Source of the DNA: Zwartia panacis
Lineage (GTDB): Bacteria > Pseudomonadota > Gammaproteobacteria > Burkholderiales > Burkholderiaceae_B
Length of the DNA: 64,000 bases
Reading direction: 5' to 3'
Assembly (NCBI RefSeq): GCF_030410395.1
Contig: NZ_JAUHHF010000001.1
Coordinates: 248,001 to 312,000, forward strand
In this document: positions 1 to 64,000 of the stretch, in pieces
Layout: every line of letters starts with the position of its first letter
How positions within the stretch are numbered: the stretch's first letter is position 1
Notes under the pieces: generated by a model
Databases searched by the model: none
Told to the model about the DNA's origin: nothing
What the model saw: the letters and a program-made list of their open reading frames with translations, nothing else
Made by a program: the position numbers and the translations under genes

Positions 1-1287
1 TTTTTCGTGGAGTGGATGGCGCTTGACCTGATTCGCAACGATGCGGGCGATGTCCTGGGTGTGACAGCCCTCGAGATGGAAACCGGCGAAATCTATATTT
101 TCGAAGCGAAAACGACCGTGATCGCAACGGGCGGTGCAGGACGTATCTGGGCCGCTTCGACTAACGCCTTTATCAATACCGGAGACGGTATGGGCATGGC
201 TGCTCGCGCGGGCATCCCGATGATGGATATGGAGTTCTGGCAGTTCCACCCCACTGGCGTAGCCGGTGCGGGCGTGCTGATCACCGAAGGTGTGCGAGGC
301 GAGGGCGGTATCTTGCTGAACAAAGACGGTGAGCGCTTCATGGAGCGTTACGCGCCCACGCTCAAGGATTTGGCTCCTCGCGACTTCATTTCCCGTTGCA
401 TGGATCAGGAAATCAAAGAGGGACGCGGTTGCGGACCCGATGGCTCATACGTTCATCTCAAGCTCGACCACCTTGGTGCAGACGTGATCAACAAGCGTTT
501 GCCTTCGATTCTCGAAATCGGGCACAAGTTCGCCAACGTTGACGCCACCAAAGAGCCCATTCCTGTTGTACCGACCATCCACTATCAGATGGGCGGTATC
601 CCCTGTAATTACAACGGTCAGGTGACAACCTGGGACGGCAAGCAGACCAAGATTGTCAATGGTCTTTACGCAATCGGAGAGTGTTCCGCAACATCGGTAC
701 ACGGAGCCAACCGTTTGGGTACAAACTCCTTGCTCGATTTGATCGTGTTTGGTCGTGCGGCGGGTAATCACATTGTCGCGGCTCACCTTGAGCGTCAGCA
801 TGCGCACCAGCCTTTGCCAATGGAGTCCGTTGACTTTTCGCTTGATCGCGTCAACAAGCTTGAACAACGCAAGACTGGTGAAAAGACGCAGGTCGTTGGT
901 AACGAAATTCGCAACGCCATGCAACAGCATTGCGGCGTATTCCGTACCATGGCCTCTCTCAAAGAGGGTGTGGCCAAGATCGATGCGTTGGCTGAAAAGG
1001 TCGACAACATCGCCTTCCAGGACAAATCCAAGGTTTTCAACACGGCACGAATCGAAGCACTCGAACTGAGCAACATGATCGAAGTCGCCCGTTCGACGAT
1101 TCATTCGGCAGCAGCCCGCACGGAAAGCCGTGGCGCACATGCGCTGGACGACTTCCCAACGCGTGACGATGATAACTGGATCAAGCACACTCTCTGGTAT
1201 TCCGAAGGCAACCGCCTGGACTACAAGCCCGTGCAGATGCAGCCTCTCACCGTCGAGAGCTTCCCGCCCAAGACTCGTACATTCTAA
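1..1287 (+). CDS. sdhA: Succinate dehydrogenase flavoprotein subunit, C-terminal part
   Basis: Oxidises succinate to fumarate in complex II/TCA cycle; FAD-carrying subunit on the cytoplasmic face of the inner membrane. The frame is open from base 1, so the N-terminus, with the FAD-attaching His and the Rossmann motif, lies outside the window; about 428 residues are present. Visible family landmarks are ATGGAGRI (FAD contact), WQFHPTG and TEGVRGEGG (substrate/active-site region), HGANRLGTNSLLDL (second FAD contact) and the C-terminal YSEGNRLDYKPV tail. The stop lies 22 bases before sdhB, so the two are co-transcribed; sdhC/sdhD would be expected upstream. Nothing looks broken. Confidence 0.98.
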   Translation, partial: FFVEWMALDLIRNDAGDVLGVTALEMETGEIYIFEAKTTVIATGGAGRIWAASTNAFINTGDGMGMAARAGIPMMDMEFWQFHPTGVAGAGVLITEGVRGEGGILLNKDGERFMERYAPTLKDLAPRDFISRCMDQEIKEGRGCGPDGSYVHLKLDHLGADVINKRLPSILEIGHKFANVDATKEPIPVVPTIHYQMGGIPCNYNGQVTTWDGKQTKIVNGLYAIGECSATSVHGANRLGTNSLLDLIVFGRAAGNHIVAAHLERQHAHQPLPMESVDFSLDRVNKLEQRKTGEKTQVVGNEIRNAMQQHCGVFRTMASLKEGVAKIDALAEKVDNIAFQDKSKVFNTARIEALELSNMIEVARSTIHSAAARTESRGAHALDDFPTRDDDNWIKHTLWYSEGNRLDYKPVQMQPLTVESFPPKTRTF

Positions 1288-1309
1288 GTCAGGATATCTG
1301 GAACAAATC

Positions 1310-2026
1310 ATGAGCAAAAAACGCATCGTGAAGTTTGAAATCTACCGCTACGATCCAGACAAGGATGAGCGCCCTTACATGCAGAAACTCGAAGTCGAGT
1401 TGCTGCCTACCGACAAAATGCTGCTTGACGCATTGCTTCGCATCAAAATGGATGTCGATGACAGCCTGGCATTGCGTCGGTCATGCCGCGAGGGCGTTTG
1501 CGGTTCAGATGCCATGAACATCAATGGCAAAAATGGTCTGGCTTGCACCACAAACATGCTTGAACTCAAAGAGCCTGTGGTGTTGCGTCCTTTGCCAGGC
1601 CTGCCTGTCATTCGCGATTTGATCGTCGATATGACGCACTTTTTCAATCAGTACCATTCGATTCGCCCATACCTCATCAACGATACGCCTCCTCCAGAGA
1701 AGGAGCGTCTCCAGACTCCCGCTGCGCGTGAGGAGCTTGATGGGTTGTATGAGTGTATTTTGTGTGCCTGCTGTTCGACTTCCTGCCCCTCGTTCTGGTG
1801 GAATCCCGACAAATTCGTGGGTCCCGCAGGCTTGTTGCAAGCTTATCGTTTCATTGCGGACACCCGCGATCACGCGACAGCCGAACGCCTCGATAACCTA
1901 GAGGATCCGTACCGCTTGTTCCGTTGCCACACCATCATGAATTGTGTGGACGTCTGTCCAAAGGGTCTGAACCCAACCAAGGCGATTGGCAAGATCAAAG
2001 AAATGCTTGTGCGTCGCACGGTTTAA
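1310..2026 (+). CDS. sdhB: Succinate dehydrogenase iron-sulfur subunit
   Basis: Carries electrons from SdhA through three Fe-S clusters to the quinone site. 238 residues, the usual length. The [2Fe-2S] loop has Cys59, Cys64 and Cys79, with Asp67 in the fourth position as in E. coli SdhB. CILCACCSTSCP and CHTIMNCVDVCPKG supply the ligands for the [4Fe-4S] and [3Fe-4S] clusters. The start is the ATG at 1310 (MSKKRIVKFEIYRYDP), which matches the family N-terminus; the frame stays open further upstream but overlaps sdhA and is not used. sdhE follows after 12 bases. Confidence 0.98.
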   Translation: MSKKRIVKFEIYRYDPDKDERPYMQKLEVELLPTDKMLLDALLRIKMDVDDSLALRRSCREGVCGSDAMNINGKNGLACTTNMLELKEPVVLRPLPGLPVIRDLIVDMTHFFNQYHSIRPYLINDTPPPEKERLQTPAAREELDGLYECILCACCSTSCPSFWWNPDKFVGPAGLLQAYRFIADTRDHATAERLDNLEDPYRLFRCHTIMNCVDVCPKGLNPTKAIGKIKEMLVRRTV

Positions 2027-2038
2027 CTTAGAGCTTTC

Positions 2039-2299
2039 ATGGGAACACTATCAGATCAGGATCGGGTAAGGTTACGTTGGCGTGCCAGGAGAGGCCTGCT
2101 CGAAAATGATCTGATACTCACCCAGTATCTCGATGCTCACGAGAAGGATTTGACAGACGTTGAAGTTGGCGCTCTGACTCAACTGTTTGAACTCGGAGAC
2201 AACGAACTGTTAGACTTATTACTAGGTCGTGTCGAGCCCGAGGGGGCGCTTGACCGACCCGCAGTCAAGATGGTGCTGGCGCAGATTCGCGCAGCATAG
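2039..2299 (+). CDS. sdhE: FAD assembly factor SdhE (succinate dehydrogenase flavinylation)
   Basis: Small cytoplasmic protein of the SdhE/YgfY (DUF339, antitoxin CptB-like) family that promotes covalent FAD attachment to SdhA. 86 residues. The signature RGxxE motif is RGLLE at residues 18-22, followed by the family's acidic helical stretch. Its place directly after sdhB and before gltA is the common betaproteobacterial order and fits a shared sdh operon. Confidence 0.95.
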   Translation: MGTLSDQDRVRLRWRARRGLLENDLILTQYLDAHEKDLTDVEVGALTQLFELGDNELLDLLLGRVEPEGALDRPAVKMVLAQIRAA

Positions 2300-2344
2300 A
2301 CAGCGTCTTGTATTGCCCACCGAAATTAAACGAAGGAATTACGC

Positions 2345-3649
2345 ATGAAACTGTCCGACAAAAAAGCCACGCTATCGTTCTCAGATGGTAGCCCCTCAGT
2401 TGATTTTCCTATGTACGACGGCAGCGTCGGCCCACAGGTGATCGACATTCGCAAGTTGTATGGACAGACTGGTCTGTTTACCTACGACCCGGGTTTTTTG
2501 TCGACCGCTTCATGTACTTCAAACATCACCTATATTGACGGTGACAAAGGCGAGTTACTTTATCGCGGTTACCCGATCGAAGAGCTTGCAGTCAATTGCG
2601 ACTTCATGGACATCAGTTATCTGATCCTGAATGGTGAATTGCCTGATCCCAAGCAAAAAGTTGAATTTGATACGCTCGTGTCCAAGCACACGATGGTCAA
2701 CGAGCAGATGCACTTCTTCTTGCGCGGCTTCCGTCGTGACGCCCATCCGATGGCGGTGTTGACTGGCCTGGTCGGCGCGTTGTCTGCTTTCTATCATGAC
2801 TCGACAGACATCACGAACCCACATCATCGTCATGTTTCGGCGATCCGACTGATCGCCAAGATGCCAACTCTTGTGGCCATGGCTTACAAGTACTCTCAGG
2901 GCCAGCCTTACATCTATCCGCAAAACAACCTGTCTTACACAGGGAACTTCTTGCGCATGATGTTTGCCACGCCATGCGAAGAGTATGTCGTGAACCCAGT
3001 GGTCGAGCGTGCGCTCGATCGCATCTTTATTTTGCACGCCGATCACGAGCAAAATGCATCGACCTCTACAGTGCGTTTGTGCGGTTCGTCCGGCACCAAC
3101 CCCTTTGCAGCGATCGCCTCTGGTGTGGCTTGCCTGTGGGGGCCCGCTCACGGCGGCGCCAACGAAGCGTGCTTGCAGATGCTCGAAGAGTTGCAGGCCA
3201 AGGGCGGGTTGTCCAAAGTCGGCGAGTTCATGGAGCAGGTTAAAGATAAAAACTCCGGCGTTCGCTTGATGGGTTTTGGTCATCGCGTCTACAAAAACTA
3301 CGATCCACGCGCAAAACTCATGCAGCAAACCTGCAAAGAAGTGTTGGCTGCCTTGGGTCTGGAAAACGACCCGTTGTTCAAACTTGCGATGGAAGTCGAG
3401 CGCATTGCCCTTGAAGATCCATATTTCGTTGAGCGCAAACTGTATCCAAACGTAGATTTTTACTCTGGTATTGTTCAGCGCGCGATTGGAGTTCCAACAG
3501 CGTTGTTCACAGCCATTTTTGCTTTGGCTCGCACAGTGGGTTGGATTGCCCAGTGGAACGAAATGATCTCCGATCCCGAGTACAAGATCGGTCGTCCACG
3601 TCAGTTGTACCAAGGCTCTGTTTCGCGCTCGGTCCCCAAGCGCAAGTAA
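2345..3649 (+). CDS. gltA: Citrate synthase (type II)
   Basis: Condenses oxaloacetate with acetyl-CoA to citrate. 434 residues, as expected for the hexameric Gram-negative type. Catalytic landmarks are [14 protein letters not shown] (first active-site His), GPAHGGANE, and [13 protein letters not shown] (second His and Arg). The N-terminal domain (residues 1-60, [17 protein letters not shown]) is the one that gives NADH sensitivity in E. coli-type enzymes. A strong ribosome-binding site (GAAGGA) precedes the ATG. A hairpin terminator lies 26 bases after the stop, closing the sdh-gltA transcription unit. Confidence 0.98.
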
Positions 3650-3674
3650 TTTGCACAAGAGCCAGCGCTGAAAT

Positions 3675-3710
3675 AAAAACGCCTGATGATGAGTCAGGCG
3701 TTTTTTCTTT
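3675..3710 (+). terminator. Rho-independent terminator after gltA
   Basis: AAAAACGCCTGA (3675-3686) pairs perfectly with TCAGGCGTTTTT (3694-3705) around the 7-base loop TGATGAG, and is followed by more T residues. The A-tract on the 5' arm means it could also act, more weakly, on transcripts of the convergent maeB gene that ends at 3757. Confidence 0.9.
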
Positions 3711-3756
3711 TAGGATGCGCTGGCTCGCGCATCCTATGGGGTCGATCAATTTCCGA

Positions 3757-6042
3757 TCACCTTTGCTCCGCTTCCATTTGAGCATCAATCACGGCAAGCG
3801 CCGTCATATTGATGACGCGTCGTACAGTCGCGCTATTCGTCAGAATGTGAACAGGACGGGCGGCACCCAACAAAACGGGTCCCATCGCAATGCCATTGCT
3901 CCCTGTCATTTTCAACAGGTTGTATGTGACATTGCCGGTGTCGAGGTTCGGCATGATCAGCAGATTGGCACTGCCTTTCAGAGTACTGTCCGGATAGTTC
4001 GCCGTACGGATGGATTCGGACAGAGCTGAGTCCGCATGCATTTCGCCATCGACTTCGAGCGAGGGTGCGCGCTCGACGATCATTTGACGTGCATGCGCCA
4101 TTTTGCGTGAAGACTCGGTCGGGCGACTCCCGAAGTTGGAGTGCGAGAGCAGGGCGATTTTCGGGACGATGCCAAAGTTGCGCATTTTATGTGCCGCTTG
4201 AATCGTCATGTCCGCCACTTGCTCGGCAGTTGGATCCTCATTGACATGCGTATCGCAAATGAACAGGGTCTGATCGGAAAGCATCAGCACGTTCATTGCC
4301 GCGAAAGTCGAAGCGCCTTTTTGTAAACCAATGACATCCTCTACGTACTTGAGCTGATTGTCGAAACGGCTGCCGATTCCGCATAGCACCGCATCTGCGT
4401 CGCCACGCTTGAGCAGCAATACGGCAATCAGTGTGTTGTGCTTGCGTACCATCGCCTTCGCCACGGTTGGTGTGACACCCTCGCGACCTTTCAGGCGGTA
4501 ATACTCTTGCCAGGACTCGTTGAAACGGACATCGTCCTCTGGATCCACGACTTCAATATTTTTGCCAACCTCGAGGCGCAGTCCCATTTTCTTGATGCGC
4601 ATATTGATGACAGCGGGGCGTCCAACCAAAATCGGAAAAGCGATTTTCTCGTCAGAAACCGTTTGCGCCGCACGCAGGACGCGTTCGTCTTCGCCGTCTG
4701 CGTAGATCACGCGCTTGGGCGCGCGCTTGGCCTGTGTGAACAGCGGGCTCATGAGCTGGCCGGAGTGGTAAACCATCGCCAACAATTTGGCTTTGTAGGC
4801 TTCCATGTCCTGAATCGGTCTGCGTGCCACACCTGAGTCAGCCGCCGCCTGTGCGACAGCAGGAGCGATTTGAACGATCAGGCGGGGATCGAAAGGTTTT
4901 GGAATGATGTAGTCAGGTCCGAAAGTCAATTCCTGGCCTGCGTAGGCTTGCGCAACTTCGTCACTTTGTTCAGCCTCAGCGAGTTCTGCGATCGCCTTGA
5001 CGCAAGCGAGCTTCATCTCTTCGGTGATGCTGCTCGCGCCCGCATCGAGCGCACCCCTGAAAATAAAGGGGAAGCAGAGCACGTTATTGACTTGATTCGG
5101 ATAGTCGGAGCGACCCGTCGCAATGATGCAATCGGGGCGTGCGGCTTTGGCGATTTCAGGACGAATCTCTGGCTCTGGATTTGCCAAGGCCAGGATCAAT
5201 GGCTGCTTGCCCATGCTCTTGACCATTTCGGCATTGACGACGCCTGGCGCGGAGCAGCCCAAAAATACATCTGCACCGACCATCGCTTCTGCGAGCGTGC
5301 GAAGCTCGGTTTTTTGCGCATAGCGCTTTTTGTTTTCCTCCATCTTCGCATCGCGACCTTCGTAAATCACGCCGCGAGAATCGCAAACAAAAATGTTTTC
5401 TTTCTTGATACCAAGGTGGACAAGTAAATCCAGACAGGCGATTGAAGCCGCTCCTGCGCCGGAAACTACAAGTTTGACCTCTCCCATCTTTTTGCCAACA
5501 ACTTTCAGGCCGTTCATGATCGCAGCAGAGGAGATGATCGCTGTGCCATGCTGGTCGTCATGAAAAACTGGAATCTTCATGCGCTCGCGTAGTTTGCGCT
5601 CAATGTAAAAACACTCAGGCGCCTTGATATCCTCAAGGTTGATGCCACCCAGCGTGGGCTCGAGCGCAGCAATGATCTCCACGAGTTTGTCTGGATCTGT
5701 TTCGGCAAGCTCAATGTCAAAAACATCGATACCTGCGAATTTTTTAAACAGGCAGCCTTTACCTTCCATGACGGGTTTGGCGGCCAAAGGACCGATGTTT
5801 CCAAGCCCCAATACTGCGGTTCCGTTAGTGATCACTGCCACCAGATTTGACCGTGAGGTGTATTTGGCGGCGGCTTCGTCGCCTTGCGCATGAATCGCCA
5901 TACAGGCAGCCGCCACGCCCGGGGAGTAGGCCAGTGACAAATCGTCCTGGTTCGCCAGTGGTTTCGTGGGGGTGACGGAAATTTTCCCTGGGGTGGGGTA
6001 GGCGTGGTAATCGAGGGCAAGCTTAGAGAGGTTTTCGTCCAT
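3757..6042 (-). CDS. maeB: NADP-dependent malic enzyme with phosphotransacetylase-like C-terminal domain
   Basis: Decarboxylates malate to pyruvate with NADP+. 761 residues, the full length of MaeB-type fusion enzymes. Residues 1-425 hold the malic enzyme core ([12 protein letters not shown] start, [18 protein letters not shown] metal and substrate region, [13 protein letters not shown] nucleotide-binding motif). Residues about 430-760 are a phosphate acetyl/butyryltransferase-like domain that in the family is regulatory, not a working Pta. The ATG at 6042 is preferred because GAAGAGA lies just upstream; an in-frame TTG at 6054 would add four residues. Transcribed away from odhA and towards the gltA terminator. 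Confidence 0.95.
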
Positions 6043-6084
6043 GGATCTCTTCAATGCAGGTGATTGGGATAAATGTGACGTTAA

Positions 6085-6098
6085 GCTTACAGGTAAGC
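6085..6098. promoter_or_regulatory. Inverted repeat in the maeB/odhA divergent promoter region
   Basis: GCTTAC-AG-GTAAGC forms a perfect 6-base inverted repeat 43 bases upstream of the maeB start, in the 269-base gap that must hold promoters for both maeB and odhA. The gap also contains a good -10-like TATACT at 6176-6181 facing odhA, with no convincing -35. The repeat could be an operator; no regulator is identifiable from the sequence. Confidence 0.3.
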
Positions 6099-6311
6099 AT
6101 GCGCAATGGCATCAAATCCAGGTAATTTTCGATTTTGCGGCGCACCATTCACGAAAACAACTAAAGGCTTAGGGTTATACTTACATGCCGGCTCTTAAGG
6201 CTATCAAATAACCGCCTTCTGCCCCGCTATCCGCAAATCGGTTTGGCCGAGAAAACGGAAGGTATTCCTGCATCGTAACGGGTGAAGCACCCGAATAGGT
6301 GAAGCGCTAAA

Positions 6312-9179
6312 ATGTCATCAGAACTCGAATCTTTACAAAACTCATACCTTTTTGGGGGCAATGCGCCCTACGTAGAAGAACTCTACGAAGCCTATCTGGA
6401 TAATCCAGGTTCGGTTCCTGATAATTGGCGAAACTACTTCGACCAGTTGCAGCATATGCCGGCAACAGATGGCCAAGAAGCCACTCGCGACCAGGCTCAC
6501 GCACCCATTATCGAATCCTTCGCGCTGCGCGCCAAAGCCAACGCTTTTGTTCAGCGTGGACAGGAGCCCGATCTCGCCGTGGCGATGAAGCAAGTCCATG
6601 TCCAGTCGCTGATCGCAGCGTATCGCTCACTCGGCTCGCGCTGGGCTGATCTCGATCCCCTCAAGCGACAAGACCGTCCCAGCATTCCCGAGCTCGATCC
6701 TGCTTTTTACGGCTTGACCGAAGCGGATCTGGATCAGGTTTTCTCGGCAACAAATACCTATTTCACGAAAGCGACAACGATGACGTTGCGCGAGATCTTG
6801 AAAGCACTGCGCGACACCTACTGCCGCTCAATTGGCGCCGAGTTCATGCATGCCTCAGATCCGGCCGTCAAGCGCTGGGTTCAGGAGCGCCTTGAGTCCA
6901 CCCTCGGCGCACCGACCTTTACCCCAGAGCGCAAGCGCCACATCTTGCAGCAGTTGACCGAGGCCGAAGGCCTTGAGCGTTACCTCCATACCAAATACGT
7001 CGGCCAAAAGCGTTTTTCCCTCGAGGGAGGTGACAGCTTCATCGCATCGATGGACGAGGTCGTCAACCACGCTGGCGAGTCGGGCGTGCAGGAAATCGTC
7101 GTGGGTATGGCCCACCGCGGCCGCCTGAATATGCTGGTCAACATCATGGGCAAAATGCCTGGTGATCTGTTCGCAGAATTCGAAGGTCACCATGCCGAAG
7201 GTTTGACCGATGGTGACGTCAAGTATCACAACGGTTTCTCCAGCGATTTGTCCACACGCGGCGGCCCAGTGCATTTGTCACTGGCCTTTAACCCCTCGCA
7301 CCTCGAAATCGTCAACCCTGTGGTCGAGGGCAGCGTTCGAGCTCGTCAAGAGCGTCGCGGCGCGGATGGCTACAAGCAAGTGTTGCCTGTGCTGGTTCAT
7401 GGTGATGCCGCCTTCGCAGGTCAGGGCGTTGTGATGGAAACCCTCAACCTCGCCGAAACCCGTGGTTACGGTACGGGTGGCACGGTTCATCTGGTGATTA
7501 ACAACCAGATCGGCTTTACGACTTCCGACCCGCGCGATACCCGCTCGACGATTTACTGTACAGACGTCTCCAAAATGATCGAGGCGCCTGTTTTTCATGT
7601 GAATGGCGATGATCCTGAGGCAGTTGTGTATGCCACACGCCTAGCGCTGGATTTCCGCATGCAGTTTGGCAAGGATGTGGTGGTCGACATCGTCTGTTTC
7701 CGCAAGCTGGGTCACAACGAACAAGACACACCTTCGCTGACTCAGCCTTTGATGTACAAAAAAATTGGTGCGCACCCCGGCACACGCAAACTTTATGCGG
7801 ACAAGCTGACGGCTCAGGGTGTACTCAAGGAAGGTGAGGGCGATCAGCTCGTCAAAGACTACCGCCAGTACATGGAAGACGGTCGTCGCACGATCGAGCC
7901 TGTGTTGACCGACTACAAGAGCAAGTATGCGATTGACTGGTCCCCTTATCTGAATGCGAAGTGGACCGACCAGGCCGACACCGCAGTGCCGATCACTGAG
8001 CTTAAGCGCATCGGTGAAAAGCTGACTGTCGTACCTGATGGTTTTGCCCCTCACTCTCTCGTGACCAAGTTGCTGAACGATCGTCGCGCCATGGCGCGTG
8101 GCGAAATGAATCTCGACTGGGGCATGGGCGAGCATTTGGCTTTTGCGACGCTGGTTGCGTCTGGTTATGCTGTCCGCATTACAGGCCAAGACTCCGGCCG
8201 CGGTACGTTCACGCACCGTCACGCAGTGCTGCACGATCAAAATCGTGAACGCTGGGATGATGGTACTTATATTCCCCTGCAGCATGTTGCCGAAGGTCAG
8301 GCGCCCTTCACCGTCATCGACTCAGTCTTGTCCGAAGAAGCCGTTCTAGGTTTTGAATACGGCTACTCATGCGCCGATCCCAAGACACTCACAATTTGGG
8401 AAGCGCAGTTCGGCGATTTCGTCAACGGCGCGCAGGTCGTGATCGATCAGTTTATTGTTTCAGGCGAAGCCAAATGGGGCCGTCAGTCTGGATTGACTAT
8501 GATGCTGCCACACGGCTACGAAGGGCAGGGTCCGGAGCACTCCTCCGCGCGTATCGAACGCTTCTTGCAGCTTTGCGCGGACAACAACATCCAGGTCGTT
8601 CAGCCCACGACAGCCGCTCAGATTTTCCATCTGTTGCGTCGTCAGATGATCCGTCAGTTCCGCAAGCCTTTAGTGATTTTGACGCCCAAGTCCTTGCTGC
8701 GTAACAAGGACGCAGGCTCGCCCCTGCCTGATTTGGCGACAGGTCGTTTCCGTCCGATCATCAGCGAAGTCGACGAGTCGATCAATCCCGCATCCGTCAA
8801 GCGCGTATTGGTGTGTTCGGGCAAGGTTTACTACGATCTGGTCAATGGTCGTCGCGAACGCAAGGACAACTCTGTCGCGATTATTCGTGTCGAACAGCTT
8901 TATCCTTTTGCGCATAAAACTTTTGAAACCGAGTTGCGTAAATACCCCAAGGCAACGGAAGTGGTCTGGGTTCAGGATGAGCCACAGAACCAAGGTCCAT
9001 GGTTCTATGTCCAGCATCATCTGTACCAGAACATGTCCAGCGGTCAAAAACTTGGTTACGCAGGTCGCGCGGCTTCTGCCTCGCCAGCTGTCGGTTATCT
9101 GGCCAAGCACCTCGAGCAGCAGAAAGCGCTGGTCGAGCAAGCCTTTGGCAAGTTTAAAACCTTCATGCTGACGAAGTAA
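6312..9179 (+). CDS. odhA: 2-oxoglutarate dehydrogenase E1 component
   Basis: Thiamine-diphosphate E1 subunit that decarboxylates 2-oxoglutarate and succinylates the lipoyl arm of OdhB. 955 residues, full length. The N-terminal E1 helix (LQNSYLFGGNAPYVEELYEAY) is the one that docks the core in this family. GMAHRGRLNML, GDAAFAGQG and INNQIGFTTSDPR are the substrate and ThDP/Mg binding stretches; the C-terminal transketolase half has GQDSGRGTFTHRHA and LPHGYEGQGPEHSSARIER. AGGTGAAG upstream of the ATG can serve as ribosome-binding site. First gene of odhA-odhB-lpd. Confidence 0.98.
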   Translation: MSSELESLQNSYLFGGNAPYVEELYEAYLDNPGSVPDNWRNYFDQLQHMPATDGQEATRDQAHAPIIESFALRAKANAFVQRGQEPDLAVAMKQVHVQSLIAAYRSLGSRWADLDPLKRQDRPSIPELDPAFYGLTEADLDQVFSATNTYFTKATTMTLREILKALRDTYCRSIGAEFMHASDPAVKRWVQERLESTLGAPTFTPERKRHILQQLTEAEGLERYLHTKYVGQKRFSLEGGDSFIASMDEVVNHAGESGVQEIVVGMAHRGRLNMLVNIMGKMPGDLFAEFEGHHAEGLTDGDVKYHNGFSSDLSTRGGPVHLSLAFNPSHLEIVNPVVEGSVRARQERRGADGYKQVLPVLVHGDAAFAGQGVVMETLNLAETRGYGTGGTVHLVINNQIGFTTSDPRDTRSTIYCTDVSKMIEAPVFHVNGDDPEAVVYATRLALDFRMQFGKDVVVDIVCFRKLGHNEQDTPSLTQPLMYKKIGAHPGTRKLYADKLTAQGVLKEGEGDQLVKDYRQYMEDGRRTIEPVLTDYKSKYAIDWSPYLNAKWTDQADTAVPITELKRIGEKLTVVPDGFAPHSLVTKLLNDRRAMARGEMNLDWGMGEHLAFATLVASGYAVRITGQDSGRGTFTHRHAVLHDQNRERWDDGTYIPLQHVAEGQAPFTVIDSVLSEEAVLGFEYGYSCADPKTLTIWEAQFGDFVNGAQVVIDQFIVSGEAKWGRQSGLTMMLPHGYEGQGPEHSSARIERFLQLCADNNIQVVQPTTAAQIFHLLRRQMIRQFRKPLVILTPKSLLRNKDAGSPLPDLATGRFRPIISEVDESINPASVKRVLVCSGKVYYDLVNGRRERKDNSVAIIRVEQLYPFAHKTFETELRKYPKATEVVWVQDEPQNQGPWFYVQHHLYQNMSSGQKLGYAGRAASASPAVGYLAKHLEQQKALVEQAFGKFKTFMLTK

Positions 9180-9219
9180 TCCCAGAGAATCGAATTCATC
9201 CAATTACGGAAAAAATATA

Positions 9220-10494
9220 ATGGCAATCACAGACGTTGTTGTTCCACAGTTATCCGAATCAGTGTCCGAGGCGACACTTCTGACGTGGAAAAAGAAACCT
9301 GGCGAAGCTGTCCAGGCTGACGAAATCCTGATCGAAGTTGAAACTGACAAAGTTGTCCTCGAAGTCCCTGCGCCTGCCGCAGGCGTGTTGTCTGAAATCG
9401 TCAAGGGCGATGGCAGCATGGTGACTTCGGGCGAGGTCCTGGCTCGCATCGATACGGACGGCAAAGCAGCTGCTGCACCTGCCGCGGCCGCTGCTCCGGC
9501 AGCTGCCGCTGCGCCCGCCGCAGCCCCTGCAGCACCCGCAGCACCCGCAGCACCCGCAGCACCCGCAGCACCCGCAGCAGCCTCTGCCTCGGCTGCGGGT
9601 ATTGCTTCTCCAGCTGCCTCTAAGATCCTCGCTGACAAAGGTGTATCTGCCGCATCGGTGGCTGGCACAGGTCGCGACGGTCGTATCACCAAGGGTGATG
9701 CGCTTGGCGCCTCTGCTGCCCCCGCAGCACCTGTGGCCGCTCCAAAGGTTGCGCTTGCAAATCCCACTGTGCCGATGACACAGTCCCTCGATGGTCGTCC
9801 AGAGCAGCGCGTCCCCATGAGCCGCTTGCGTGCCCGCGTCGCTGAGCGTCTGTTGCAATCGCAGCAAGACAACGCCATCCTGACCACGTTTAACGAAGTC
9901 AACATGCAGGGCGTGATTGATTTGCGAAACCTGTACAAAGACAAGTTCGAGAAAGAGCATGGCGTCAAGCTGGGCTTTATGTCTTTCTTCGTCAAGGCCG
10001 CCGTCGCAGCGCTCAAGCGTTATCCAATCCTGAACGCTTCGGTTGATGGCAAGGACATCATCTATCACGGCTACTTTGATATCGGTATTGCCGTGGGTAG
10101 CCCACGCGGCTTGGTGGTGCCAATCTTGCGCAACGCAGACCAGCTCACGATCGCCGAAATCGAAAAAACAATCGCCGACTTTGGTAAGCGTGCCTCCGAG
10201 GGCAAGCTTGGCATCGAAGAAATGACAGGTGGTACGTTCTCGATTTCCAACGGTGGTGTGTTTGGCTCCATGTTGTCGACACCGATTATCAATCCTCCTC
10301 AATCCGCGATTTTGGGCGTGCATGCAACCAAAGAGCGCGCCGTGGTTGAAAAGGGTCAGATCGTGATTCGTCCAATCAACTATCTCGCGATGTCCTACGA
10401 TCACCGCATTATCGACGGCCGCGAAGCGGTTCTGGGCTTGGTCGCCATGAAAGAGGCGCTCGAAGATCCGCAGCGCATGCTGCTCGAAATCTAA
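9220..10494 (+). CDS. odhB: Dihydrolipoyl succinyltransferase, E2 of 2-oxoglutarate dehydrogenase
   Basis: Transfers the succinyl group from lipoamide to CoA and forms the core of the complex. 424 residues: lipoyl domain at 1-78 with the lipoylated Lys in VETDKVVLEV, an Ala/Pro-rich swinging linker at about 85-125, the peripheral E3/E1-binding domain at about 127-165 (SPAASKILADKGV...GRDGRITKGD), a second short linker, and the catalytic domain from 190 on, ending with the SYDHRIIDGREAV active-site motif (HxxxDG). The linker is encoded partly by a 9-base tandem repeat (9532-9576). 40 bases downstream of odhA, 12 bases before lpd. Confidence 0.98.
   Translation: MAITDVVVPQLSESVSEATLLTWKKKPGEAVQADEILIEVETDKVVLEVPAPAAGVLSEIVKGDGSMVTSGEVLARIDTDGKAAAAPAAAAAPAAAAAPAAAPAAPAAPAAPAAPAAPAAASASAAGIASPAASKILADKGVSAASVAGTGRDGRITKGDALGASAAPAAPVAAPKVALANPTVPMTQSLDGRPEQRVPMSRLRARVAERLLQSQQDNAILTTFNEVNMQGVIDLRNLYKDKFEKEHGVKLGFMSFFVKAAVAALKRYPILNASVDGKDIIYHGYFDIGIAVGSPRGLVVPILRNADQLTIAEIEKTIADFGKRASEGKLGIEEMTGGTFSISNGGVFGSMLSTPIINPPQSAILGVHATKERAVVEKGQIVIRPINYLAMSYDHRIIDGREAVLGLVAMKEALEDPQRMLLEI
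9532..9576 (+). repeat. Five tandem copies of a 9-base unit inside odhB
   Basis: The unit GCACCCGCA (Ala-Pro-Ala) repeats five times without a mismatch, with degenerate copies on its 5' side. It encodes the flexible linker of OdhB. In-frame copy-number change would alter only linker length, so slippage should be tolerated. Confidence 0.95.
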
Positions 10495-10506
10495 GCTGGA
10501 AAATAT

Positions 10507-11937
10507 ATGTCTTCAAATCAATTTGATGTAGTGGTGATTGGTGCGGGTCCCGGCGGGTATATCGCCGCGATTCGTGCGGCCCAGCTGGGTAAAACCGTTG
10601 CGTGTATCGATGCCTGGCAAAATGGCCAGGGTGGGCCCGCACCAGGCGGCACATGCACCAACGTAGGATGTATTCCTTCCAAGGCTTTGTTGCAGTCGTC
10701 AGAGCATTATGAGCAGGCGAATCATCATTTCGCCGAGCATGGCATCGAGGTCAAGGGTGTTTCACTCAAGCTCGATAAAATGATCGGCCGCAAAAATAGC
10801 GTTGTAAAACAAAACAACGACGGTATTTTGTACCTGTTCAAAAAGAACAAGATCACTTTTTTCCATGGCAAAGGCGCCTTCGCGGGTCAGGTCGATGGTG
10901 GTTGGGCGATCAAGGTTAGCGGCACAACCGAGGCTGACATTGTGGGCAAACATGTCGTGATCGCAACAGGCTCTTCGGCACGCGAGTTGCCAGGTCTGCC
11001 CTTTGACGAGCAGCAAATTTTGTCCAATGACGGTGCCCTGAACATCGGTGCTGTTCCCAAGAAGCTTGGCGTGATTGGTGCTGGCGTGATTGGTCTCGAG
11101 ATGGGCAGTGTCTGGCGACGTCTGGGTGCCGAAGTGACTGTCCTCGAAGCGATGCCAGAGTTTTTGGCGGCTGTTGATACTCAGGTTGCTAAAGAAGCGC
11201 ACAAGATTTTCACCAAGCAGGGTCTGAACATTCAGATGGGCGTCAAACTCGGCGAGATCAAGTCAACAGCCAAGCAAGTGACTGTTCCCTATACGGATGC
11301 CTCTGGCGCGGAGCAGAAACTGGTGGTTGACAAGCTGATCGTATCGATTGGTCGCGTGCCTTATACCGGCGGTCTGAATGCTGAGGCTGTTGGCCTCAAG
11401 CTGGACGAGCGCGGCTTCATTGTGGTTGATGCGGATTGCAAGACGAACTTGCCAAACGTCTGGGCGGTGGGTGACGTCGTGCGTGGTCCGATGCTGGCAC
11501 ACAAAGCTGAAGAAGAGGGCGTTGCCGTGGCTGAGCGTATTGGCGGACAACACGGCCATGTCAACTTTGACACGATTCCTTGGGTCATCTATACCTCTCC
11601 CGAAATTTCATGGGTGGGTCAGACCGAGCAACAGCTCAAGGCTTCTGGCCGAGCCTACAAGGCTGGCAGCTTCCCCTTTCTGGCCAATGGCCGTGCTCGC
11701 GCCCTGGGCGATACCACTGGTTTCGTCAAGATCCTTGCGGATGCGACCACAGACGAGGTGTTAGGCGTGCACATCATCGGACCGATGGCTTCCGAGCTCA
11801 TCGCCGAGGCGGTCACCATCATGGAATTCCGTGGCGCTGCCGAAGACATTGCCCGCATTTGTCATGCCCATCCGACTTTGTCGGAGTCCATGAAAGAAGC
11901 GGCCTTGGCGGTTGACAAGCGCACTCTCAATTTCTGA
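10507..11937 (+). CDS. lpdA: Dihydrolipoyl dehydrogenase (E3)
   Basis: FAD enzyme that reoxidises dihydrolipoamide with NAD+. 476 residues. N-terminal FAD motif GAGPGGYIAAIRAAQ, redox disulfide in GGTCTNVGCIPSKALL, NAD-binding GAGVIGLEMGSVWRRLG near residue 190, second FAD motif VWAVGDVVRGPMLAHKAEEEG, and the C-terminal catalytic HAHPTLSE supplied to the partner subunit. A short insertion before the redox motif (WQNGQGGPAPG) is of the kind seen in betaproteobacterial E3 proteins. Third gene of the odh operon. Confidence 0.98.
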   Translation: MSSNQFDVVVIGAGPGGYIAAIRAAQLGKTVACIDAWQNGQGGPAPGGTCTNVGCIPSKALLQSSEHYEQANHHFAEHGIEVKGVSLKLDKMIGRKNSVVKQNNDGILYLFKKNKITFFHGKGAFAGQVDGGWAIKVSGTTEADIVGKHVVIATGSSARELPGLPFDEQQILSNDGALNIGAVPKKLGVIGAGVIGLEMGSVWRRLGAEVTVLEAMPEFLAAVDTQVAKEAHKIFTKQGLNIQMGVKLGEIKSTAKQVTVPYTDASGAEQKLVVDKLIVSIGRVPYTGGLNAEAVGLKLDERGFIVVDADCKTNLPNVWAVGDVVRGPMLAHKAEEEGVAVAERIGGQHGHVNFDTIPWVIYTSPEISWVGQTEQQLKASGRAYKAGSFPFLANGRARALGDTTGFVKILADATTDEVLGVHIIGPMASELIAEAVTIMEFRGAAEDIARICHAHPTLSESMKEAALAVDKRTLNF

Positions 11938-11942
11938 GGCAC

Positions 11943-13049
11943 TTGCGTGCAACTCTCTTGAACGTTCTTCAATATTACGAGAGCAGTCTGGCTGAGCGCG
12001 GTTATCAGCCAGACCACGCTCAGCGCGCCGCGATAGAGCGTTTACAAAAGTATTTTGACGACTGGATCGCCTTTAAGGGTGCTCGATCCAGCGCGGTCAA
12101 ACGCCTGTTCAAACGACCCGATGTGCCGAGAGGTGTTTATCTCTGGGGTGGTGTCGGACGCGGTAAAAGCTTTTTGATGGATGCGTTTTATGCAACCGTT
12201 CCGGTTAAGCGTAAAACACGTCTGCATTTTCACGAATTCATGCGCAGCGTGCATCGCCAGCTTGACGAAGTCAAAGGCATGCAAGACCCTCTTGATGAGG
12301 TTGCCAAGCGTATCTCCAAACGCTATCGACTCATTTGTTTTGACGAGTTTCATGTGTCGGATGTGGCCGACGCCATGATCCTTTACCGGTTGTTACTCAA
12401 GTTTTTTGAACATGGAACGTCATTTGTCATGACGTCCAACTACGAACCTTCATTACTCTATCCTGATGGCTTGCATCGTGATCGTATTTTGCCTGCAATC
12501 GCTCTGATCAAAGACAGGATGGATATTTTGAATGTGGATGCGGGGATTGACTATCGCCGCCGTACGCTCGAGCAAGTCAAGTGCTATCACACGCCGCTGG
12601 GCCCCGAGGCCGACCAGGCGTTGCAAGAGGCTTTTGCTCAGTTATCAGATACGCCACCTCAGGATCCCGTGCTCTTGATCGAGCATCGTGAAATCACCGC
12701 TAAAAAACGCGCAGGTAGCGTGGTGTGGTTTGATTTTGCAACCTTATGCGGTGGGCCTCGCTCGCAGAATGACTATCTTGAGATCGCCAGTCGGTTTCAC
12801 GCCGTGATTCTTTCTGACGTACCAAAGATGGGACCCAAGCACGCCTCCGAGGCCAGACGGTTTACTTGGCTGATCGATGTTTTCTATGATCACAAGGTCA
12901 AATTGATCATGTCGGCCGCGTGTGAACCTGAGGAAATCTACACCTCGGGTCCGATGTCAAACGAGTTTCATCGCACTGTTTCACGCATTTTAGAAATGCA
13001 GTCCAAGGAATATCTGGATTCCGAGCAGCGCGATACCGTCAGTCTCTAA
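11943..13049 (+). CDS. zapE: Cell division ATPase ZapE (AFG1-like)
   Basis: AAA-type ATPase of the AFG1/ZapE family, associated with the Z-ring during late division in E. coli. 368 residues. Walker A GGVGRGKS near residue 70, Walker B LICFDEFHV near 135, then SNYEPSLLYPDGLHRDR and the arginine-rich C-terminal half typical of the family. The start is uncertain: TTG at 11943 has GAGG only 3 bases upstream, while TTG at 11958 would give the usual MNVLQYY N-terminus but no ribosome-binding site. It begins 5 bases after lpd, so it is translated from the odh transcript. Confidence 0.93.
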   Translation: MRATLLNVLQYYESSLAERGYQPDHAQRAAIERLQKYFDDWIAFKGARSSAVKRLFKRPDVPRGVYLWGGVGRGKSFLMDAFYATVPVKRKTRLHFHEFMRSVHRQLDEVKGMQDPLDEVAKRISKRYRLICFDEFHVSDVADAMILYRLLLKFFEHGTSFVMTSNYEPSLLYPDGLHRDRILPAIALIKDRMDILNVDAGIDYRRRTLEQVKCYHTPLGPEADQALQEAFAQLSDTPPQDPVLLIEHREITAKKRAGSVVWFDFATLCGGPRSQNDYLEIASRFHAVILSDVPKMGPKHASEARRFTWLIDVFYDHKVKLIMSAACEPEEIYTSGPMSNEFHRTVSRILEMQSKEYLDSEQRDTVSL

Positions 13050-13060
13050 GGTCATTATTC

Positions 13061-14419
13061 ATGAACACTCGCGTTCTAACCGGCATCACGACGTCGGGCA
13101 CTCCTCATCTGGGCAATTATGTCGGTGCGATCAGGCCTGCGATTCAAGCGAGCCTTGAAAAAAATGTTGATGCATTTTTCTTTCTCGCGGATTATCACGC
13201 GCTGATCAAGTGCGAAGATGCCGATCGGATTGCACGCTCACGACTGGAGATCGCGGCGACGTGGTTGGCTGCGGGTCTTGATCCCGAGCGCGTCACGTTT
13301 TATCGGCAGTCCGATGTCCCTGAAATACCCGAGTTATGCTGGATGTTGACGTGCGTGACAGCCAAGGGACTGATGAACCGAGCGCATGCTTATAAAGCCT
13401 CAGTTGATCAGAACGTTGCCAAGAATGTCGAGCCTGATGATGGCATCACGATGGGGTTGTTTTCTTATCCTATCCTGATGGCGGCGGACATTTTGATGTT
13501 CAATGCACACAAGGTCCCGGTCGGACGTGATCAGACTCAGCATCTTGAGATGGCGCGCGATATCGCCCAGCGCTTTAATCACTTGTTTGGACAGGGCAAG
13601 GATTTTTTCGTCTTGCCCGAAGCGGTGATTGCCGAGGACGTAGCAACCTTGCCCGGCCTGGATGGTCGCAAGATGTCCAAGAGCTATAACAACACCGTCC
13701 CTCTTTTCGAGGGAGGTGCACGTGCGTTGAAAGCGGCTGTCGCCCGGATTGTGACGGATTCGCGTGGCCCGGGAGAGCCTAAGGACGCTGAAGCTTCTCA
13801 TCTGTATCTTATTTACAAGGCTTTCGCGCAGCAAGCTGAGACCGCTGCATTTCGTCAAGCGTTGTCAGCAGGAATGAGCTGGGGCGATGCCAAGCAAACG
13901 CTTTGCGAGCGAATCGAGCAAGAGCTCGGACCGATGCGTGCGAACTATGAAGATTTGATGGCACATCCCGCCCGAATCGAAGAAATTCTGCAAGAAGGTG
14001 CGCGTAAGGCGCGGGCCATTGCGACCCCCTTTATTCATGAGTTGCGCCAAGCAGTGGGATTACGCACGCTTGCGAATAAAGCGAATGCCGGCGGCGCCAA
14101 GGCGGCAAAAGGCGGAGGTAAAGGCGCACGTTTTGTCAGTTTCCGGGATGAGGCTGGACAGTTTCGCTTTCGTTTTCTGGGTCAGGACGGCACGGAGCTT
14201 TTTTCTTCAGTGGCTTTCGCAGATCCCAAAAAAGCTGGCGCTGCCATGCGCGCTCTGCAGACATGCGAGCTCGAATCATTGCTGACTCTCATCGGAGAGC
14301 TTGATTTCAATCTTACCCTGGAGGGTGAAGTGGTCGCCTCAGGCGTCAAGAGCGAGACTGCTGCCCAACGCTCCGAGCGTATTGAAACGCTCAGAGCGAG
14401 TTTGCGTCCATCCGAGTGA
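13061..14419 (+). CDS. trpS: Tryptophanyl-tRNA synthetase with C-terminal YegP/DUF1508-like domain
   Basis: Charges tRNA-Trp. 452 residues, well above the usual 330-340. Residues 1-340 are a complete class I TrpRS: TSGTPHLGNY (HIGH motif), GRDQTQHLEMARD, and GRKMSKSYNNTV (KMSKS loop). A Gly/Ala/Lys-rich linker at about 343-357 leads to an extra domain: FRDEAGQFRFRFL...ADPKKAGAAMRALQ resembles the DUF1508/UPF0339 (YegP) fold repeat. I believe similar extended TrpRS occur in related Burkholderiales, but the extra domain's role is not known to me. Convergent with tex, 19 bases away. Confidence 0.95.
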   Translation: MNTRVLTGITTSGTPHLGNYVGAIRPAIQASLEKNVDAFFFLADYHALIKCEDADRIARSRLEIAATWLAAGLDPERVTFYRQSDVPEIPELCWMLTCVTAKGLMNRAHAYKASVDQNVAKNVEPDDGITMGLFSYPILMAADILMFNAHKVPVGRDQTQHLEMARDIAQRFNHLFGQGKDFFVLPEAVIAEDVATLPGLDGRKMSKSYNNTVPLFEGGARALKAAVARIVTDSRGPGEPKDAEASHLYLIYKAFAQQAETAAFRQALSAGMSWGDAKQTLCERIEQELGPMRANYEDLMAHPARIEEILQEGARKARAIATPFIHELRQAVGLRTLANKANAGGAKAAKGGGKGARFVSFRDEAGQFRFRFLGQDGTELFSSVAFADPKKAGAAMRALQTCELESLLTLIGELDFNLTLEGEVVASGVKSETAAQRSERIETLRASLRPSE

Positions 14420-14438
14420 GCACCACCCGACTTTCTAC

Positions 14439-16826
14439 CTAACGCTTAAGCTTGGCAAAGGCGGCCGCCATGGCGCCTTGTCCCGTAGTAGCAGGTGCGG
14501 GTGCAGCGTTGCGGTTTGGTTTTGCCGACCCATTGCCACCCGCAGAGGAGCGAGCAGGTGGTGCGTCGTCATTCAACCGCATCGTCAAGGCAATTCGTTT
14601 CCGTGCAATGTCGACCTCTTGTACGCGCACTTTGACAGTTTGCCCGACGCGTACGACATCCCGAGGATCAGAGACGAATTTTTCAGCGAGCGCCGAGATG
14701 TGTACCAGGCCATCTTGATGAACGCCGATATCGACAAAGGCGCCAAAGTTTGCGACGTTGGTCACGACGCCTTCGAGAATCATGCCCGGGAGTAGATCGT
14801 TGAGCGTTTCGACGCCCTCTTTGAAGGTTGCTGTTTTGAACTCTGGACGTGGATCACGACCTGGCTTTTCAAGCTCAAGCAAAATATCCCGAACGGTCGG
14901 TACGCCAAAGCGTTCATCGGTGAATTCAGAAGGCGAGAGCCCTTTGAGTTTTTCACGGTTGCCGATCACGTCTTTCATATCGGCGGAGATTTTCTTGAGG
15001 ATGCGCTCCACGACAGGATAGGCTTCGGGATGCACCGAGGAAGCATCGAGAGGATTATCACCATTTGGAATACGCAAAAAGCCTGCGGCTTGTTCAAACG
15101 CCTTTTCGCCGAAACGCGATACTTCTTTAAGAGCGAGACGATTTGAAAAGGCTCCCTTTTCATCGCGATACGCCACGATGTTTTTGGCAAGTGTGCTGTT
15201 CAGACCTGAGACACGTGTGAGCAGCGCTGCTGAGGCGGTGTTGACGTCCACGCCGACGGCATTCACACAATCTTCGACAACCGCATCCAGAGAGCGCGCA
15301 AGTTCCCGTTGGTTCAGGTCGTGCTGATATTGACCCACGCCAATGGCCTTGGGTTCGATTTTGACAAGTTCGGCCAGTGGATCTTGCAGGCGTCGAGCGA
15401 TCGAGGCTGCTCCGCGCAGGCTGACATCGAGGTCAGGAAACTCCAGCGCCGCCAGTTCAGAGGCGGAGTAGACCGAGGCCCCGGCCTCTGATACTACGAC
15501 TCGCGTGAGTTTGAGGTCAGGTTGTTCGGACATCAGGTCCGCCACCAGTTTTTCTGTTTCGCGCGAGGCGGTCCCATTTCCAATCGCGACCAGTTCGATC
15601 TTGTGTCGACGGGCAATCGCCGCCAGTGTGGCGAGTGAGCCTGCACGGTCGCGTCTGGGTTCAAAAGGATAGACTGTGGCCGTTTCAACGAGTTTGCCGG
15701 TGTGGTCGATCGCAGCGACCTTGACGCCTGTTCTGATCCCTGGATCCAGACCGAGGACTGCTTTGGGGCCAGCCGGTGCGGCAAGCAACAGATCTTTCAG
15801 GTTGGCAGCAAAGACACGGATCGCTTCTGCTTCTGCACTTTCGCGCAAGCGCGTGATCATTTCCGTTTCGAACATCGTGAGCAATTTGACGCGCCAAGTC
15901 CAGCGAGCCACATCCGCCAGCCACTTTGCCCGAGGTGTGGGAGCTGCGTCAAAAAGATCCCGTCCAAGTTTTAGAAATTGAGCCACTCGCTCAACGCAAG
16001 GGTGTGGCACCAAAACATCCTGGCTCTCCTCGAGTCCAATGCGCAACTCAAGTACCCCTTGTTGGCGACCGCGGAGCATGGCGAGCACTCGATGCGAGGG
16101 TAGTGTGCGCAGGGGTTCGCTAAATTCGAACCAGTCGCGGAAATTCGCCCCCTCGGCTTCTTTGCCTTCGGCTACCTTGGAATACAGATAGCCATGCGAC
16201 CATAAATGCGTGCGCATATCGGCCAGCAAGTCGGCATTTTCGGCATAGCGTTCGGCGAGGATATCTCGAGCCCCATCTAACGCAGCCTTGGGTTCTGCAA
16301 TATTTGCATCCGGATTTAAATATTGTCCGGCAAGCGTCAGCGTATCGCAGCCGAGGTCAGCCAGGATGGCATCTGCCAGGGGTTCGAGTCCGGCTTCTCG
16401 GGCAATCTGGGCGCGTGTGCGACGCTTGACCTTGAAGGGGGCGTACAAGTCTTCAAGTCGTTGCTTGGTATCCGCCTGTTGAATCGACTTTTCAAGCTCG
16501 GGTGTGAGCTTTTGCTGTTCGGTGATCGAAGCCAGAATCGCCGCCCGACGGTCTTCGAGATCTCGCAGATACAGTAGGCGAGTATCCAGATTGCGCAACA
16601 CTGTGTCGTCCAGGCCCCCGGTGGCTTCTTTGCGGTAGCGGGCGATAAAAGGGACAGTTGCGCCATCCTTGAGCAATTCAATGACGGCCGTGACCTGCTG
16701 GGGTCTGATGCCCAGTTCCTCGGCGAGCTGGGCAGTGATGCGTTGCTCGGCCTGTGCGGCGGTGACGGGCGCGGCCAAGGTCGAGGACGGGGTGGAGCTT
16801 GAATGGCTGGTGCTTGAATCGCTCAT
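14439..16826 (-). CDS. tex: Transcription accessory protein Tex
   Basis: Nucleic-acid-binding protein of the Tex/YhgF (RNase H-like YqgF) family, implicated in transcription and toxin-gene expression in Bordetella. 795 residues from the ATG at 16826 ([11 protein letters not shown]); the open frame runs on upstream but that part looks unrelated and overlaps the divergent helicase promoter. Domains in order: N-terminal helical Tex domain ([14 protein letters not shown]), YqgF domain ([18 protein letters not shown]), helix-hairpin-helix repeats ([17 protein letters not shown]), S1 RNA-binding domain near 650-720 ([22 protein letters not shown]), and a low-complexity Ala/Gly/Ser tail. Confidence 0.95.
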
Positions 16827-16932
16827 TGTTTCCAGAACTTTAATGATGACAACAAACGGACGATTTTGCCACAAGACTGAATTCGGCCCCGTTTCGACGG
16901 GGTATGATCCGGCTTGCCCTTTGGTGTCCTTT

Positions 16933-18924
16933 ATGCAAGAACCTACGATTTCCGAGCTTTTCTCTCTTGATGGCCCTCTGGCCGTCATGTCTCCTGGCTT
17001 TCGCGTCCGGCCCTCCCAGATTGAGCTTGCCCAGGCTGTTGAGCGCACCATTGCCGAGCGCTCAACACTGGTGGCTGAGGCAGGGACTGGCACAGGTAAA
17101 ACCTGGGCTTACCTGGTGCCCGCTTTACTTGGAGGAGGAAAGGTTCTGGTCTCGACCGGGACGCGTACCCTCCAGGACCAGTTGTTTGCGCGTGATTTGC
17201 CCAGGGTCCGAGAGGCCTTGAGTCTGCCAGCCTCGATCGCGCTTTTAAAAGGGCGTGGTAATTATGTGTGCCACTATCACCTGGAGCGAATTCAGGGAGA
17301 GGATCGGTCTCTGCATTCGCGGGCTGAGGTCCAGCAGTTGCGTCATATCCAAACGTTTACACAGCAGAGCAACACAGGCGATCGCGCCGACTTGCCTTCG
17401 GTTCCCGAGGATGCGGAAATTTGGCAGCGTGTGACCTCCACGCGTGAAAATTGTCTCGGACAGGATTGCCCCAATGTGCGAGATTGTTTTGTCCTCAAAG
17501 CGCGTCGCCAGGCACAGGAGGCAGATGTTGTCGTGATCAATCACGCCTTGTTCATGGCGGATTTGATGCTGCGTGACGAGGGGATTACAGATTTGTTACC
17601 TGCCGCGGATACAGTGATCTTTGATGAGGCCCATCAGCTGCCTGACACGGCAACGCGTTTTCTCGGAACAAGTATTTCGACTCACCAGTTATTAGACTTA
17701 TCCAAGTTGGTAGAAACCGCAGGTTTGGCGCATGCACGCGAGCTGACGAACTGGTCGGAGCAGGCGCGTCGGATTGAGCACGCCGCCAAGGAACTCAGGC
17801 TGAGCTGCGCTGCGCTTGAGAAAATGCCAGCGCGCAGAGTGACTTTCGAAGCCTTTCCCTCGCCAGAGAACTTTGATGCTGCACGCGATGTGTTGCAATT
17901 GGCTCTTGATGAGATTGCACGCATGCTTTCCAGTGTTGAGGAAAAGCATCCTGATTTGGCTGCGGCTGCGCGCAGCTGCCACGAACTTGCAGAGCGCTTA
18001 TCCCAATGGGGAAAGCCGGGTCGAACGAGTCATGCTGCGCTTGAGGATGAGCAGGAGGTTGTGCGCTGGGTTGAATTAGGCCTGCACCATGTTCGCTTGC
18101 ATGCGGCGCCTCTTTCAGTTGCGGAGGCGTTTTCACGCTATCGACAGGGCGGTCAGGCTTGGATCTTTACTTCCGCGACCTTGTCTGTCCATGGAGATTT
18201 TTCACACTTTACCTCTCGCCTGGGACTGGAAAAAGCCGAAACGCTGCGCATGGAGTCCCCGTTTGATTATGCGAATCAAGCTTTGTTATTCGTACCTAGG
18301 TCGCTACCTCCTCCTCAGTCGGCGGATTTTTTACCTGCGTTCGTCGACACCTTGATGCCGTTGATTCAGGCCAGTCAGGGAGGCGCCCTGGTTTTATGCA
18401 CGACGTTGCGTGCGGTCGAGCGTGTGGCGGGGTTGCTGGCGGACGCTTACGATCGGCTTGGTTTGACTTGGCCAATCATGCGCCAAGGCAACGGTACGCG
18501 TCGGGATTTGCTGGAGCGGTTTCGCACACTTGACCATGCCGTGCTGGTGGGGAGTGCAAGTTTTTGGGAAGGGATTGATGTGGCCGGTGATCGTTTGACC
18601 CTCGTGGCGATTGATAAGTTACCCTTCGCGCCGCCGGATGATCCCGTGCTTGAGGCGCGTCTAAAGGCTTGTCGCAGTCGTGGCGGTAACCCCTTTATGG
18701 AGTATCAGCTTCCTGAGGCTGCAATTGCGCTCAAACAAGGAGCGGGTCGGCTCATTCGCACCGAGACAGACTGGGGCGTGCTGATGGTGGGTGATACCCG
18801 TCTGGTTGACAAGCCTTATGGAAAACAACTTTGGCGGGGCTTGCCGCCTTTTGCAAGGACACGCGATGTTGAGGAGGCTGTGGCCTTTTATCAACGCCAC
18901 AGCGCTCCGATTGATGCGACTTAG
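16933..18924 (+). CDS. DinG/YoaA-type ATP-dependent DNA helicase (XPD-like, Fe-S)
   Basis: Superfamily 2 5'-3' helicase related to DinG/YoaA and XPD. 663 residues from the ATG at 16933. Walker [15 protein letters not shown] near residue 54; an Fe-S domain with four Cys ([29 protein letters not shown]); DEAH box [12 protein letters not shown]-terminal ATPase motifs [15 protein letters not shown] and [15 protein letters not shown]. The sequence is closer to YoaA than to true DinG by length. Divergent from tex, with starts 106 bases apart; its stop codon overlaps the stop of convergent bamD. Confidence 0.92.
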
Positions 18925-19769
18925 AACAGACGCAGTGGGTTCCAGGCGCTGTACTTATTGGGGAAACCTTCGCTGATCAGCTTGGTTTTGGGAAAGTTTT
19001 GCAGCAAGACCCGCTCTGCATCGTTGCGAAGTTCCGTCATGCCAAGCTTTTCATAAGACATCATCATGATGTACAAGGCCGATTCGGCAGCGGGCACACC
19101 CTGGTAGTCGGTGATCACGCTCTGGGCGCGGTTGATGGCCGCGACGTAGGCGTAGCGATCGTAATAGAAGCGTGCAACGGCGAGTTCATTTTCGGCCATT
19201 GTATTGACCAGCCAGTTCAGGCGCTTGCGCGCATCGGGTGTGTAACGGCTTTCTGGGAACTGCTGTACGAGCTCGGTAAAGGCGGCAAAAGACTGACGCA
19301 GCGCGCGCACGTCACGCTCGCCTGGATTTTGACGCGTCAGACCCGAAAATACGGCGCTGGGCGGCGTGAAGTTGATGAGTCCCTTGAGGTACAGCACGTA
19401 ATCCATTGAGGGATTGCCGGGGTATTGTTGCTGAAAACGATTGAGTGTCCCCAGGGCAAGCTCAGGCTCTTTGTCTTTCCATTGGCAATAGGCCAGATTA
19501 ATCTGGGCCTGCTGCGCATACACACCAAACGGGAAGCGTGCCTCAACCGCCGCAAAGCGCTCTTTGGCAACGCGCCAGTTTGCCGCATTCATTTCGGTTT
19601 TGCCGTCTTGGAACAGTCGCTCAGCATTCCAGTTCGCTGTGGGATCGTATTCCGGAGCCTTCGTGCCGCAGCCGGCAATGACCACCAATGCGGCGAGCAT
19701 TAGCAAAACACGGCTGGCAAGCTGGCTGAGCGCGAGTGTAGGAAGAAAAGAAAGGGCGGTGCGACTCAT
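18921..19769 (-). CDS. bamD: Outer membrane assembly lipoprotein BamD
   Basis: Essential lipoprotein of the BAM complex that inserts beta-barrel proteins in the outer membrane. 282 residues from the ATG at 19769, chosen because AGGA lies 9 bases upstream; a GTG 33 bases earlier is possible. An N-terminal signal ends in the lipobox VIAGCGTKAPEYD. The rest is tetratricopeptide-like (NAANWRVAKERFAAVEARFP, QINLAYCQWKDKEPELAL, YVAAINRAQSVITDYQG), as in ComL/YfiO. The bamD-rluD-pgeF arrangement (bamD divergent) matches the E. coli order. Confidence 0.96.
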   Translation of the reverse strand: MSRTALSFLPTLALSQLASRVLLMLAALVVIAGCGTKAPEYDPTANWNAERLFQDGKTEMNAANWRVAKERFAAVEARFPFGVYAQQAQINLAYCQWKDKEPELALGTLNRFQQQYPGNPSMDYVLYLKGLINFTPPSAVFSGLTRQNPGERDVRALRQSFAAFTELVQQFPESRYTPDARKRLNWLVNTMAENELAVARFYYDRYAYVAAINRAQSVITDYQGVPAAESALYIMMMSYEKLGMTELRNDAERVLLQNFPKTKLISEGFPNKYSAWNPLRLF

Positions 19770-19822
19770 CACGAGATGATCCTTGGTGTTAGCATTCTCC
19801 ACTGATTATAAGACGAGTCGAA

Positions 19823-20779
19823 ATGCCTGATACCCCTATTTCTGAAGATGCCCTCCCGGACGACGAACCCCTGATTTTTCTGGTGACGGATGAGATGCCG
19901 CTCGAGCGGCTGGACAAGGTCCTGGCTCAGTTGGTGCCTCAGCACTCCCGTAGTCGTCTTCAAGCCTGGATTGAGCGCGGGCATGTGCTTGTCAACGGCC
20001 AGGTCGCACGTGTTCGCCAGACGCTGCGAGAGGATGACGTGATCACTGTTTATGCTCAGCCATCCCCGGAAGAAGGCGCATTCAAGGCCGAACCGATCGA
20101 TTTCGAGGTGATGGGTGAAAGTCCTGACTGGGTCGTCGTAAACAAACCAGTCGGTCTTGTGACCCATCCTGGTGCCGGCAACTGGAGTGGGACGCTGTTG
20201 AACGGATTGCTTTACCGCTATCCAGAGTTGGCCCAAGTGGCGCGAGCGGGGATTGTGCACCGTCTCGATAAAGATACTTCGGGACTGTTGGTGGTAGCTA
20301 GAAACGAGGTGGCTCAAACGCATTTGGTTCGGCAGCTCCAGGCTCGAACCATGGGGCGCGAATATCTGGCTCTGGCGCATGGGCGGATGTTGGGCGCGGG
20401 GACGGTGGATCGTCCGATTGGACGGGATCCGCGGGTACCTGTTCGTATGAGCGTCGAGCGTCCAAGCGCTCCCAAACCTGCTGTCACGCATTACGCGCTG
20501 ATGCGCGTAGGTGAGTACCACGGTTCCAATATCTCCCAAGTCAGTTGTCGTCTGGAGACCGGCCGCACCCACCAGATCCGCGTGCATCTGGCGAGCTTGG
20601 GTCATCCCCTGTTGGGCGATACGCTATACGGTGGAAGAATTTTGGGTGATGCGAATCGGCAGATGCTTCATGCTTATCAACTTCGATTCGAAGATCCGGG
20701 CACAGGTGGCGAGGTGTCTTTTATCGCGCCGCCAGCCGAGGATTTATCGAGAGTCCAAGATCAAATCCAATGGAAATAA
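19823..20779 (+). CDS. rluD: 23S rRNA pseudouridine synthase RluD
   Basis: Makes pseudouridines in helix 69 of 23S rRNA (U1911/1915/1917 in E. coli numbering). 318 residues. S4 RNA-binding domain at about 25-85 (ERLDKVLAQLVPQHSRSRLQ), catalytic domain with the active Asp in VHRLDKDTSGLLVVARN, then GRTHQIRVHLASLGHPLLGD. Starts 53 bases from the divergent bamD start. Its last 10 bases overlap pgeF, indicating translational coupling. Confidence 0.95.
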   Translation: MPDTPISEDALPDDEPLIFLVTDEMPLERLDKVLAQLVPQHSRSRLQAWIERGHVLVNGQVARVRQTLREDDVITVYAQPSPEEGAFKAEPIDFEVMGESPDWVVVNKPVGLVTHPGAGNWSGTLLNGLLYRYPELAQVARAGIVHRLDKDTSGLLVVARNEVAQTHLVRQLQARTMGREYLALAHGRMLGAGTVDRPIGRDPRVPVRMSVERPSAPKPAVTHYALMRVGEYHGSNISQVSCRLETGRTHQIRVHLASLGHPLLGDTLYGGRILGDANRQMLHAYQLRFEDPGTGGEVSFIAPPAEDLSRVQDQIQWK

Positions 20780-21588
20780 ACACTCAATCCTCCATTCCTG
20801 TCATTCGTCCTGCCAAAGCCTGGTCTGGCGTCCATACTTTTTGTACGACCCGCGTGGGAGGTGTGGGCCGACCTCCTTACGACTCCTTCAATCTGGGTCT
20901 TGGGGCGGGTGACCTTCCCGAGACAGTGTTGACGAATCGGGGTTTGCTCGCCCAGTTGATCCCGCAGGAGCCTGCCTGGTTGCAACAAGTGCACGGCGTG
21001 CGCGTGGTCGATGCGGATGACCCTAAAAATTTTGTATCGGCAAACTCTCCACCTGCGGCGGATGCTTCAGTGACCACGCAACATGAGCGTGTGCTGGCCG
21101 TTTTGACTGCGGACTGTCTGTCTGTCGTATTGGCGGATGATCGAGCAACGGTGCTGGGTGCGGCGCATGCCGGCTGGAAAGGTCTGGCAGCGGGCGTGCT
21201 CGAGGAAACACTGTCCCTCATGAAGCGCAAACAGCCTGATGCCATGGGTTGGCGTGCCTGGATCGGTCCCGGAATTGGTGCTGCTGCTTTTCAAGTGGGT
21301 GCGGACGTGTGCCAGGCGTTTGCAGCCGAGCTTGCGCTTGAGCCCAGCCTGTGTGTCCCTGATCCTGCAGTCTGCGACCGCTGGAGACTTGATCTGGCGG
21401 GTCTTGCGCGGTTACGTCTCTCCAAGATGGGTGTGGGTGATGTTGAGCTGAGCCATTGCTGCACAGCCACCAATCCTAAGCAATTCTTTTCCTATCGACG
21501 TGATCGTCAGACTGGTCGCATGGCCACGTTGGCTTGGCTCAGTCATCAGCCTGAGTCAAATGATGTAATGGTGGGGCGGGATCCATGA
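20770..21588 (+). CDS. pgeF: Peptidoglycan editing factor PgeF (YfiH/laccase-domain)
   Basis: Cytosolic multicopper-oxidoreductase-like (YfiH/DUF152) protein that removes misincorporated amino acids from peptidoglycan precursors in E. coli. 272 residues. Metal-binding family motifs are visible: WLQQVHGVRV, LTADCLSVVLAD, AAHAGWKGLAAGVLE and IGPGIGAAAFQVG, and near the C-terminus SHCCTATNPKQFFSYRRD. Overlaps rluD by 10 bases; phaC follows. Confidence 0.93.
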   Translation: MEINTQSSIPVIRPAKAWSGVHTFCTTRVGGVGRPPYDSFNLGLGAGDLPETVLTNRGLLAQLIPQEPAWLQQVHGVRVVDADDPKNFVSANSPPAADASVTTQHERVLAVLTADCLSVVLADDRATVLGAAHAGWKGLAAGVLEETLSLMKRKQPDAMGWRAWIGPGIGAAAFQVGADVCQAFAAELALEPSLCVPDPAVCDRWRLDLAGLARLRLSKMGVGDVELSHCCTATNPKQFFSYRRDRQTGRMATLAWLSHQPESNDVMVGRDP

Positions 21589-21674
21589 ATGACGTTTGCG
21601 TCCGTTTCCCCTGATTGACATTATTTGTATTGCAGCGCAGGATTGAAACGCCGTGTGCATATAAAGGTCACGAT

Positions 21675-23297
21675 TTGAATTTTCCATTTCCTGATGGTTG
21701 GACTCCACCAGCCGGTATCTCTCCCGAAGCCCTCGTCAAGATTCAGCAGGATTTTTTGGAGGGCTGGCAACGCATCTCAAAAGATGCAGCCGATGGACAT
21801 TTAACTCCCTTAAAAGACAGACGTTTTGCCGGGACGGCCTGGGCAAGCAGTCCTCCGCATCTGATGATGGCGCACTTGTATTTGCTTTCTGCTGACGCGA
21901 TGAGTCGCATGGTGACAGCCTCGGAAGCTGCGCCAGAGGTCAAAAACCGTTTGGAGTTTTCCATCAGCCAGTGGCTCGATGCTTTGTCTCCTGCCAATTT
22001 TTTAGCGACGAATCCCGAGGCACAAGCAGCACTTGTAGAGTCGGGCGGTGAGACACTTGTCTCGGGTATGAGTAATTTGCTCAGTGATTTGCAAAAGGGA
22101 CGCATTACTCAAACGGACGAAACTAAATTCAAGCTTGGTGAAAACGTTGCGACGACACCAGGTTCGGTGGTGTTCCAAAATCCGTATTTTCAGTTGCTCC
22201 AGTACGCACCCACCACACCGACTGTATTTCAGAAACCTATTTTGTTGGTGCCCCCATGTATCAACAAGTTTTACATCCTTGATCTCCAACCGGAAAACTC
22301 TTTTGTCCGCTTTCTCGTGGAACAAGGGTTTACCGTCTTTCTGATTTCATGGCGTAATCCGATCGCCGAAGAGAACGATGGAATGGAGAAAGCCACCTGG
22401 GATGATTATCTCGAGCAAGGCGTTCTCAAAGCGATCGAAGTGACACAGGCGATTTCCAGACAAAAACAGATCAATGCTCTGGGCTTCTGTGTGGGAGGAA
22501 CGATGCTGGCGACGGCGCTTGCCGTGGCGGCAGCCAGAGGCCAAGAGCCGGTCTCGTCAGTGACGATGCTGACTGCGATGATTGATTTTCGAGACACGGG
22601 CATGCTGGGTGTTTTTGTCGACGAGCAACATGCGCAATTGCGCGAACGGCAAATCGGTCAGGGCGGATTCATGTCTGCGCGCGAACTTGGTTCAACGTTT
22701 TCTTTTTTGCGTCCGAATGAACTCGTGTGGAACTATGTTGTTTCCAATTATCTGAAAGGTGAAACACCCGTCGCTTTTGATTTGCTCTTCTGGAATAGTG
22801 ACGGTACAAATTTGCCGGGTCCGTTTTTCACATGGTATTTCCGCAATACCTATCTCGAAAACAAGCTGCGTCAACCGAATGCGCTGAAATGTTGCGGCGT
22901 ACCGATCGATATGCGCAAAGTCAAGATTCCGGCTTTCATCTATGCCTCGCGCGAGGATCATATTGTTCCGTGGCAGTCCGCCTTTGCCACGCTTTCATTG
23001 TTTTCGGGCGAGAACACTTTTGTTCTGGGTGCGTCGGGCCATATTGCTGGTGTGATCAATCCACCGGCAAAAAACAAACGAAGTTATTGGGTGGGGCCGA
23101 CGGAGTCAAAAACTCAGGATCCAGAAAAATGGGATCAGCAGGCAACAGAGAAACCAGGGAGCTGGTGGCCGACTTGGGTCGAATGGCTCGCCACGCAGAG
23201 CGGCAAACGGGTGCGTGCACCCAAGCAAGCGGGTCGCGCGCCGTTTGATGTGCTCGAGGCAGCACCCGGTTCATATGTCAAGGTGAGGGCAGTCTAA
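21675..23297 (+). CDS. phaC: Class I poly(3-hydroxyalkanoate) polymerase
   Basis: Polymerises 3-hydroxyacyl-CoA to PHA on the granule surface. 540 residues from a TTG at 21675, preferred because AAAGG sits 7 bases upstream and the protein then begins MNFPFPDGW; an in-frame TTG at 21615 would add 20 residues but overlaps a TTGACA box. The lipase-like active Cys is in GFCVGGT at residue 272 (codon 22488-22490). The catalytic Asp is probably in YASREDHIVPW and the His in LGASGHIAGVINPP. PhaC N-domain features are present at residues 50-200. The next gene is phaB; no phaA thiolase is in the window. Confidence 0.95.
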   Translation: MNFPFPDGWTPPAGISPEALVKIQQDFLEGWQRISKDAADGHLTPLKDRRFAGTAWASSPPHLMMAHLYLLSADAMSRMVTASEAAPEVKNRLEFSISQWLDALSPANFLATNPEAQAALVESGGETLVSGMSNLLSDLQKGRITQTDETKFKLGENVATTPGSVVFQNPYFQLLQYAPTTPTVFQKPILLVPPCINKFYILDLQPENSFVRFLVEQGFTVFLISWRNPIAEENDGMEKATWDDYLEQGVLKAIEVTQAISRQKQINALGFCVGGTMLATALAVAAARGQEPVSSVTMLTAMIDFRDTGMLGVFVDEQHAQLRERQIGQGGFMSARELGSTFSFLRPNELVWNYVVSNYLKGETPVAFDLLFWNSDGTNLPGPFFTWYFRNTYLENKLRQPNALKCCGVPIDMRKVKIPAFIYASREDHIVPWQSAFATLSLFSGENTFVLGASGHIAGVINPPAKNKRSYWVGPTESKTQDPEKWDQQATEKPGSWWPTWVEWLATQSGKRVRAPKQAGRAPFDVLEAAPGSYVKVRAV

Positions 23298-23341
23298 CTT
23301 CAGTTCAAAGTATCGTGCAGGGCAACCAGGGGAGAACCAGT

Positions 23342-24079
23342 ATGAGTGCAAAGATTGCGTATGTCACAGGTGGTATGGGTGGAATCGGAACTGCGATTTG
23401 TCAGCGTCTGGCCAAGGATGGTATGACAGTCATTGCTGGTTGTGGTCCAAGTCGTGACCATCAGCAGTGGATTGATGAACAGGCCGCTCTGGGTTACACG
23501 TTCTATGCGTCTGTCGGAAACGTCTCCGATTGGAACTCTTGCGAAGCGGCATTTAAAAAGGTTGTCGCAGAGCACGGCCCCGTCGATGTTTTGGTGAACA
23601 ATGCTGGCATCACCCGCGACGGAGTATTCCGTAAAATGTCACTTGATGATTGGCGTGCCGTGATGGATACCAACCTGAACAGCTTGTTTAACGTGACCAA
23701 GCAAGTGATCGACGGAATGGCTGATCGTGGATTTGGGCGTATCATTAACATCAGTTCAGTGAACGGACAGAAAGGGCAGTTTGGCCAATGTAATTACGCA
23801 ACGGCCAAGGCGGCCATTCATGGTTTCACCATGTCGCTGGCGCTCGAGGTTGCCAGCAAAGGTGTGACGGTCAATACCGTTTCGCCTGGCTATATCGGGA
23901 CAGACATGGTGCGGGCTATTCGTCCGGATGTGCTTGAGAAAATTATTGCTACCATTCCTGTCAAACGACTTGGACGGCCTGAGGAAATTGCTTCTATCAT
24001 TGCCTGGATCGCGTCTGAGGAATCAGGGTTTTCGACCGGAGCGGATTTCTCACTGAACGGTGGTTTGCACATGGGTTAG
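23342..24079 (+). CDS. phaB: Acetoacetyl-CoA reductase
   Basis: NADPH-dependent SDR that reduces acetoacetyl-CoA to (R)-3-hydroxybutyryl-CoA, the monomer for PhaC. 245 residues from the ATG at 23342, preceded by GGGGAG. Cofactor motif TGGMGGIGTAI near residue 8, NNAG in DVLVNNAGITRDG, catalytic Ser in NISSVNGQKGQFGQ, and YATAK with the catalytic Tyr and Lys. The FGQCNYATAK stretch is typical of PhaB. Lies 44 bases after phaC. Confidence 0.96.
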   Translation: MSAKIAYVTGGMGGIGTAICQRLAKDGMTVIAGCGPSRDHQQWIDEQAALGYTFYASVGNVSDWNSCEAAFKKVVAEHGPVDVLVNNAGITRDGVFRKMSLDDWRAVMDTNLNSLFNVTKQVIDGMADRGFGRIINISSVNGQKGQFGQCNYATAKAAIHGFTMSLALEVASKGVTVNTVSPGYIGTDMVRAIRPDVLEKIIATIPVKRLGRPEEIASIIAWIASEESGFSTGADFSLNGGLHMG

Positions 24080-24105
24080 TTCAGGCGAATGCGCCGGGTG
24101 GGTTG

Positions 24106-24132
24106 TTGACCTGCTCGGCGAGTATTTAAAAT
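24106..24132 (+). promoter_or_regulatory. Possible promoter for phaR
   Basis: TTGACC at 24106-24111 and TAAAAT at 24127-24132 lie 15 bases apart in the 85-base gap before phaR. The spacing is shorter than ideal, so this is only a candidate that would let phaR be expressed separately from phaCB. Confidence 0.25.
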
Positions 24133-24164
24133 GGATAAATAGACAGTAGATCTGGGGACAAGTA

Positions 24165-24734
24165 ATGACTGAAGCAGCAGCGGGCGCCGTTGTACGCCTG
24201 ATTAAAAAGTATCCTAATCGCCGGCTGTACGATACACAGACCAGCACTTACATCACATTGGCTGATGTCAAACAGCTTGTATTGGAAAATGAGTCATTCA
24301 AAGTTGTCGATGCCAAGTCGTCCGAGGATCTGACGCGCAGCATTTTGCTACAGATTATTCTCGAAGAGGAGAGCGGTGGAATGCCGATGTTCTCTTCGAC
24401 GATGCTTGCTCAGGTGATTCGTTTTTATGGCCACGCGATGCAAGGCATGATGGGCTCGTACCTCGAAAAAAATATCCAGGCTTTCATGGAAATTCAGGAA
24501 CGGATGGCAGACCAGTCAAAAGGTCTTTATGGCACGAATCAGTTCGCACCTGAGGCTTGGTCGCAATTCATGAGCGCACAGACGCCTATGGTGCAAAACA
24601 TGATGAACAGCTACGTCGAGCAAAGCAAGAACTTGTTTTCCCAGATGCAGGACAAGATGCAAGACCAGACGCGCACCATGTTCTCGACATTCCCTTTCCC
24701 ACCCGGATCGCCAGCTGAGAAAGGGAAAAGCTAA
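24165..24734 (+). CDS. phaR: Polyhydroxyalkanoate synthesis regulator PhaR
   Basis: DNA- and PHB-binding repressor that senses PHA granules and controls phasin expression in Cupriavidus-type systems. 189 residues. N-terminal PHB/PHA accumulation DNA-binding domain (residues 9-70, LIKKYPNRRLYDTQTSTYI) followed by the PHB_acc region (FYGHAMQGMMGSYLEKN) and a Met/Gln-rich amphipathic C-terminus ending in a Pro/Gly/Lys tail. The order phaC-phaB-phaR supports the call. Convergent with cphA, 6 bases between stops. Confidence 0.95.
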   Translation: MTEAAAGAVVRLIKKYPNRRLYDTQTSTYITLADVKQLVLENESFKVVDAKSSEDLTRSILLQIILEEESGGMPMFSSTMLAQVIRFYGHAMQGMMGSYLEKNIQAFMEIQERMADQSKGLYGTNQFAPEAWSQFMSAQTPMVQNMMNSYVEQSKNLFSQMQDKMQDQTRTMFSTFPFPPGSPAEKGKS

Positions 24735-24740
24735 TACAGC

Positions 24741-27311
24741 TCAACCCTGTGCAACGCGCAGGGCGATGTGATCCAGCGCCTCCTGCACCTGATCGATCAG
24801 TATCAAACACAGATCGCCAGGCTGCAGTTTGGCCAGCGCCGTATCGATGGCCAGAAACTCGCCCCGGATTTCCACAATATCTTTGGTTCTTGACACATTC
24901 TGCAAACCTTTTTGCAAAAGTGCGAGCACTTCGCCGTCTTCGCGACCGCGTTGACATTGATCCTGATACAAAATGGCCTGATCGAAGACTTCGCCGAGGA
25001 TCTCGGTCTGGCGCACGATGTCCTCGTCACGGCGATCACCTGCGCCGCTGATGACGACCATGCGTCGTTTGGCCGGGATCGTTTCGACGGCCTGAATCAA
25101 TGCTTGAATGGCATCCGGATTGTGTCCATAGTCGGCCACGACCGTGGCGCCCCTGTAGTCGAACACATTAAAGCGACCAGGTGCAGTTTGGGCATCGTTG
25201 ACAAACGTGGACACACCGGTCGTGATGGTTTGCCAGTCGAGGCCCAGTGCCCAGGCCGCTGCGATCGAGGCCATTGCATTTTCATTTTGGAATGTGATGG
25301 TGCCATTGCGTGTGAGCGGAATCGATTTGAGCGCAATCCTGTGTTCGCGACCACCCTCAGCGGCCACGACATGATCGCCATCGATATACACGACGCGTTT
25401 ACCTTGGGCCCGGTGCGTATTGAGAGCGGGATTGAGGCGGTCGATTGAAAAGAGCGTGACTGAACCCGGGCAAGCGTCCGCCATTTTAAGAACCATGGGA
25501 TCAGACGCATTCAAGACGGCCGTGCCATTGGGGGCGACGTTTTGAACAATGACGCGTTTGACGAGTGCGAGATGATCGATGGTGTTGATGAAATTCATAC
25601 CAAGATGATCACCGACTCCGAGGTTGGTGACGACTGCGACATCGCATTTGTCAAATCCAAGCCCTTCGCGCAAGATGCCACCACGCGCTGTTTCAAAGAC
25701 GGCTGCATCCACATCGGGGTGCATGAGCACATTGCGAGCGCTGCGAGGACCGCTGCAGTCTCCGGTGTCGATGCAGCGATGTTCGATATAGACGCCATCG
25801 GAGTTGGTCATGCCAACGCGTTTGCCGCTTGTTTTCAACAAGTGCGCGGTTAACCTGACGGTTGTTGTCTTGCCGTTGGTCCCTGTCACGGCGACCACGG
25901 GGATCCGGGCGTTGTCACCCTCGGCGAACATCGTGGATATGATCGCTTCCCCCACGGGACGCGCTTTGCCGAAAGAGGGGCTCAAGTGCATACGCAGACC
26001 TGGCGCGGCATTGATTTCAACAATTCCGGCACGTTGTTCTTCCATGGGTTTGATCACGGTCTCGGCGACGAGATCGACGCCGGCAATATCAAGTCCCACC
26101 ATTTGCGCTGCGGTCACCATTCTCGCGGCCAATTCCGGATGCACTTCGTCAGTGACATCAGTCGCGCTTCCGCCCGTACTCAGGTTCGCATTGTTACGCA
26201 GCAAAATGCGCTGACCCTTTTCCGGAATGGACTGTGCGTTCAGTCCCTGGTTGGCGAGTGTGGCCAGTGCGATTTCATCGAGCCGAATTTTTGTCAATGC
26301 CGTGGCGTGTCCGTCTCCACGCAAAGGATCTAAATTCACTGTTTCAACCAGTTGCGCGATGCTGTGCTGGCCATCGCCGATGACGCTGGGCGGATCACGT
26401 CTCGCGGCGGCAACGAGTTGGTTGCCGATCACCAGCATCCGGAAGTCGTGGCCGGGTATGTATTGCTCGATGATGACATCGCTGCTGATCGTGCTGGCGA
26501 CATCAAACGCTTTATTGAGCTGTTCACGCGTTTCGATATTGACGGCGACCCCTTTGCCCTGATTGCCATCGCGGGGTTTGACCACCACGGGTAATCCGAT
26601 GCGGGTCGCGATTTCCCAGGCTTCATCCTGGTCGCGGGCGACATGTCCCTGCGGAACAGGGACACCCGCCGCCTGAAGGAGCATTTTGGTGAGGTCTTTA
26701 TCTTGGGCGATTGCTTCGGCGATTGCGCTGGTGCCGCTCGTCTCTGCCGCTTGAATACGTTTTTGTTTGCTGCCCCAGCCAAACTGTACCAAGCTACCTT
26801 CTGTGAGCCTGCGATAAGGAATGCCCCGTGCAACTGCGGCATCCACAATCGATCCTGTGCTGGGTCCCAGACGTACATCCTCGTCCAACTCCCGTAGTTC
26901 GCTCAGGGCCTGTTTGACGTCAAAGGGCGTGTCATCGAGCGCTGCCTGGCAAAGATTCTCCGCGAGTTCCAGGGCACGTCTTCCCACAGGTTCTTCTGTG
27001 TATTGAAAAACAATCTGGAAAACGTTTTGCTCGGGCGTCGCGGTCGTTTGACCAAAAGCGACAGGGCAGCCTGCTGCGGCCTGCAAGCCAAGCGCGATGG
27101 CTTCCAACGCATGTGCGACCGTGATGGGGTCTTTATGTCCCAGAGGGCGCAGCGGTTTGATTTCCGGGAATCGTGCTCGCAGTCTTGTGACAAAGCCGGG
27201 CATCTTGTCTAGGTCTGCCTCGTCGCCTGCACATGTCACGACGGCCTCGATGGCGGTGTGACGGCTCCATAAGTTAGGACCACGTAGAGCGCGAATTCTT
27301 GAAACTTCCAT
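24741..27311 (-). CDS. cphA: Cyanophycin synthetase
   Basis: Builds multi-L-arginyl-poly-L-aspartate (cyanophycin), a nitrogen and carbon store, using ATP. 856 residues from the ATG at 27311 (AGGA upstream). N-terminal CphA domain (EVSRIRALRGPNLWSR), ATP-grasp domain from about residue 200 (KPRDGNQGKGVAVNI, EQYIPGHDFRMLVIG), and a Mur-ligase-like half with P-loop VTGTNGKTTTVRL near residue 485, ETARGGILREGLGF, TNLGVGDHLGM, and a complete C-terminal Mur domain (PGRFNVF, ADYGHNPDAIQAL). Downstream member of a minus-strand pair with cphA', 58 bases apart. No cyanophycinase gene is in the window. Confidence 0.95.
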   Translation of the reverse strand: MEVSRIRALRGPNLWSRHTAIEAVVTCAGDEADLDKMPGFVTRLRARFPEIKPLRPLGHKDPITVAHALEAIALGLQAAAGCPVAFGQTTATPEQNVFQIVFQYTEEPVGRRALELAENLCQAALDDTPFDVKQALSELRELDEDVRLGPSTGSIVDAAVARGIPYRRLTEGSLVQFGWGSKQKRIQAAETSGTSAIAEAIAQDKDLTKMLLQAAGVPVPQGHVARDQDEAWEIATRIGLPVVVKPRDGNQGKGVAVNIETREQLNKAFDVASTISSDVIIEQYIPGHDFRMLVIGNQLVAAARRDPPSVIGDGQHSIAQLVETVNLDPLRGDGHATALTKIRLDEIALATLANQGLNAQSIPEKGQRILLRNNANLSTGGSATDVTDEVHPELAARMVTAAQMVGLDIAGVDLVAETVIKPMEEQRAGIVEINAAPGLRMHLSPSFGKARPVGEAIISTMFAEGDNARIPVVAVTGTNGKTTTVRLTAHLLKTSGKRVGMTNSDGVYIEHRCIDTGDCSGPRSARNVLMHPDVDAAVFETARGGILREGLGFDKCDVAVVTNLGVGDHLGMNFINTIDHLALVKRVIVQNVAPNGTAVLNASDPMVLKMADACPGSVTLFSIDRLNPALNTHRAQGKRVVYIDGDHVVAAEGGREHRIALKSIPLTRNGTITFQNENAMASIAAAWALGLDWQTITTGVSTFVNDAQTAPGRFNVFDYRGATVVADYGHNPDAIQALIQAVETIPAKRRMVVISGAGDRRDEDIVRQTEILGEVFDQAILYQDQCQRGREDGEVLALLQKGLQNVSRTKDIVEIRGEFLAIDTALAKLQPGDLCLILIDQVQEALDHIALRVAQG

Positions 27312-27369
27312 GTCGATTCCTGAGGATGAGGAGGTGGAACGTATTAAATCAATGAATGAGTTGAGTGAG

Positions 27370-29526
27370 TCAGTGCCATTCAAAAGCGATCAGACCCGCT
27401 TCGATCAAATCCGGTGTAACACCCAGCGACCATGCGGCGGCGGCAGCGGCGAGCACACTCGTGATGTGTTCGCGATGTGTGTCTTGACGGGTCACAGGGA
27501 TGGACGTGATCGTACAGAGATTTCGGCGAACCGATCCATGCGCCAAAATGAGTTGGCCGTGCTCAACGAAGACAGCGCGTTCCCCGTTGGCAACATGATT
27601 GACCAGTGCAGGCAGTTTGGCCTGACTGCTAAAGAGTGTCACTTTGCCGTCGCAATAATCCGCAAGCGCCATGACACGAGCATCTTCTGCATTCAGGACA
27701 GCCATGCCATGAGGCAAGACGACGTCCATCTGGGTACGGTAGATATTGATGAGATCTTGTTCGTCTAGTATTTCGTAAGCGGCAAGGTCTTGAGTCCAGT
27801 CCACATTTGTGATGATGCCGACCTCACAACGCTCGTAGGCGAGACCTTCAGTCAAAATTTGTTTGCAACCGTTTTCAATGATGACCGCTTGCACTTCCCT
27901 GTTCAGAAGCACACGTCGTCCATTCGCGTGGTCCGCACAGTTTCCCGAGTGCAAACGGCGATGATCGACGAACAGGCCCTCGCTGCATGCCAGACCCGTT
28001 TTCCAACCATGCAAAGATAAAAGTTTGAAAAGTAGTTTGCCCGTCAGTGTTTTGCCACTGGTACCGGTGATTCCCGTGACGGGAATGCGTGCCATGTCTC
28101 CGGGGGGGAAGGTGTAGCCTACGATGTCCCGTCCAACTTGTCGTGCTTTGCCTTGAGCAGGCTTGAGATGCATGAGCAAGCCCGGACCCGCGTTGACCTC
28201 CACAATCGCGCCTTGTTGCGCGGCGAGGGGTTTGGAAATGTCTTGGGCGACAAGATCAATACCCGCAATGTCCAGGCCGACAATGCGAGCCGCCGTACAG
28301 GCAACGGCGGCCACTTCGGGATGCACTTGTTCGGTACAGTCAAAGGCGACATTGCCGTTACGCTGAATGGTGATTGTTTTGCCGATGGGGGGGACATCGT
28401 CCGGTCCAAAGCCTTGCCGTTTGATTTCGAGCATGACTGCCGAATCCAGGCGAACGTAGTTGAGCGGTTGATCTTCTTCGTGTCCGCGTCGCGGATCGGC
28501 ATTGAGTTGCGTGTCGATGAGTTCGCGAATACTGCTTATGCCATCGCCAGTGACTGTCGCATCCTGGCCTTTGGCTGCGGCGATGAGTTTCCCCCCCACC
28601 ACCAGCAGTCTGTGCTCGTCGCCGCGGATGAATTGTTCAACGAGTACACCTGACCCTTCCTCGATTGCGACGGCGTACGCCCGTTCAATTTCCTCTTTTG
28701 TTGACAGATTCGTGAAGACGCCGCGTCCATGGTTACCGTCACTAGGCTTGACCACGACGGGCAGGCCTAAATCGACTGCGGCTTCCCAGGCATCCTCGAC
28801 GTTTGCGACCTCTCGGCCGACCGGTACGGGCACGCCACAGGCACGTAATAAGCTCTTGGTCAGATCTTTGTCGCGAGAGATGGTCTCAGCAATCGCGCCA
28901 GTGTTGTCAGTTTCAGCGGTCCAGATGCGTCGCTGGTTCACGCCATAGCCCAACTGCAACAAGTTGCCGGAGCTCAGTCTGATCGCTGGAATGTCACGGT
29001 CATCCGCGGCATCCACAATGCAAGCAGTGCTGGGCCCGAGGCAAAAGCGCTGTCGCAAATCATGAAGCGTATCAACCATGGGCTTGACCTCGAGTGCTTG
29101 ATCCTCGAGTGCATTCAGAATGAGTGTGCGCGCGAAAGCCAATGCCTGGCGCGTCACGTTCTCATGCCATGCGCGCACGACGACCTTGTACAGGCCAGGT
29201 TGGGAAGTCGCACGCGTTTGACCGAACCCTCCGGGCATGCCCGCCAGTTGCTGTAAGACCAGCGTGAGATGCTCAAGCAGGTGAGGCGGCCAAATGCCTG
29301 CGGCCAGCACGGATGGGGTGTCTTTGGTGGCTTCAATCCCTGGCCCAGGCTGGATAAGCGCTGGCACGGCTTTGATTAAGCGTTCGTAGGCGGCTAGAAC
29401 TTTGGGGGCGGGAAGTGCTTGAAACCCGTCAAACTGTATCCAGGCCTCGATGACCGGGCGGTAGGTCCAGATATTCGGCCCGCGTAAATAAATGTCACGC
29501 CGGGTCGAGATGTCACATGTGCTCAT
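27370..29526 (-). CDS. cphA': Cyanophycin synthetase-like protein CphA' (shortened paralogue)
   Basis: Paralogue of the neighbouring CphA, 718 residues from the ATG at 29526. It keeps the N-terminal domain (RRDIYLRGPNIWTYRP) and ATP-grasp signatures (KPSDGNHGRGVFTN, EQFIRGDEHRLLVVG). The Mur half keeps a P-loop (TGTSGKTLTGKL), but ETARGGIL of CphA is ENGCKQIL here and DHLG is lost. It ends where CphA still has about 150 residues, so the C-terminal Mur domain is missing. The layout resembles cyanobacterial CphA2, and cphA' genes are known beside cphA in Cupriavidus- and Bordetella-type bacteria. Which reaction it performs cannot be told from sequence. No clear ribosome-binding site at the chosen ATG. 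Confidence 0.9.
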   Translation of the reverse strand: MSTCDISTRRDIYLRGPNIWTYRPVIEAWIQFDGFQALPAPKVLAAYERLIKAVPALIQPGPGIEATKDTPSVLAAGIWPPHLLEHLTLVLQQLAGMPGGFGQTRATSQPGLYKVVVRAWHENVTRQALAFARTLILNALEDQALEVKPMVDTLHDLRQRFCLGPSTACIVDAADDRDIPAIRLSSGNLLQLGYGVNQRRIWTAETDNTGAIAETISRDKDLTKSLLRACGVPVPVGREVANVEDAWEAAVDLGLPVVVKPSDGNHGRGVFTNLSTKEEIERAYAVAIEEGSGVLVEQFIRGDEHRLLVVGGKLIAAAKGQDATVTGDGISSIRELIDTQLNADPRRGHEEDQPLNYVRLDSAVMLEIKRQGFGPDDVPPIGKTITIQRNGNVAFDCTEQVHPEVAAVACTAARIVGLDIAGIDLVAQDISKPLAAQQGAIVEVNAGPGLLMHLKPAQGKARQVGRDIVGYTFPPGDMARIPVTGITGTSGKTLTGKLLFKLLSLHGWKTGLACSEGLFVDHRRLHSGNCADHANGRRVLLNREVQAVIIENGCKQILTEGLAYERCEVGIITNVDWTQDLAAYEILDEQDLINIYRTQMDVVLPHGMAVLNAEDARVMALADYCDGKVTLFSSQAKLPALVNHVANGERAVFVEHGQLILAHGSVRRNLCTITSIPVTRQDTHREHITSVLAAAAAAWSLGVTPDLIEAGLIAFEWH

Positions 29527-29766
29527 AGGAAACAGTTTGGCTGCAGTAAAAGAGTATTTTGTTGCGCTGCACAACGTCATGCATGTGTCATTATCGCAGC
29601 AAAAAAGGTGTTTGGCGGGGCCTGACACATCGCGAGATCAATGCTTGGAGCATATGCTAGTTATACTTGCGAGGTGAACAGATTATTGAGCCAGCCAAAT
29701 TTTCCCAATGAACAGCTTTCTGTTGCAGTCGGCGTTCCAGACTGACGAGCCCCTTCTGCCGCAGCA
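29527..29766. promoter_or_regulatory. Divergent promoter region between cphA' and the ABC transporter gene
   Basis: 240 non-coding bases between two divergent starts. Facing the ABC gene, TATACT at 29662-29667 is a good -10 hexamer without a clear -35. Facing cphA', the minus strand reads TGCGATAAT (-10 hexamer at 29595 down to 29590), an extended -10 form. Both are candidates by eye. The arrangement implies common control of cyanophycin synthesis and the transporter pair. Confidence 0.4.
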
Positions 29767-32052
29767 ATGACACCTCTCGCATCCTCTGAGTCCACTCTCA
29801 GCCCATCCTTGCCCAGTAGTTGGTCAGACACTCTGACAGCGCTGCTGGAGCCGGATGAGCACGTCATTTCCTGGCTTGAGCCTGACCTGGACGACCGGCT
29901 GTATTTTGCGACGGGTGCGCTGGTCTTGACATCGCGTCGGCTGTTTTCAAGAGCGCCCGGCTCGACGGACTGGCTAGTCTGGACTGTATCCACGTCCCAG
30001 TCGCTTCAGCATCGCGATCATGCTGGAGTCGGTGCCATCGAGTTGTTTGATGGCGCAAACCGCCTCGGGATCTGGCGCCATACGCTAGGTATTGTTCCGG
30101 CTGTGGCTCGCATGGTCGAACTGTTTGGCAATTTACAAAAAAAATTACGCGACCCAAATGCTGAGATCGTGGTCGATGCGGCCTCTTGTCCTGCTTGTGG
30201 CACACCTTACGCACCTGACCAGGATGAGTGCGCGGTTTGTGATGCCGCCCCGACCGGACCGAGCGATACCTGGGCGTTGCTGCGTTTGGCGCGATTTGCC
30301 AAACCTTATCGGATACCGTTGCTTGTCGGATTGTTGTTGACGCTGATGTCGACTGCAGCCTCGCTGGTGCCCCCATACCTCACCATGCCGTTGATGGATG
30401 ACATTCTGATTCCTTTTCAGAATGGCAAGCCTATTGACTACGATTTAGTGACCCTTTACTTGACGGGTCTGGTTGTGGCTGCTTTGCTTGCCTGGTTGCT
30501 GGGATGGGCCCGAACCTATCTCTTGTCCTGGGTCAGTGAACGTATCGGCGCGGACTTGCGCACGACGACATTCAATCATCTTCAGACATTGTCCCTGCAG
30601 TTTTTCGGCGGCAAGCGAACAGGCGATTTGATGGCGCGTATTGGTAGCGAAACGGATCGCATCAATTTATTTCTGTCTTTGCATTTCCTTGATTTCGTCA
30701 ACGATGTCTTGATGATTTTGATGACGGCCGCGATCTTGCTGTCCATTGATCCATGGTTGGCAGTCACGACACTGGTTCCATTGCCGGTCATTATTTGGAT
30801 GATTCATCTGGTCAGGGATCGCTTGCGTTTCGGTTTTGAAAAAGTTGACCGCTCTTGGAGCGAGCTGACCAATGTGCTGGCCGATACGATTCCCGGAATC
30901 CGTGTGGTTAAAGCATTCGCTCAGGAAAAACGTGAAGTCGCACGCTTTAGAGAGGCGAATGATCGCTACCTGAATGTGAACGACCGTATCAACAAGATCT
31001 GGGCGCTCTTTGCCCCGACCGTTACTTTTCTGACAGAGATCGGTTTGTTGGTAGTTTGGATTTTTGGTATCACTCAAGTTGCCTCCAGCGCGATTAGCGT
31101 CGGTGTGTTGGCGGCATTCTTAGCTTATATCGGTCGTTTCTACACTCGACTGGATTCGATGAGCCGGATCGTGACCTATACCCAACAGGCCGCAGCGGGT
31201 GCCAAACGAATTTTCGATATTCTGGATCACGTCTCAAGTGTCCCCGATGCGCAACGCCCCGTGCCTCTAGACCGGATGGAGGGTCGGATCGAGATTCGCA
31301 ATGTGGGTTTCCGTTACGGAAGTCGTACCGTGTTGCGAAACGTTAATCTGAGCATTGGTGCGGGGGAAATGATCGGACTGGTCGGGCATAGTGGCTCCGG
31401 CAAGAGTTCACTGGTCAACCTGATCTGTCGCTTCTACGATGTCACCGAGGGTGGTATTCGTGTCGATGGCGTGGATATTCGCTCCTATTCGCTCAACTCT
31501 TTCCGAAGCAACATTGGTCTGGTGTTGCAAGAGCCTTTCCTGTTTTTTGGCACGATTGCCGAAAATATTGCTTACGGAAAGCCGACCGCGACACGCGAGG
31601 AGGTCATCGCAGCAGCCAGAGCGGCTCGTGCGCACGAATTTATTTTGAGACTTCCTCAGGGCTACGATTCTCTGGTGGGAGAGCGTGGACAGGCTTTGTC
31701 AGGTGGTGAGCGTCAACGTATTTCTATTGCGCGCGCCTTGCTGATCGATCCTCGCATTTTGATTCTCGATGAAGCGACTTCGTCGGTTGATACGACAACA
31801 GAAATGGAAATCCAGGAGGCTCTGGATAATTTGATTCAGGGTCGTACGACTATTGCGATTGCGCACCGACTCAGCACGTTGCGTAAAGCCGATCGTTTGG
31901 TCGTACTAGACCGCGGGCAAGTCGTCGAGATCGGTAATCATGAGGATCTCTTGGCGCGCGGTGGCGCCTATCACGCTTTGTACGAAGCACAAACGCGTCA
32001 AGTGGATGCGGAACCTCCTCTCCCAAGTTCAAGTGAGGCGAGCAATGGTTGA
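29767..32052 (+). CDS. Cyanophycin-associated ABC transporter (permease-ATPase fusion with zinc-ribbon N-terminus)
   Basis: Half-type ABC exporter, 761 residues. Residues 1-130 are an extra N-terminal region with a PH-like look (DDRLYFATGALVLTSRRLFSR); Cys141/144 and Cys155/158 form a CxxC-x10-CxxC zinc-ribbon; six membrane segments span about 170-450 (RIPLLVGLLLTLM, LVVAALLAWLLGW, and on). The ATPase at 500-745 is complete: GHSGSGKSS (Walker A), LVLQEP (Q-loop), LSGGERQRISIARAL (signature), ILILDEATSSVD (Walker B), AIAHRLS (H-loop). I recall this family being named for co-occurrence with cyanophycin genes; its substrate is unknown to me. Overlaps the DUF1854 gene by 8 bases. Confidence 0.9.
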   Translation: MTPLASSESTLSPSLPSSWSDTLTALLEPDEHVISWLEPDLDDRLYFATGALVLTSRRLFSRAPGSTDWLVWTVSTSQSLQHRDHAGVGAIELFDGANRLGIWRHTLGIVPAVARMVELFGNLQKKLRDPNAEIVVDAASCPACGTPYAPDQDECAVCDAAPTGPSDTWALLRLARFAKPYRIPLLVGLLLTLMSTAASLVPPYLTMPLMDDILIPFQNGKPIDYDLVTLYLTGLVVAALLAWLLGWARTYLLSWVSERIGADLRTTTFNHLQTLSLQFFGGKRTGDLMARIGSETDRINLFLSLHFLDFVNDVLMILMTAAILLSIDPWLAVTTLVPLPVIIWMIHLVRDRLRFGFEKVDRSWSELTNVLADTIPGIRVVKAFAQEKREVARFREANDRYLNVNDRINKIWALFAPTVTFLTEIGLLVVWIFGITQVASSAISVGVLAAFLAYIGRFYTRLDSMSRIVTYTQQAAAGAKRIFDILDHVSSVPDAQRPVPLDRMEGRIEIRNVGFRYGSRTVLRNVNLSIGAGEMIGLVGHSGSGKSSLVNLICRFYDVTEGGIRVDGVDIRSYSLNSFRSNIGLVLQEPFLFFGTIAENIAYGKPTATREEVIAAARAARAHEFILRLPQGYDSLVGERGQALSGGERQRISIARALLIDPRILILDEATSSVDTTTEMEIQEALDNLIQGRTTIAIAHRLSTLRKADRLVVLDRGQVVEIGNHEDLLARGGAYHALYEAQTRQVDAEPPLPSSSEASNG

Positions 32053-32509
32053 TTTTCAGCTCACGCGCAACTTGGCTGGGCGGCTCGTCCTGAGGCTTTC
32101 TGATGGCACGACACACGAAGGCGTTACGCCTGTGCGCGCGTACCCTGTTCAGTCTCCCCAGGAGTTTGTCGCATTGATGAGCACTGAAGGTAAGGAGGTG
32201 CTCTGGATTGAACGCCTGGCTGACGTGCCCGAGGATATCCGAGCGCTCGTTAATGAAGAAATCGCCTCGCGCGAGGTCATGCCTGTGATCCAGCATCTGA
32301 CCAAGGTCTCAACCTATTCGACACCGAGCACCTGGGAGGTTGTGACGGATCGCGGTCCGACCAAATTCGTCCTGAAGGGTGAGGAGGATATCCGTCGCCT
32401 GAACGGAGGTACCCTCATCATTACTGACAGTCACGGTCTGCGTTTTTATGTGGCGGACATGCAGCAGCTCGATAAACATAGTCGCCGAATTCTCGATCGC
32501 TTCCTTTAA
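32045..32509 (+). CDS. DUF1854 family protein, cyanophycin-associated
   Basis: 154 residues from the ATG at 32045; starts inside the last codons of the ABC gene, so translation is coupled. No signal peptide or membrane segment is visible; probably cytosolic. Family features include LSDGTTHEGVTPVRAYP near the N-terminus, EVLWIERLADVP in the middle and DRGPTKFVLKGEEDIRRL with ITDSHGLRFYV near the end. Consistent linkage of DUF1854 with the ABC transporter and cphA suggests it acts with the transporter, but no biochemical function is known to me. Confidence 0.88.
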   Translation: MVDFQLTRNLAGRLVLRLSDGTTHEGVTPVRAYPVQSPQEFVALMSTEGKEVLWIERLADVPEDIRALVNEEIASREVMPVIQHLTKVSTYSTPSTWEVVTDRGPTKFVLKGEEDIRRLNGGTLIITDSHGLRFYVADMQQLDKHSRRILDRFL

Positions 32510-32523
32510 ATCAAAAGCGATGC

Positions 32524-33516
32524 TCAAGTCAGCTTGATGAGCTGCTTGCCAAAATTTTCTCCTTTGAGTAAGCCAACAAAAGCTTTTGGAGCGTTCGCAA
32601 GACCCTCAGTCACAGACTCTTTAAATTTAAGTTTGCCCTGTGTCACGAGTGCGTATAAATTTTCCCTGATTCCTGGCCAGGTCTCGCGTTTGTCCGACAT
32701 GATGAAGCCCTGGACACGGATGCGATTGATCAGAATAGAGCGCAGCGTGCGATAAGCGTGCGGTTCACGGTTGAACTCGGACACCATGCCACAAAGAGCA
32801 ATGCGTGAACCGACACGCATGTGCGTGAGCAGTGTCTCAAAAATTGCGCCGCCAACATTTTCAAACAAACAGTCAATCCCTGTGGGAACCGCCGCAGCGA
32901 GTTCTTTGGCAAAGTGAGTGGATCGGTGGTCGACGCAGACATCAAAGCCAAGCTCTTGGGTCACATAACGGCATTTTTCAGGTCCGCCCGCGATGCCAAT
33001 CACACGGCATCCATTGAGTTTGGCGAGTTGACCGACCACGCTGCCAACGGCGCCAGAGGCGGCATCCACCACCACGGTTTCCCCGGGTCTGGGCTGACAA
33101 ATATCGATGAGTCCGGTCCATGCCGTGATGCCAGGCATGCCCAGGACACCTAAATAAGCGGAGGGGCTCACAGCTTCTGTGTGAATCAAGGTGACCGCGT
33201 TTGCGTCCATCGCAGCGAATAATTGCCAGCCAGCCGCGGCGAGCACTGTGTCGCCAACCTTGAGTGCGGGTGCATTGGAGGCGATGACCTGACCGACCGT
33301 TTCCCCCACCATCCGTTCACCGATATTGACACCCCGCGCATAGGATTTCGCCTCGGATATTCGACCTCGCATGTAGGGATCAAGCGATAACCAAAGGTTT
33401 TGAATCAAGACTTGACCTGGGCCCGGGGAGGGGAGTTCCGACTCGATCAGCGAAAAATTCTCGGGTGTGACCCACCCATCGGGGCGGCTGGCCAGAATGA
33501 TTTGTTGGTTTAGCAT
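32524..33516 (-). CDS. NADP-dependent oxidoreductase, MDR superfamily (CurA/YncB-like)
   Basis: Zinc-independent medium-chain reductase that reduces alpha,beta-unsaturated carbonyls with NADPH, by similarity to curcumin/prostaglandin reductases. 330 residues from the ATG at 33516 (MLNQQIILASRPDGWVT). Landmarks: LWLSLDPYMRGRI near residue 50, GMPGITAWTGL, cofactor motif VDAASGAVGSVVGQLAK, ENVGGAIFETLL, and a C-terminal FVGLLKGENFGKQLIKL. Convergent with the DUF1854 gene (14 bases apart) and divergent from the molybdenum hydroxylase operon. Physiological substrate not predictable. Confidence 0.9.
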   Translation of the reverse strand: MLNQQIILASRPDGWVTPENFSLIESELPSPGPGQVLIQNLWLSLDPYMRGRISEAKSYARGVNIGERMVGETVGQVIASNAPALKVGDTVLAAAGWQLFAAMDANAVTLIHTEAVSPSAYLGVLGMPGITAWTGLIDICQPRPGETVVVDAASGAVGSVVGQLAKLNGCRVIGIAGGPEKCRYVTQELGFDVCVDHRSTHFAKELAAAVPTGIDCLFENVGGAIFETLLTHMRVGSRIALCGMVSEFNREPHAYRTLRSILINRIRVQGFIMSDKRETWPGIRENLYALVTQGKLKFKESVTEGLANAPKAFVGLLKGENFGKQLIKLT

Positions 33517-33655
33517 GGGCGGGACGATATGTTTGATGGAATATAGGGTATACACCAAGCGGTGCTTAAGGTCGCGGAGTAGTAACTTTACACATTAACA
33601 AGAATTCGCAGTTACTCGTTTTTAGACAATTAAACACCGCTCTGGGAGCTCCCAA

Positions 33656-34108
33656 ATGGCTATAAAACTGACCGTCAATGGCAAACAGCACAGCATTGAT
33701 GTGGATCCGACAACTCCTCTACTGTGGGCCATCCGTGAACAAGTCGGATTGACCGGCACCAAGTACGGCTGTGGCGTGGCCCAGTGTGGCGCCTGTACGG
33801 TGATGCTCGATGGGCAAGCCATTCGCTCCTGCGTGATTCCTGTCAGTGCGGCAGAAGGCAAAAGCGTCCAAACCATCGAAGGTCTTGCGACCGATGGCAA
33901 ACTCACCAAGCTGCAGCAAGCCTGGATTGATCATCAAGTGCCGCAGTGCGGCTTCTGTCAAGCCGGCATGTTGATGGCTGCGACCGATCTGCTGAACAAG
34001 AATCCAAAGCCCACCGATGCGGACATCGACACGGCGATTACGAATATTTGTCGTTGCGGAAGTTTCCAGGAAGTTCGCGCCGCGATTCACTCAGTTGCTA
34101 AAGCTTAA
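33656..34108 (+). CDS. (2Fe-2S) small subunit of a molybdenum hydroxylase (IorA-like)
   Basis: Electron-transfer subunit of a two-subunit molybdenum hydroxylase of the isoquinoline 1-oxidoreductase/aldehyde dehydrogenase type. 150 residues with no signal peptide. The plant-type [2Fe-2S] cluster sits at residues 39-61 (KYGCGVAQCGACTVM) and the second in CGFCQAGM and NICRCG near 100-140. GGGAG lies 7 bases before the ATG and is part of a perfect palindrome (33644-33653). First gene of a six-gene run that continues into sox genes; 11 bases before the large subunit, with which it probably folds before joint Tat export. Confidence 0.94.
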   Translation: MAIKLTVNGKQHSIDVDPTTPLLWAIREQVGLTGTKYGCGVAQCGACTVMLDGQAIRSCVIPVSAAEGKSVQTIEGLATDGKLTKLQQAWIDHQVPQCGFCQAGMLMAATDLLNKNPKPTDADIDTAITNICRCGSFQEVRAAIHSVAKA

Positions 34109-34119
34109 GGGGTCCTCAC

Positions 34120-36309
34120 ATGAATGCTCGCGTCCCGAATCCTTCCCGCAGACAATTTATCGTCGGCACGACTGCCGTCAGTACAGGTCTGGCCCTGGGC
34201 TTGCAGTTTCCCTTTAGCAGCCTCGCGCAATCCGCCGGCGCCACACCCGAGATCGGTGTGTGGGTTGTGATCAAGCCTGATGAAAAAGTCATTGTTCGCG
34301 TCGTGCGTTCAGAGATGGGTCAAGGCACCATTACCGGCTTGGCGCAGATGGTTGCAGAAGAGCTCGAGTGTGACTGGAAAAATGTCACCACCGAGTATCC
34401 GACACCCGGCGAAAGTCTCAAGCGTAAAAACCCCTGGGGCTCGTTCTCCACAGGTGGTAGCCGCGGTATCCGCACTTCAGAGCAGTACGTGCGTCAGGGT
34501 GGCGCAGCGGCCCGCATGATGCTCGTCCAGGCAGCAGCCGATGGCTGGAAAGTGCCGGTGGCGGAGTGCGTGGTTTCCGAAGGCGTCATTACCCACAAGC
34601 CAACCGGTCGCAAGACAACCTATGGCAAAGTGGCTGATGCTGCTTCGAAATTAGCCGTACCAAAAGACATTCCACTGAAAGATCCAAAAGACTGGAAAAT
34701 CATTGGCAAGTCAGTTCAGCGTATCGATACGTTTGCCGACAAAGTGACCGGCAAGCAGATTTACGGCATGGATTTGACGCTACCTGGCATGGTTGTGGCC
34801 ACCATCAAAGAATGTCCCGTCTTTGGCGGCAAGGTCAAGAGTTTTGATGCCAGCAAAGTCCAGGGCATGAAAGGTGTCAAGAAAGTGGTGCAGGTGGGTG
34901 ACTCCGCCGTGGCCGTCGTGGCCGATACTTTCTGGGTGGCCAAGACGGCCATGGATGCTTTGCCAATCGTGTGGGACGAGGGTCCAAACGCCAAAGTATC
35001 GAGTGAGACCATCGCTGCGATGCTCAAGGAAGGTCTGGCCGCCGAGCAAGCCTTTATCGGTAATCAGCGTGGTGACACCAAGGCAGCGCTTGCCGGTGCG
35101 GCCAAGAAAATCGAGTCCACATATTCTTATCCGTTCCTGAATCACGCTCCGATGGAGGTGATGAACGCGACAGCCAAGTGGACGCCTGAGCGTTGCGAGG
35201 CCTGGGTTCCCACTCAGGACGGTGAGGCTTCTCTTGCTGCAGTGATCGCCGCTTCCGGATTGCCTGCGGACAAGTGCGATGTCTACAAAATCAATCTCGG
35301 CGGTGGTTTCGGTCGTCGTGGCGCTTTCCAGGACTACACCACACAGGCGGTCAATATCGCCAAGCAGATGCCTGGCGTCCCCGTCAAGCTGATCTGGACT
35401 CGCGAAGAAGACATGACCCAAGGTCGTTACCATCCTGTCATGATGTGCAAAATGACAGGTGCGTTTGACGCTAACAAGAAACTGACCGGCGTGCATATGC
35501 GTCTCTCAGGCCAGTCGATTTTGGCGGCTGTGCGTCCAGCGATTGTCGAGAAAGACAAGGGCCGCGACATTCTGGTTTTCCAGGGCGTCATGGAAGGTGG
35601 AGAGCATGCGATTGGTTATGAGTTCCCCAATCAGTTGATCGATCACGCTATGCGCAATACGCATGTGCCCCCAGGTTTCTGGCGTGGCGTGAACGTCAAT
35701 CAGAACGCGATCTTTATCGAGTGTTTCATGGACGAGCTGGCCGAAGAGGCTGGCATGGATCCTGTCGCATTCCGTCGTCAATACATGGGCAAGTTCCCGC
35801 GTAACCTGGCTGCCATGAACGCAGCGGCAGAGGGGATTGGTTGGGATAAGCCCGCTCCCAAGGGTGTGCATCGGGGTATCGCCCAAATGATGGCGTTTGG
35901 CAGCTATGTGGCCGCTGCTTGCGAGCTGTCTGTCATGGACGGTAACAAGGTCAAGATCCACCGGATTGTGGCGGCGACTGATTGCGGCTATGCCGTGAAC
36001 CCTGCTCAGATTGAGCGCCAGGTATCCGGGTCTTTTGTTTATGGTTTGTCCGCGCTGTTCGAAGAGGAGTGCACAATCAAAGACGGCCGTGTCGAACAAA
36101 AGAACTTTGATACCTTTAACTCGATCCGCCTGGCGCAGATGCCCAAAGTTGAAACCATCATCATTCAAGGTGGCGGAAAAGCCTGGGGCGGCATTGGTGA
36201 GCCAACAATTTGCGTGGCAGCTCCAGCCGTATTGAACGCGATTTATCGCGCCACGGGTAAGCGTTTGCGTGATGTGCCCTTGAAGAAAAGTGGTTTTACC
36301 TTGGTATGA
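34120..36309 (+). CDS. Molybdopterin-binding large subunit of a molybdenum hydroxylase (IorB-like)
   Basis: Catalytic subunit of a xanthine-oxidase-family enzyme, 729 residues, likely periplasmic. Twin-arginine signal at residues 6-30 (SRRQFIVGTTAVSTGLALG). Molybdenum-cofactor landmarks: GQGTITGLAQMVAEEL near 65, GGGFGRRGAFQDY near 390, and the catalytic Glu in GGIGEPTICVAAPAVLNA near the C-terminus. IorB-type enzymes usually pass electrons to cytochrome c, which fits the two cytochrome genes downstream. The stop overlaps the soxX start (36306). Substrate cannot be named: aldehydes and N-heterocycles are known for the family, no sulfur substrate is. No XdhC-type maturation gene is visible nearby. 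Confidence 0.92.
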   Translation: MNARVPNPSRRQFIVGTTAVSTGLALGLQFPFSSLAQSAGATPEIGVWVVIKPDEKVIVRVVRSEMGQGTITGLAQMVAEELECDWKNVTTEYPTPGESLKRKNPWGSFSTGGSRGIRTSEQYVRQGGAAARMMLVQAAADGWKVPVAECVVSEGVITHKPTGRKTTYGKVADAASKLAVPKDIPLKDPKDWKIIGKSVQRIDTFADKVTGKQIYGMDLTLPGMVVATIKECPVFGGKVKSFDASKVQGMKGVKKVVQVGDSAVAVVADTFWVAKTAMDALPIVWDEGPNAKVSSETIAAMLKEGLAAEQAFIGNQRGDTKAALAGAAKKIESTYSYPFLNHAPMEVMNATAKWTPERCEAWVPTQDGEASLAAVIAASGLPADKCDVYKINLGGGFGRRGAFQDYTTQAVNIAKQMPGVPVKLIWTREEDMTQGRYHPVMMCKMTGAFDANKKLTGVHMRLSGQSILAAVRPAIVEKDKGRDILVFQGVMEGGEHAIGYEFPNQLIDHAMRNTHVPPGFWRGVNVNQNAIFIECFMDELAEEAGMDPVAFRRQYMGKFPRNLAAMNAAAEGIGWDKPAPKGVHRGIAQMMAFGSYVAAACELSVMDGNKVKIHRIVAATDCGYAVNPAQIERQVSGSFVYGLSALFEEECTIKDGRVEQKNFDTFNSIRLAQMPKVETIIIQGGGKAWGGIGEPTICVAAPAVLNAIYRATGKRLRDVPLKKSGFTLV

Positions 36310-36758
36310 CGCGAAGAGTGATAAGGTGCCTCATCACAGCATGTTTTGTGTGGGCGGCTCCTTTCACGATTCAGGCGCAGCACTCTAGCCAAGTCACAGA
36401 CGGGGAGGTCATTGTCAACTCCCTGTCCGGTGCGCCTGGTGATCCAGCGCGGGGTCGCCTGATCGTTTTAAGCCGTCAAAGTGGCCTGTGCATCTTGTGT
36501 CACAGTGGTCCGTTTCCCGAAGAGCGTTTTCAGGGAAATCTGGCTCCCGATTTGGCTGCGAGTGCCGCCAGACTCTCGGAAGCCCAGCTGAGGGCCCGCA
36601 TTGTCGATGCCAGTCGCTTTAATCCCGACACAATCATGCCGCAGTATTTCAGAAAGGATCACTTTACCCGGATTGCACCGCAGTTCGCTGGCAAGACGAT
36701 TCTGACTGCTCAGGAAATCGAAGATGTCGTGGCATTTTTAGTGAGCTTAAAACAATGA
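36306..36758 (+). CDS. soxX: SoxX-type c-type cytochrome
   Basis: Monohaem subunit of the SoxXA cytochrome complex that oxidatively joins thiosulfate to the SoxY Cys in canonical Sox systems. 150 residues. Sec signal at 1-25 (CLITACFVWAAPFTIQAQ), haem site CILCH at residues 62-66, and Met111 in DTIMPQYF as the likely distal ligand. Its ATG overlaps the stop of the IorB-like gene (ATGA) and its own stop overlaps soxY, so the whole set is translationally chained. Length and motif order match SoxX. Confidence 0.9.
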   Translation: MTRRVIRCLITACFVWAAPFTIQAQHSSQVTDGEVIVNSLSGAPGDPARGRLIVLSRQSGLCILCHSGPFPEERFQGNLAPDLAASAARLSEAQLRARIVDASRFNPDTIMPQYFRKDHFTRIAPQFAGKTILTAQEIEDVVAFLVSLKQ

Positions 36759-37207
36759 GCACAAACCGCAGAGCATTTATCACAGTCATCGGGGCGATGG
36801 GTATCGTGCCTTGGTTGAATGCCAAAGCAACGCCCGCTGAGGCCGTTGAGGCGATTCAGAAAATTCTTGGCAATGCCCAGCCCCGCAATGGGCGTGTGGC
36901 ACTGGAAATTTCACCCCTGGTTGAAAATGGCAATCTGGTGCCCATGAGCGTGACCGTGGAAAGTCCAATGACACAAGCTGATCACGTCAAGGCGATTCAT
37001 GTCATTTCCGAAGGGAACCCCTTGCCAAATGTGGTGAGTTTTTATCTCGGTGCCCGTGCCGGACGCGCGCAAGTCAGCACCCGCATTCGACTGCTGACTT
37101 CCCAACGTTTGTGGGCGGTGGCTGAAATGAGCGATGGTTCGTTCTGGCAAGGTTCTGCCGAGACGATGGTGACGTTGGCTGCTTGCACGGAAGAGGTGCT
37201 GATATGA
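36755..37207 (+). CDS. soxY: SoxY-like sulfur carrier subunit with altered C-terminal arm
   Basis: In known Sox systems SoxY carries the sulfur substrate on a Cys in a C-terminal GGCGG arm, in complex with SoxZ, in the periplasm. This one has 150 residues, a Tat signal (NRRAFITVIGAMGIV) and the usual beta-sandwich region (ISPLVENGNLVPMSVTV, FYLGARAGRAQVSTRI). Its single Cys, Cys144, is in TLAACTEEVLI: the glycines are gone and six residues follow the Cys. The other two frames do not encode GGCGG, so a simple frameshift is not the cause. Overlaps soxX and soxZ by 4 bases each. Confidence 0.88.
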   Translation: MSTNRRAFITVIGAMGIVPWLNAKATPAEAVEAIQKILGNAQPRNGRVALEISPLVENGNLVPMSVTVESPMTQADHVKAIHVISEGNPLPNVVSFYLGARAGRAQVSTRIRLLTSQRLWAVAEMSDGSFWQGSAETMVTLAACTEEVLI

Positions 37208-37536
37208 GTAAAACCTCACGGACTGTCGTATCCATGCCCAAGACTGCTGCAAAAGGCGAGATTGTGCCGATCCGTGTCATTGTTCAGCACGACATGGAAT
37301 CGGGGTTTCGTCATACTGAACGTGGTGTGCGCGTACCAAGAGACATCATTCGAAATTTTGTTTGCACCTATGAAGGTGTTGAAGTGTTTCGCGCTGATCT
37401 GCATCCTGCGGTGGGTGCCAATCCGACATTCAGTTTTTTCACAGTGGCGACGCAAAGCGGTACCCTCGAATTCAAGTGGTCGGGTGACAATGGCTACGCC
37501 TCGAGCGTGACAAGTCAGCTGACGGTGACGGGATAG
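37204..37536 (+). CDS. soxZ: SoxZ-like sulfur carrier subunit
   Basis: Partner of SoxY in the SoxYZ carrier. 110 residues from the ATG at 37204, which overlaps the soxY stop (ATGA). No signal peptide, as usual: it is exported with SoxY. Family features: VPIRVIVQHDMESGFRHTE near residue 25 and VFRADLHPAVGANPTFSFF near 70, with TLEFKWSGDNG near the end. Sequence looks canonical, unlike SoxY. Confidence 0.92.
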   Translation: MSKTSRTVVSMPKTAAKGEIVPIRVIVQHDMESGFRHTERGVRVPRDIIRNFVCTYEGVEVFRADLHPAVGANPTFSFFTVATQSGTLEFKWSGDNGYASSVTSQLTVTG

Positions 37537-37537
37537 T

Positions 37538-38326
37538 GTGACTTTGCCGGGTGTGTTCATTCACAGCGTTGCCGTGCGTTTGTTGCTCACGCTGGTATTG
37601 TGTGTAGTCGGGCTGTCGGCTTGGGCGCAGGACAAGCGTCAATCCAGTTATTGGTTGATGTCCCCCGAAACAAGAGCGATGCAGGATGACGAAGCGCTCA
37701 ATCCAGCGACCTTCTGGATCCTGGATGGGCAAACGCTCTGGAACGAAGCGGCAGGCAAAAAAAACATTTCCTGTGCGCAATGCCATGGTGATGCGTCTGT
37801 CTCGATGAAGGGTGTGGCGGCGAGTTTTCCCAAAGTCGTCAATCACGCACTCTTGAGTCTGGAGGGACAGATCAACATGTGTCGCCAGTCGAAACAGGAT
37901 GCCTCGCCCTTGACCCTAGAGAGCAAGCCTTTATTATCGCTCGCGACGTATGTGGGTCATGCCTCCAAAGGTATGCCGATCTCCGTTGAGCGCACGCCCG
38001 AGAATTCGGCTGATTTGGATGCCGGACAGCGACTTTTTAACCAGCGTGTTGGTCAGCTTAATTTGTCTTGTGCGCAATGCCATGCTGAACGCGCCGGCTT
38101 GAAACTTGGAGGCAATGTCATCCCGCAAGCGCATCCCACGGGTTATCCGATCTATCGGCTCGAGTGGCAAACGGTGGGTTCCCTGCAACGCCGTTTGCGT
38201 AACTGTATGACGGGCGTACGTGCCGAGCCTTACGCGTTGGGATCGAAAGAACTCGTGCAACTGGAACTATTCCTGATGTGGCGAGCAAGAGGTATGCCGC
38301 TTGAAACGCCCGGAGTGCGCCCTTAA
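37538..38326 (+). CDS. soxA: SoxA-type dihaem c-type cytochrome
   Basis: Catalytic cytochrome of SoxXA. 262 residues from a GTG one base after the soxZ stop; Sec signal at about 10-31 (LLLTLVLCVVGLSAWAQ). Both haem sites are present: CAQCH at 79-83 with Cys115 as the first axial Cys, and CAQCH at 178-182 with Cys223 (RNCMTGVRAEPY) as the second. The complete ligand set suggests a working enzyme, so the change in SoxY is not simple decay of the pathway. Last gene of the operon; no soxB, soxCD or soxVW nearby. Its stop overlaps that of a convergent gene. Confidence 0.9.
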   Translation: MTLPGVFIHSVAVRLLLTLVLCVVGLSAWAQDKRQSSYWLMSPETRAMQDDEALNPATFWILDGQTLWNEAAGKKNISCAQCHGDASVSMKGVAASFPKVVNHALLSLEGQINMCRQSKQDASPLTLESKPLLSLATYVGHASKGMPISVERTPENSADLDAGQRLFNQRVGQLNLSCAQCHAERAGLKLGGNVIPQAHPTGYPIYRLEWQTVGSLQRRLRNCMTGVRAEPYALGSKELVQLELFLMWRARGMPLETPGVRP

Positions 38327-38937
38327 CCTCCCGAGAGACTGTGTTCATCCTCGGCAAGCCCTGTGCCAGTCAAATGCACCGTGCAGTTCACGAGCTCTGC
38401 CCGATGAGGGGCGTGCGCACTGATCGTAGTGATGGCCGTGTTGCCGATGCGTTCCGGAATGCTGTGCGCACCAAGTTCGATATTGTTCTCAAGCATGGCA
38501 CGAATGACCAGGCCATGACTCACGATAATGAGCGGTCCTGTCAGACTTTCCCTCAGCTTGGCTGCATAGGCAAGCGCCTCGGTTACTCGCGCGTGAAAGC
38601 TCGCCATGGACTCGCCATTTTTGGGGGCTTCAATCATTTCCATCGCATTGAAGCTGAGTGTGTCGTAGGGACGTCCACGTAAATCCCCAAAATTGCGCTC
38701 CCAGAGTAATGGGGTGCTGATAGGCGTGAGCCCTGTGCTACGACTGATTGCTTGCGCAGTCTGCCAGGCGCGTGGCATGTCGCTCGCCAAAATAGCGGCA
38801 GGCTTGAGCGCACTGATCCGCTCTGCGACACGCTCTGCCTGTGCGAGACCGCGAGGAGCCAGTGGCGTGTCTGCAGGCTGGATGGTACGCGCCGCATTGA
38901 GAAGTGTTTCGCCGTGGCGAATCAGGATAATCGACAT
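38323..38937 (-). CDS. Histidine phosphatase family protein (phosphoglycerate-mutase-like)
   Basis: Histidine phosphatase superfamily branch 1, 204 residues from the ATG at 38937. Phosphorylated His in LIRHGETLLNAA (residues 6-9), ASDMPRAWQTAQAI near 53, catalytic Glu region LLWERNFGDLRGRPYD, and the second His in IIVSHGLVIRAML. Members include phosphoglycerate mutases, cobalamin-pathway and sugar phosphatases; sequence alone does not choose. Convergent with soxA with overlapping stop codons; 31 bases downstream of the M23 peptidase gene. Confidence 0.88.
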   Translation of the reverse strand: MSIILIRHGETLLNAARTIQPADTPLAPRGLAQAERVAERISALKPAAILASDMPRAWQTAQAISRSTGLTPISTPLLWERNFGDLRGRPYDTLSFNAMEMIEAPKNGESMASFHARVTEALAYAAKLRESLTGPLIIVSHGLVIRAMLENNIELGAHSIPERIGNTAITTISAHAPHRAELVNCTVHLTGTGLAEDEHSLSGG

Positions 38938-38968
38938 GGTGCCTTCCTTGTGTCTGCCACGTTCGTGG

Positions 38969-39871
38969 TCAGGAGGTGAACATACCGATAAATATTGCGG
39001 GATCGACGCGCGCATCATTCAGGCTGACATTCCAATGCAGGTGCGCGCCGGTGACTCGGCCCGTTGCGCCGACCTTGCCAAGGATTTGACCGCGCGCGAG
39101 TTGTTGCCCGGACTTAACATCGATCGTCGAGAGATGGCAAAACATGCTGATCATGCCTTGACCGTGATCGACAAAGACGGTCTTGCCATTGAAAAAGTAA
39201 TCGCCCACCAAAATCACACGACCAGCAGCGGGTGATTGAACGGGAGTCCCGGTCGGAACGGCGAAATCCAGCCCCGAATGTGGTGCGCGGGGTTGATCGT
39301 TAAAAAAGCGCTTGAGACCGAAAGGACTCGAGAGCGGTCCCTTGACTGGACGATCCAGCAAGATGTTGCTCGGGGACTGCGCACTGAATTGCTGATAGGC
39401 ATCGTCTTGAAGTTTTTTTTCTCGCTCGTATCGGGCTAAATCCTCAGGGCTGAGGTCGACGTGCTTGTTCGTTTTGAGCGTGATGCGTTGCTCGCGATAT
39501 TTCTTGTCGCGGATGAGAAATATTTCTATCGATTTCTTGCCACCTCGGGACACCTCGAGTTCTTGCTTTTCAATGGGAGCGGACAGCGGGATGCCGACTA
39601 TCGCAAACCAGCGACCCGTATCGGTTCTGGCAACCAGCACGGGCTTGTTTAAATACCGGGCTGTGGGGGCGGGGGTCTGTCCTTGACCTGTGCCCGTGAT
39701 GTCGAGGACAGCCACGCCGCCAGGCACCGGCTGGTGTAAAGATTTAAGCTGCTCTGCACTAAAAGACGTGGCATGTGTCAAGACGGGTGCGATCAGTACC
39801 GCAAGCGTCAAGAGTGCGAGCAGAAGTTTGCGCAAGGAGGAGTGCAATAGGTCACCGAGACTCAAAACCAA
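38969..39871 (-). CDS. M23 family metallopeptidase (LytM domain)
   Basis: Periplasmic peptidoglycan-directed zinc peptidase or LytM regulator. 300 residues; signal at about 13-36 (LLLALLTLAVLIAPVLTHA). An N-terminal Ig-like region leads to the LytM domain at about 170-295 with the zinc motifs HSGLDFAVPTGTPV (HxxxD) and AHLHWNV (HxH); both present, so it is likely active. The start is uncertain: TTG at 39871 overlaps the upstream dsbB-like gene by 10 bases, and a TTG at 39835 would remove 12 residues. Third gene of the DUF5993-dsbB-M23 run. Confidence 0.85.
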   Translation of the reverse strand: MVLSLGDLLHSSLRKLLLALLTLAVLIAPVLTHATSFSAEQLKSLHQPVPGGVAVLDITGTGQGQTPAPTARYLNKPVLVARTDTGRWFAIVGIPLSAPIEKQELEVSRGGKKSIEIFLIRDKKYREQRITLKTNKHVDLSPEDLARYEREKKLQDDAYQQFSAQSPSNILLDRPVKGPLSSPFGLKRFFNDQPRAPHSGLDFAVPTGTPVQSPAAGRVILVGDYFFNGKTVFVDHGQGMISMFCHLSTIDVKSGQQLARGQILGKVGATGRVTGAHLHWNVSLNDARVDPAIFIGMFTS

Positions 39872-40461
39872 AATTTCCAGAGATATTCAGTCGGGTTGTC
39901 GGGACAGGAACCAAACTGGCAGACCATGAGTGCGCTGATCAAATTCGCGGCGGTGATCAAAAAAAACAGACCGATTAACAGTGAAGCGATTCTTGCGTGC
40001 AAGGAAGATGTCCCGCTTGTGAGCTGCACACGGGGCGCGGAGAGCTGATTGCGATCAATGCACAACATGACAGCGCAGAAAATCATCATCACGACAAAAG
40101 CAATGAAGCCCCATGTATAAAAATGCAGACCAAATAGAGTCGAGCCGTATCCAAGGTCACCTGGTGCAATGTGAAGCAAGATCTGTCGTCCAGAGGCTGT
40201 AGCGCCACCTATAGCCGAAGCCAGGATAATGGCGTAATGCACGGCTGATGGTCCGAAACGGATGTTGAGCATCATTCCCATGCCGGCGAGCGTGAGGGCG
40301 ACACGTTGTAACTGGCAGAGCGGACAGGGAAGCTCATGAAAGAAAATCTGCCAGTAGAAAGCCTCGAGCAAGGAACCGCAGATCGCAGCGAGTGCCAGCG
40401 CATTGAGCCAGAAAGACAAGCCCTGTCCTGTGGTGCTTTGCGAACGACTTGAATAGTCCAT
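39862..40461 (-). CDS. DsbB-like disulfide bond formation protein
   Basis: Inner-membrane quinone-linked oxidase that recharges a DsbA-type thiol oxidase. 199 residues from the ATG at 40461. Four membrane segments (about 15-38, 52-70, 74-90, 112-135) and a fifth near 160-180. The quinone-side pair is Cys46/Cys49 in LPCPLCQLQR and the periplasmic pair is Cys181/Cys186 in CQFGSCPD. It is longer than E. coli DsbB and belongs to the variant that travels with DUF5993. The ribosome-binding GAGG overlaps the stop of the preceding DUF5993 gene, 8 bases upstream. Confidence 0.85.
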   Translation of the reverse strand: MDYSSRSQSTTGQGLSFWLNALALAAICGSLLEAFYWQIFFHELPCPLCQLQRVALTLAGMGMMLNIRFGPSAVHYAIILASAIGGATASGRQILLHIAPGDLGYGSTLFGLHFYTWGFIAFVVMMIFCAVMLCIDRNQLSAPRVQLTSGTSSLHARIASLLIGLFFLITAANLISALMVCQFGSCPDNPTEYLWKFWF

Positions 40462-40469
40462 GACTGACC

Positions 40470-40628
40470 TCAGAGGGAAATATTGAGTTTGTCTGTCATG
40501 TGGTAATTCAACCACGCCAGAAAAATGATGAACGTGATGCCCCAGCCAATGATGGTGGGCATTCTTTCGCCACGCATCGTCAAGCCGATCGCGATCAGGG
40601 CGGTTAAAAAAGGCAGCATCATAATCAT
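40470..40628 (-). CDS. DUF5993 family small membrane protein
   Basis: 52 residues, found by translating the gap upstream of the DsbB-like gene. It starts MIMMLPFLTALIAIGLTM, has a second hydrophobic segment (IIGWGITFIIFLAWL) and ends HMTDKLNISL. The HMTDxLNxSL ending is the DUF5993 hallmark as I remember it. Start supported by AGGA 13 bases upstream. Two short membrane helices; no catalytic residue. Its fixed position before the DsbB-like gene suggests a small accessory subunit of that enzyme. Confidence 0.82.
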   Translation of the reverse strand: MIMMLPFLTALIAIGLTMRGERMPTIIGWGITFIIFLAWLNYHMTDKLNISL

Positions 40629-40734
40629 GGTAGTGACTTCCTAGTTTGACCTTGAGATGGTCGAGCGTGTCAAGCTTAACATCGCGCGAGACTGGAAAGA
40701 GACCTCGTCTGTTGAGGGTTAACCTCCATATCAG

Positions 40735-41595
40735 TTAAACCGCGAGGTTTGCTTCAAAGGGTTGTCCAACACGGATGGTTCGGCCCGCGCCATCCTGAAC
40801 GATGGCGTTCATGCCAAAACAAATCGCATCATTCATTCTGTCCAATCGGCGGTAGGAGGCCAGCGTGTCCATGACCTCCGGGGAACTGGTCGCCGTGTAG
40901 GGGTCGATATTGGGAATCGGGCAGCGTGGACAAGGCTTGACCAGCTTGAGATCAATCACGCCCTGCTCGGTATGAAGTAATAATTCCGAGAGTTCGTCCT
41001 CCGAATGTGCATCGAGCCCTTCGAGAACGAGATTCGGTCTAAAGCGCAGCATATCAACGGCATCAAAACCCCGTTCCATCAGCCGTTCATTGAAAACGTC
41101 CAGAGACCGTTGCGTGACGACGAGTAGCGCAAAACCGTCGCTGAACATATTGTGCGCCGCAATGTCGCCCGTCCATTCTCTGGAGGAAATTCGGCTCGCC
41201 GTGGGGGAGAAACGGATTAGTCGGTATTGTTTGCCCGGGACCGCCAAAAAGGTATCGAGCCAAGCAGCCGCCTCGTCTCCCATGTCGTCGCCCATCAGAG
41301 TGTCGCGCCAGATAGTCACTTGTCTGGGCGTGCTTTTTTGATCGAAGGCCACTCTAAGTTCGGTTTGACCGGGTGCGCTCAGATAAAGGGCTTCTGAGGT
41401 CAGCCTGGGGGTGATCCACACCATGTGGGGAATCTGGCGTTGTGTAAGGAACTGGCCGTCCTGATCCACGATGAGCCACTCTCGGTCGTGTGTCAGGCCC
41501 GCAGGCGTGAGGGTCGCTTCAGAGATTTCAATCCCCGCACACGACTTTACTGGGTATATGAACATCTGGCTGATGACGCCAGTACAGTCTGCCAT
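40735..41595 (-). CDS. MOSC domain-containing protein (YcbX/mARC-like)
   Basis: MOSC-superfamily protein that binds molybdenum cofactor; relatives reduce N-hydroxylated compounds. 286 residues. N-terminal MOSC beta-barrel domain at about 5-110 (FIYPVKSCAGIEISEATLT, GLTHDREWLIVD) and the MOSC domain at 125-280 with the Cys in KPCPRCPIPNIDP, expected to coordinate molybdenum. No [2Fe-2S] domain is fused at the C-terminus, unlike E. coli YcbX, so it needs a separate electron donor. Divergent from yajQ. Confidence 0.9.
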   Translation of the reverse strand: MADCTGVISQMFIYPVKSCAGIEISEATLTPAGLTHDREWLIVDQDGQFLTQRQIPHMVWITPRLTSEALYLSAPGQTELRVAFDQKSTPRQVTIWRDTLMGDDMGDEAAAWLDTFLAVPGKQYRLIRFSPTASRISSREWTGDIAAHNMFSDGFALLVVTQRSLDVFNERLMERGFDAVDMLRFRPNLVLEGLDAHSEDELSELLLHTEQGVIDLKLVKPCPRCPIPNIDPYTATSSPEVMDTLASYRRLDRMNDAICFGMNAIVQDGAGRTIRVGQPFEANLAV

Positions 41596-41665
41596 GCTGG
41601 TCTTCCTGCTTGTCTGAGGTCGATGTATTCTAAAATGAACTTCTCACTTCTGTCAGGATTTCGCT

Positions 41666-42148
41666 ATGCCTTCTTTTGATGTGGTTTCTGAAGTCGATAA
41701 ACACGAGCTGACCAACGCTGTCGATCAAGCCAATCGCGAGCTGTCGACCCGTTTTGACTTTAAGGGTACGGACGCCAAGTTTGAGCTTGAGGGCTTTGTC
41801 GTGACGCAGGTTGCCTCCAGCGCGTTTCAGCTCAAGCAGATGCTGGATATTTTGCGTAGCCGCCTGAGTGCCCGAGGCATTGACGTACGCTCCATGGACG
41901 TGGCTGATCCCCTTGAAAATCTGGGTGGCGCGCGTCAGAAAATCACGATCAAACAGGGGATTGAGCAACCGATCTCTAAAAAACTGATCTCGGCGATGAA
42001 AGAAGCCAAACTTAAGGTCGAGACACAGATTACGGGTGAAAAGTTACGCGTGACTGGTAAAAAACGCGATGACCTCCAGGAAGCCATCGCGTTATTGAAA
42101 AAAGTGGACGTACCACTTCCCCTGCAGTTCAATAATTTTCGGGATTAA
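41666..42148 (+). CDS. yajQ: YajQ family nucleotide-binding protein (DUF520)
   Basis: Cytosolic protein of the UPF0234/YajQ family; some members bind cyclic di-GMP and others nucleic acid. 160 residues with both RRM-like domains: PSFDVVSEVDKHELTNAVDQ at the start, STRFDFKGTDAKFEL, and the C-terminal ITGEKLRVTGKKRDDLQEAI and LPLQFNNFRD. Complete and ordinary. Stop overlaps that of the convergent Old Yellow Enzyme gene. Confidence 0.95.
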   Translation: MPSFDVVSEVDKHELTNAVDQANRELSTRFDFKGTDAKFELEGFVVTQVASSAFQLKQMLDILRSRLSARGIDVRSMDVADPLENLGGARQKITIKQGIEQPISKKLISAMKEAKLKVETQITGEKLRVTGKKRDDLQEAIALLKKVDVPLPLQFNNFRD

Positions 42149-43257
42149 CGCCCGCCCGTTTTCGCATCACCGAACAGTGTCGTCAGTCCGCGTGGTTGTG
42201 AACGCCAGTATTGCTTGGGTGCCTGAATCGAGGCACCCAACTCTGCTGCGGCATGCCAGGGCCAACGCGGGTCATACAACATGCCGCGGGCCAGCGCGAC
42301 CATGTCGGCTTCGCCGGTCGCAATAATCTCTTCGGCCTCTTTGGCCTCGGTGATCAGTCCGACCGTCATCGTGGGAAGTCCCGTCCCTTTTTTGATCGTG
42401 GTGGCCAGAGGCACCTGATATTTAGGGCCCAAGGGGATTTTTTGCTGATGCGACACGCCACCGCTTGAGACATCGATAAAGTCACAGCCCCTCGCTTTCA
42501 AGAGGTTGCAAAACTCGACGCTTTCCTCCGGTGTCCAGCCACCCTCGGCCCAATCCGTGGCTGAGATGCGGATGCCCAGGCTGATTGATTTAGGAGTGAC
42601 GGCACGCACTGCGTCGAATACTTCGAGCGGGAAGCGCATACGATTGGCCAGTGAGCCGCCGTACTCGTCCGTGCGTTGATTGGCGATGGGTGACAAAAAC
42701 TGGTGCAAGAGATAGCCGTGCGCGCCATGCAGCTCAATGCCATCAAAACCGATGCGGATTGCGCGTTTGGCGGATTCGACAAACGCTTCGCGAATGCGGA
42801 CCAGACCGGCTTTGTCCAGCGCCAGTGGGGGCGTCTCTGTGGGAAGCTGGGGAATCGCAGAGGGGCCGACGGGCTGCCAGCCGCCATCTTTTTGCGCGAT
42901 CAGCTGACCACCCTCCCAGGGGCGGGCGCTCGACCCTTTACGACCCGCATGGGCGAGCTGAATCATGATGGGCATGGAGGCGTATTGCCGCACCGCATCG
43001 ATCGTTTTTTTGAGCGCGGCTTCTGTTTCGTCAGAATACAGACCCACGCACCCATGAGTAATGCGTCCGATATCCTCTACGGCCGTGGCTTCGATAATCA
43101 GTAAACCCGCACCGGAGAGCGCCATATGGCCCAGATGGATCGTGTGCCAGTCGGTCGTTTTGCCATGTTCCGCGGAGTATTGGCACATCGGCGCGATGAC
43201 AATACGATTCGATAACGTAAGAGGACCGATCTTGGTGGGCGTAAACAGCTGACTCAT
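42145..43257 (-). CDS. NADH:flavin oxidoreductase, Old Yellow Enzyme family (YqjM-type)
   Basis: FMN ene-reductase, 370 residues from the ATG at 43257. YqjM-like features: Cys in IAPMCQYSAEHG near residue 26, HLGHMALSGAGLLIIEATAV, active-site HGAHGYLLHQFLSP near 175, and FMN phosphate-binding TVGLITEAKEAEEII near 305. Usually reduces alpha,beta-unsaturated carbonyls or xenobiotics with NADPH. 39 bases after ogt on the same strand, so probably co-transcribed. Confidence 0.93.
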   Translation of the reverse strand: MSQLFTPTKIGPLTLSNRIVIAPMCQYSAEHGKTTDWHTIHLGHMALSGAGLLIIEATAVEDIGRITHGCVGLYSDETEAALKKTIDAVRQYASMPIMIQLAHAGRKGSSARPWEGGQLIAQKDGGWQPVGPSAIPQLPTETPPLALDKAGLVRIREAFVESAKRAIRIGFDGIELHGAHGYLLHQFLSPIANQRTDEYGGSLANRMRFPLEVFDAVRAVTPKSISLGIRISATDWAEGGWTPEESVEFCNLLKARGCDFIDVSSGGVSHQQKIPLGPKYQVPLATTIKKGTGLPTMTVGLITEAKEAEEIIATGEADMVALARGMLYDPRWPWHAAAELGASIQAPKQYWRSQPRGLTTLFGDAKTGGR

Positions 43258-43296
43258 GTGTCTGTGTCCTTGTTTGTGTGAAATAGTCACCAAATG

Positions 43297-43833
43297 CTAA
43301 CGGGCGGCGTTCGAGTCCGCAAGTTGGCGGGCTTCCCATTCAAGCATGCGCGCTTTTCGCTCCGCTCCCCAGCGGTATTGACCACTTTCTCCCGAGGCCC
43401 GAATGACACGGTGGCAAGGGACAAGAAAAGCCAGCTGATTGGCGGCCAGTGCGGTGCCAACCGCCCGCGCCGCGCCGGGATGACCGATTGAGTCGGCCAG
43501 TTCGCCATAGGTGCGGACTTCTCCGAAGGGAATGTCTTGTAATGCTTGCCAGACTTTGAGTTGGAACGGGCTGCCGTTTAAAAACAATTTGAGTGTTGAC
43601 GGATTTGTAACCGGATGAGGCTGTTTGAAGGCTTGCTCGAGGAGTTTGCCGGCTTGCGAATCATCGCGTTGCAGGGTGCTTTCCGGATACTGTTGCGCCA
43701 AGATCTTGTGAGCACGGAGATCGTCTGATTGCAGCAGGTGCAGCATCACCACGCCTTGCTCTGTCCAGCCAATCAGACCAGGTCCAAAAGGCGTCGCTGC
43801 CTGGCCGAAGCGAACTGTTGAAAAGGTGTTCAC
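43297..43833 (-). CDS. ogt: Methylated-DNA--protein-cysteine methyltransferase
   Basis: Repairs O6-alkylguanine by irreversible transfer to its Cys. 178 residues from a GTG at 43833, chosen because AGAGG lies 9 bases upstream and the preceding frame is unlike the family. Ogt-type: N-terminal ribonuclease-like domain, then the DNA-binding domain SPFQLKVWQALQDIPFGEV with active Cys140 in VPCHRVI. GHPGAARAVGTALAANQ is the Arg-finger helix region. Divergent from otnK. Confidence 0.92.
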   Translation of the reverse strand: MNTFSTVRFGQAATPFGPGLIGWTEQGVVMLHLLQSDDLRAHKILAQQYPESTLQRDDSQAGKLLEQAFKQPHPVTNPSTLKLFLNGSPFQLKVWQALQDIPFGEVRTYGELADSIGHPGAARAVGTALAANQLAFLVPCHRVIRASGESGQYRWGAERKARMLEWEARQLADSNAAR

Positions 43834-43902
43834 GATGATTAACCTCTTAAAAAGGCGAACCCCGCAATCGGGCTCCGGTTCAGTGTAGTGGCTTCGCGCA
43901 TG

Positions 43903-43964
43903 GAGGGAAACCCTCAGCACGCAGGCATATAATTTCGAGTGCACCCAGTGGGCTGGGTTATTTT
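43903..43964 (+). promoter_or_regulatory. Promoter and leader hairpin of the otnK-otnC-denD operon
   Basis: A perfect -10 box TATAAT lies at 43928-43933. The expected -35 area is poor but coincides with the inverted repeat GAGGG-AAA-CCCTC (43903-43915), suggesting an activator or repressor site. Between the predicted transcription start (about 43940) and the otnK ATG lies a second hairpin, ACCCAG-TGGG-CTGGGT (43943-43958), directly followed by TATTTT, which has the shape of a weak terminator or attenuator. Confidence 0.45.
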
Positions 43965-43981
43965 CGGATGGACAAATCATA

Positions 43982-45268
43982 ATGAAGCAGGTGTTGCTGG
44001 GATGCATTGCCGATGACTTTACAGGCGCCACCGATTTAGCAAACAATCTGGTGCGCGCGGGAATGCGAGTCTTGCAGACGATCGGGGTGCCTGATTCGCC
44101 CGTAGACTTGGCGATTGATGCCGTGGTGGTCTCTTTAAAAAGTCGAACAATCCCGCCTGGCGAAGCCGTCAAGCAATCTCTGGATGCTTGCACCTGGTTG
44201 CGAGAACAGGGCGCCAAACAGATTTATTTCAAATACTGTTCAACTTTTGATTCGACTGCGCAGGGCAATATTGGTCCCGTGATCGACGCCTTGATGCGCG
44301 CGCTGGGCGCGGACTTTACGATTGCGACACCCGCTTTCCCCGATGTGGGGCGCACGGTTTTCAAAGGTCATTTATTCGTAGGAGATGTGTTGCTCAATGA
44401 GAGTGGCATGCAAAATCATCCGCTCACACCCATGAAGGATCCCAATCTTTTGCGCGTATTGGCACCACAGACCAGTCATTCAGTGGGTCTGATTGATTAT
44501 GCTGTGGTCGCACAAGGCGCCGATGCCATCCGTGCGCGCATCGCCGAGTTGAGACAGCAGGGGATCGGTATCGGGATCGTCGACGCCATCAGCAATGCGG
44601 ATTTATATCGTCTGGCTCCGGCGCTTGCCGAGTTGCCGCTGGTGACGGCAGGTTCTGGCGTAGCCATCGGTTTACCCGCCAACTTTTCAATTGAGCCTAA
44701 TTCTCAAGCAGCTCTGTTGCCACCAGCCTCTGGCCCGCGAGCCATTTTGTCCGGAAGCTGTTCGCGGGCGACCCAGGCGCAGGTGGAAGACTTTGTGGCA
44801 AAAGGTGGTCAGAGCTATAGGATTGATCCGCTGGCCTTGGGCGAGGGACTCGCGGCCATCGACGTTGAGGTTAAACGCGCATTGGATTGGGCGCATCCTA
44901 AACTTGGCGATCAGCCGATTTTGATTTACTCAACGGCTGCTCCTGAGGTTTTACAAACAGTACAGAATCATCTGGGCGTCGAGCAGGCGGGTGCGATGGT
45001 TGAAACCGTGCTGGCCCGGATCGCCCAAGATTTGGTCGAAGCCGGTGTGGGGCAGTTGATTGTCGCGGGTGGTGAAACATCGGGCGCGGTGGTGCAGGCT
45101 TTGGGCATGACTCAGCTTCAGATTGGTCCTCAAATCGATCCCGGCGTGCCCTGGTGCGCAGGAATGACGCACCCCTCAGGCAAACGGATTCATGTGGCGT
45201 TGAAATCCGGTAATTTCGGACAAACTGATTTTTTCACTCAGGCCTTCAACAGGATGCATCCTCAATGA
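43982..45268 (+). CDS. otnK: 3-oxo-tetronate kinase OtnK (DUF1537 family)
   Basis: Phosphorylates 3-oxo-tetronate (2-keto four-carbon sugar acid) with ATP in the erythronate/threonate pathway. 428 residues. DUF1537 N-domain motif IADDFTGATDLANNLVRAG at residues 9-27, YFKYCSTFDSTAQGNIGP near 82, and C-terminal nucleotide-binding region with SGSCSRATQAQV and VAGGETSGAVVQALG. Function follows from the family plus the otnC and denD neighbours. Its stop overlaps the otnC start. Confidence 0.92.
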   Translation: MKQVLLGCIADDFTGATDLANNLVRAGMRVLQTIGVPDSPVDLAIDAVVVSLKSRTIPPGEAVKQSLDACTWLREQGAKQIYFKYCSTFDSTAQGNIGPVIDALMRALGADFTIATPAFPDVGRTVFKGHLFVGDVLLNESGMQNHPLTPMKDPNLLRVLAPQTSHSVGLIDYAVVAQGADAIRARIAELRQQGIGIGIVDAISNADLYRLAPALAELPLVTAGSGVAIGLPANFSIEPNSQAALLPPASGPRAILSGSCSRATQAQVEDFVAKGGQSYRIDPLALGEGLAAIDVEVKRALDWAHPKLGDQPILIYSTAAPEVLQTVQNHLGVEQAGAMVETVLARIAQDLVEAGVGQLIVAGGETSGAVVQALGMTQLQIGPQIDPGVPWCAGMTHPSGKRIHVALKSGNFGQTDFFTQAFNRMHPQ

Positions 45269-45948
45269 GTCAGTCACCATCATCCTTGGAGGTTCATTTG
45301 CGCCAAGAGGTATGCCGCGCCGGACGCAGCTTGTTTGAGCGCGGATACGTGCATGGTACGACCGGTAACATCAGCGTGAAATTGCCGGGTGAGGCGGGAG
45401 GTTTTCTCATTACCCCAACAGATGCCTGTCTTGGATTTTTGGAGCCTGAAAAACTGGCGCTTGTCGATGCGCGGGGCGAACAGCTTGCAGGCGATCGTGC
45501 CAGCAAAACACTGTCTTTGCATCGGCGCATATACCAGCATGCGCCCGAGGCCAACTGTGTCATTCATACGCACTCATCCTGGTTGGTGGATTTGACGCTC
45601 AGAGGTGTGTGGAGCCAACAAGACATTGTTCCACCTCTGACGCCTTATTACGTCATGAAAGTCGGACATGTGCCGCTTGTTCCTTACTTCAGGCCGGGAG
45701 ATGCGCGGGTCGCAGACCACGTTGCGCAGTTGATCGACACTTACCTGCAGCGAGGGCTTAGTCTGCGGGCAGTCATGTGCGACCGACTGGGACCGCAGGT
45801 CTGGGCGACGCACCTGACTGCCGCCATGGCTGTGCTCGAGGAGCTTGAGGAAACCGCTCGTCTCTGGTTGCGAGGCGGTTGTCAGGCACAGCCTCTTTCA
45901 GAGGAAGCGATCGAGGATTTACGTCAACACTTCAAGGCCTCTTGGTAA
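45265..45948 (+). CDS. otnC: 3-oxo-tetronate 4-phosphate decarboxylase OtnC
   Basis: Class II aldolase/adducin-family zinc enzyme that decarboxylates 3-oxo-tetronate 4-phosphate to dihydroxyacetone phosphate. 227 residues. YVHGTTGNISVKLP near residue 29, TPTDACLGFLEPEKL, and the zinc His pair in VIHTHSSWLVDLTL near 92-104; a further ligand is expected in the C-terminal half. Four-base overlap with otnK and 2 bases to denD. Confidence 0.92.
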   Translation: MSQSPSSLEVHLRQEVCRAGRSLFERGYVHGTTGNISVKLPGEAGGFLITPTDACLGFLEPEKLALVDARGEQLAGDRASKTLSLHRRIYQHAPEANCVIHTHSSWLVDLTLRGVWSQQDIVPPLTPYYVMKVGHVPLVPYFRPGDARVADHVAQLIDTYLQRGLSLRAVMCDRLGPQVWATHLTAAMAVLEELEETARLWLRGGCQAQPLSEEAIEDLRQHFKASW

Positions 45949-45950
45949 AA

Positions 45951-46934
45951 ATGAATATTCTGATCACCGGTGGAGCGGGTTTTCTTGGCACGTTACTTGC
46001 ACGTACTATTTTGGAGCGCGATCATCTAAGAGATCAGACGCTGAGAACGTTGACGTTGACTGATTTAGTCGCCCCGGTGCGCCCAGAGATCGTGACGCAT
46101 TCCAAGGTGAGTATTGACGGCGGAGATTTGCTGCTGCGATTGCCCGAGTTGTTCAAACAAGATTTCGATGCGGTGTTCCATCTGGCTTCGGCCGTGTCTG
46201 GCGAATGCGAGGCTGACTTTGAATTGGGCTTGCGTTCCAATCTCGATGCCACACGCGCTGTGCTTGAGGGATTGCGCGCACAGCACGCGCGCACAGGTCG
46301 TGCCCCTCTGCTGTTCTTTGCCAGTTCTGTGGCGGTATTCGGTTCAGATGCAGCGATTCCCATGCCTGCGGTGGTCACAGACACGACCTTGCCGACACCA
46401 CAATCCAGCTATGGCATACACAAATTCATTTGCGAACAGCTGATTGCTGATTACACACGCAAAGGATTTATTGACGGTCGGGTGGCGCGATTAATGACCG
46501 TATCGGTGCGACCTGGTCGTCCAAATGGTGCGGCTTCCAGTTTTTTGTCTGGAATTGTGCGTGAACCGCTTGCAGGGGTCCCGACGCGCTGCCCTGTCAG
46601 CCTGGATACGGCAGTCGCACTGTCTTCACCCTTGACTTCCATCCAGGGTGTTCTTGCTGTGGTGGAGGCTTCTCGGGAAGCGTTTGGAGGACGGACCGCG
46701 TTGAATTTACCCGCCTTGACGGTGACGGTCGGCGAGATGTTGCAAGCATTGAAAGAGGTGGCTGGAGAACAAGTCGCCAGTCTTGTGTCTGTCGAGCCTG
46801 ACGAGCAGATTAAACGCATCGTGGGAGGCTGGCCATCACGCTTTGATTGCCAGCGCACGCATCGACTGGGGCTCCAGGCGGACGCGTCTTATCAAGACAT
46901 CATCAGACAATATCTTGAGATGACGCGTGCCTGA
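45951..46934 (+). CDS. denD: D-erythronate dehydrogenase-like NAD(P)-dependent protein
   Basis: Extended SDR (epimerase-like fold) that oxidises D-erythronate to 3-oxo-erythronate, the entry step to OtnK. 327 residues from the ATG at 45951. Cofactor motif ITGGAGFLGTLLA at 4-17, FHLASAVSGECEADFE, FFASSVAVFG (catalytic Ser/Thr region), and YGIHKFICE with the Tyr-x-x-x-Lys pair near 155. SVRPGRPNGAASSFLSG is typical of DenD. Last gene of the operon. Confidence 0.9.
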   Translation: MNILITGGAGFLGTLLARTILERDHLRDQTLRTLTLTDLVAPVRPEIVTHSKVSIDGGDLLLRLPELFKQDFDAVFHLASAVSGECEADFELGLRSNLDATRAVLEGLRAQHARTGRAPLLFFASSVAVFGSDAAIPMPAVVTDTTLPTPQSSYGIHKFICEQLIADYTRKGFIDGRVARLMTVSVRPGRPNGAASSFLSGIVREPLAGVPTRCPVSLDTAVALSSPLTSIQGVLAVVEASREAFGGRTALNLPALTVTVGEMLQALKEVAGEQVASLVSVEPDEQIKRIVGGWPSRFDCQRTHRLGLQADASYQDIIRQYLEMTRA

Positions 46935-46939
46935 GGTCT

Positions 46940-47740
46940 TTACACCACGACGGGATGTGCTGCGCCGTCCATGGTGATGACAGTACCCGTGACATAACTT
47001 GCCCGGTTGGAAGCAAGGTAAACCACTGTATCGGCGACTTCTTCGGGGCTGGCGAGTCTGCCCATCGGGACTTGCGAGGTCATGCGTTTGAGGACTTCTT
47101 CGGGACTGATTTTTTCGTGCTCGGCATTGACTTTTAAGCCCTCTACCAGGCGATCGGTCAGCGTGCCGGACGGATTCACAGCATTGATGCGCACACCTTT
47201 GGGCCCGTAGGCGACTGCCAGGCCTGCGGTCGTGAGCATGAGCGCCGCATTGGCGCTGCCTCCCGCGATGTGGACGGTGCTGGGGACTTTGCCGCCTGCA
47301 CCGACCACGTTCACAATCACCCCCTCGCCACGCGCACCCATACGCTTGATCACAGGGTCGATCATGTTGATATAAGTGAAAAATTTGGCCTCCATGGCTT
47401 CTCTGAAGAAAGAGGGGGAGAGATTTTCAGCCGGGGTGCGTTTGGCCGCACCGGCAGAGTTCACCAGCACATCGACTGGCCCGAATGTTTTTTCAGCCTC
47501 GTTCAGAGAGCGTTCGGCAGAGTCTGCGTGTTGAAGCTCAGCAGAAAAAAGCGCGATCCGATCCTGACTGCCCGATACTTGAGTTGAGAGCAATGTTTTA
47601 GCTTTCTCGAGGTTTGACGGATCACGCGAGACCAGACTGACTTTGCAGCCTTCTTCGAGAAATACCTTGGCGCAAGCCAAACCTATTCCTCTGCTGCCAC
47701 CCGTAATCAGCACATGCTTATGGCTGAGGTTTAGTTCCAT
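46940..47740 (-). CDS. SDR-fold protein lacking the usual catalytic tetrad
   Basis: 266 residues. Cofactor binding looks intact: TGGSRGIG at 13-20 and NSAG at 94-97. The catalytic positions do not: the Ser region reads NVVGAGG (144-150), and in the Tyr-x-x-x-Lys region HIAGGSANAAL, Gly160 and Asn164 occupy the Tyr and Lys places by alignment to ordinary SDRs. The C-terminal half (RINAVNPSGTLTDRL, YVTGTVITMDGAAHP) is normal. Overlaps the upstream CoA-transferase gene by 10 bases, so it probably acts with it. Could be a dehydrogenase with another mechanism, or a non-reducing SDR such as a hydratase or isomerase. Confidence 0.85.
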   Translation of the reverse strand: MELNLSHKHVLITGGSRGIGLACAKVFLEEGCKVSLVSRDPSNLEKAKTLLSTQVSGSQDRIALFSAELQHADSAERSLNEAEKTFGPVDVLVNSAGAAKRTPAENLSPSFFREAMEAKFFTYINMIDPVIKRMGARGEGVIVNVVGAGGKVPSTVHIAGGSANAALMLTTAGLAVAYGPKGVRINAVNPSGTLTDRLVEGLKVNAEHEKISPEEVLKRMTSQVPMGRLASPEEVADTVVYLASNRASYVTGTVITMDGAAHPVVV

Positions 47741-48936
47741 GTGACGACTCCATTGTCTTTGAGGGCTGAAATTTCATTTTGGGTATACCCGATACTTTGT
47801 AATAACTCGACAGTGTCCGCACCGATTTTTGGGGGCGCTTTGCGGACTTTTAGTCGCTCACCTTCGAGTGCGATCGGCAGCAGGGCCACGCGCGTTTCGA
47901 TTTCACGCCCGGCTCCCGTATTGTCGGCTGCAATCGTGACCGGGGCGAGACCTCCAGTCGCAAGCAAGTGCGGGTCATCGAATAAATCGTGCGGTCGTGT
48001 GATCGGCGCATAAGGCAGACCGCATTTTTCAAAACGACTGCTGAGTTCTTTTGCACTCAGTCCGCCAAACCTTTCCCGCAAAATCGGAATCAGCCAGCCG
48101 CGCGCTTTGACGCGATCGTTATTGGTGACGAGCCTGTCGTCCAGTTTGAGATCATCAAAACCGAACTCCTCGCACAGGATTGCCCATTGCGTATCGCTCA
48201 CGGCGGATAAAAATATCTGCTCTCCGTCTTTAACGGTAAAGACATCGTAAACCGCCCAGGCACTCAGTCTGTTGGGCATTGGATTGGCGGGGGCTCCGGT
48301 GACGGCAAATTGCATCATGTGCTGAGCGACGAGAAACACATTGTTCTCGAACAAGGCGCTCGCCACCTCTTGGCCTTTGCCCGTGCGGTGACGCTTTTGC
48401 AGAGAGGCCAGTACACCGATCGCGCCAAACATCCCGCCCATAATGTCGTTGACGCTTGCGCCCGCGCGCAGAGGTTGTCCGACAGGACCAGTCATGTAGG
48501 CAAGTCCCCCCATCATTTGAACCACCTCGTCGAGTGCGGTTCTATGCTCATAGGGTCCGGGTAAAAAGCCTTTGTGGGAAACGTAGATCAAGCCAGGATT
48601 GAGCTTGGAAAGCGCTTCGTAGCCAAAGCCGAGCTTGTCCATCGTGCCACTTTTGAAGTTTTCACTGAACACATCGGCTGTGCCTAAGAGTTTGAGGACA
48701 ATTTCCCGACCCTCGGGTTTTTTGACATCGACCGCAATGCTTTTCTTATTGCGGTTGAACATCGGGAAAAAGCCCGAGCCCGAGCCAAGAAGTTTGCGTG
48801 TGTTGTCACCTGCGAGGGGTTCAACTTTAATCACTTCCGCGCCCAGATCCCCGAGGATCATGCCACAGGTTGGTCCCATGACCATATGTGTGAATTCAAC
48901 TACGCGTATGCCATCGAGCGGCAGGGAATCTGACAT
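47731..48936 (-). CDS. CaiB/BaiF (class III) CoA-transferase family protein
   Basis: Transfers CoA between an acyl-CoA donor and a free acid. 401 residues. N-terminal GIRVVEFTHMVMGPTCGMILGDLGAEVIK (shown here in part) is the family opening; NRNKKSIAVDVKKPEG near 65, the catalytic Asp probably in ALDEVVQMMGGLAYMTG, and GASVNDIMGGMFGAIGVLA. Transcribed ahead of the overlapping SDR gene as a two-gene unit, and divergent from the GNAT gene (97 bases between starts). Substrate unknown. Confidence 0.9.
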   Translation of the reverse strand: MSDSLPLDGIRVVEFTHMVMGPTCGMILGDLGAEVIKVEPLAGDNTRKLLGSGSGFFPMFNRNKKSIAVDVKKPEGREIVLKLLGTADVFSENFKSGTMDKLGFGYEALSKLNPGLIYVSHKGFLPGPYEHRTALDEVVQMMGGLAYMTGPVGQPLRAGASVNDIMGGMFGAIGVLASLQKRHRTGKGQEVASALFENNVFLVAQHMMQFAVTGAPANPMPNRLSAWAVYDVFTVKDGEQIFLSAVSDTQWAILCEEFGFDDLKLDDRLVTNNDRVKARGWLIPILRERFGGLSAKELSSRFEKCGLPYAPITRPHDLFDDPHLLATGGLAPVTIAADNTGAGREIETRVALLPIALEGERLKVRKAPPKIGADTVELLQSIGYTQNEISALKDNGVVTWN

Positions 48937-49033
48937 CGTGCACCTTCAATTTGGGTCTGCAAACGAGTTGTTATACCATCGGACAAGCGGTGGGAGGCCG
49001 ATCGGTCTGCACCAGTCTTTGGGAGCGCGTTAT

Positions 49034-49522
49034 ATGCAGTGCAACATTACCGTTAAAGTCGTGGATTATCTCGATCCCAGTGATCGACAGGCGTTGCTGT
49101 CCATGCTGGATATGTATGCGCGCGATCCGATGGGGGGTGGAGACCCTTTGCCGAGTGACACACGTCTGCGCTTGTGTGACGACCTGGCGAAAATACCGGG
49201 CGCCATCAGCTGGCTCGCCTTCAAGGATGGTCAGCCCGTTGGACTCTTGAATGCCTTGCCCGGTTACTCAACCTTTAAAGCGCGTCCGCTCATGAATATC
49301 CATGACATCGCCGTCGCGCCTGAATGTCGGGGTCAAGGTGTTGGCCAGTCTTTACTCAAAGCGTTGGAGCAGCACGCGCGGGCACTGGGTTGCTGCAAAG
49401 TCACGCTCGAGGTCTTGAGTGGCAACGTCCAGGCACTTCGGGCTTACACGCGTAATGGTTTTGAGCAATACTCTTTAAATCCCGAGACTGGGCAGGCACT
49501 TTTCATGCAGAAGTGGTTATGA
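49034..49522 (+). CDS. GNAT family N-acetyltransferase
   Basis: 162 residues from the ATG at 49034; the longer open frame upstream is antisense to the CoA-transferase and is rejected. GNAT fold with the acetyl-CoA loop in PECRGQGVGQSLLKAL near residue 98 and DIAVAP as strand beta-4. C-terminal LEVLSGNVQALRAYTRNGFEQY is the usual end of the fold. Substrate not predictable. Four-base overlap (ATGA) with the next gene. Confidence 0.88.
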   Translation: MQCNITVKVVDYLDPSDRQALLSMLDMYARDPMGGGDPLPSDTRLRLCDDLAKIPGAISWLAFKDGQPVGLLNALPGYSTFKARPLMNIHDIAVAPECRGQGVGQSLLKALEQHARALGCCKVTLEVLSGNVQALRAYTRNGFEQYSLNPETGQALFMQKWL

Positions 49523-49887
49523 TGAATACAGATAATCGGGTCACGGTGTATTACGATGGATCGTGTCCGCTTTGTAGGCGGGAAATCGGCTTTTATAAAA
49601 ATAGTACCGGTGCCGATCTGATCCGCTGGCAGGATGTGAGTCAGACTTCGGACGGCCAGGTGGCGACTGATTTGAGTTGCCAGCAGGCGATGGCGCGATT
49701 TCATGTGCGAGCAGCGGATGGTACGCTTAAAAGTGGCGCGTCGGCTTTTGTCGAGCTCTGGTTAAGTTTGAAGTATTGGCGATGGTTGGGCACTCTTTTT
49801 GCCCATCCTCCCGGTATCTGGTTTTTAGAAAAGTGTTATGTTGGGTTTCTTCGCATTCGCCCAGCCATTCAACGTCGGATCAAGTAG
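49519..49887 (+). CDS. DCC family thiol-disulfide oxidoreductase-like protein (DUF393)
   Basis: 122 residues from the ATG at 49519. The DxxCxxC signature is DGSCPLC with Cys16 and Cys19 near the N-terminus (VYYDGSCPLCRREIGFYK). AADGTLKSGASAFVELW and the hydrophobic C-terminus are normal for the family. Members are thioredoxin-like and of unsettled role; genes of this family are often seen near photolyase genes. Followed by a repeat-containing terminator-like element before folE. Confidence 0.88.
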   Translation: MMNTDNRVTVYYDGSCPLCRREIGFYKNSTGADLIRWQDVSQTSDGQVATDLSCQQAMARFHVRAADGTLKSGASAFVELWLSLKYWRWLGTLFAHPPGIWFLEKCYVGFLRIRPAIQRRIK

Positions 49888-49923
49888 TGCTTAATTTAAG
49901 TAGTGCTTAAGTTTGATCCTTTT
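49877..49923 (+). terminator. Possible terminator with nested repeats after the DCC gene
   Basis: GGATCAA (49877-49883) and TTGATCC (49913-49919) form a perfect 7-base stem, directly followed by TTTT. The enclosed 29 bases contain CTTAA-T-TTAAG and a duplicated 13-base segment. The 5' arm overlaps the last codons of the DCC gene. Rather AT-rich for a strong terminator. Confidence 0.45.
49882..49910 (+). repeat. Direct repeat of 13 bases
   Basis: AAGTAGTGCTTAA occurs at 49882-49894 and again at 49898-49910, separated by TTT (16-base period). The first copy includes the DCC stop codon TAG. Looks like a recent local duplication, or a pair of binding sites upstream of folE. Confidence 0.9.
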
Positions 49924-49962
49924 ACCAATCAATAAAGAGACACCGCGATTCAACGCCCAAAT

Positions 49963-50664
49963 ATGAATTCTCCAGACCCAGAAAAAGGTACACCGATTTC
50001 GGTGGTGATCCGAAAACGACTAAAAGACGCACGCAAGCGTTTTCATGCAAACGACAATATTTCCGATTTCATTGAGCCAGATGAGCTTGGTCTGCTGCTC
50101 GATGAAGTCGAGAGCAAGATGAAAGGTGTGCTGGAAAGTTTGGTGATCGACACCGTATCCGATCACAACACCAACGACACGGCTCGACGCGTGGCCAAAA
50201 TGTATCTGCATGAAGTGTTCGGTGGGCGTTATCGTGCGCAACCTCCCATCACCGAGTTTCCCAACGTCGAGCATCTGAGCGAGTTGATGATCGTAGGACC
50301 GATCACTGTGCGCAGCGCTTGCAGCCATCATTTCTGCCCCGTCATTGGCAAGGTTTGGATTGGTGTGATGCCCAATGAGCATACCAATGTGATTGGTTTG
50401 TCCAAATATGCCCGGTTAGCCGACTGGATCATGAGTCGTCCCCAGATCCAAGAAGAAGCCGTTGTCCAGCTCGCTGATTTAATCCAGGAAAAAACCCAGC
50501 CGGATGGCTTGGCGGTCGTCATGAGCGCGACGCACTATTGCATGTCCTGGCGTGGCGTCAAGGACATGGATAGTCGTATGATCAATTCCGTTATGCGCGG
50601 CGCTTTTTTGAAAGACGCCAATCTGCGTCGTGAGTTCTTGTCCCTGATTCCTCGAGAGGTCTAG
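49963..50664 (+). CDS. folE: GTP cyclohydrolase I (FolE)
   Basis: Converts GTP to 7,8-dihydroneopterin triphosphate, first step of folate and tetrahydropterin synthesis. 233 residues, homodecameric family. Zinc ligands in SACSHHFCPVIGK (Cys120, His123) and the later ATHYCMSWRG Cys; DTARRVAKMYLHEVF and YLHEVFGGR define the N-terminal half. VIGLSKYARLADW is the active-site helix. The N-terminal 40 residues are longer than usual. Two bases before the BLUF gene, so the two are translated together. A pterin dehydratase lies downstream. Confidence 0.95.
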   Translation: MNSPDPEKGTPISVVIRKRLKDARKRFHANDNISDFIEPDELGLLLDEVESKMKGVLESLVIDTVSDHNTNDTARRVAKMYLHEVFGGRYRAQPPITEFPNVEHLSELMIVGPITVRSACSHHFCPVIGKVWIGVMPNEHTNVIGLSKYARLADWIMSRPQIQEEAVVQLADLIQEKTQPDGLAVVMSATHYCMSWRGVKDMDSRMINSVMRGAFLKDANLRREFLSLIPREV

Positions 50665-50666
50665 TC

Positions 50667-51092
50667 ATGTTGGTACGTTTGCTATATGTCAGTCGCGCAC
50701 TTGATCCAAACGCGCATGAGGTGACGGACTCGATCCTGGACTCCGCACGGCAGCACAATATCTCTCACGGCATCACGGGTATTCTTTGTTACGGCGGCGG
50801 GATCTATCTGCAGGCGATCGAAGGGGGGCGCAGACAAGTCAATGAGCTGTACAACCATATTTTGCGCGACCCGCGTCACAAAGATGTGGTCTTGCTTCAT
50901 TATGAAGAAATCACTGAGAGACGTTTTGGTGGCTGGACAATGGGACAGGTGAATCTCACCAAGCTCAATACGTCGATTGTCTTGAAGTACTCCGAGCAAC
51001 CAGAGCTGGATCCTTATTCGGTTTCAGGAAAGGTGTCACTGGCCTTGCTCGAGGAACTGATGTTGACCGCTTCGATTATCGGTCGTGCCTGA
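50667..51092 (+). CDS. BLUF-domain blue-light sensor
   Basis: Short FAD-binding photoreceptor, 141 residues: a BLUF domain (1-95) plus two C-terminal helices, with no fused output domain. Photocycle residues are all visible: Tyr7 (LLYVSRA), Asn31, Gln49 (IYLQAIEGG) and Trp90/Met92 (GGWTMGQV). Short BLUF proteins act by protein-protein contact. The start lies two bases after the folE stop. Position in a block with three photolyase-family genes suggests a role in a light response. Confidence 0.93.
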   Translation: MLVRLLYVSRALDPNAHEVTDSILDSARQHNISHGITGILCYGGGIYLQAIEGGRRQVNELYNHILRDPRHKDVVLLHYEEITERRFGGWTMGQVNLTKLNTSIVLKYSEQPELDPYSVSGKVSLALLEELMLTASIIGRA

Positions 51093-51126
51093 AGTGTGAT
51101 TAAAGGATTGACGGAGTTTGTATAAG

Positions 51127-52341
51127 ATGAGCGCAGCAGACGCATCCACTCAAACAAAAGACCACTCGCTGATCGTAAGATTGCTACTTAATGTCGGACA
51201 CGGTCTTGACCACATGTTCTTATTGATCTTTGCGGCATCGGTTGGTGTGATCGCCATCGATTTCGGGTTCGACAGCTGGGAGGATCTCATGCCTTACGGG
51301 GTTGGGGCTTTCGTGCTGTTTGGTCTCGGATCCATTCCATCCGGGCGTCTCGGTGATCTCTGGGGACGTCGCCGCATGATGGTGGTGTTTTTTGTTGGCA
51401 TTGGCGTATCAACCCTGATCGCCGCAATGAGCCAAAATGCCTGGCAACTTGCTGTTGCGCTGACTTTAGTGGGAGCGTTTGCTTCGATCTACCACCCGGT
51501 GGGCATTCCTTTTCTGGTGCAAAAATCTGCAAATCCAGGCTACGCCATTGGCATCAATGGACTGGCGGGTAATCTGGGTGTCGCGCTTGCTGCGGTCGTG
51601 AGTGGATTTTTGATCAAGTGGCTGGGATGGCGTGCTGCATTTGCGATTCCCGCGTTGCTTTCGATTGGCTGCGGGATCTGGTTTGCCTATGTCTGTCCCG
51701 CTGAGCCTGAGGCGCCTGCCAAACGCAAGACGAGCAACAAGGTGCAGTTTCCTCCCGCGATGGTCGCGCGCGCCTTGGCCGTGATGACGGTGAGTGCGGC
51801 AACAGGGAGTGTGTTGTTTAACTTCACAACCAACGGCAACGGACAGCTCTTGCTGGAGCGTTTTAAAGGTATCGTCGAAGATCCCGCAACGCTCGGTATC
51901 ATGCTTGCGCTGATTTACGTCGTGGCCTCACTCATGCAAGTGATCGTTGGCAAGTTGCTCGATCGCTTCGCGGTGCGCCCTCTGTTTCTGAGTATTGTCT
52001 TATTGCAGATTCCTCTTTTCTTGCTTGCGTCCCACGCTCAGGGCTGGTGGTTGTTTGCCGCGCTGCTCGGTGTGATGGTGTTTATCTTTGGCGCCATCCC
52101 ATTTGTGGATGTGATGGTCGTGCGCTACGTCGATGATCGCATGCGGTCCAGGGTGGCTGGGATCCGCCTGGCCGTTTCCCTTGGTATCAGTTCGGTCGCG
52201 GTATGGGCTCTCGGACCCACGGTCAAGAGCCTGGGCTTCGATGTCATGCTGATGGTGATGGCGGGATTTGCTGCCTGTACAGCGTTGGTTGTGACCATGC
52301 TGCCTCGCGAGCCCGCAGCTTCCAATTCTGAAATATCCTGA
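51127..52341 (+). CDS. MFS transporter
   Basis: 404 residues from the ATG at 51127, which has GGAG 10 bases upstream; a TTG at 51118 is too close to it. About 12 membrane segments are seen (for example HMFLLIFAASVGVIAIDF, YGVGAFVLFGLGSIPSG, LFAALLGVMVFIFGAIPF). The MFS loop motif is SGRLGDLWGRRRMM between helices 2 and 3. Family similarity is generic and the substrate is unknown. Lies between the BLUF and pterin dehydratase genes, all on the same strand. Confidence 0.9.
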   Translation: MSAADASTQTKDHSLIVRLLLNVGHGLDHMFLLIFAASVGVIAIDFGFDSWEDLMPYGVGAFVLFGLGSIPSGRLGDLWGRRRMMVVFFVGIGVSTLIAAMSQNAWQLAVALTLVGAFASIYHPVGIPFLVQKSANPGYAIGINGLAGNLGVALAAVVSGFLIKWLGWRAAFAIPALLSIGCGIWFAYVCPAEPEAPAKRKTSNKVQFPPAMVARALAVMTVSAATGSVLFNFTTNGNGQLLLERFKGIVEDPATLGIMLALIYVVASLMQVIVGKLLDRFAVRPLFLSIVLLQIPLFLLASHAQGWWLFAALLGVMVFIFGAIPFVDVMVVRYVDDRMRSRVAGIRLAVSLGISSVAVWALGPTVKSLGFDVMLMVMAGFAACTALVVTMLPREPAASNSEIS

Positions 52342-52353
52342 GGACGACACGAG

Positions 52354-52653
52354 ATGAGCATCACCCGTCTGGAGTCTGATGAACTCAAAGCTGCTTGTGC
52401 AACATGCCCCGACTGGCACTACGAGCCAGCAAAAGGCGGAAGCTTGCGTCGCGATTTTATTTTCAAAGATTTCAGTCAAGCTTTCGCTTTTATGGCCCGT
52501 GTGGCGCTTCTGGCGGAGAAATTTGACCATCACCCCGAGTGGTCAAACGTGTATAACAAAGTGTCCATCGTACTGACCACACACGATGCGAGCGGTCTTT
52601 CTGCGCGGGATATTCAAATGGCCTGCGCCATTGACCAACTCTCACGCGCGTGA
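52354..52653 (+). CDS. phhB: 4a-hydroxytetrahydrobiopterin dehydratase (PCD/DCoH)
   Basis: Dehydrates 4a-hydroxytetrahydropterin to quinonoid dihydropterin. 99 residues. The active-site motif is [16 protein letters not shown] near residue 55, with the His pair and Pro-Glu-Trp; [18 protein letters not shown] precedes it. No phenylalanine hydroxylase gene is in the window, so its partner here is open; the nearby folE could supply its pterin. Its stop is one base from the stop of the convergent photolyase gene. Confidence 0.93.
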
Positions 52654-52654
52654 C

Positions 52655-54184
52655 TCAATAGCTGTCTAGCGATGCCTTGATCTCGCTTGCCTTTTGTTGC
52701 AAGGATTCGATCGCGGAGGCATCCATTTTTTCAATGTTTCTATACACCATTCCAAGTCTGAAGTTCTTGGACAGTTTTTTCTCGTGCCGGATAAAAAAGT
52801 CCCAATACAAGGCGTTGTAGGGACAGGCACGTTCTCCTTCCCGTTGTTTTTTGTCGTAGTGACAGCCTTTGCAGTAGTCACTCATGCGATCGACATAGGC
52901 CGCGCTTGAGACATAAGGTTTGGTTGCCAGTAGCCCATCATCGGCAAATTGGCTCATTCCAATTACGTTGGGCAGCTCGACCCATTCGAATGCATCAATA
53001 TAAATTCCCAGGTACCAGCGATGCAGGGCCGCAGGGTCCAGACCAGCAAGCAAGGAAAAATTACCAATAACCATCAAGCGCTGAATGTGGTGTCCATAGG
53101 CATGCTCCAGGGACTGACCAATGGAGGCGGAGAGACAGTTCATCTTTGTCTTGCCAGTCCAAAACCACTCTGGCAGGGGCGTTGAGTGCTGAAATGTATT
53201 GTGTTGGTCATAGCCCGGCATGTGGTGCCAGTAAATACCTCGGATGTATTCGCGCCAGCCGAGTATTTGTCTGATAAAGCCCTCGGCTGTGGCGATCGAA
53301 ACTTTGCCTGCTTGCCAGGCTTGTTCAGCGCGACTGACCACTTCTTGTGGTTTGAGCATCTTGGTGTTGAGCGCAAAGGACAAGAGTGAATGAAACATAC
53401 GCCAGTGTCCAGTACTCATGGCGTCTTGAAAGTCACCAAAATTCGGTAAAACATGTTTGATGAAACGGTCCAGGTCCGCGAGCGCCTCTTGACGGTTCAG
53501 GGGCCAGGCAAACTCTGATGCATGTGGTGTCCCCATTGTTTGAACGCCCGCTTTTTCAATCACTGTCCACAAGGCAGAGTGATCGTGTTGAGCGCGTTGA
53601 TCTTTGGGTTCTGGAGGTGTGCCGGTCCAGCGCTTGCGATTCTCATGATCAAAGTTCCATTGTCCCTCGACAGGTCGTTTGGCATCCAGCATGAGGACGT
53701 GATGTTTAGTCCGCATCTGCCGATAAAAACGCTCCATCAACCAGCTTTTCTGTCCTTTGAATAACGTTCCAGCCTCATGACGGGTCGTGTAAAAGTGTTC
53801 GCTTTCGCACATCTCGACATCGATTTTTTGCTTTTGGGCAAAGGTTTCTAGTTGTGCATCCAAGCGCCACTCGTCCGGTTGTTGATATTCAAACCGTGTG
53901 CATTTGTAGTGCTTGATGATTTTTTCGAGGTTGAGCGTCAGGGATTGCGTATTGTTCGGGTCATCAATCCTCAAATAGTGCACACGATGTCCCTGTGACT
54001 CAAGCAGAGCAGCCAGATCGCGCATGCCAGCGAAAATAGCAAGCACCTTTTGCGCATGGTGCACCACATAGTCGGTTTCTTGACGCATCTCCATCAAGGT
54101 GTAGACAACATTTGAGTCGACAGCTGAAAACCAACTGTGCGTGGGGTTTAGCTGATCACCCAATACCAAGCGAAGCGTTGTCAT
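52655..54184 (-). CDS. Fe-S bacterial cryptochrome/photolyase (FeS-BCP, PhrB-type)
   Basis: Cryptochrome/photolyase of the bacterial (6-4)/FeS-BCP group. 509 residues from the ATG at 54184. N-terminal alpha/beta domain (LRLVLGDQLNPTHSW) and C-terminal FAD domain. The [4Fe-4S] cluster ligands are visible: Cys in MNCLSASIG, two in CKGCHYDKK and one in ACPYNALYW. GHHIQRLMVIGNFSLLAG and EWVELPNVIGMSQFADDGLL line the FAD pocket. Relatives use 6,7-dimethyl-8-ribityllumazine as antenna. Two bases after the DASH cryptochrome stop. An ATG four codons earlier (54196) would overlap it. Confidence 0.92.
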   Translation of the reverse strand: MTTLRLVLGDQLNPTHSWFSAVDSNVVYTLMEMRQETDYVVHHAQKVLAIFAGMRDLAALLESQGHRVHYLRIDDPNNTQSLTLNLEKIIKHYKCTRFEYQQPDEWRLDAQLETFAQKQKIDVEMCESEHFYTTRHEAGTLFKGQKSWLMERFYRQMRTKHHVLMLDAKRPVEGQWNFDHENRKRWTGTPPEPKDQRAQHDHSALWTVIEKAGVQTMGTPHASEFAWPLNRQEALADLDRFIKHVLPNFGDFQDAMSTGHWRMFHSLLSFALNTKMLKPQEVVSRAEQAWQAGKVSIATAEGFIRQILGWREYIRGIYWHHMPGYDQHNTFQHSTPLPEWFWTGKTKMNCLSASIGQSLEHAYGHHIQRLMVIGNFSLLAGLDPAALHRWYLGIYIDAFEWVELPNVIGMSQFADDGLLATKPYVSSAAYVDRMSDYCKGCHYDKKQREGERACPYNALYWDFFIRHEKKLSKNFRLGMVYRNIEKMDASAIESLQQKASEIKASLDSY

Positions 54185-54186
54185 TT

Positions 54187-55485
54187 CTATGCCCATTGTT
54201 TGCGATAGAGACCTTTGGGGTCATGCTCCAGCGCTTGTTTTTCCATATTCATGCGACGACCACCCCTCGGGTCGGTGCCCAATCCTGCGATATAGAGCCA
54301 GTTACCCTGATTGCTGTAAACGTCGTAATCGAGAAGTTGCGATTCAAACCAGGCTGCGCCCGCTCTCCAGTCTATTCGCAGGTCGTAAATCAAATAGCTC
54401 GCCACGATCTGTCTCATGCGATTTGACATCTTCCCTGTGGCAGAGAGTTCGTGCATCCCTGCATTGACTAGGGCATTTTTGGTTCTGCCCTGCATCCATT
54501 GTTCAAAAAGTTTCTGAGCAATGCCCTTTGTAGGCTCAGCAAGAACCGTTGCGTCAGGAGTGCTACCAGACTTACGCAGGCCCTCGCGCAAGTAAAGTGC
54601 TCGACCATACTTGAGATGCAAGAAACGAAAATAATCCCGCCACACCAGTTCAAACCAGATCCAGTAGGTGCCGTCGTTGGCGCCTCGGGTGGCTTCATAT
54701 TGGGTGAGCCTTTCAACAATGATCGGCGCGGAAAGCGCACCTGTGGCTAACCACGTCGAAAAGCTCGTAGAGTAATCTGTACCGGAGAGTTGATTACGAG
54801 TCTGCTTGTAGGTGTGAGGCAGTTCGTCCGCGAAGTAGTGATTCAGGTGTTCAAGGCCATGAGCAGTCCCTGCGAGCGTGCGCCCCATTTCTGTTGATTG
54901 CGAGCGCAGTTGAGCGAGTCGTTGCTTCAGACAGACACTTTCCACCTGCAAGTTCTCAGGCAGACTGGGCAAGCGCTGGGGACGCGACACGGTTTTTCTT
55001 GCGCGCAGCCCTTTGGCTTCCAGCTTTTGCCTGAACTGCGTAAACATATCGGGCATCTGCTGTGGAGTGAAGGGCATTGCGGCAGGCTCGATCATCGTCG
55101 ACTGCCAGAGAGACTGGACCTGGATGCCGCGCGCCTTGAGTTGTTCGACTTCGGCTTGCTCCTCGGGTGCGGCGATTTGCTCGCAGATGATGCCCGCTGC
55201 CTGGGTGGACTGGGCAAGTGCGACGAGGGTGGTGGCTGCCTCGCCCTGAAGCACCAGTAGTCGACTTCCAAGTTCGCGACATTGCGCATCCAGTGCGGCG
55301 AGCGTTTCGGTCAGATACTGTTTTCGGTGCGTACTTTCGCGTTCAAATCCCCAGCGTGTGGTGGTGTGCTCGGGCGCCAGTACGTAGACCGGGATCAGAT
55401 GCGTGGCTTCACGACAGGCTTTATTCAGTGCCGGAGAATCGATCAGTCTGAGATCGTTTCGAAACCAATAAATCAAGGTGCTCAC
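54187..55485 (-). CDS. DASH-family cryptochrome
   Basis: 432 residues from a GTG at 55485, which has GGAG 7 bases upstream and begins [21 protein letters not shown]. Photolyase N-domain at 1-130; FAD domain with [60 protein letters not shown] and [25 protein letters not shown], all DASH hallmarks. DASH cryptochromes repair CPD lesions in single-stranded DNA and may be light sensors. The start codon overlaps the stop of the small DUF2256 gene (GTGA). Confidence 0.93.
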
Positions 55486-55631
55486 TTGGATGCTCCGGAA
55501 GATGTTCGACAACGGTCTGAACAAAACTTCACGTTTTCCCAGTCGCGTTCCCATTTTTTTCGCCACGTGAACGGTCGGGCGCACCGCTGACAGACTTTGC
55601 TTGGCAGGTCTGATTTTTTACGTCCACGCAT
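55482..55631 (-). CDS. DUF2256 zinc-ribbon mini-protein
   Basis: 49 residues, found by translating the gap between the DASH gene and the next photolyase gene. Four Cys form two pairs, CQRC (residues 14-17) and CSDRC (37-41), around the invariant-looking [13 protein letters not shown]. This matches DUF2256, a tiny family usually found beside cryptochromes/photolyases. Basic and compact, with four metal ligands. Its stop codon overlaps the GTG of the DASH gene, so translation is coupled. Function not known to me. Confidence 0.85.
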
Positions 55632-55645
55632 GGGAGAGGGAGATG

Positions 55646-57214
55646 TCATGAAAAATCCAATGCGTGCTGAGTGGGTGGGGGCGTGTGTGGTGTGGCCTGT
55701 GGCGCAGTGCGAGAACGTCTGCGGCTCGCGGTCTGCGGTTGACCTGAGCGCTTGCGGGAGGCGTGTTTTTCTATGACCGCTTTTTTTCCTGCCTTGACCT
55801 CAGCGTCACTGCGTCGATCATACAGACGACGCTTGGACTCACGTGTAGCGGCTTCCAGATCCACAACAGGGACTGGCAGCCTGTTGTCAGCAGGGATACC
55901 AAATTGTTCCTGCATCTCAGGCGTTAAATGCCAAGGTTCAAACAGCCACGTATTAGGCACCCGTCTAAGCGCGGGGATCCAGCGACGCACAAATACGCCG
56001 TTTGGATCGTGGTCGCGGGCTTGCTTAATCGGGTTGTAGATGCGCGGGATATTGATACCCGTCGTGCCAGCCTGCATTTGCATCTGACTCCAGTGAATAC
56101 CGGGTTCGTAGTCTAGAAAATGTCGAGCCAGCCATTGGCCGACGCCTCTCCAGTGCAGCCAGAGCGGGTAGGCCGCGGTCGAGACGATCATCGCGCGCAT
56201 TCGGAAATTGATCCACCCGGTGTCTTTGAGCATCAGTACGCAGGCGTCCACCAGTGGCCAGCCTGTACGCGCCTCGGTGAGCGCGGAAAAATGCGCCTCG
56301 TTCCAGTCGTTTTCACGCAGGCCATCGTAGCCCCGGTGAACATTCTGATACTCAAGCTCGGGTTCCGACTCAAGTTTTTGAATAAAGTGACAGTGCCAGT
56401 ACAAACGGCTCATCAGTGCCCGCAGTCCCTTTGATTTTCGACTCTCCCTGGACGGCTCGTTGTCCATGACCTCAACCATCGCATGGACAACCTCACGCAT
56501 GCTGATGCAGCCATAAGTAAAGTAGGGGGATATGCGAGAGCATGCCGTGGGGGCTGAGAGCGGCGAGGAGATCCCGCCCCGGTATTGCTCGCTGCGGATA
56601 TCTAAAAAATCATTCAGAACTTCCAGGCCGATCTTGCGACCCCCCTTCTGGCGGCGAGGAGGGTTCAGTGGATCAATGCCGAGTTGTGCCGCACCAGGAG
56701 GTCGGGGCTCAGTCCAGGGCAAGGGTAACGCGTCGATTTGCGCAGGCGCGGGAATGCAATCTTGCTGCATGTGCTCTTCCCATGCCGCTTGCCAGAGATT
56801 TCTGTCACGCAGTCGCCTGACCACGCCAAACTGTATGGGCTCATGCCACGTCACGCCTTGTTGCCGGCACCATTTACCCACGGCGATATCGCGCGCATAA
56901 CTCAGTGCATTGCCGGTTTCTTGATGTGAATACAACGCATCAAACGGCATGAGAGCATGCAGTCGCTGCAAGACCTCCACCGCTTCACCGGTGACAACAT
57001 GCAGCAGCCCCCCCAGACGTTTGATCTCCAGATAGAGATCTCTCAGGCTTTCAAGGGTGAATTCATAGTGCTGGGTCGAGGCGTCCGGACTGCGCCAGAG
57101 ACTGGGCTCGATGATGTAGAGGCAGCAGACACGACCGCGTTTAACCGCTGCAGCCAGCGCGGCGTGATCATGGACTCGTAAGTCCTTTTTAAACCACACG
57201 ACGCTGTTGGGCAT
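55646..57214 (-). CDS. Cryptochrome/deoxyribodipyrimidine photolyase family protein
   Basis: 522 residues. N-terminal photolyase domain ([19 protein letters not shown]), FAD domain with [79 protein letters not shown] and [20 protein letters not shown]. The tail (about 465-522) is a basic, Arg/Lys/Pro/Thr-rich unstructured extension. Not a DASH or FeS-BCP protein; closest by eye to the plant-cryptochrome-like or class I group. First of three cryptochrome/photolyase genes on this strand (followed by DUF2256, DASH, FeS-BCP). Confidence 0.9.
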
Positions 57215-57252
57215 GACACTCCGTTTTCTACATCATCGGCCTGTGCAGAGCT

Positions 57253-58626
57253 CTATTTCCCAAAGAGACTTTGCACACTGGGGAGACTGTCAAGGTTGGC
57301 AATGCGGTCATACAGCCCATCGTCCGCACCGTGCAACCCTGGATTGACGGCTTTGCCAGTCGCGACGCAGTCCAGGAATTTCGCCTTGAGACCCGCGGCA
57401 TCGATTGGATTTTTCGCATTGCCCAATGGGAAACGGATTTCACCAGAATCGAATTTCTGACCACTTTTTGTCTCGATGACGACGCGATCCGTGAAAGCGA
57501 AGGCGGGCTCGAGCGGGCATGCGGTATCCACTGTCGTGATGGAGACCTTGCCGTAGAGTTCGGATACATCCGGACGGGTGGCAAACTCGTCCGTCAATTG
57601 GGACAAGCCGACCTGACGCGCGACGACCGCGGAGGCGACGGCAAACTGCGCGCTGAACTTGGCCTCAAGACCGGTGACGGGATGTTTGTTGCGCAACATC
57701 GAAGCCTGAGCGGGTCCGATTGTCAGGTGAACCCGGCTAATGTCGTCAGCCTTGAGGTTTTCACGTTCAACAATCTCCAGCACGCCGTCGATGGTGCGGT
57801 GACTCGAATAGCACACTGGGTAGCGCTTGATTGACAAGCCGCTATCCAGAATTCTTAAAGTCTTTCCAAGGGTGTCGGCAGGACGCTTGAGATCCGCACG
57901 ACCCGACAGGGAGAGCGCAAACAAATAACCCGCCGGGTGTTCAAAGATATCGGGTGCCGAGGTCATGCCGAGCTTGGATAAACGCACGGCGTCAATACCG
58001 TGCGAGGCTGCGCGGCCCGCATGAAAAGGTTTAGTCATCGTGCCAAAGTTGGCGACCAGACCACTCGCTAGACTGGCTGAGATGGCGAGTGCTTGGCGCG
58101 CGTCCTCGACTGAAAGTTTGTTGAGATAGGCGACAGCAGCCGCTGCACCGACCGCGCCGAATACCCCAGTGGGATGCCAGCCTTTCAAGTGGTACTGCTC
58201 GGGTTCGCGACTCACGAGCTCGGCCCAAACCTCATAACCGACGATATAAGCGCGTACCGCGTCCAGTCCAGAACTGTTCAGTCTGTGCCCTTCGGCCAGA
58301 ATAGCTGGAACCAGAACGGTGCTGGGGTGACCTGAAATCGCGACATCGTCATAGTCCAACGCATGACCTGCGACCGCATTGATAAAAGCAGCTTGAGCCG
58401 CGGGATGCATTGTGCCCAAAAAGGGCACGGGCGCCTCGGCGGGTGTTGTGGCTTGTTCAAAAAACTTTCGCACGATCTCGACGACTGGCTCGCGATGACC
58501 CGCCATCATCGTGGCAATGGTATCGATAAAGCCAGTTTTGGCGACGGCGTATGCGGCTTGCTCCTGACCGCCAAAGGTCGGCTTCGCGACGAACTCGGCG
58601 AGCGCCTGCGTTAATCCTGTTGTCAT
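57253..58626 (-). CDS. MmgE/PrpD family protein
   Basis: 457 residues from the ATG at 58626 (GGAG upstream). MmgE/PrpD family, whose members include 2-methylcitrate dehydratase and cis-aconitate decarboxylase. ALDYDDVAISGHPSTVLVPAIL near residue 90, GYEVWAELVSREPEQYHLKGWHPTGVFG near 135-165 and KPFHAGRAASHGIDAVRLSKLG near 210 are family core motifs. No prpB/prpC pair is adjacent, so a methylcitrate-cycle role is not supported. Last gene of the catabolic operon, 38 bases before the photolyase gene on the same strand. Confidence 0.88.
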   Translation of the reverse strand: MTTGLTQALAEFVAKPTFGGQEQAAYAVAKTGFIDTIATMMAGHREPVVEIVRKFFEQATTPAEAPVPFLGTMHPAAQAAFINAVAGHALDYDDVAISGHPSTVLVPAILAEGHRLNSSGLDAVRAYIVGYEVWAELVSREPEQYHLKGWHPTGVFGAVGAAAAVAYLNKLSVEDARQALAISASLASGLVANFGTMTKPFHAGRAASHGIDAVRLSKLGMTSAPDIFEHPAGYLFALSLSGRADLKRPADTLGKTLRILDSGLSIKRYPVCYSSHRTIDGVLEIVERENLKADDISRVHLTIGPAQASMLRNKHPVTGLEAKFSAQFAVASAVVARQVGLSQLTDEFATRPDVSELYGKVSITTVDTACPLEPAFAFTDRVVIETKSGQKFDSGEIRFPLGNAKNPIDAAGLKAKFLDCVATGKAVNPGLHGADDGLYDRIANLDSLPSVQSLFGK

Positions 58627-58655
58627 CTTTGTCTCCTGCACGAATTTTTGAATGA

Positions 58656-59840
58656 TTAAAACGAGCGTGGCATGCCCAGCATGTGTTCGCCGATATAGGA
58701 AAGCACCAGATTGGTGGAAATCGGCGCAATCTGGAATAGTCGTGTTTCACGCCATTTACGCTCAACATCGTATTCCTTGGCATAACCAAAGCCGCCATGG
58801 CATTGCAGGCACGCTTCCGCCGCATGCCAGGTGGCATCAGACGCGAGCAATTTACCCATGTTGGCTTCGTCACCGCAGGGCAGGCCCGCATCAAACAGCG
58901 CAGCAGCGCGTCGCAACACCAGATCAGCCGCTTCTGTTTCGGCATGGGCGCGCGCAATCGGGAACTGCACCGCCTGGTTTTGACCGATAGGACGATCAAA
59001 AACGCGACGTTCGTTGACGTAAGCGACAGCGGTTTTGGCGAACCACCGCGCATCTCCAATCGCTTCGGCCGAAACCAGAATGCGCTCGGCGTTCATCCCG
59101 TCGAGGATGTACTTAAAGCCTTTACCTTCCTCGCCGATCAGATTGTCGGCAGGAATTTTCAAGTTGTCGAAAAACACTTCAGTCGCATGGTGATTGACCA
59201 TGGCTTTGAGGGGACGGATATCGAGTCCCTTGCCCAGACCATCACGGATATCAAGCAGGAACACAGACAAGCCATCGCTTTTTTTCTTGCACTGGTCTAG
59301 CGGCGTCGTACGCGCGAGCAACAACATCAAATCAGAATGCAGTGCGCGTGAGGTCCATACTTTTTGACCATTGATAACATAATGATCGCCTTGACGCTCC
59401 GCACGTGTTTTGAGTTTGGTGGTGTCCGTGCCTGAAGTGGGCTCGGTGACGCCAAAGGCCTGCAAACGTACTTTTCCAGAGGCGATATCGGGCAGGTATT
59501 TCTTCTTTTGCGCTTCGCTGCCGTGACGCAAGACCGTACCCATGGTGTACATCTGCGCGTGGCACGCACCGGCATTGCAGCCCGAAGCGTGAATCGTTTC
59601 AAGAATCACTGCCGCCGCGCGCAAAGGCATGCCGCTGCCACCGTACTCTTCGGGGATCAACGCGCCAAGATAACCCGATGCGGTCAACGCCTGGACGAAT
59701 TCAGTGGGGTAGGCCAGAGTTTCCTCAAGGCCTCGCCAGTACGAGCCAGGGAAATCCGCACAGACTCGTTTGACACCTTCGCGGATCTCGGGGTAGTCCT
59801 CACCTGTCTCGATGGTGATATTTTGTTTTGGGTTTGCCAT
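58656..59840 (-). CDS. Acyl-CoA dehydrogenase family protein
   Basis: 394 residues. Family landmarks: GALIPEEYGGSGMPLRAAAV, FGVTEPTSGTDTTKLKT (FAD contact near 135), and QCHGGFGYAKEYDVERKWRETRLF. The YEGT segment that holds the catalytic Glu of short/medium-chain enzymes reads APIST here, but NAERILVSAEAIG near residue 255 carries a Glu where isovaleryl-CoA dehydrogenase-type enzymes have theirs. That suggests a branched or unusual acyl-CoA substrate (inference). 29 bases before the MmgE/PrpD gene and 12 after enoyl-CoA hydratase. Confidence 0.9.
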   Translation of the reverse strand: MANPKQNITIETGEDYPEIREGVKRVCADFPGSYWRGLEETLAYPTEFVQALTASGYLGALIPEEYGGSGMPLRAAAVILETIHASGCNAGACHAQMYTMGTVLRHGSEAQKKKYLPDIASGKVRLQAFGVTEPTSGTDTTKLKTRAERQGDHYVINGQKVWTSRALHSDLMLLLARTTPLDQCKKKSDGLSVFLLDIRDGLGKGLDIRPLKAMVNHHATEVFFDNLKIPADNLIGEEGKGFKYILDGMNAERILVSAEAIGDARWFAKTAVAYVNERRVFDRPIGQNQAVQFPIARAHAETEAADLVLRRAAALFDAGLPCGDEANMGKLLASDATWHAAEACLQCHGGFGYAKEYDVERKWRETRLFQIAPISTNLVLSYIGEHMLGMPRSF

Positions 59841-59852
59841 GTGATGCTCCGC

Positions 59853-60653
59853 TTAACAGCCTTTGAAGTTCGCTTTACGCTTTTCGTTGAATGCCGCGAC
59901 ACCTTCCATCCGGTCTTCGGTGTCGATGAGGTGGTTGTAAGCCTCGATTTCGAAACGGAACGCTGTACGCAATTCCATTTGACCGCCATAGCGGACAGAC
60001 TTCTTGATTTGGCGCACTGAAAGTGGGGCATTGCCCGCAATCACCTCGGCCGTTTCAATAGCTTTGCCCAAGACTTCGCCCGGCTCCAGTATGGCGTTGA
60101 TTAGGCCATACTCGCTCGCTTGAAGCGCCGTAAAGGGCTTGCCGGTCATCAGGATCTCTTTGGCGCGGCGCTCGCCGATCGCGCGAGGCAAGTTCTGTGT
60201 GCCACCCGCGCCCGGCATGATGCCAAGCGTGACTTCGGTCAGCGCAAAGCGCGCGGCATTGCTGGCGTAGATAAAGTCGCACGACAGCGCTAATTCCAAG
60301 CCTCCCGCATACGCATGACCATTGACCGCCGCGATGACAGGCACCGGCAAATCCACCAGCGTCCAGTACATCCGTTCGAATAACTCGTGCTGCAACGTCC
60401 ATTGACGCTTGGTCATGCCGTTGCGCTCTTTCAAGTCACCACCGGCACAGAAAATCTTTTCACCCGCGCCCGTCAATACGATACAGCGTACGTCACCCGC
60501 ATCGGCCGTCAGCCTGTTCCAGAGATCCAGCAAGTCGTGACCCGTTTGCGTGTTGATCGCGTTGCCGACCTGAGGACGGTTCAGGGTGACTTTGAGCACA
60601 TGCGTGCTCACCATTTCAGTTGCAATAGTTTCGTAAGTGGGAAAAGTACTCAT
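59853..60653 (-). CDS. Enoyl-CoA hydratase/isomerase family protein
   Basis: 266 residues. Crotonase-fold oxyanion motif GAGEKIFCAGGDLKE near residue 65, and both catalytic Glu positions look filled: YAGGLELALSCDF near 115 and EVTLGIMPGAGGTQNLPRAIG near 140. C-terminal ERRAKEILMTGKPF and GVAAFNEKRKANFKG are normal. The start overlaps the CoA-transferase stop (ATGA), so the acyl-CoA made by the transferase is probably a substrate of this set. Confidence 0.92.
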   Translation of the reverse strand: MSTFPTYETIATEMVSTHVLKVTLNRPQVGNAINTQTGHDLLDLWNRLTADAGDVRCIVLTGAGEKIFCAGGDLKERNGMTKRQWTLQHELFERMYWTLVDLPVPVIAAVNGHAYAGGLELALSCDFIYASNAARFALTEVTLGIMPGAGGTQNLPRAIGERRAKEILMTGKPFTALQASEYGLINAILEPGEVLGKAIETAEVIAGNAPLSVRQIKKSVRYGGQMELRTAFRFEIEAYNHLIDTEDRMEGVAAFNEKRKANFKGC

Positions 60654-61816
60654 GTTGCCTTCCTTTTGGAGATCAATTCAGTGTGTTCGCCGAGTTTGGG
60701 TGGCGCGGCGTAAGGTTTGGGTCTGACGCCATCGAAACTAATGGGCAAACCGATAAAACGCATGCCTGTACCAGGAACGTCTTGCATTAAGCCAAGTGCC
60801 TGGGTTTGAGGGTGCGCAACCATTTGCGCGAGATTGTTAACCGGCGCGCAGGGAACGCCCGCTGCCTCAAGTCGCTCGACCCAATAGTCGGTAGGTTGGG
60901 TGGCAATAATGGCGTCAAGCATCCCGTAAAGCTCGGTTTGGTTTTCAACGCGACGCGGATTGTCGATAAAACGGGGATCAGTCGCCCACTCTGGTTTGCC
61001 GACTGTGGTGGAGAGCGCCTTGAAAAGCGCATCGCTGCCCGCGGCGATCACGAGTTCGCCATCACTCGTCATATAGCCTTTGTAAGGAACGATGCCCGAC
61101 GCACCAGAGCCTTGTTTGGCGGCGACCTCACCGTTTGAAAGGTATTGTGCGGCAAGCAGTGAGACCCAGGTGGTTGCCGTTTCATAAAGTGAGACGTCGA
61201 TGACTTTGCCGACGCCGGATTGTTGCCGTTCGAGCAGGGCAGTCAGGATACCAATGATCCCCCACATGCCTGTTCCCATGTCAACGATTGAGGCGCCGAC
61301 GCGTACGGCAGGACGTCCAGGCTCGCCCGTCGTACTCATGATGCCGCCAAACGCTTGCATCAGGGGGTCGTAACCTGGTCGGTCCTTGAGCGGTCCCACT
61401 TTCCCAAACGCACCCAGATTGCAGTAGATCAGACGAGGTTGTCTGGCCAATAGACTCGTGGCATCCAGGCCCAGCTTTTCAACATGACCCGGGCGAAGGT
61501 TTTGAATGACGATATCGGCATGCTCGCAAATGTATTGCTTGAGCTCTTCGATTTGTTGTGGATCACGCAGATCGCAGACCACGGATTTTTTATTGCGATT
61601 CAGGGCCTGAAAAAAAGGTGAGGCGCCCTCCCAGAATGGGGGACCCCAGCGACGAGCATCGTCACCGTCGGATTTTTCAATTTTGATCACCCGGGCACCG
61701 AGTTCACCCAGTATTTGACCCGCAAACGGCGCGGCAACACTGTTGCCCAATTCGATAACCACGAGACCGGCAAAAGGACCGGTTCGGAGACTTTCTTGCT
61801 GCGTAGACTCAGACAT
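60650..61816 (-). CDS. CaiB/BaiF (class III) CoA-transferase family protein
   Basis: 388 residues. Family opening LVVIELGNSVAAPFAGQILGE, NRNKKSVVCDLRDPQQIE near 75, catalytic Asp in PGYDPLMQAFGGIMSTTGE near 150, and GASIVDMGTGMWGIIGIL. Distinct from the CaiB-like gene at 47731, with only moderate similarity by eye. It activates a free acid by CoA transfer, the likely entry step of this operon. 92 bases separate it from the MBL-fold gene upstream; that gap holds no gene. Confidence 0.9.
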   Translation of the reverse strand: MSESTQQESLRTGPFAGLVVIELGNSVAAPFAGQILGELGARVIKIEKSDGDDARRWGPPFWEGASPFFQALNRNKKSVVCDLRDPQQIEELKQYICEHADIVIQNLRPGHVEKLGLDATSLLARQPRLIYCNLGAFGKVGPLKDRPGYDPLMQAFGGIMSTTGEPGRPAVRVGASIVDMGTGMWGIIGILTALLERQQSGVGKVIDVSLYETATTWVSLLAAQYLSNGEVAAKQGSGASGIVPYKGYMTSDGELVIAAGSDALFKALSTTVGKPEWATDPRFIDNPRRVENQTELYGMLDAIIATQPTDYWVERLEAAGVPCAPVNNLAQMVAHPQTQALGLMQDVPGTGMRFIGLPISFDGVRPKPYAAPPKLGEHTELISKRKAT

Positions 61817-61908
61817 TTTTGATTTACTTTTTGAGTGGTTTGTCCTCCCAAAATTATGTCACGAATTCATCCACCCCATAGCCGAGAACGAAGCTGGAAT
61901 CCGCGAAT

Positions 61909-62598
61909 CTAGCGCAAAATCAATTCAATCGATGGTGGTTCGTCCCAGATCCAGTTGCCATTGCGTCGGAAAATCTCGGGAAAATGTCCGGGCACCACGA
62001 TATCTGTTCCCTCGCAGATCTCGGCGATCGAGCGGCGCGAGTCCTCGGTCGAACCAAAACACATGTCGCCGACTTGAGCGAGTACCTCTTTGGGATACTT
62101 GACGGCATCACCGGCTAGAACGACTCGGCGACCGTCCTCTTGGGTAAATCGCAGCGCCTGGCAGCCTGTCGTGTGACCCGGAACCTCGAAGTGTTCAATG
62201 CCAGGTGCGATCACACCCCGCTTGGGCAGCGTGCGCAAATCAAAATCGGCCAGTAATTCATGGATTTTCCAGGGGATAAACAGATCATCCGGATGCGGGT
62301 TGCGCGCATAGCCGAGCTCGGTTTCACCGACCGCGACGGGTACGCCCTTAAATAAGTCCAGATTCTGACAATGATCGAAATGCAGGTGCGAGAGAAACAC
62401 CAGATCAATGTCCGTGGGTGCAAGACCGCGTTCTTTCAAACCGTTGATGAGACCTTTTCTGACACAGTAATGTCCCGTGTCAAAGAGAATGCGCGTACCG
62501 TCCTCTGCCGTCACCAGTGCGACATTGCACAGACCAAAAAAACCACCTCGAAAACTCAGGCTGTTGCCTTTGATGAGTAACTCGTAACGCGCATGCAT
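61909..62598 (-). CDS. MBL-fold metallo-hydrolase
   Basis: 229 residues, no signal peptide. Zinc-binding HLHFDHC at residues 71-77, FEVPGHTTGCQALRF near 138 supplies the third His, VLAGDAV the bridging Asp and VPGHFPEIF the last His. Looks like a cytosolic MBL hydrolase of the N-acyl-homoserine-lactonase/lactonase-like group (LFDTGHYCVRKGL), but a thioesterase or glyoxalase role is equally possible. Its place between the dehydrogenase and CoA-transferase genes favours a hydrolytic step in the same pathway. Confidence 0.87.
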   Translation of the reverse strand: MHARYELLIKGNSLSFRGGFFGLCNVALVTAEDGTRILFDTGHYCVRKGLINGLKERGLAPTDIDLVFLSHLHFDHCQNLDLFKGVPVAVGETELGYARNPHPDDLFIPWKIHELLADFDLRTLPKRGVIAPGIEHFEVPGHTTGCQALRFTQEDGRRVVLAGDAVKYPKEVLAQVGDMCFGSTEDSRRSIAEICEGTDIVVPGHFPEIFRRNGNWIWDEPPSIELILR

Positions 62599-62632
62599 GA
62601 TATTTTCCTTGGAACCGACAAACTCTGAGGTG

Positions 62633-63697
62633 TTAGTTCAGCTGCTCGCAAATCGCGGCTGTGACTTGGGCGGTCGTGGCCAGACCACCGAGGTCGCGCG
62701 TGTGCAGACGAGGATTGGCTGTTACGGCTTCGATGGCCTTCATCAGGCGCTTGGCCGCAGCCTCTTCGCCCAGGTGTTCGAGCATCATCACAACGGACCA
62801 GAAGGTGCCGATTGGATTGGCCAGGCCCTTGCCCATAATGTCGAAGGCCGAACCGTGGATCGGCTCGAACATGGAGGGGTAGCGGCGCTCGGGATCAATG
62901 TTGCCAGTCGGTGCAATCCCCAGGCTGCCTGCAAGTGCGGCAGCCAGGTCGCTCAGGATGTCGGCATGCAGATTCGTGGCCACAATCGTGTCTAGCGTGG
63001 CGGGGCGGTTGACCATGCGCGCGGTGGCCGCATCAACCAATTCCTTGTCCCACTTCACATCAGGAAACTCTTTGCTGATCTGAACGGCGATTTCATCCCA
63101 CATGACCATGGCGTGACGTTGCGCATTGGACTTTGTGACGACGGTTAAGAGCTTGCGTGGACGTGACTGCGCGAGCTTGAAGGCATAGCGCATGATGCGC
63201 TCGACGCCCGCACGGGTCATCATGCTGACATCGGTCGCGACTTCGATCGGGTGACTTTGATGCGCGCGACCACCCACGCCGGAGTACTCGCCCTCCGAGT
63301 TTTCACGCACAATGACCCAGTCGAGCTGTTCAGGTGTGCAGCGCTTGAGCGGAGCATCGATGCCGGGCAAAATCCGTGTCGGACGCACGTTGGCGTACTG
63401 GTCGAAACCCTGACAGATTTTCAGGCGCAATCCCCAAAGCGTGATGTGGTCCGGGATATGCGGATCGCCCGCCGAACCAAACAAAATCGCGTCTTTATTG
63501 CGCAAAGCATCCAGCCCGTCTTCCGGCATCATCACGCCGTGCTGTCGATAATAGTCACCACCCCAGTCGAAACTCTCGAACTCAAATTTCAGCGACTGAT
63601 CTTTAGCCGCGATGGCTTGGAGCACTTTTTGGCCCTCGGGGATCACTTCTTTGCCGATGCCATCACCTGGAATCGCGGCGATACGATATGTCTTCAT
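62633..63697 (-). CDS. Tartrate/D-malate dehydrogenase (isopropylmalate dehydrogenase family)
   Basis: NAD-dependent beta-decarboxylating dehydrogenase, 354 residues from the ATG at 63697 (MKTYRIAAIPGDGIG). Motifs: GDGIGKEVIPEG, RENSEGEYSGVGGRAHQ (substrate loop of the tartrate/malate branch), TKSNAQRHAMVMWDE, MFEPIHGSAFDIMGKGLANPIG. The family accepts tartrate, D-malate and 3-isopropylmalate; the NSEGEYSGVGG loop fits TtuC/DmlA better than LeuB. 34 bases before the MBL gene. Confidence 0.9.
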   Translation of the reverse strand: MKTYRIAAIPGDGIGKEVIPEGQKVLQAIAAKDQSLKFEFESFDWGGDYYRQHGVMMPEDGLDALRNKDAILFGSAGDPHIPDHITLWGLRLKICQGFDQYANVRPTRILPGIDAPLKRCTPEQLDWVIVRENSEGEYSGVGGRAHQSHPIEVATDVSMMTRAGVERIMRYAFKLAQSRPRKLLTVVTKSNAQRHAMVMWDEIAVQISKEFPDVKWDKELVDAATARMVNRPATLDTIVATNLHADILSDLAAALAGSLGIAPTGNIDPERRYPSMFEPIHGSAFDIMGKGLANPIGTFWSVVMMLEHLGEEAAAKRLMKAIEAVTANPRLHTRDLGGLATTAQVTAAICEQLN

Positions 63698-63741
63698 GGA
63701 TGAGTCCTTAGTTTGATCTGAGTAAGAGTGTGGAAGAGGCG

Positions 63742-64000
63742 TCAAGGCTTGTCGCCGGTTTCGTAGCGTTTACCCCGCGCGAGCAGCTCTGGAGTGCCAA
63801 TGACAGCATTTAAACCGTCAAAATCAAGCATTGCGCTTTGAAAAGCGCGTGTGCTGCCGGTCGCCTTGAGGCTGGCGTAATAGTTTTGCAGCAGGTGCGC
63901 GACTGCCCGGACTGTTCCGCCCGGAAAAATCGCAATCGAATATCCGATGGCCTGAAGTTCTTCGGCGGACTTCACGGGTGTCTTGCCGCCCTCAACCATA
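63742..64000 (-). CDS. Isocitrate lyase/PEP mutase family protein, C-terminal part
   Basis: The frame is open to the end of the window, so only about 86 C-terminal residues are present. NMVEGGKTPVKSAEEL-like start of the fragment and YSIAIFPGGTVRAVAH are typical of the isocitrate lyase/phosphonomutase family (oxaloacetate decarboxylase, methylisocitrate lyase and related). The active-site part (Cys and metal ligands) is outside the window. 44 bases upstream of the tartrate/malate dehydrogenase start, same strand, so part of the same operon. Confidence 0.8.
   Translation of the reverse strand, partial: MVEGGKTPVKSAEELQAIGYSIAIFPGGTVRAVAHLLQNYYASLKATGSTRAFQSAMLDFDGLNAVIGTPELLARGKRYETGDKP

Follow-up and report, generated by a model that had tools for sequence, protein, structure and literature searches.

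What might a molybdenum hydroxylase do when its genes are joined to soxXYZA in a neighbourhood without soxB or soxCD? The question is raised by six same-strand genes at 33656-38326 (plus strand; Table 1) of the window, that is, the whole stretch of 64,000 nucleotides of Zwartia panacis DNA analysed here. The earlier note had described these genes as adjoining or overlapping, with the Mo subunit stop lying across the soxX start, and this is how the DNA reads: an ATGA at 36306-36309 provides both signals. ATGA overlaps are also present at soxX/soxY and soxY/soxZ, making three in total, and the remaining gaps are of 1 base from the soxZ stop codon to the GTG start of soxA and 11 bases between the 2Fe-2S and Mo genes. 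The end of the operon is closed by a convergent gene at 38323-39018. A scan for promoters and terminators stayed at chance level (3 promoter sites against 3.1 expected), so that the reading of the genes as one transcript depends on the overlaps and on the conserved order.

Table 1. Genes of the operon, with positions in the window.
Feature	Position	Strand	Family or structural match
2Fe-2S subunit, xanthine-oxidase-family Mo hydroxylase, 150 aa	33656..34108	+	Pfam Fer2 + Fer2_2
Mo-cofactor subunit, 729 aa	34120..36309	+	Pfam MoCoBD_1/2
SoxX-type cytochrome c, 150 aa	36306..36758	+	TIGR04485; PDB 2c1d_B, 1h31_B
SoxY-type carrier, altered arm AAC-TEEVLI	36755..37207	+	TIGR04487
SoxZ-type partner, 110 aa	37204..37536	+	PF08770; PDB 2ox5_Z
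SoxA-type di-haem cytochrome c, 262 aa, GTG start	37538..38326	+	TIGR04484; PDB 1h31_A, 2c1d_A

That order has been kept elsewhere. The complete set of six is found side by side in 94 of 125 distinct Mo-bearing loci, a count that treats three loci with divergent Mo and Sox halves (L078-L080) as six-gene loci and drops L120, which is the same contig as L041 (95/126 with L120 included). The loci were drawn from the best 80 of at least 593 matches to the Mo alignment, which are the named loci, and from 59 more that were mostly SoxY matches, so their frequencies do not stand for genomes at large. The operon of six genes is genuine and not a product of chance; the single unit proposed in the earlier note is thereby borne out, and the loss of order among relatives that it had named as an objection was not encountered.

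The two Mo hydroxylase subunits match the same solved enzyme over nearly their whole length: the closest chain to the 2Fe-2S subunit is 8gy3_B, the small subunit of an aldehyde dehydrogenase (156 bits), and that to the Mo subunit is 8gy3_C (228 bits; the next chain reaches 84). The 2Fe-2S subunit and the MoCoBD domains together place the enzyme in the xanthine oxidase family. The Mo subunit starts with a twin-arginine segment (SRRQF), and no signal peptide was seen by eye in the 2Fe-2S subunit. R10, R11 and the GEP motif near the C-terminus of the Mo subunit are invariant in 20/20 aligned proteins; the glutamate of this motif, Glu694, which we take to be catalytic, aligns with a glutamate of 8gy3, 1rm6 and 5y6q. 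The similarity to 8gy3 is too distant for a substrate to be transferred. The operon resembles the 8gy3 aldehyde dehydrogenase and the IorB-type Mo hydroxylases in its 2Fe-2S and Mo subunits, but differs from them in that the hydroxylase is linked to SoxXYZA, often together with FccAB.

The Sox-type proteins retain their functional motifs. SoxX (TIGR04485, 81 bits against a cut-off of 61; Sec-type N-terminus by eye) keeps its CxxCH in 96/96 distinct relatives, and SoxA (TIGR04484, 216 bits against 110) keeps two CxxCH motifs and the RxRxC cysteine in 94/94, so that the haem motifs and the SoxA cysteine by which canonical SoxXA is recognised are present in the operon. SoxZ exceeds the cut-off of PF08770 and stays below that of TIGR04490 (68.7 against 76 bits). 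SoxY has a twin-arginine N-terminus and an arm that reads AACTEEVLI, not GGCGG, in which Cys144 is invariant in 22/22 aligned proteins. Its TIGR04488 score of 86 is under the cut-off of 125, and it exceeds that of TIGR04487, the 'SoxY-related AACIE arm protein' (194.1 bits against 172); it thus belongs to a SoxY clade already set apart by curators, under a family name that carries no function. A link between a SoxY of the TIGR04487 type and a Mo hydroxylase was not found in the literature searched.

The absence of soxB and soxCD pointed out in the earlier note holds for the neighbourhood of the operon and fails for the genome. Another contig (C50) encodes canonical SoxB, SoxC, SoxY, SoxZ, SoxA and SoxX, all over the NCBIfam cut-offs (SoxY with 169 for TIGR04488, cut-off 125), and a flavocytochrome c sulfide dehydrogenase is encoded at this canonical cluster. 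A simple loss of SoxB and SoxCD is ruled out by its presence. The operon shares with the canonical system (SoxXA-SoxYZ-SoxB-SoxCD) the SoxX, SoxY, SoxZ and SoxA homologues, the haem motifs, the SoxA cysteine and the arm cysteine of SoxY; it differs in having no SoxB or SoxCD inside, in carrying AACTEEVLI for GGCGG and in the added Mo hydroxylase, and both sets coexist in one genome. The operon forms a second, diverged Sox module (its products are called SoxXA-2 and SoxYZ-2 below), which suggests a sulfur pathway beside canonical thiosulfate oxidation and not a replacement for it.

Genetic work in Bradyrhizobium bears on the same point. In the accessible part of a study of B. diazoefficiens (PMC5748708), soxY1 alone is essential for thiosulfate oxidation, and soxY2 is mentioned only as non-essential. 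This second sox locus is probably the same operon and its soxY probably the one described here, an assignment made through strain SZCCT0449, not USDA110: this strain encodes two stand-alone SoxYs, of which one is canonical, with GGCGG, and the other is Mo-linked, with the arm AACTEEMN and with FccB within its operon. The earlier note had weighed against itself the case of a complete soxB/soxCD set elsewhere combined with thiosulfate oxidation that needs this operon; the set exists, but the B. diazoefficiens evidence, as far as the assignment holds and the accessible text goes, says that the likely equivalent of this operon is not needed.

The co-occurrence of the operon with SoxB and SoxC addresses the possibility that the Mo hydroxylase stands in for SoxCD, oxidising the sulfane sulfur bound to SoxY-2 when inorganic sulfide or thiosulfate is being oxidised. 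SoxXA and SoxYZ handle sulfur, the sulfide dehydrogenase FccAB is the sole recurrent partner whose role in sulfur metabolism is clear, and SoxC is absent from three SoxB-positive operon genomes (G031, G090, G103), all of which agree with such a substitution. SoxC is nevertheless found in 21/29 operon genomes against 45/271 others, and among SoxB-positive genomes in 20/23 against 38/117, in both cases with kinship ignored and with scoring of the first 4 or 5 candidates per genome, by which some matches may be missed. The 29 are those whose locus was fetched (27 with six genes, including G000; G198, with no SoxX match; and G210, cut by its contig end), and the 271 include strong but unfetched matches, e.g., G242 and G272. 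This enrichment makes a replacement of SoxCD unlikely, and the dispensability reported for the second soxY in B. diazoefficiens adds to the same side. Oxidation at a sulfur centre would also be unfamiliar for the xanthine oxidase family, in which we know of no example.

The partner that the Mo enzyme keeps most constantly is SoxYZ. The 2Fe-2S subunit, the Mo subunit, SoxY and SoxZ occur together in 118/125 distinct Mo-bearing loci; L037 has Mo, SoxY and SoxZ on a contig that begins inside the Mo gene. SoxYZ is missing from six loci, in four of which (L113, L119, L157, L160) the contig ends at most 0.8 kb from the last Mo gene; the other two (L152 and L163; 2/125) are true exceptions, where the contig continues. 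That the Mo and Sox genes are mere neighbours with unrelated functions would suit the divergent halves of L078-L080 and five fetched loci that carry SoxXYZA of this type and no Mo genes. We regard it as very improbable, as their adjacency is kept across beta- and alphaproteobacteria, their start and stop codons overlap, and one clade has retained SoxYZ as the only Sox part.

In this clade (12 rows, SH-aLRT 100 on a Mo tree that omitted 27 loci in thinning near-identical rows, L113 and Mo fragments below 500 aa) the operon takes a four-gene form without SoxXA. Mo loci with neither SoxX nor SoxA comprise 11 with a C-G arm, one with C-N (L069) and 10 with C-x-E/D, the arms CGD (L058) and CGDE (L073) having been assigned outside the last class by eye. 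SoxA-2 is encoded in trans in 0/12 genomes with C-G or C-N arms and in 10/10 with the C-x-E/D arm and no adjoining SoxXA. These ten include three of one genus (G131, G169, G263), one that also has six-gene loci (G143) and one whose match covers part of SoxA (G339). The Fisher value of 1.5e-6 for arm type against SoxA-2 ignores kinship, and the 12 are one clade; on the Mo tree the pairing amounts to one change, and an independent-pairs test had only 3 pairs and no power.

Two mechanisms had been offered in the earlier note, SoxXA as electron acceptor of the hydroxylase or SoxYZ as carrier of a substrate-derived group, and the second fits these data better than the first. Aldehyde dehydrogenases of the 8gy3 type have a separate cytochrome c subunit, and the operon has none of its own, its only cytochrome genes being those of SoxX and SoxA; SoxXA-2 might thus be a mere acceptor for a periplasmic aldehyde or N-heterocycle dehydrogenase, with SoxYZ-2 as a helper or relic. 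We give this proposal little credence. It is made unlikely by the clade that keeps SoxYZ without SoxXA, and it leaves aside the invariant arm cysteine of SoxY-2 and the complete conservation of the sulfur-transfer cysteine of SoxA-2.

The surroundings of the operon were surveyed through ORF clusters (in many cases shadow ORFs) and through 796 genes neighbouring the operon in 118 loci, of whose clusters the first 32 were listed. FccB, identified by Pfam FCSD domains and PDB matches to 5n1t, 3vrd and 1fcd, is in or adjoining the operon in 44/94 six-gene loci (Bradyrhizobium 29/29, others 15/65) and in 0/24 loci that have the 2Fe-2S, Mo and SoxYZ genes and lack SoxX or SoxA. Its gene lies between those of Mo and SoxX or adjoins soxA, in L171 on the opposite strand; scored as FccB in the fetched stretch, the trait changes 8 times on the Mo tree. 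Flavocytochrome c speaks for inorganic sulfide as much as for organic thiols, and Bradyrhizobium supplies 29 of the 44 loci that have it. Most frequent among the neighbours are TctC receptors, short-chain dehydrogenases, ABC ATPases and enoyl-CoA hydratases. One member from each of eight clusters was assigned by Pfam, giving TctC, short-chain dehydrogenase, branched-chain ABC ATPase, enoyl-CoA hydratase, beta-propeller, TauD, MarR and CoA-transferase III. No widely recurring organosulfur gene was present among the clusters listed for the 118 loci, and a TauD-type dioxygenase was nearby in only 4/118.

A Sox carrier can also accompany a periplasmic dehydrogenase other than SoxB or SoxCD, as in the TIGR04557 quinoprotein dehydrogenase-associated SoxYZ-like carrier and its zinc metallohydrolase (e.g., in the Pseudomonas ped cluster). 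By analogy, SoxYZ-2 might bind an aldehyde as a hemithioacetal that the Mo enzyme would convert into a carrier thioester. The resemblance of the enzyme to aldehyde dehydrogenase, the four-gene form without SoxXA and the earlier example of a SoxYZ-like carrier that accompanies alcohol dehydrogenases of the periplasm (the accessible part of PMC12997753) lend themselves to this scheme, which we nonetheless judge quite improbable. It leaves SoxXA and FccAB of the six-gene form unexplained, and no recurring metallohydrolase was recognised beside the operon, by eye and in the eight Pfam-assigned neighbour groups. The TIGR04557 system itself differs in its fused SoxYZ and PQQ enzyme, with no SoxXA named in the accessible account, and the window proteins are far below its cut-off of 140 (SoxY 55, SoxZ 34 bits).

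The reading that we prefer, tentatively and with somewhat less than even confidence, is that of a dedicated second periplasmic Sox-type carrier module with a xanthine-oxidase-family Mo hydroxylase that acts on a sulfur substrate. In its favour are the near-constant presence of SoxYZ beside the Mo enzyme, the preserved cysteines of SoxY-2 and SoxA-2, the pairing of arm type with SoxA-2, the recurrence of FccB at six-gene loci, the frequency of SoxC in operon genomes, the dispensability reported for soxY2 and the best match of both subunits to an aldehyde dehydrogenase. We infer each of its reaction steps, its substrate and its electron route. SoxXA-2 would oxidatively join a substrate that carries a thiol group, most likely a persulfide or an organic thiol, to the arm cysteine of SoxY-2 as a disulfide, passing two electrons to cytochrome c. 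The Tat-exported Mo hydroxylase and its 2Fe-2S subunit would then oxidise the group tethered to SoxYZ-2, with water as the oxygen source and c-type cytochromes receiving the electrons. Sulfur remaining on the arm might pass to flavocytochrome c sulfide dehydrogenase and on to ordinary SoxB and SoxCD, to be released as sulfate. This hand-over cannot be general, since SoxB over the cut-off is absent from 6/29 operon genomes, with SoxB and SoxC both absent from 5/29 as scored above. A more specific and rather doubtful version would have SoxXA-2 clip an organic thiol onto the arm and the Mo enzyme oxidise its bound carbon part, releasing a carbonyl or carboxylic compound and leaving the sulfur to FccAB and the complete Sox system. 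No enzyme of the xanthine oxidase family is known to us to act on a substrate bound to a carrier, which counts against the carrier reading. Further points against it are that no organosulfur gene recurs widely among the clusters listed, that flavocytochrome c points equally to inorganic sulfide, that the pairing of arm type with SoxA-2 is a single change on the tree, and that two loci have the Mo enzyme and no SoxYZ.

In agreement with the earlier note, which knew of no described system of this kind, the combination of a Mo hydroxylase with SoxXYZA was not found in the literature searched, a weak sign of absence given its thin coverage of subscription sources. The operon matters for the reading of genomes, as counts of sox genes are often taken as a capacity for thiosulfate oxidation; the soxX, soxY, soxZ and soxA homologues of Polynucleobacter, Bradyrhizobium, Zwartia and their relatives in freshwater and soil belong here to another module, and the capacity can therefore be overestimated from such counts. 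If the version with an organic thiol were true, the Mo hydroxylase would be, to our knowledge, the first xanthine-oxidase-family enzyme to work on a protein-bound substrate, and the module would let organosulfur compounds enter the Sox pathway. Should the carrier reading hold, two well-studied chemistries, those of Sox carriers and of Mo hydroxylases, would be linked in a manner that we have not found described, and the second, non-essential Sox locus of Bradyrhizobium would gain a testable role.

Six genes of the window encode the 2Fe-2S subunit and the molybdenum-cofactor (Mo) subunit of a hydroxylase of the xanthine oxidase family, followed by SoxX, SoxY, SoxZ and SoxA. Direct reading of the junctions revealed ATGA overlaps between Mo and soxX, soxX and soxY, and soxY and soxZ; an 11-base spacer separates the 2Fe-2S gene from the Mo gene, and a 1-base spacer separates soxZ from soxA. 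Among solved structures, the aldehyde dehydrogenase 8gy3 represents the best match of both the Mo subunit (228 bits; runner-up chain, 84 bits) and the 2Fe-2S subunit (156 bits), and the SoxXA structures 1h31 and 2c1d are the best matches for both SoxA and SoxX. Operon-type SoxA keeps both of its CxxCH motifs, as well as the RxRxC cysteine, in 94/94 distinct relatives, and SoxX keeps its CxxCH in 96/96. SoxY is assigned to TIGR04487, "SoxY-related AACIE arm protein"; its C-terminal arm ends in AACTEEVLI, with Cys144 invariant in 22/22 aligned sequences. Because twin-arginine motifs, invariant among aligned relatives, are present at the N-termini of the Mo subunit (20 rows) and SoxY (22 rows), and Sec-like leaders can be recognised by eye at the start of SoxX and SoxA, all six products would be expected in the periplasm.

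Coordinates of the operon and of neighbouring or related features
Feature	Sequence	Positions	Strand
Six-gene operon (2Fe-2S, Mo, SoxX, SoxY, SoxZ, SoxA)	window	33656-38326	plus
Cyanophycin synthetase adjoining the NCBIfam cyanophycin-associated ABC transporter and DUF1854 protein, a short way upstream of the six genes	window	27370-32509	
Second 2Fe-2S/Mo pair immediately upstream of the operon	L094 (MAG locus)	2662-5417	
Sox-clade Mo hydroxylase without SoxYZ, putative pqq synthesis genes after it (by eye)	L152	3870-7733	
TauD-type dioxygenase near the operon	L126	10263-11138	

The central claim of the earlier note, that soxB and soxCD are missing, proved false genome-wide. In the Z. panacis genome (3.34 Mb, 54 contigs), contig C50 carries a canonical cluster of SoxC, SoxY (GGCGG), SoxZ, SoxA, SoxX and SoxB, all above NCBIfam cut-offs, and the cytochrome c gene between SoxC and SoxY is taken for SoxD by its position. 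The operon is therefore a second Sox module and not the leftover of a lost pathway. The next-closest homologue of the Mo subunit within this genome is 29% identical. Flavocytochrome c genes are absent from the window's own operon; the FccAB-like genes of the genome lie instead at the canonical cluster, where a small CxxCH protein precedes a flavocytochrome c sulfide dehydrogenase flavoprotein.

Across a 300-genome sample of the order, SoxB scored above cut-off in 140 and SoxC in 66. SoxB was found in 23 of the 29 genomes in which the operon was seen versus 117 of the 271 others, and SoxC in 21 versus 45, respectively; among SoxB-positive genomes, SoxC occurs in 20/23 with the operon versus 38/117 others (Fisher 2e-6, kinship ignored). 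From the latter counts it follows that the operon accompanies complete Sox, and a role as a replacement of SoxCD is unlikely, SoxC being enriched, not depleted, in SoxB-positive operon genomes. SoxB is below cut-off in 6/29 operon genomes, and both SoxB and SoxC are so in 5/29. A further set of 60 genomes with the operon, overlapping the first (Z. panacis, 21 others of the order sample and 38 behind named loci), has SoxB over cut-off in 51 and SoxC in 46; SoxB does not reach its cut-off in Noviherbaspirillum aerium, Bosea sp. ASV33 and Microvirga massiliensis.

The operon is real and widely conserved. The 139 fetched loci scanned, one a duplicate, comprise 59 from an order-wide TIGR04487 search (the canonical C50 cluster, L033, included) and the best 80 of at least 593 matches obtained when named genomes were scanned with the Mo alignment. 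Among them, 2Fe-2S, Mo, SoxY and SoxZ occur together in 118 of the 125 distinct Mo-bearing loci and all six genes in 94, bearing out the six-gene unit described in the earlier note. Named carriers of the full set are, among others, Zwartia, Polynucleobacter, Pseudoduganella, Noviherbaspirillum, Bradyrhizobium, Bosea, Tardiphaga and Microvirga; within those best 80 of at least 593 matches, the nearest named relative is Zwartia vadi (Burkholderiales, Alcaligenaceae; L093), with a Mo subunit 92% identical. Two further MAG loci, L098 and L100, share with L094 a second upstream 2Fe-2S/Mo pair, and L160 contains three consecutive Mo genes; these extra genes hint at several substrates or sequential oxidations. 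The fetched stretches of L052, L063, L071, L081 and L092 contain same-type SoxXYZA with a C-x-D arm but lack a Mo hydroxylase, and SoxC/SoxD-like genes lie near SoxXYZA in L063 and L071.

Comparison of these loci shows that the Mo enzyme is constantly accompanied by SoxYZ, not by SoxXA. The SoxY arm, typed by the residues after its cysteine, is C-x-E/D in every six-gene locus (95 counted, 94 distinct); where a Mo locus lacks both SoxX and SoxA, the arm is C-G in 11 cases, C-N in 1 and C-x-E/D in 10, CGD (L058) and CGDE (L073) having been regrouped by eye out of C-x-E/D. As expected, all 10 genomes with a Mo-linked C-x-E/D arm and no local SoxXA encode operon-type SoxA elsewhere (164-287 bits, 45-56% identity), versus 0/12 genomes with C-G/C-N arms (best matches at most 86 bits). 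Since the 12 C-G/C-N rows form a single clade on the Mo tree (SH-aLRT 100), the pairing of arm and operon-type SoxA (SoxA-2) amounts to one evolutionary change; it fits an action of SoxXA-2 on the C-x-E/D arm. The four-gene form with C-G/C-N arms (2Fe-2S, Mo, SoxY and SoxZ, without SoxXA; L045, L048, L049, L051, L054, L057, L058, L059, L062, L067, L069 and L073) is possibly a simpler carrier-linked Mo hydroxylase.

The best sign of sulfur handling by the module is its association with flavocytochrome c. The flavoprotein is encoded in 44/94 six-gene loci (Bradyrhizobium 29/29, others 15/65) and in 0/24 loci with 2Fe-2S, Mo and SoxYZ but without SoxX or SoxA, and the trait has changed 8 times on the Mo tree. 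Its gene lies between Mo and soxX in Bradyrhizobium, in some other alphaproteobacteria and, within the order of the window, in one genome (L036), preceded in part of these loci by a small cytochrome c gene, and downstream of soxA in L094-L097, L099-L101, L147 and L161. The Pfam domains FCSD_central and FCSD-flav_bind are present in all four flavoproteins examined, and the top solved chains for that of L036 are flavocytochrome c sulfide dehydrogenases.

No functional assignment of the operon was found in the literature searched. The available part of one study of B. diazoefficiens describes soxY1 and soxY2, of which thiosulfate oxidation needs only soxY1 (PMC5748708). A Pfam SoxY search of strain SZCCT0449 gave three places: next to SoxB, a stand-alone SoxY with a GGCGG arm; within the Mo operon, which in this strain includes FccB, a second one; and, third, a TIGR04557 fused carrier. 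Judging from strain SZCCT0449, soxY2 is therefore probably the Mo-linked gene. The primary paper, Masuda 2010, reportedly pointed to a resemblance between locus II and Sox genes from green sulfur bacteria. In the available part of another study, PQQ alcohol dehydrogenases are accompanied by a zinc metallohydrolase and a SoxYZ-like carrier of the fused type, which sets a precedent for a dehydrogenase served by a Sox carrier (PMC12997753).

Among operon-neighbour genes in 118 loci, with one member each of eight recurrent clusters identified by Pfam, no widely recurring organosulfur gene was found. TauD-type dioxygenases near the operon in four loci (L126, L054, L097 and L130; one member Pfam-checked) are a weak hint of organosulfonate use.

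The most economical reading of these sequences is that the operon would be a carrier module acting with the Mo hydroxylase, FccAB and canonical Sox. SoxXA-2 would load a substrate onto SoxYZ-2, which would carry the bound group during its oxidation by the Mo hydroxylase, and the sulfur would then be dealt with by FccAB and canonical Sox. Organic thiols are favoured as substrate because the Mo hydroxylase family oxidises carbon, because complete inorganic Sox is usually present already, and because the likely soxY2 is, in the available part of that study, dispensable for thiosulfate oxidation; given FccAB, the substrate may instead be inorganic.
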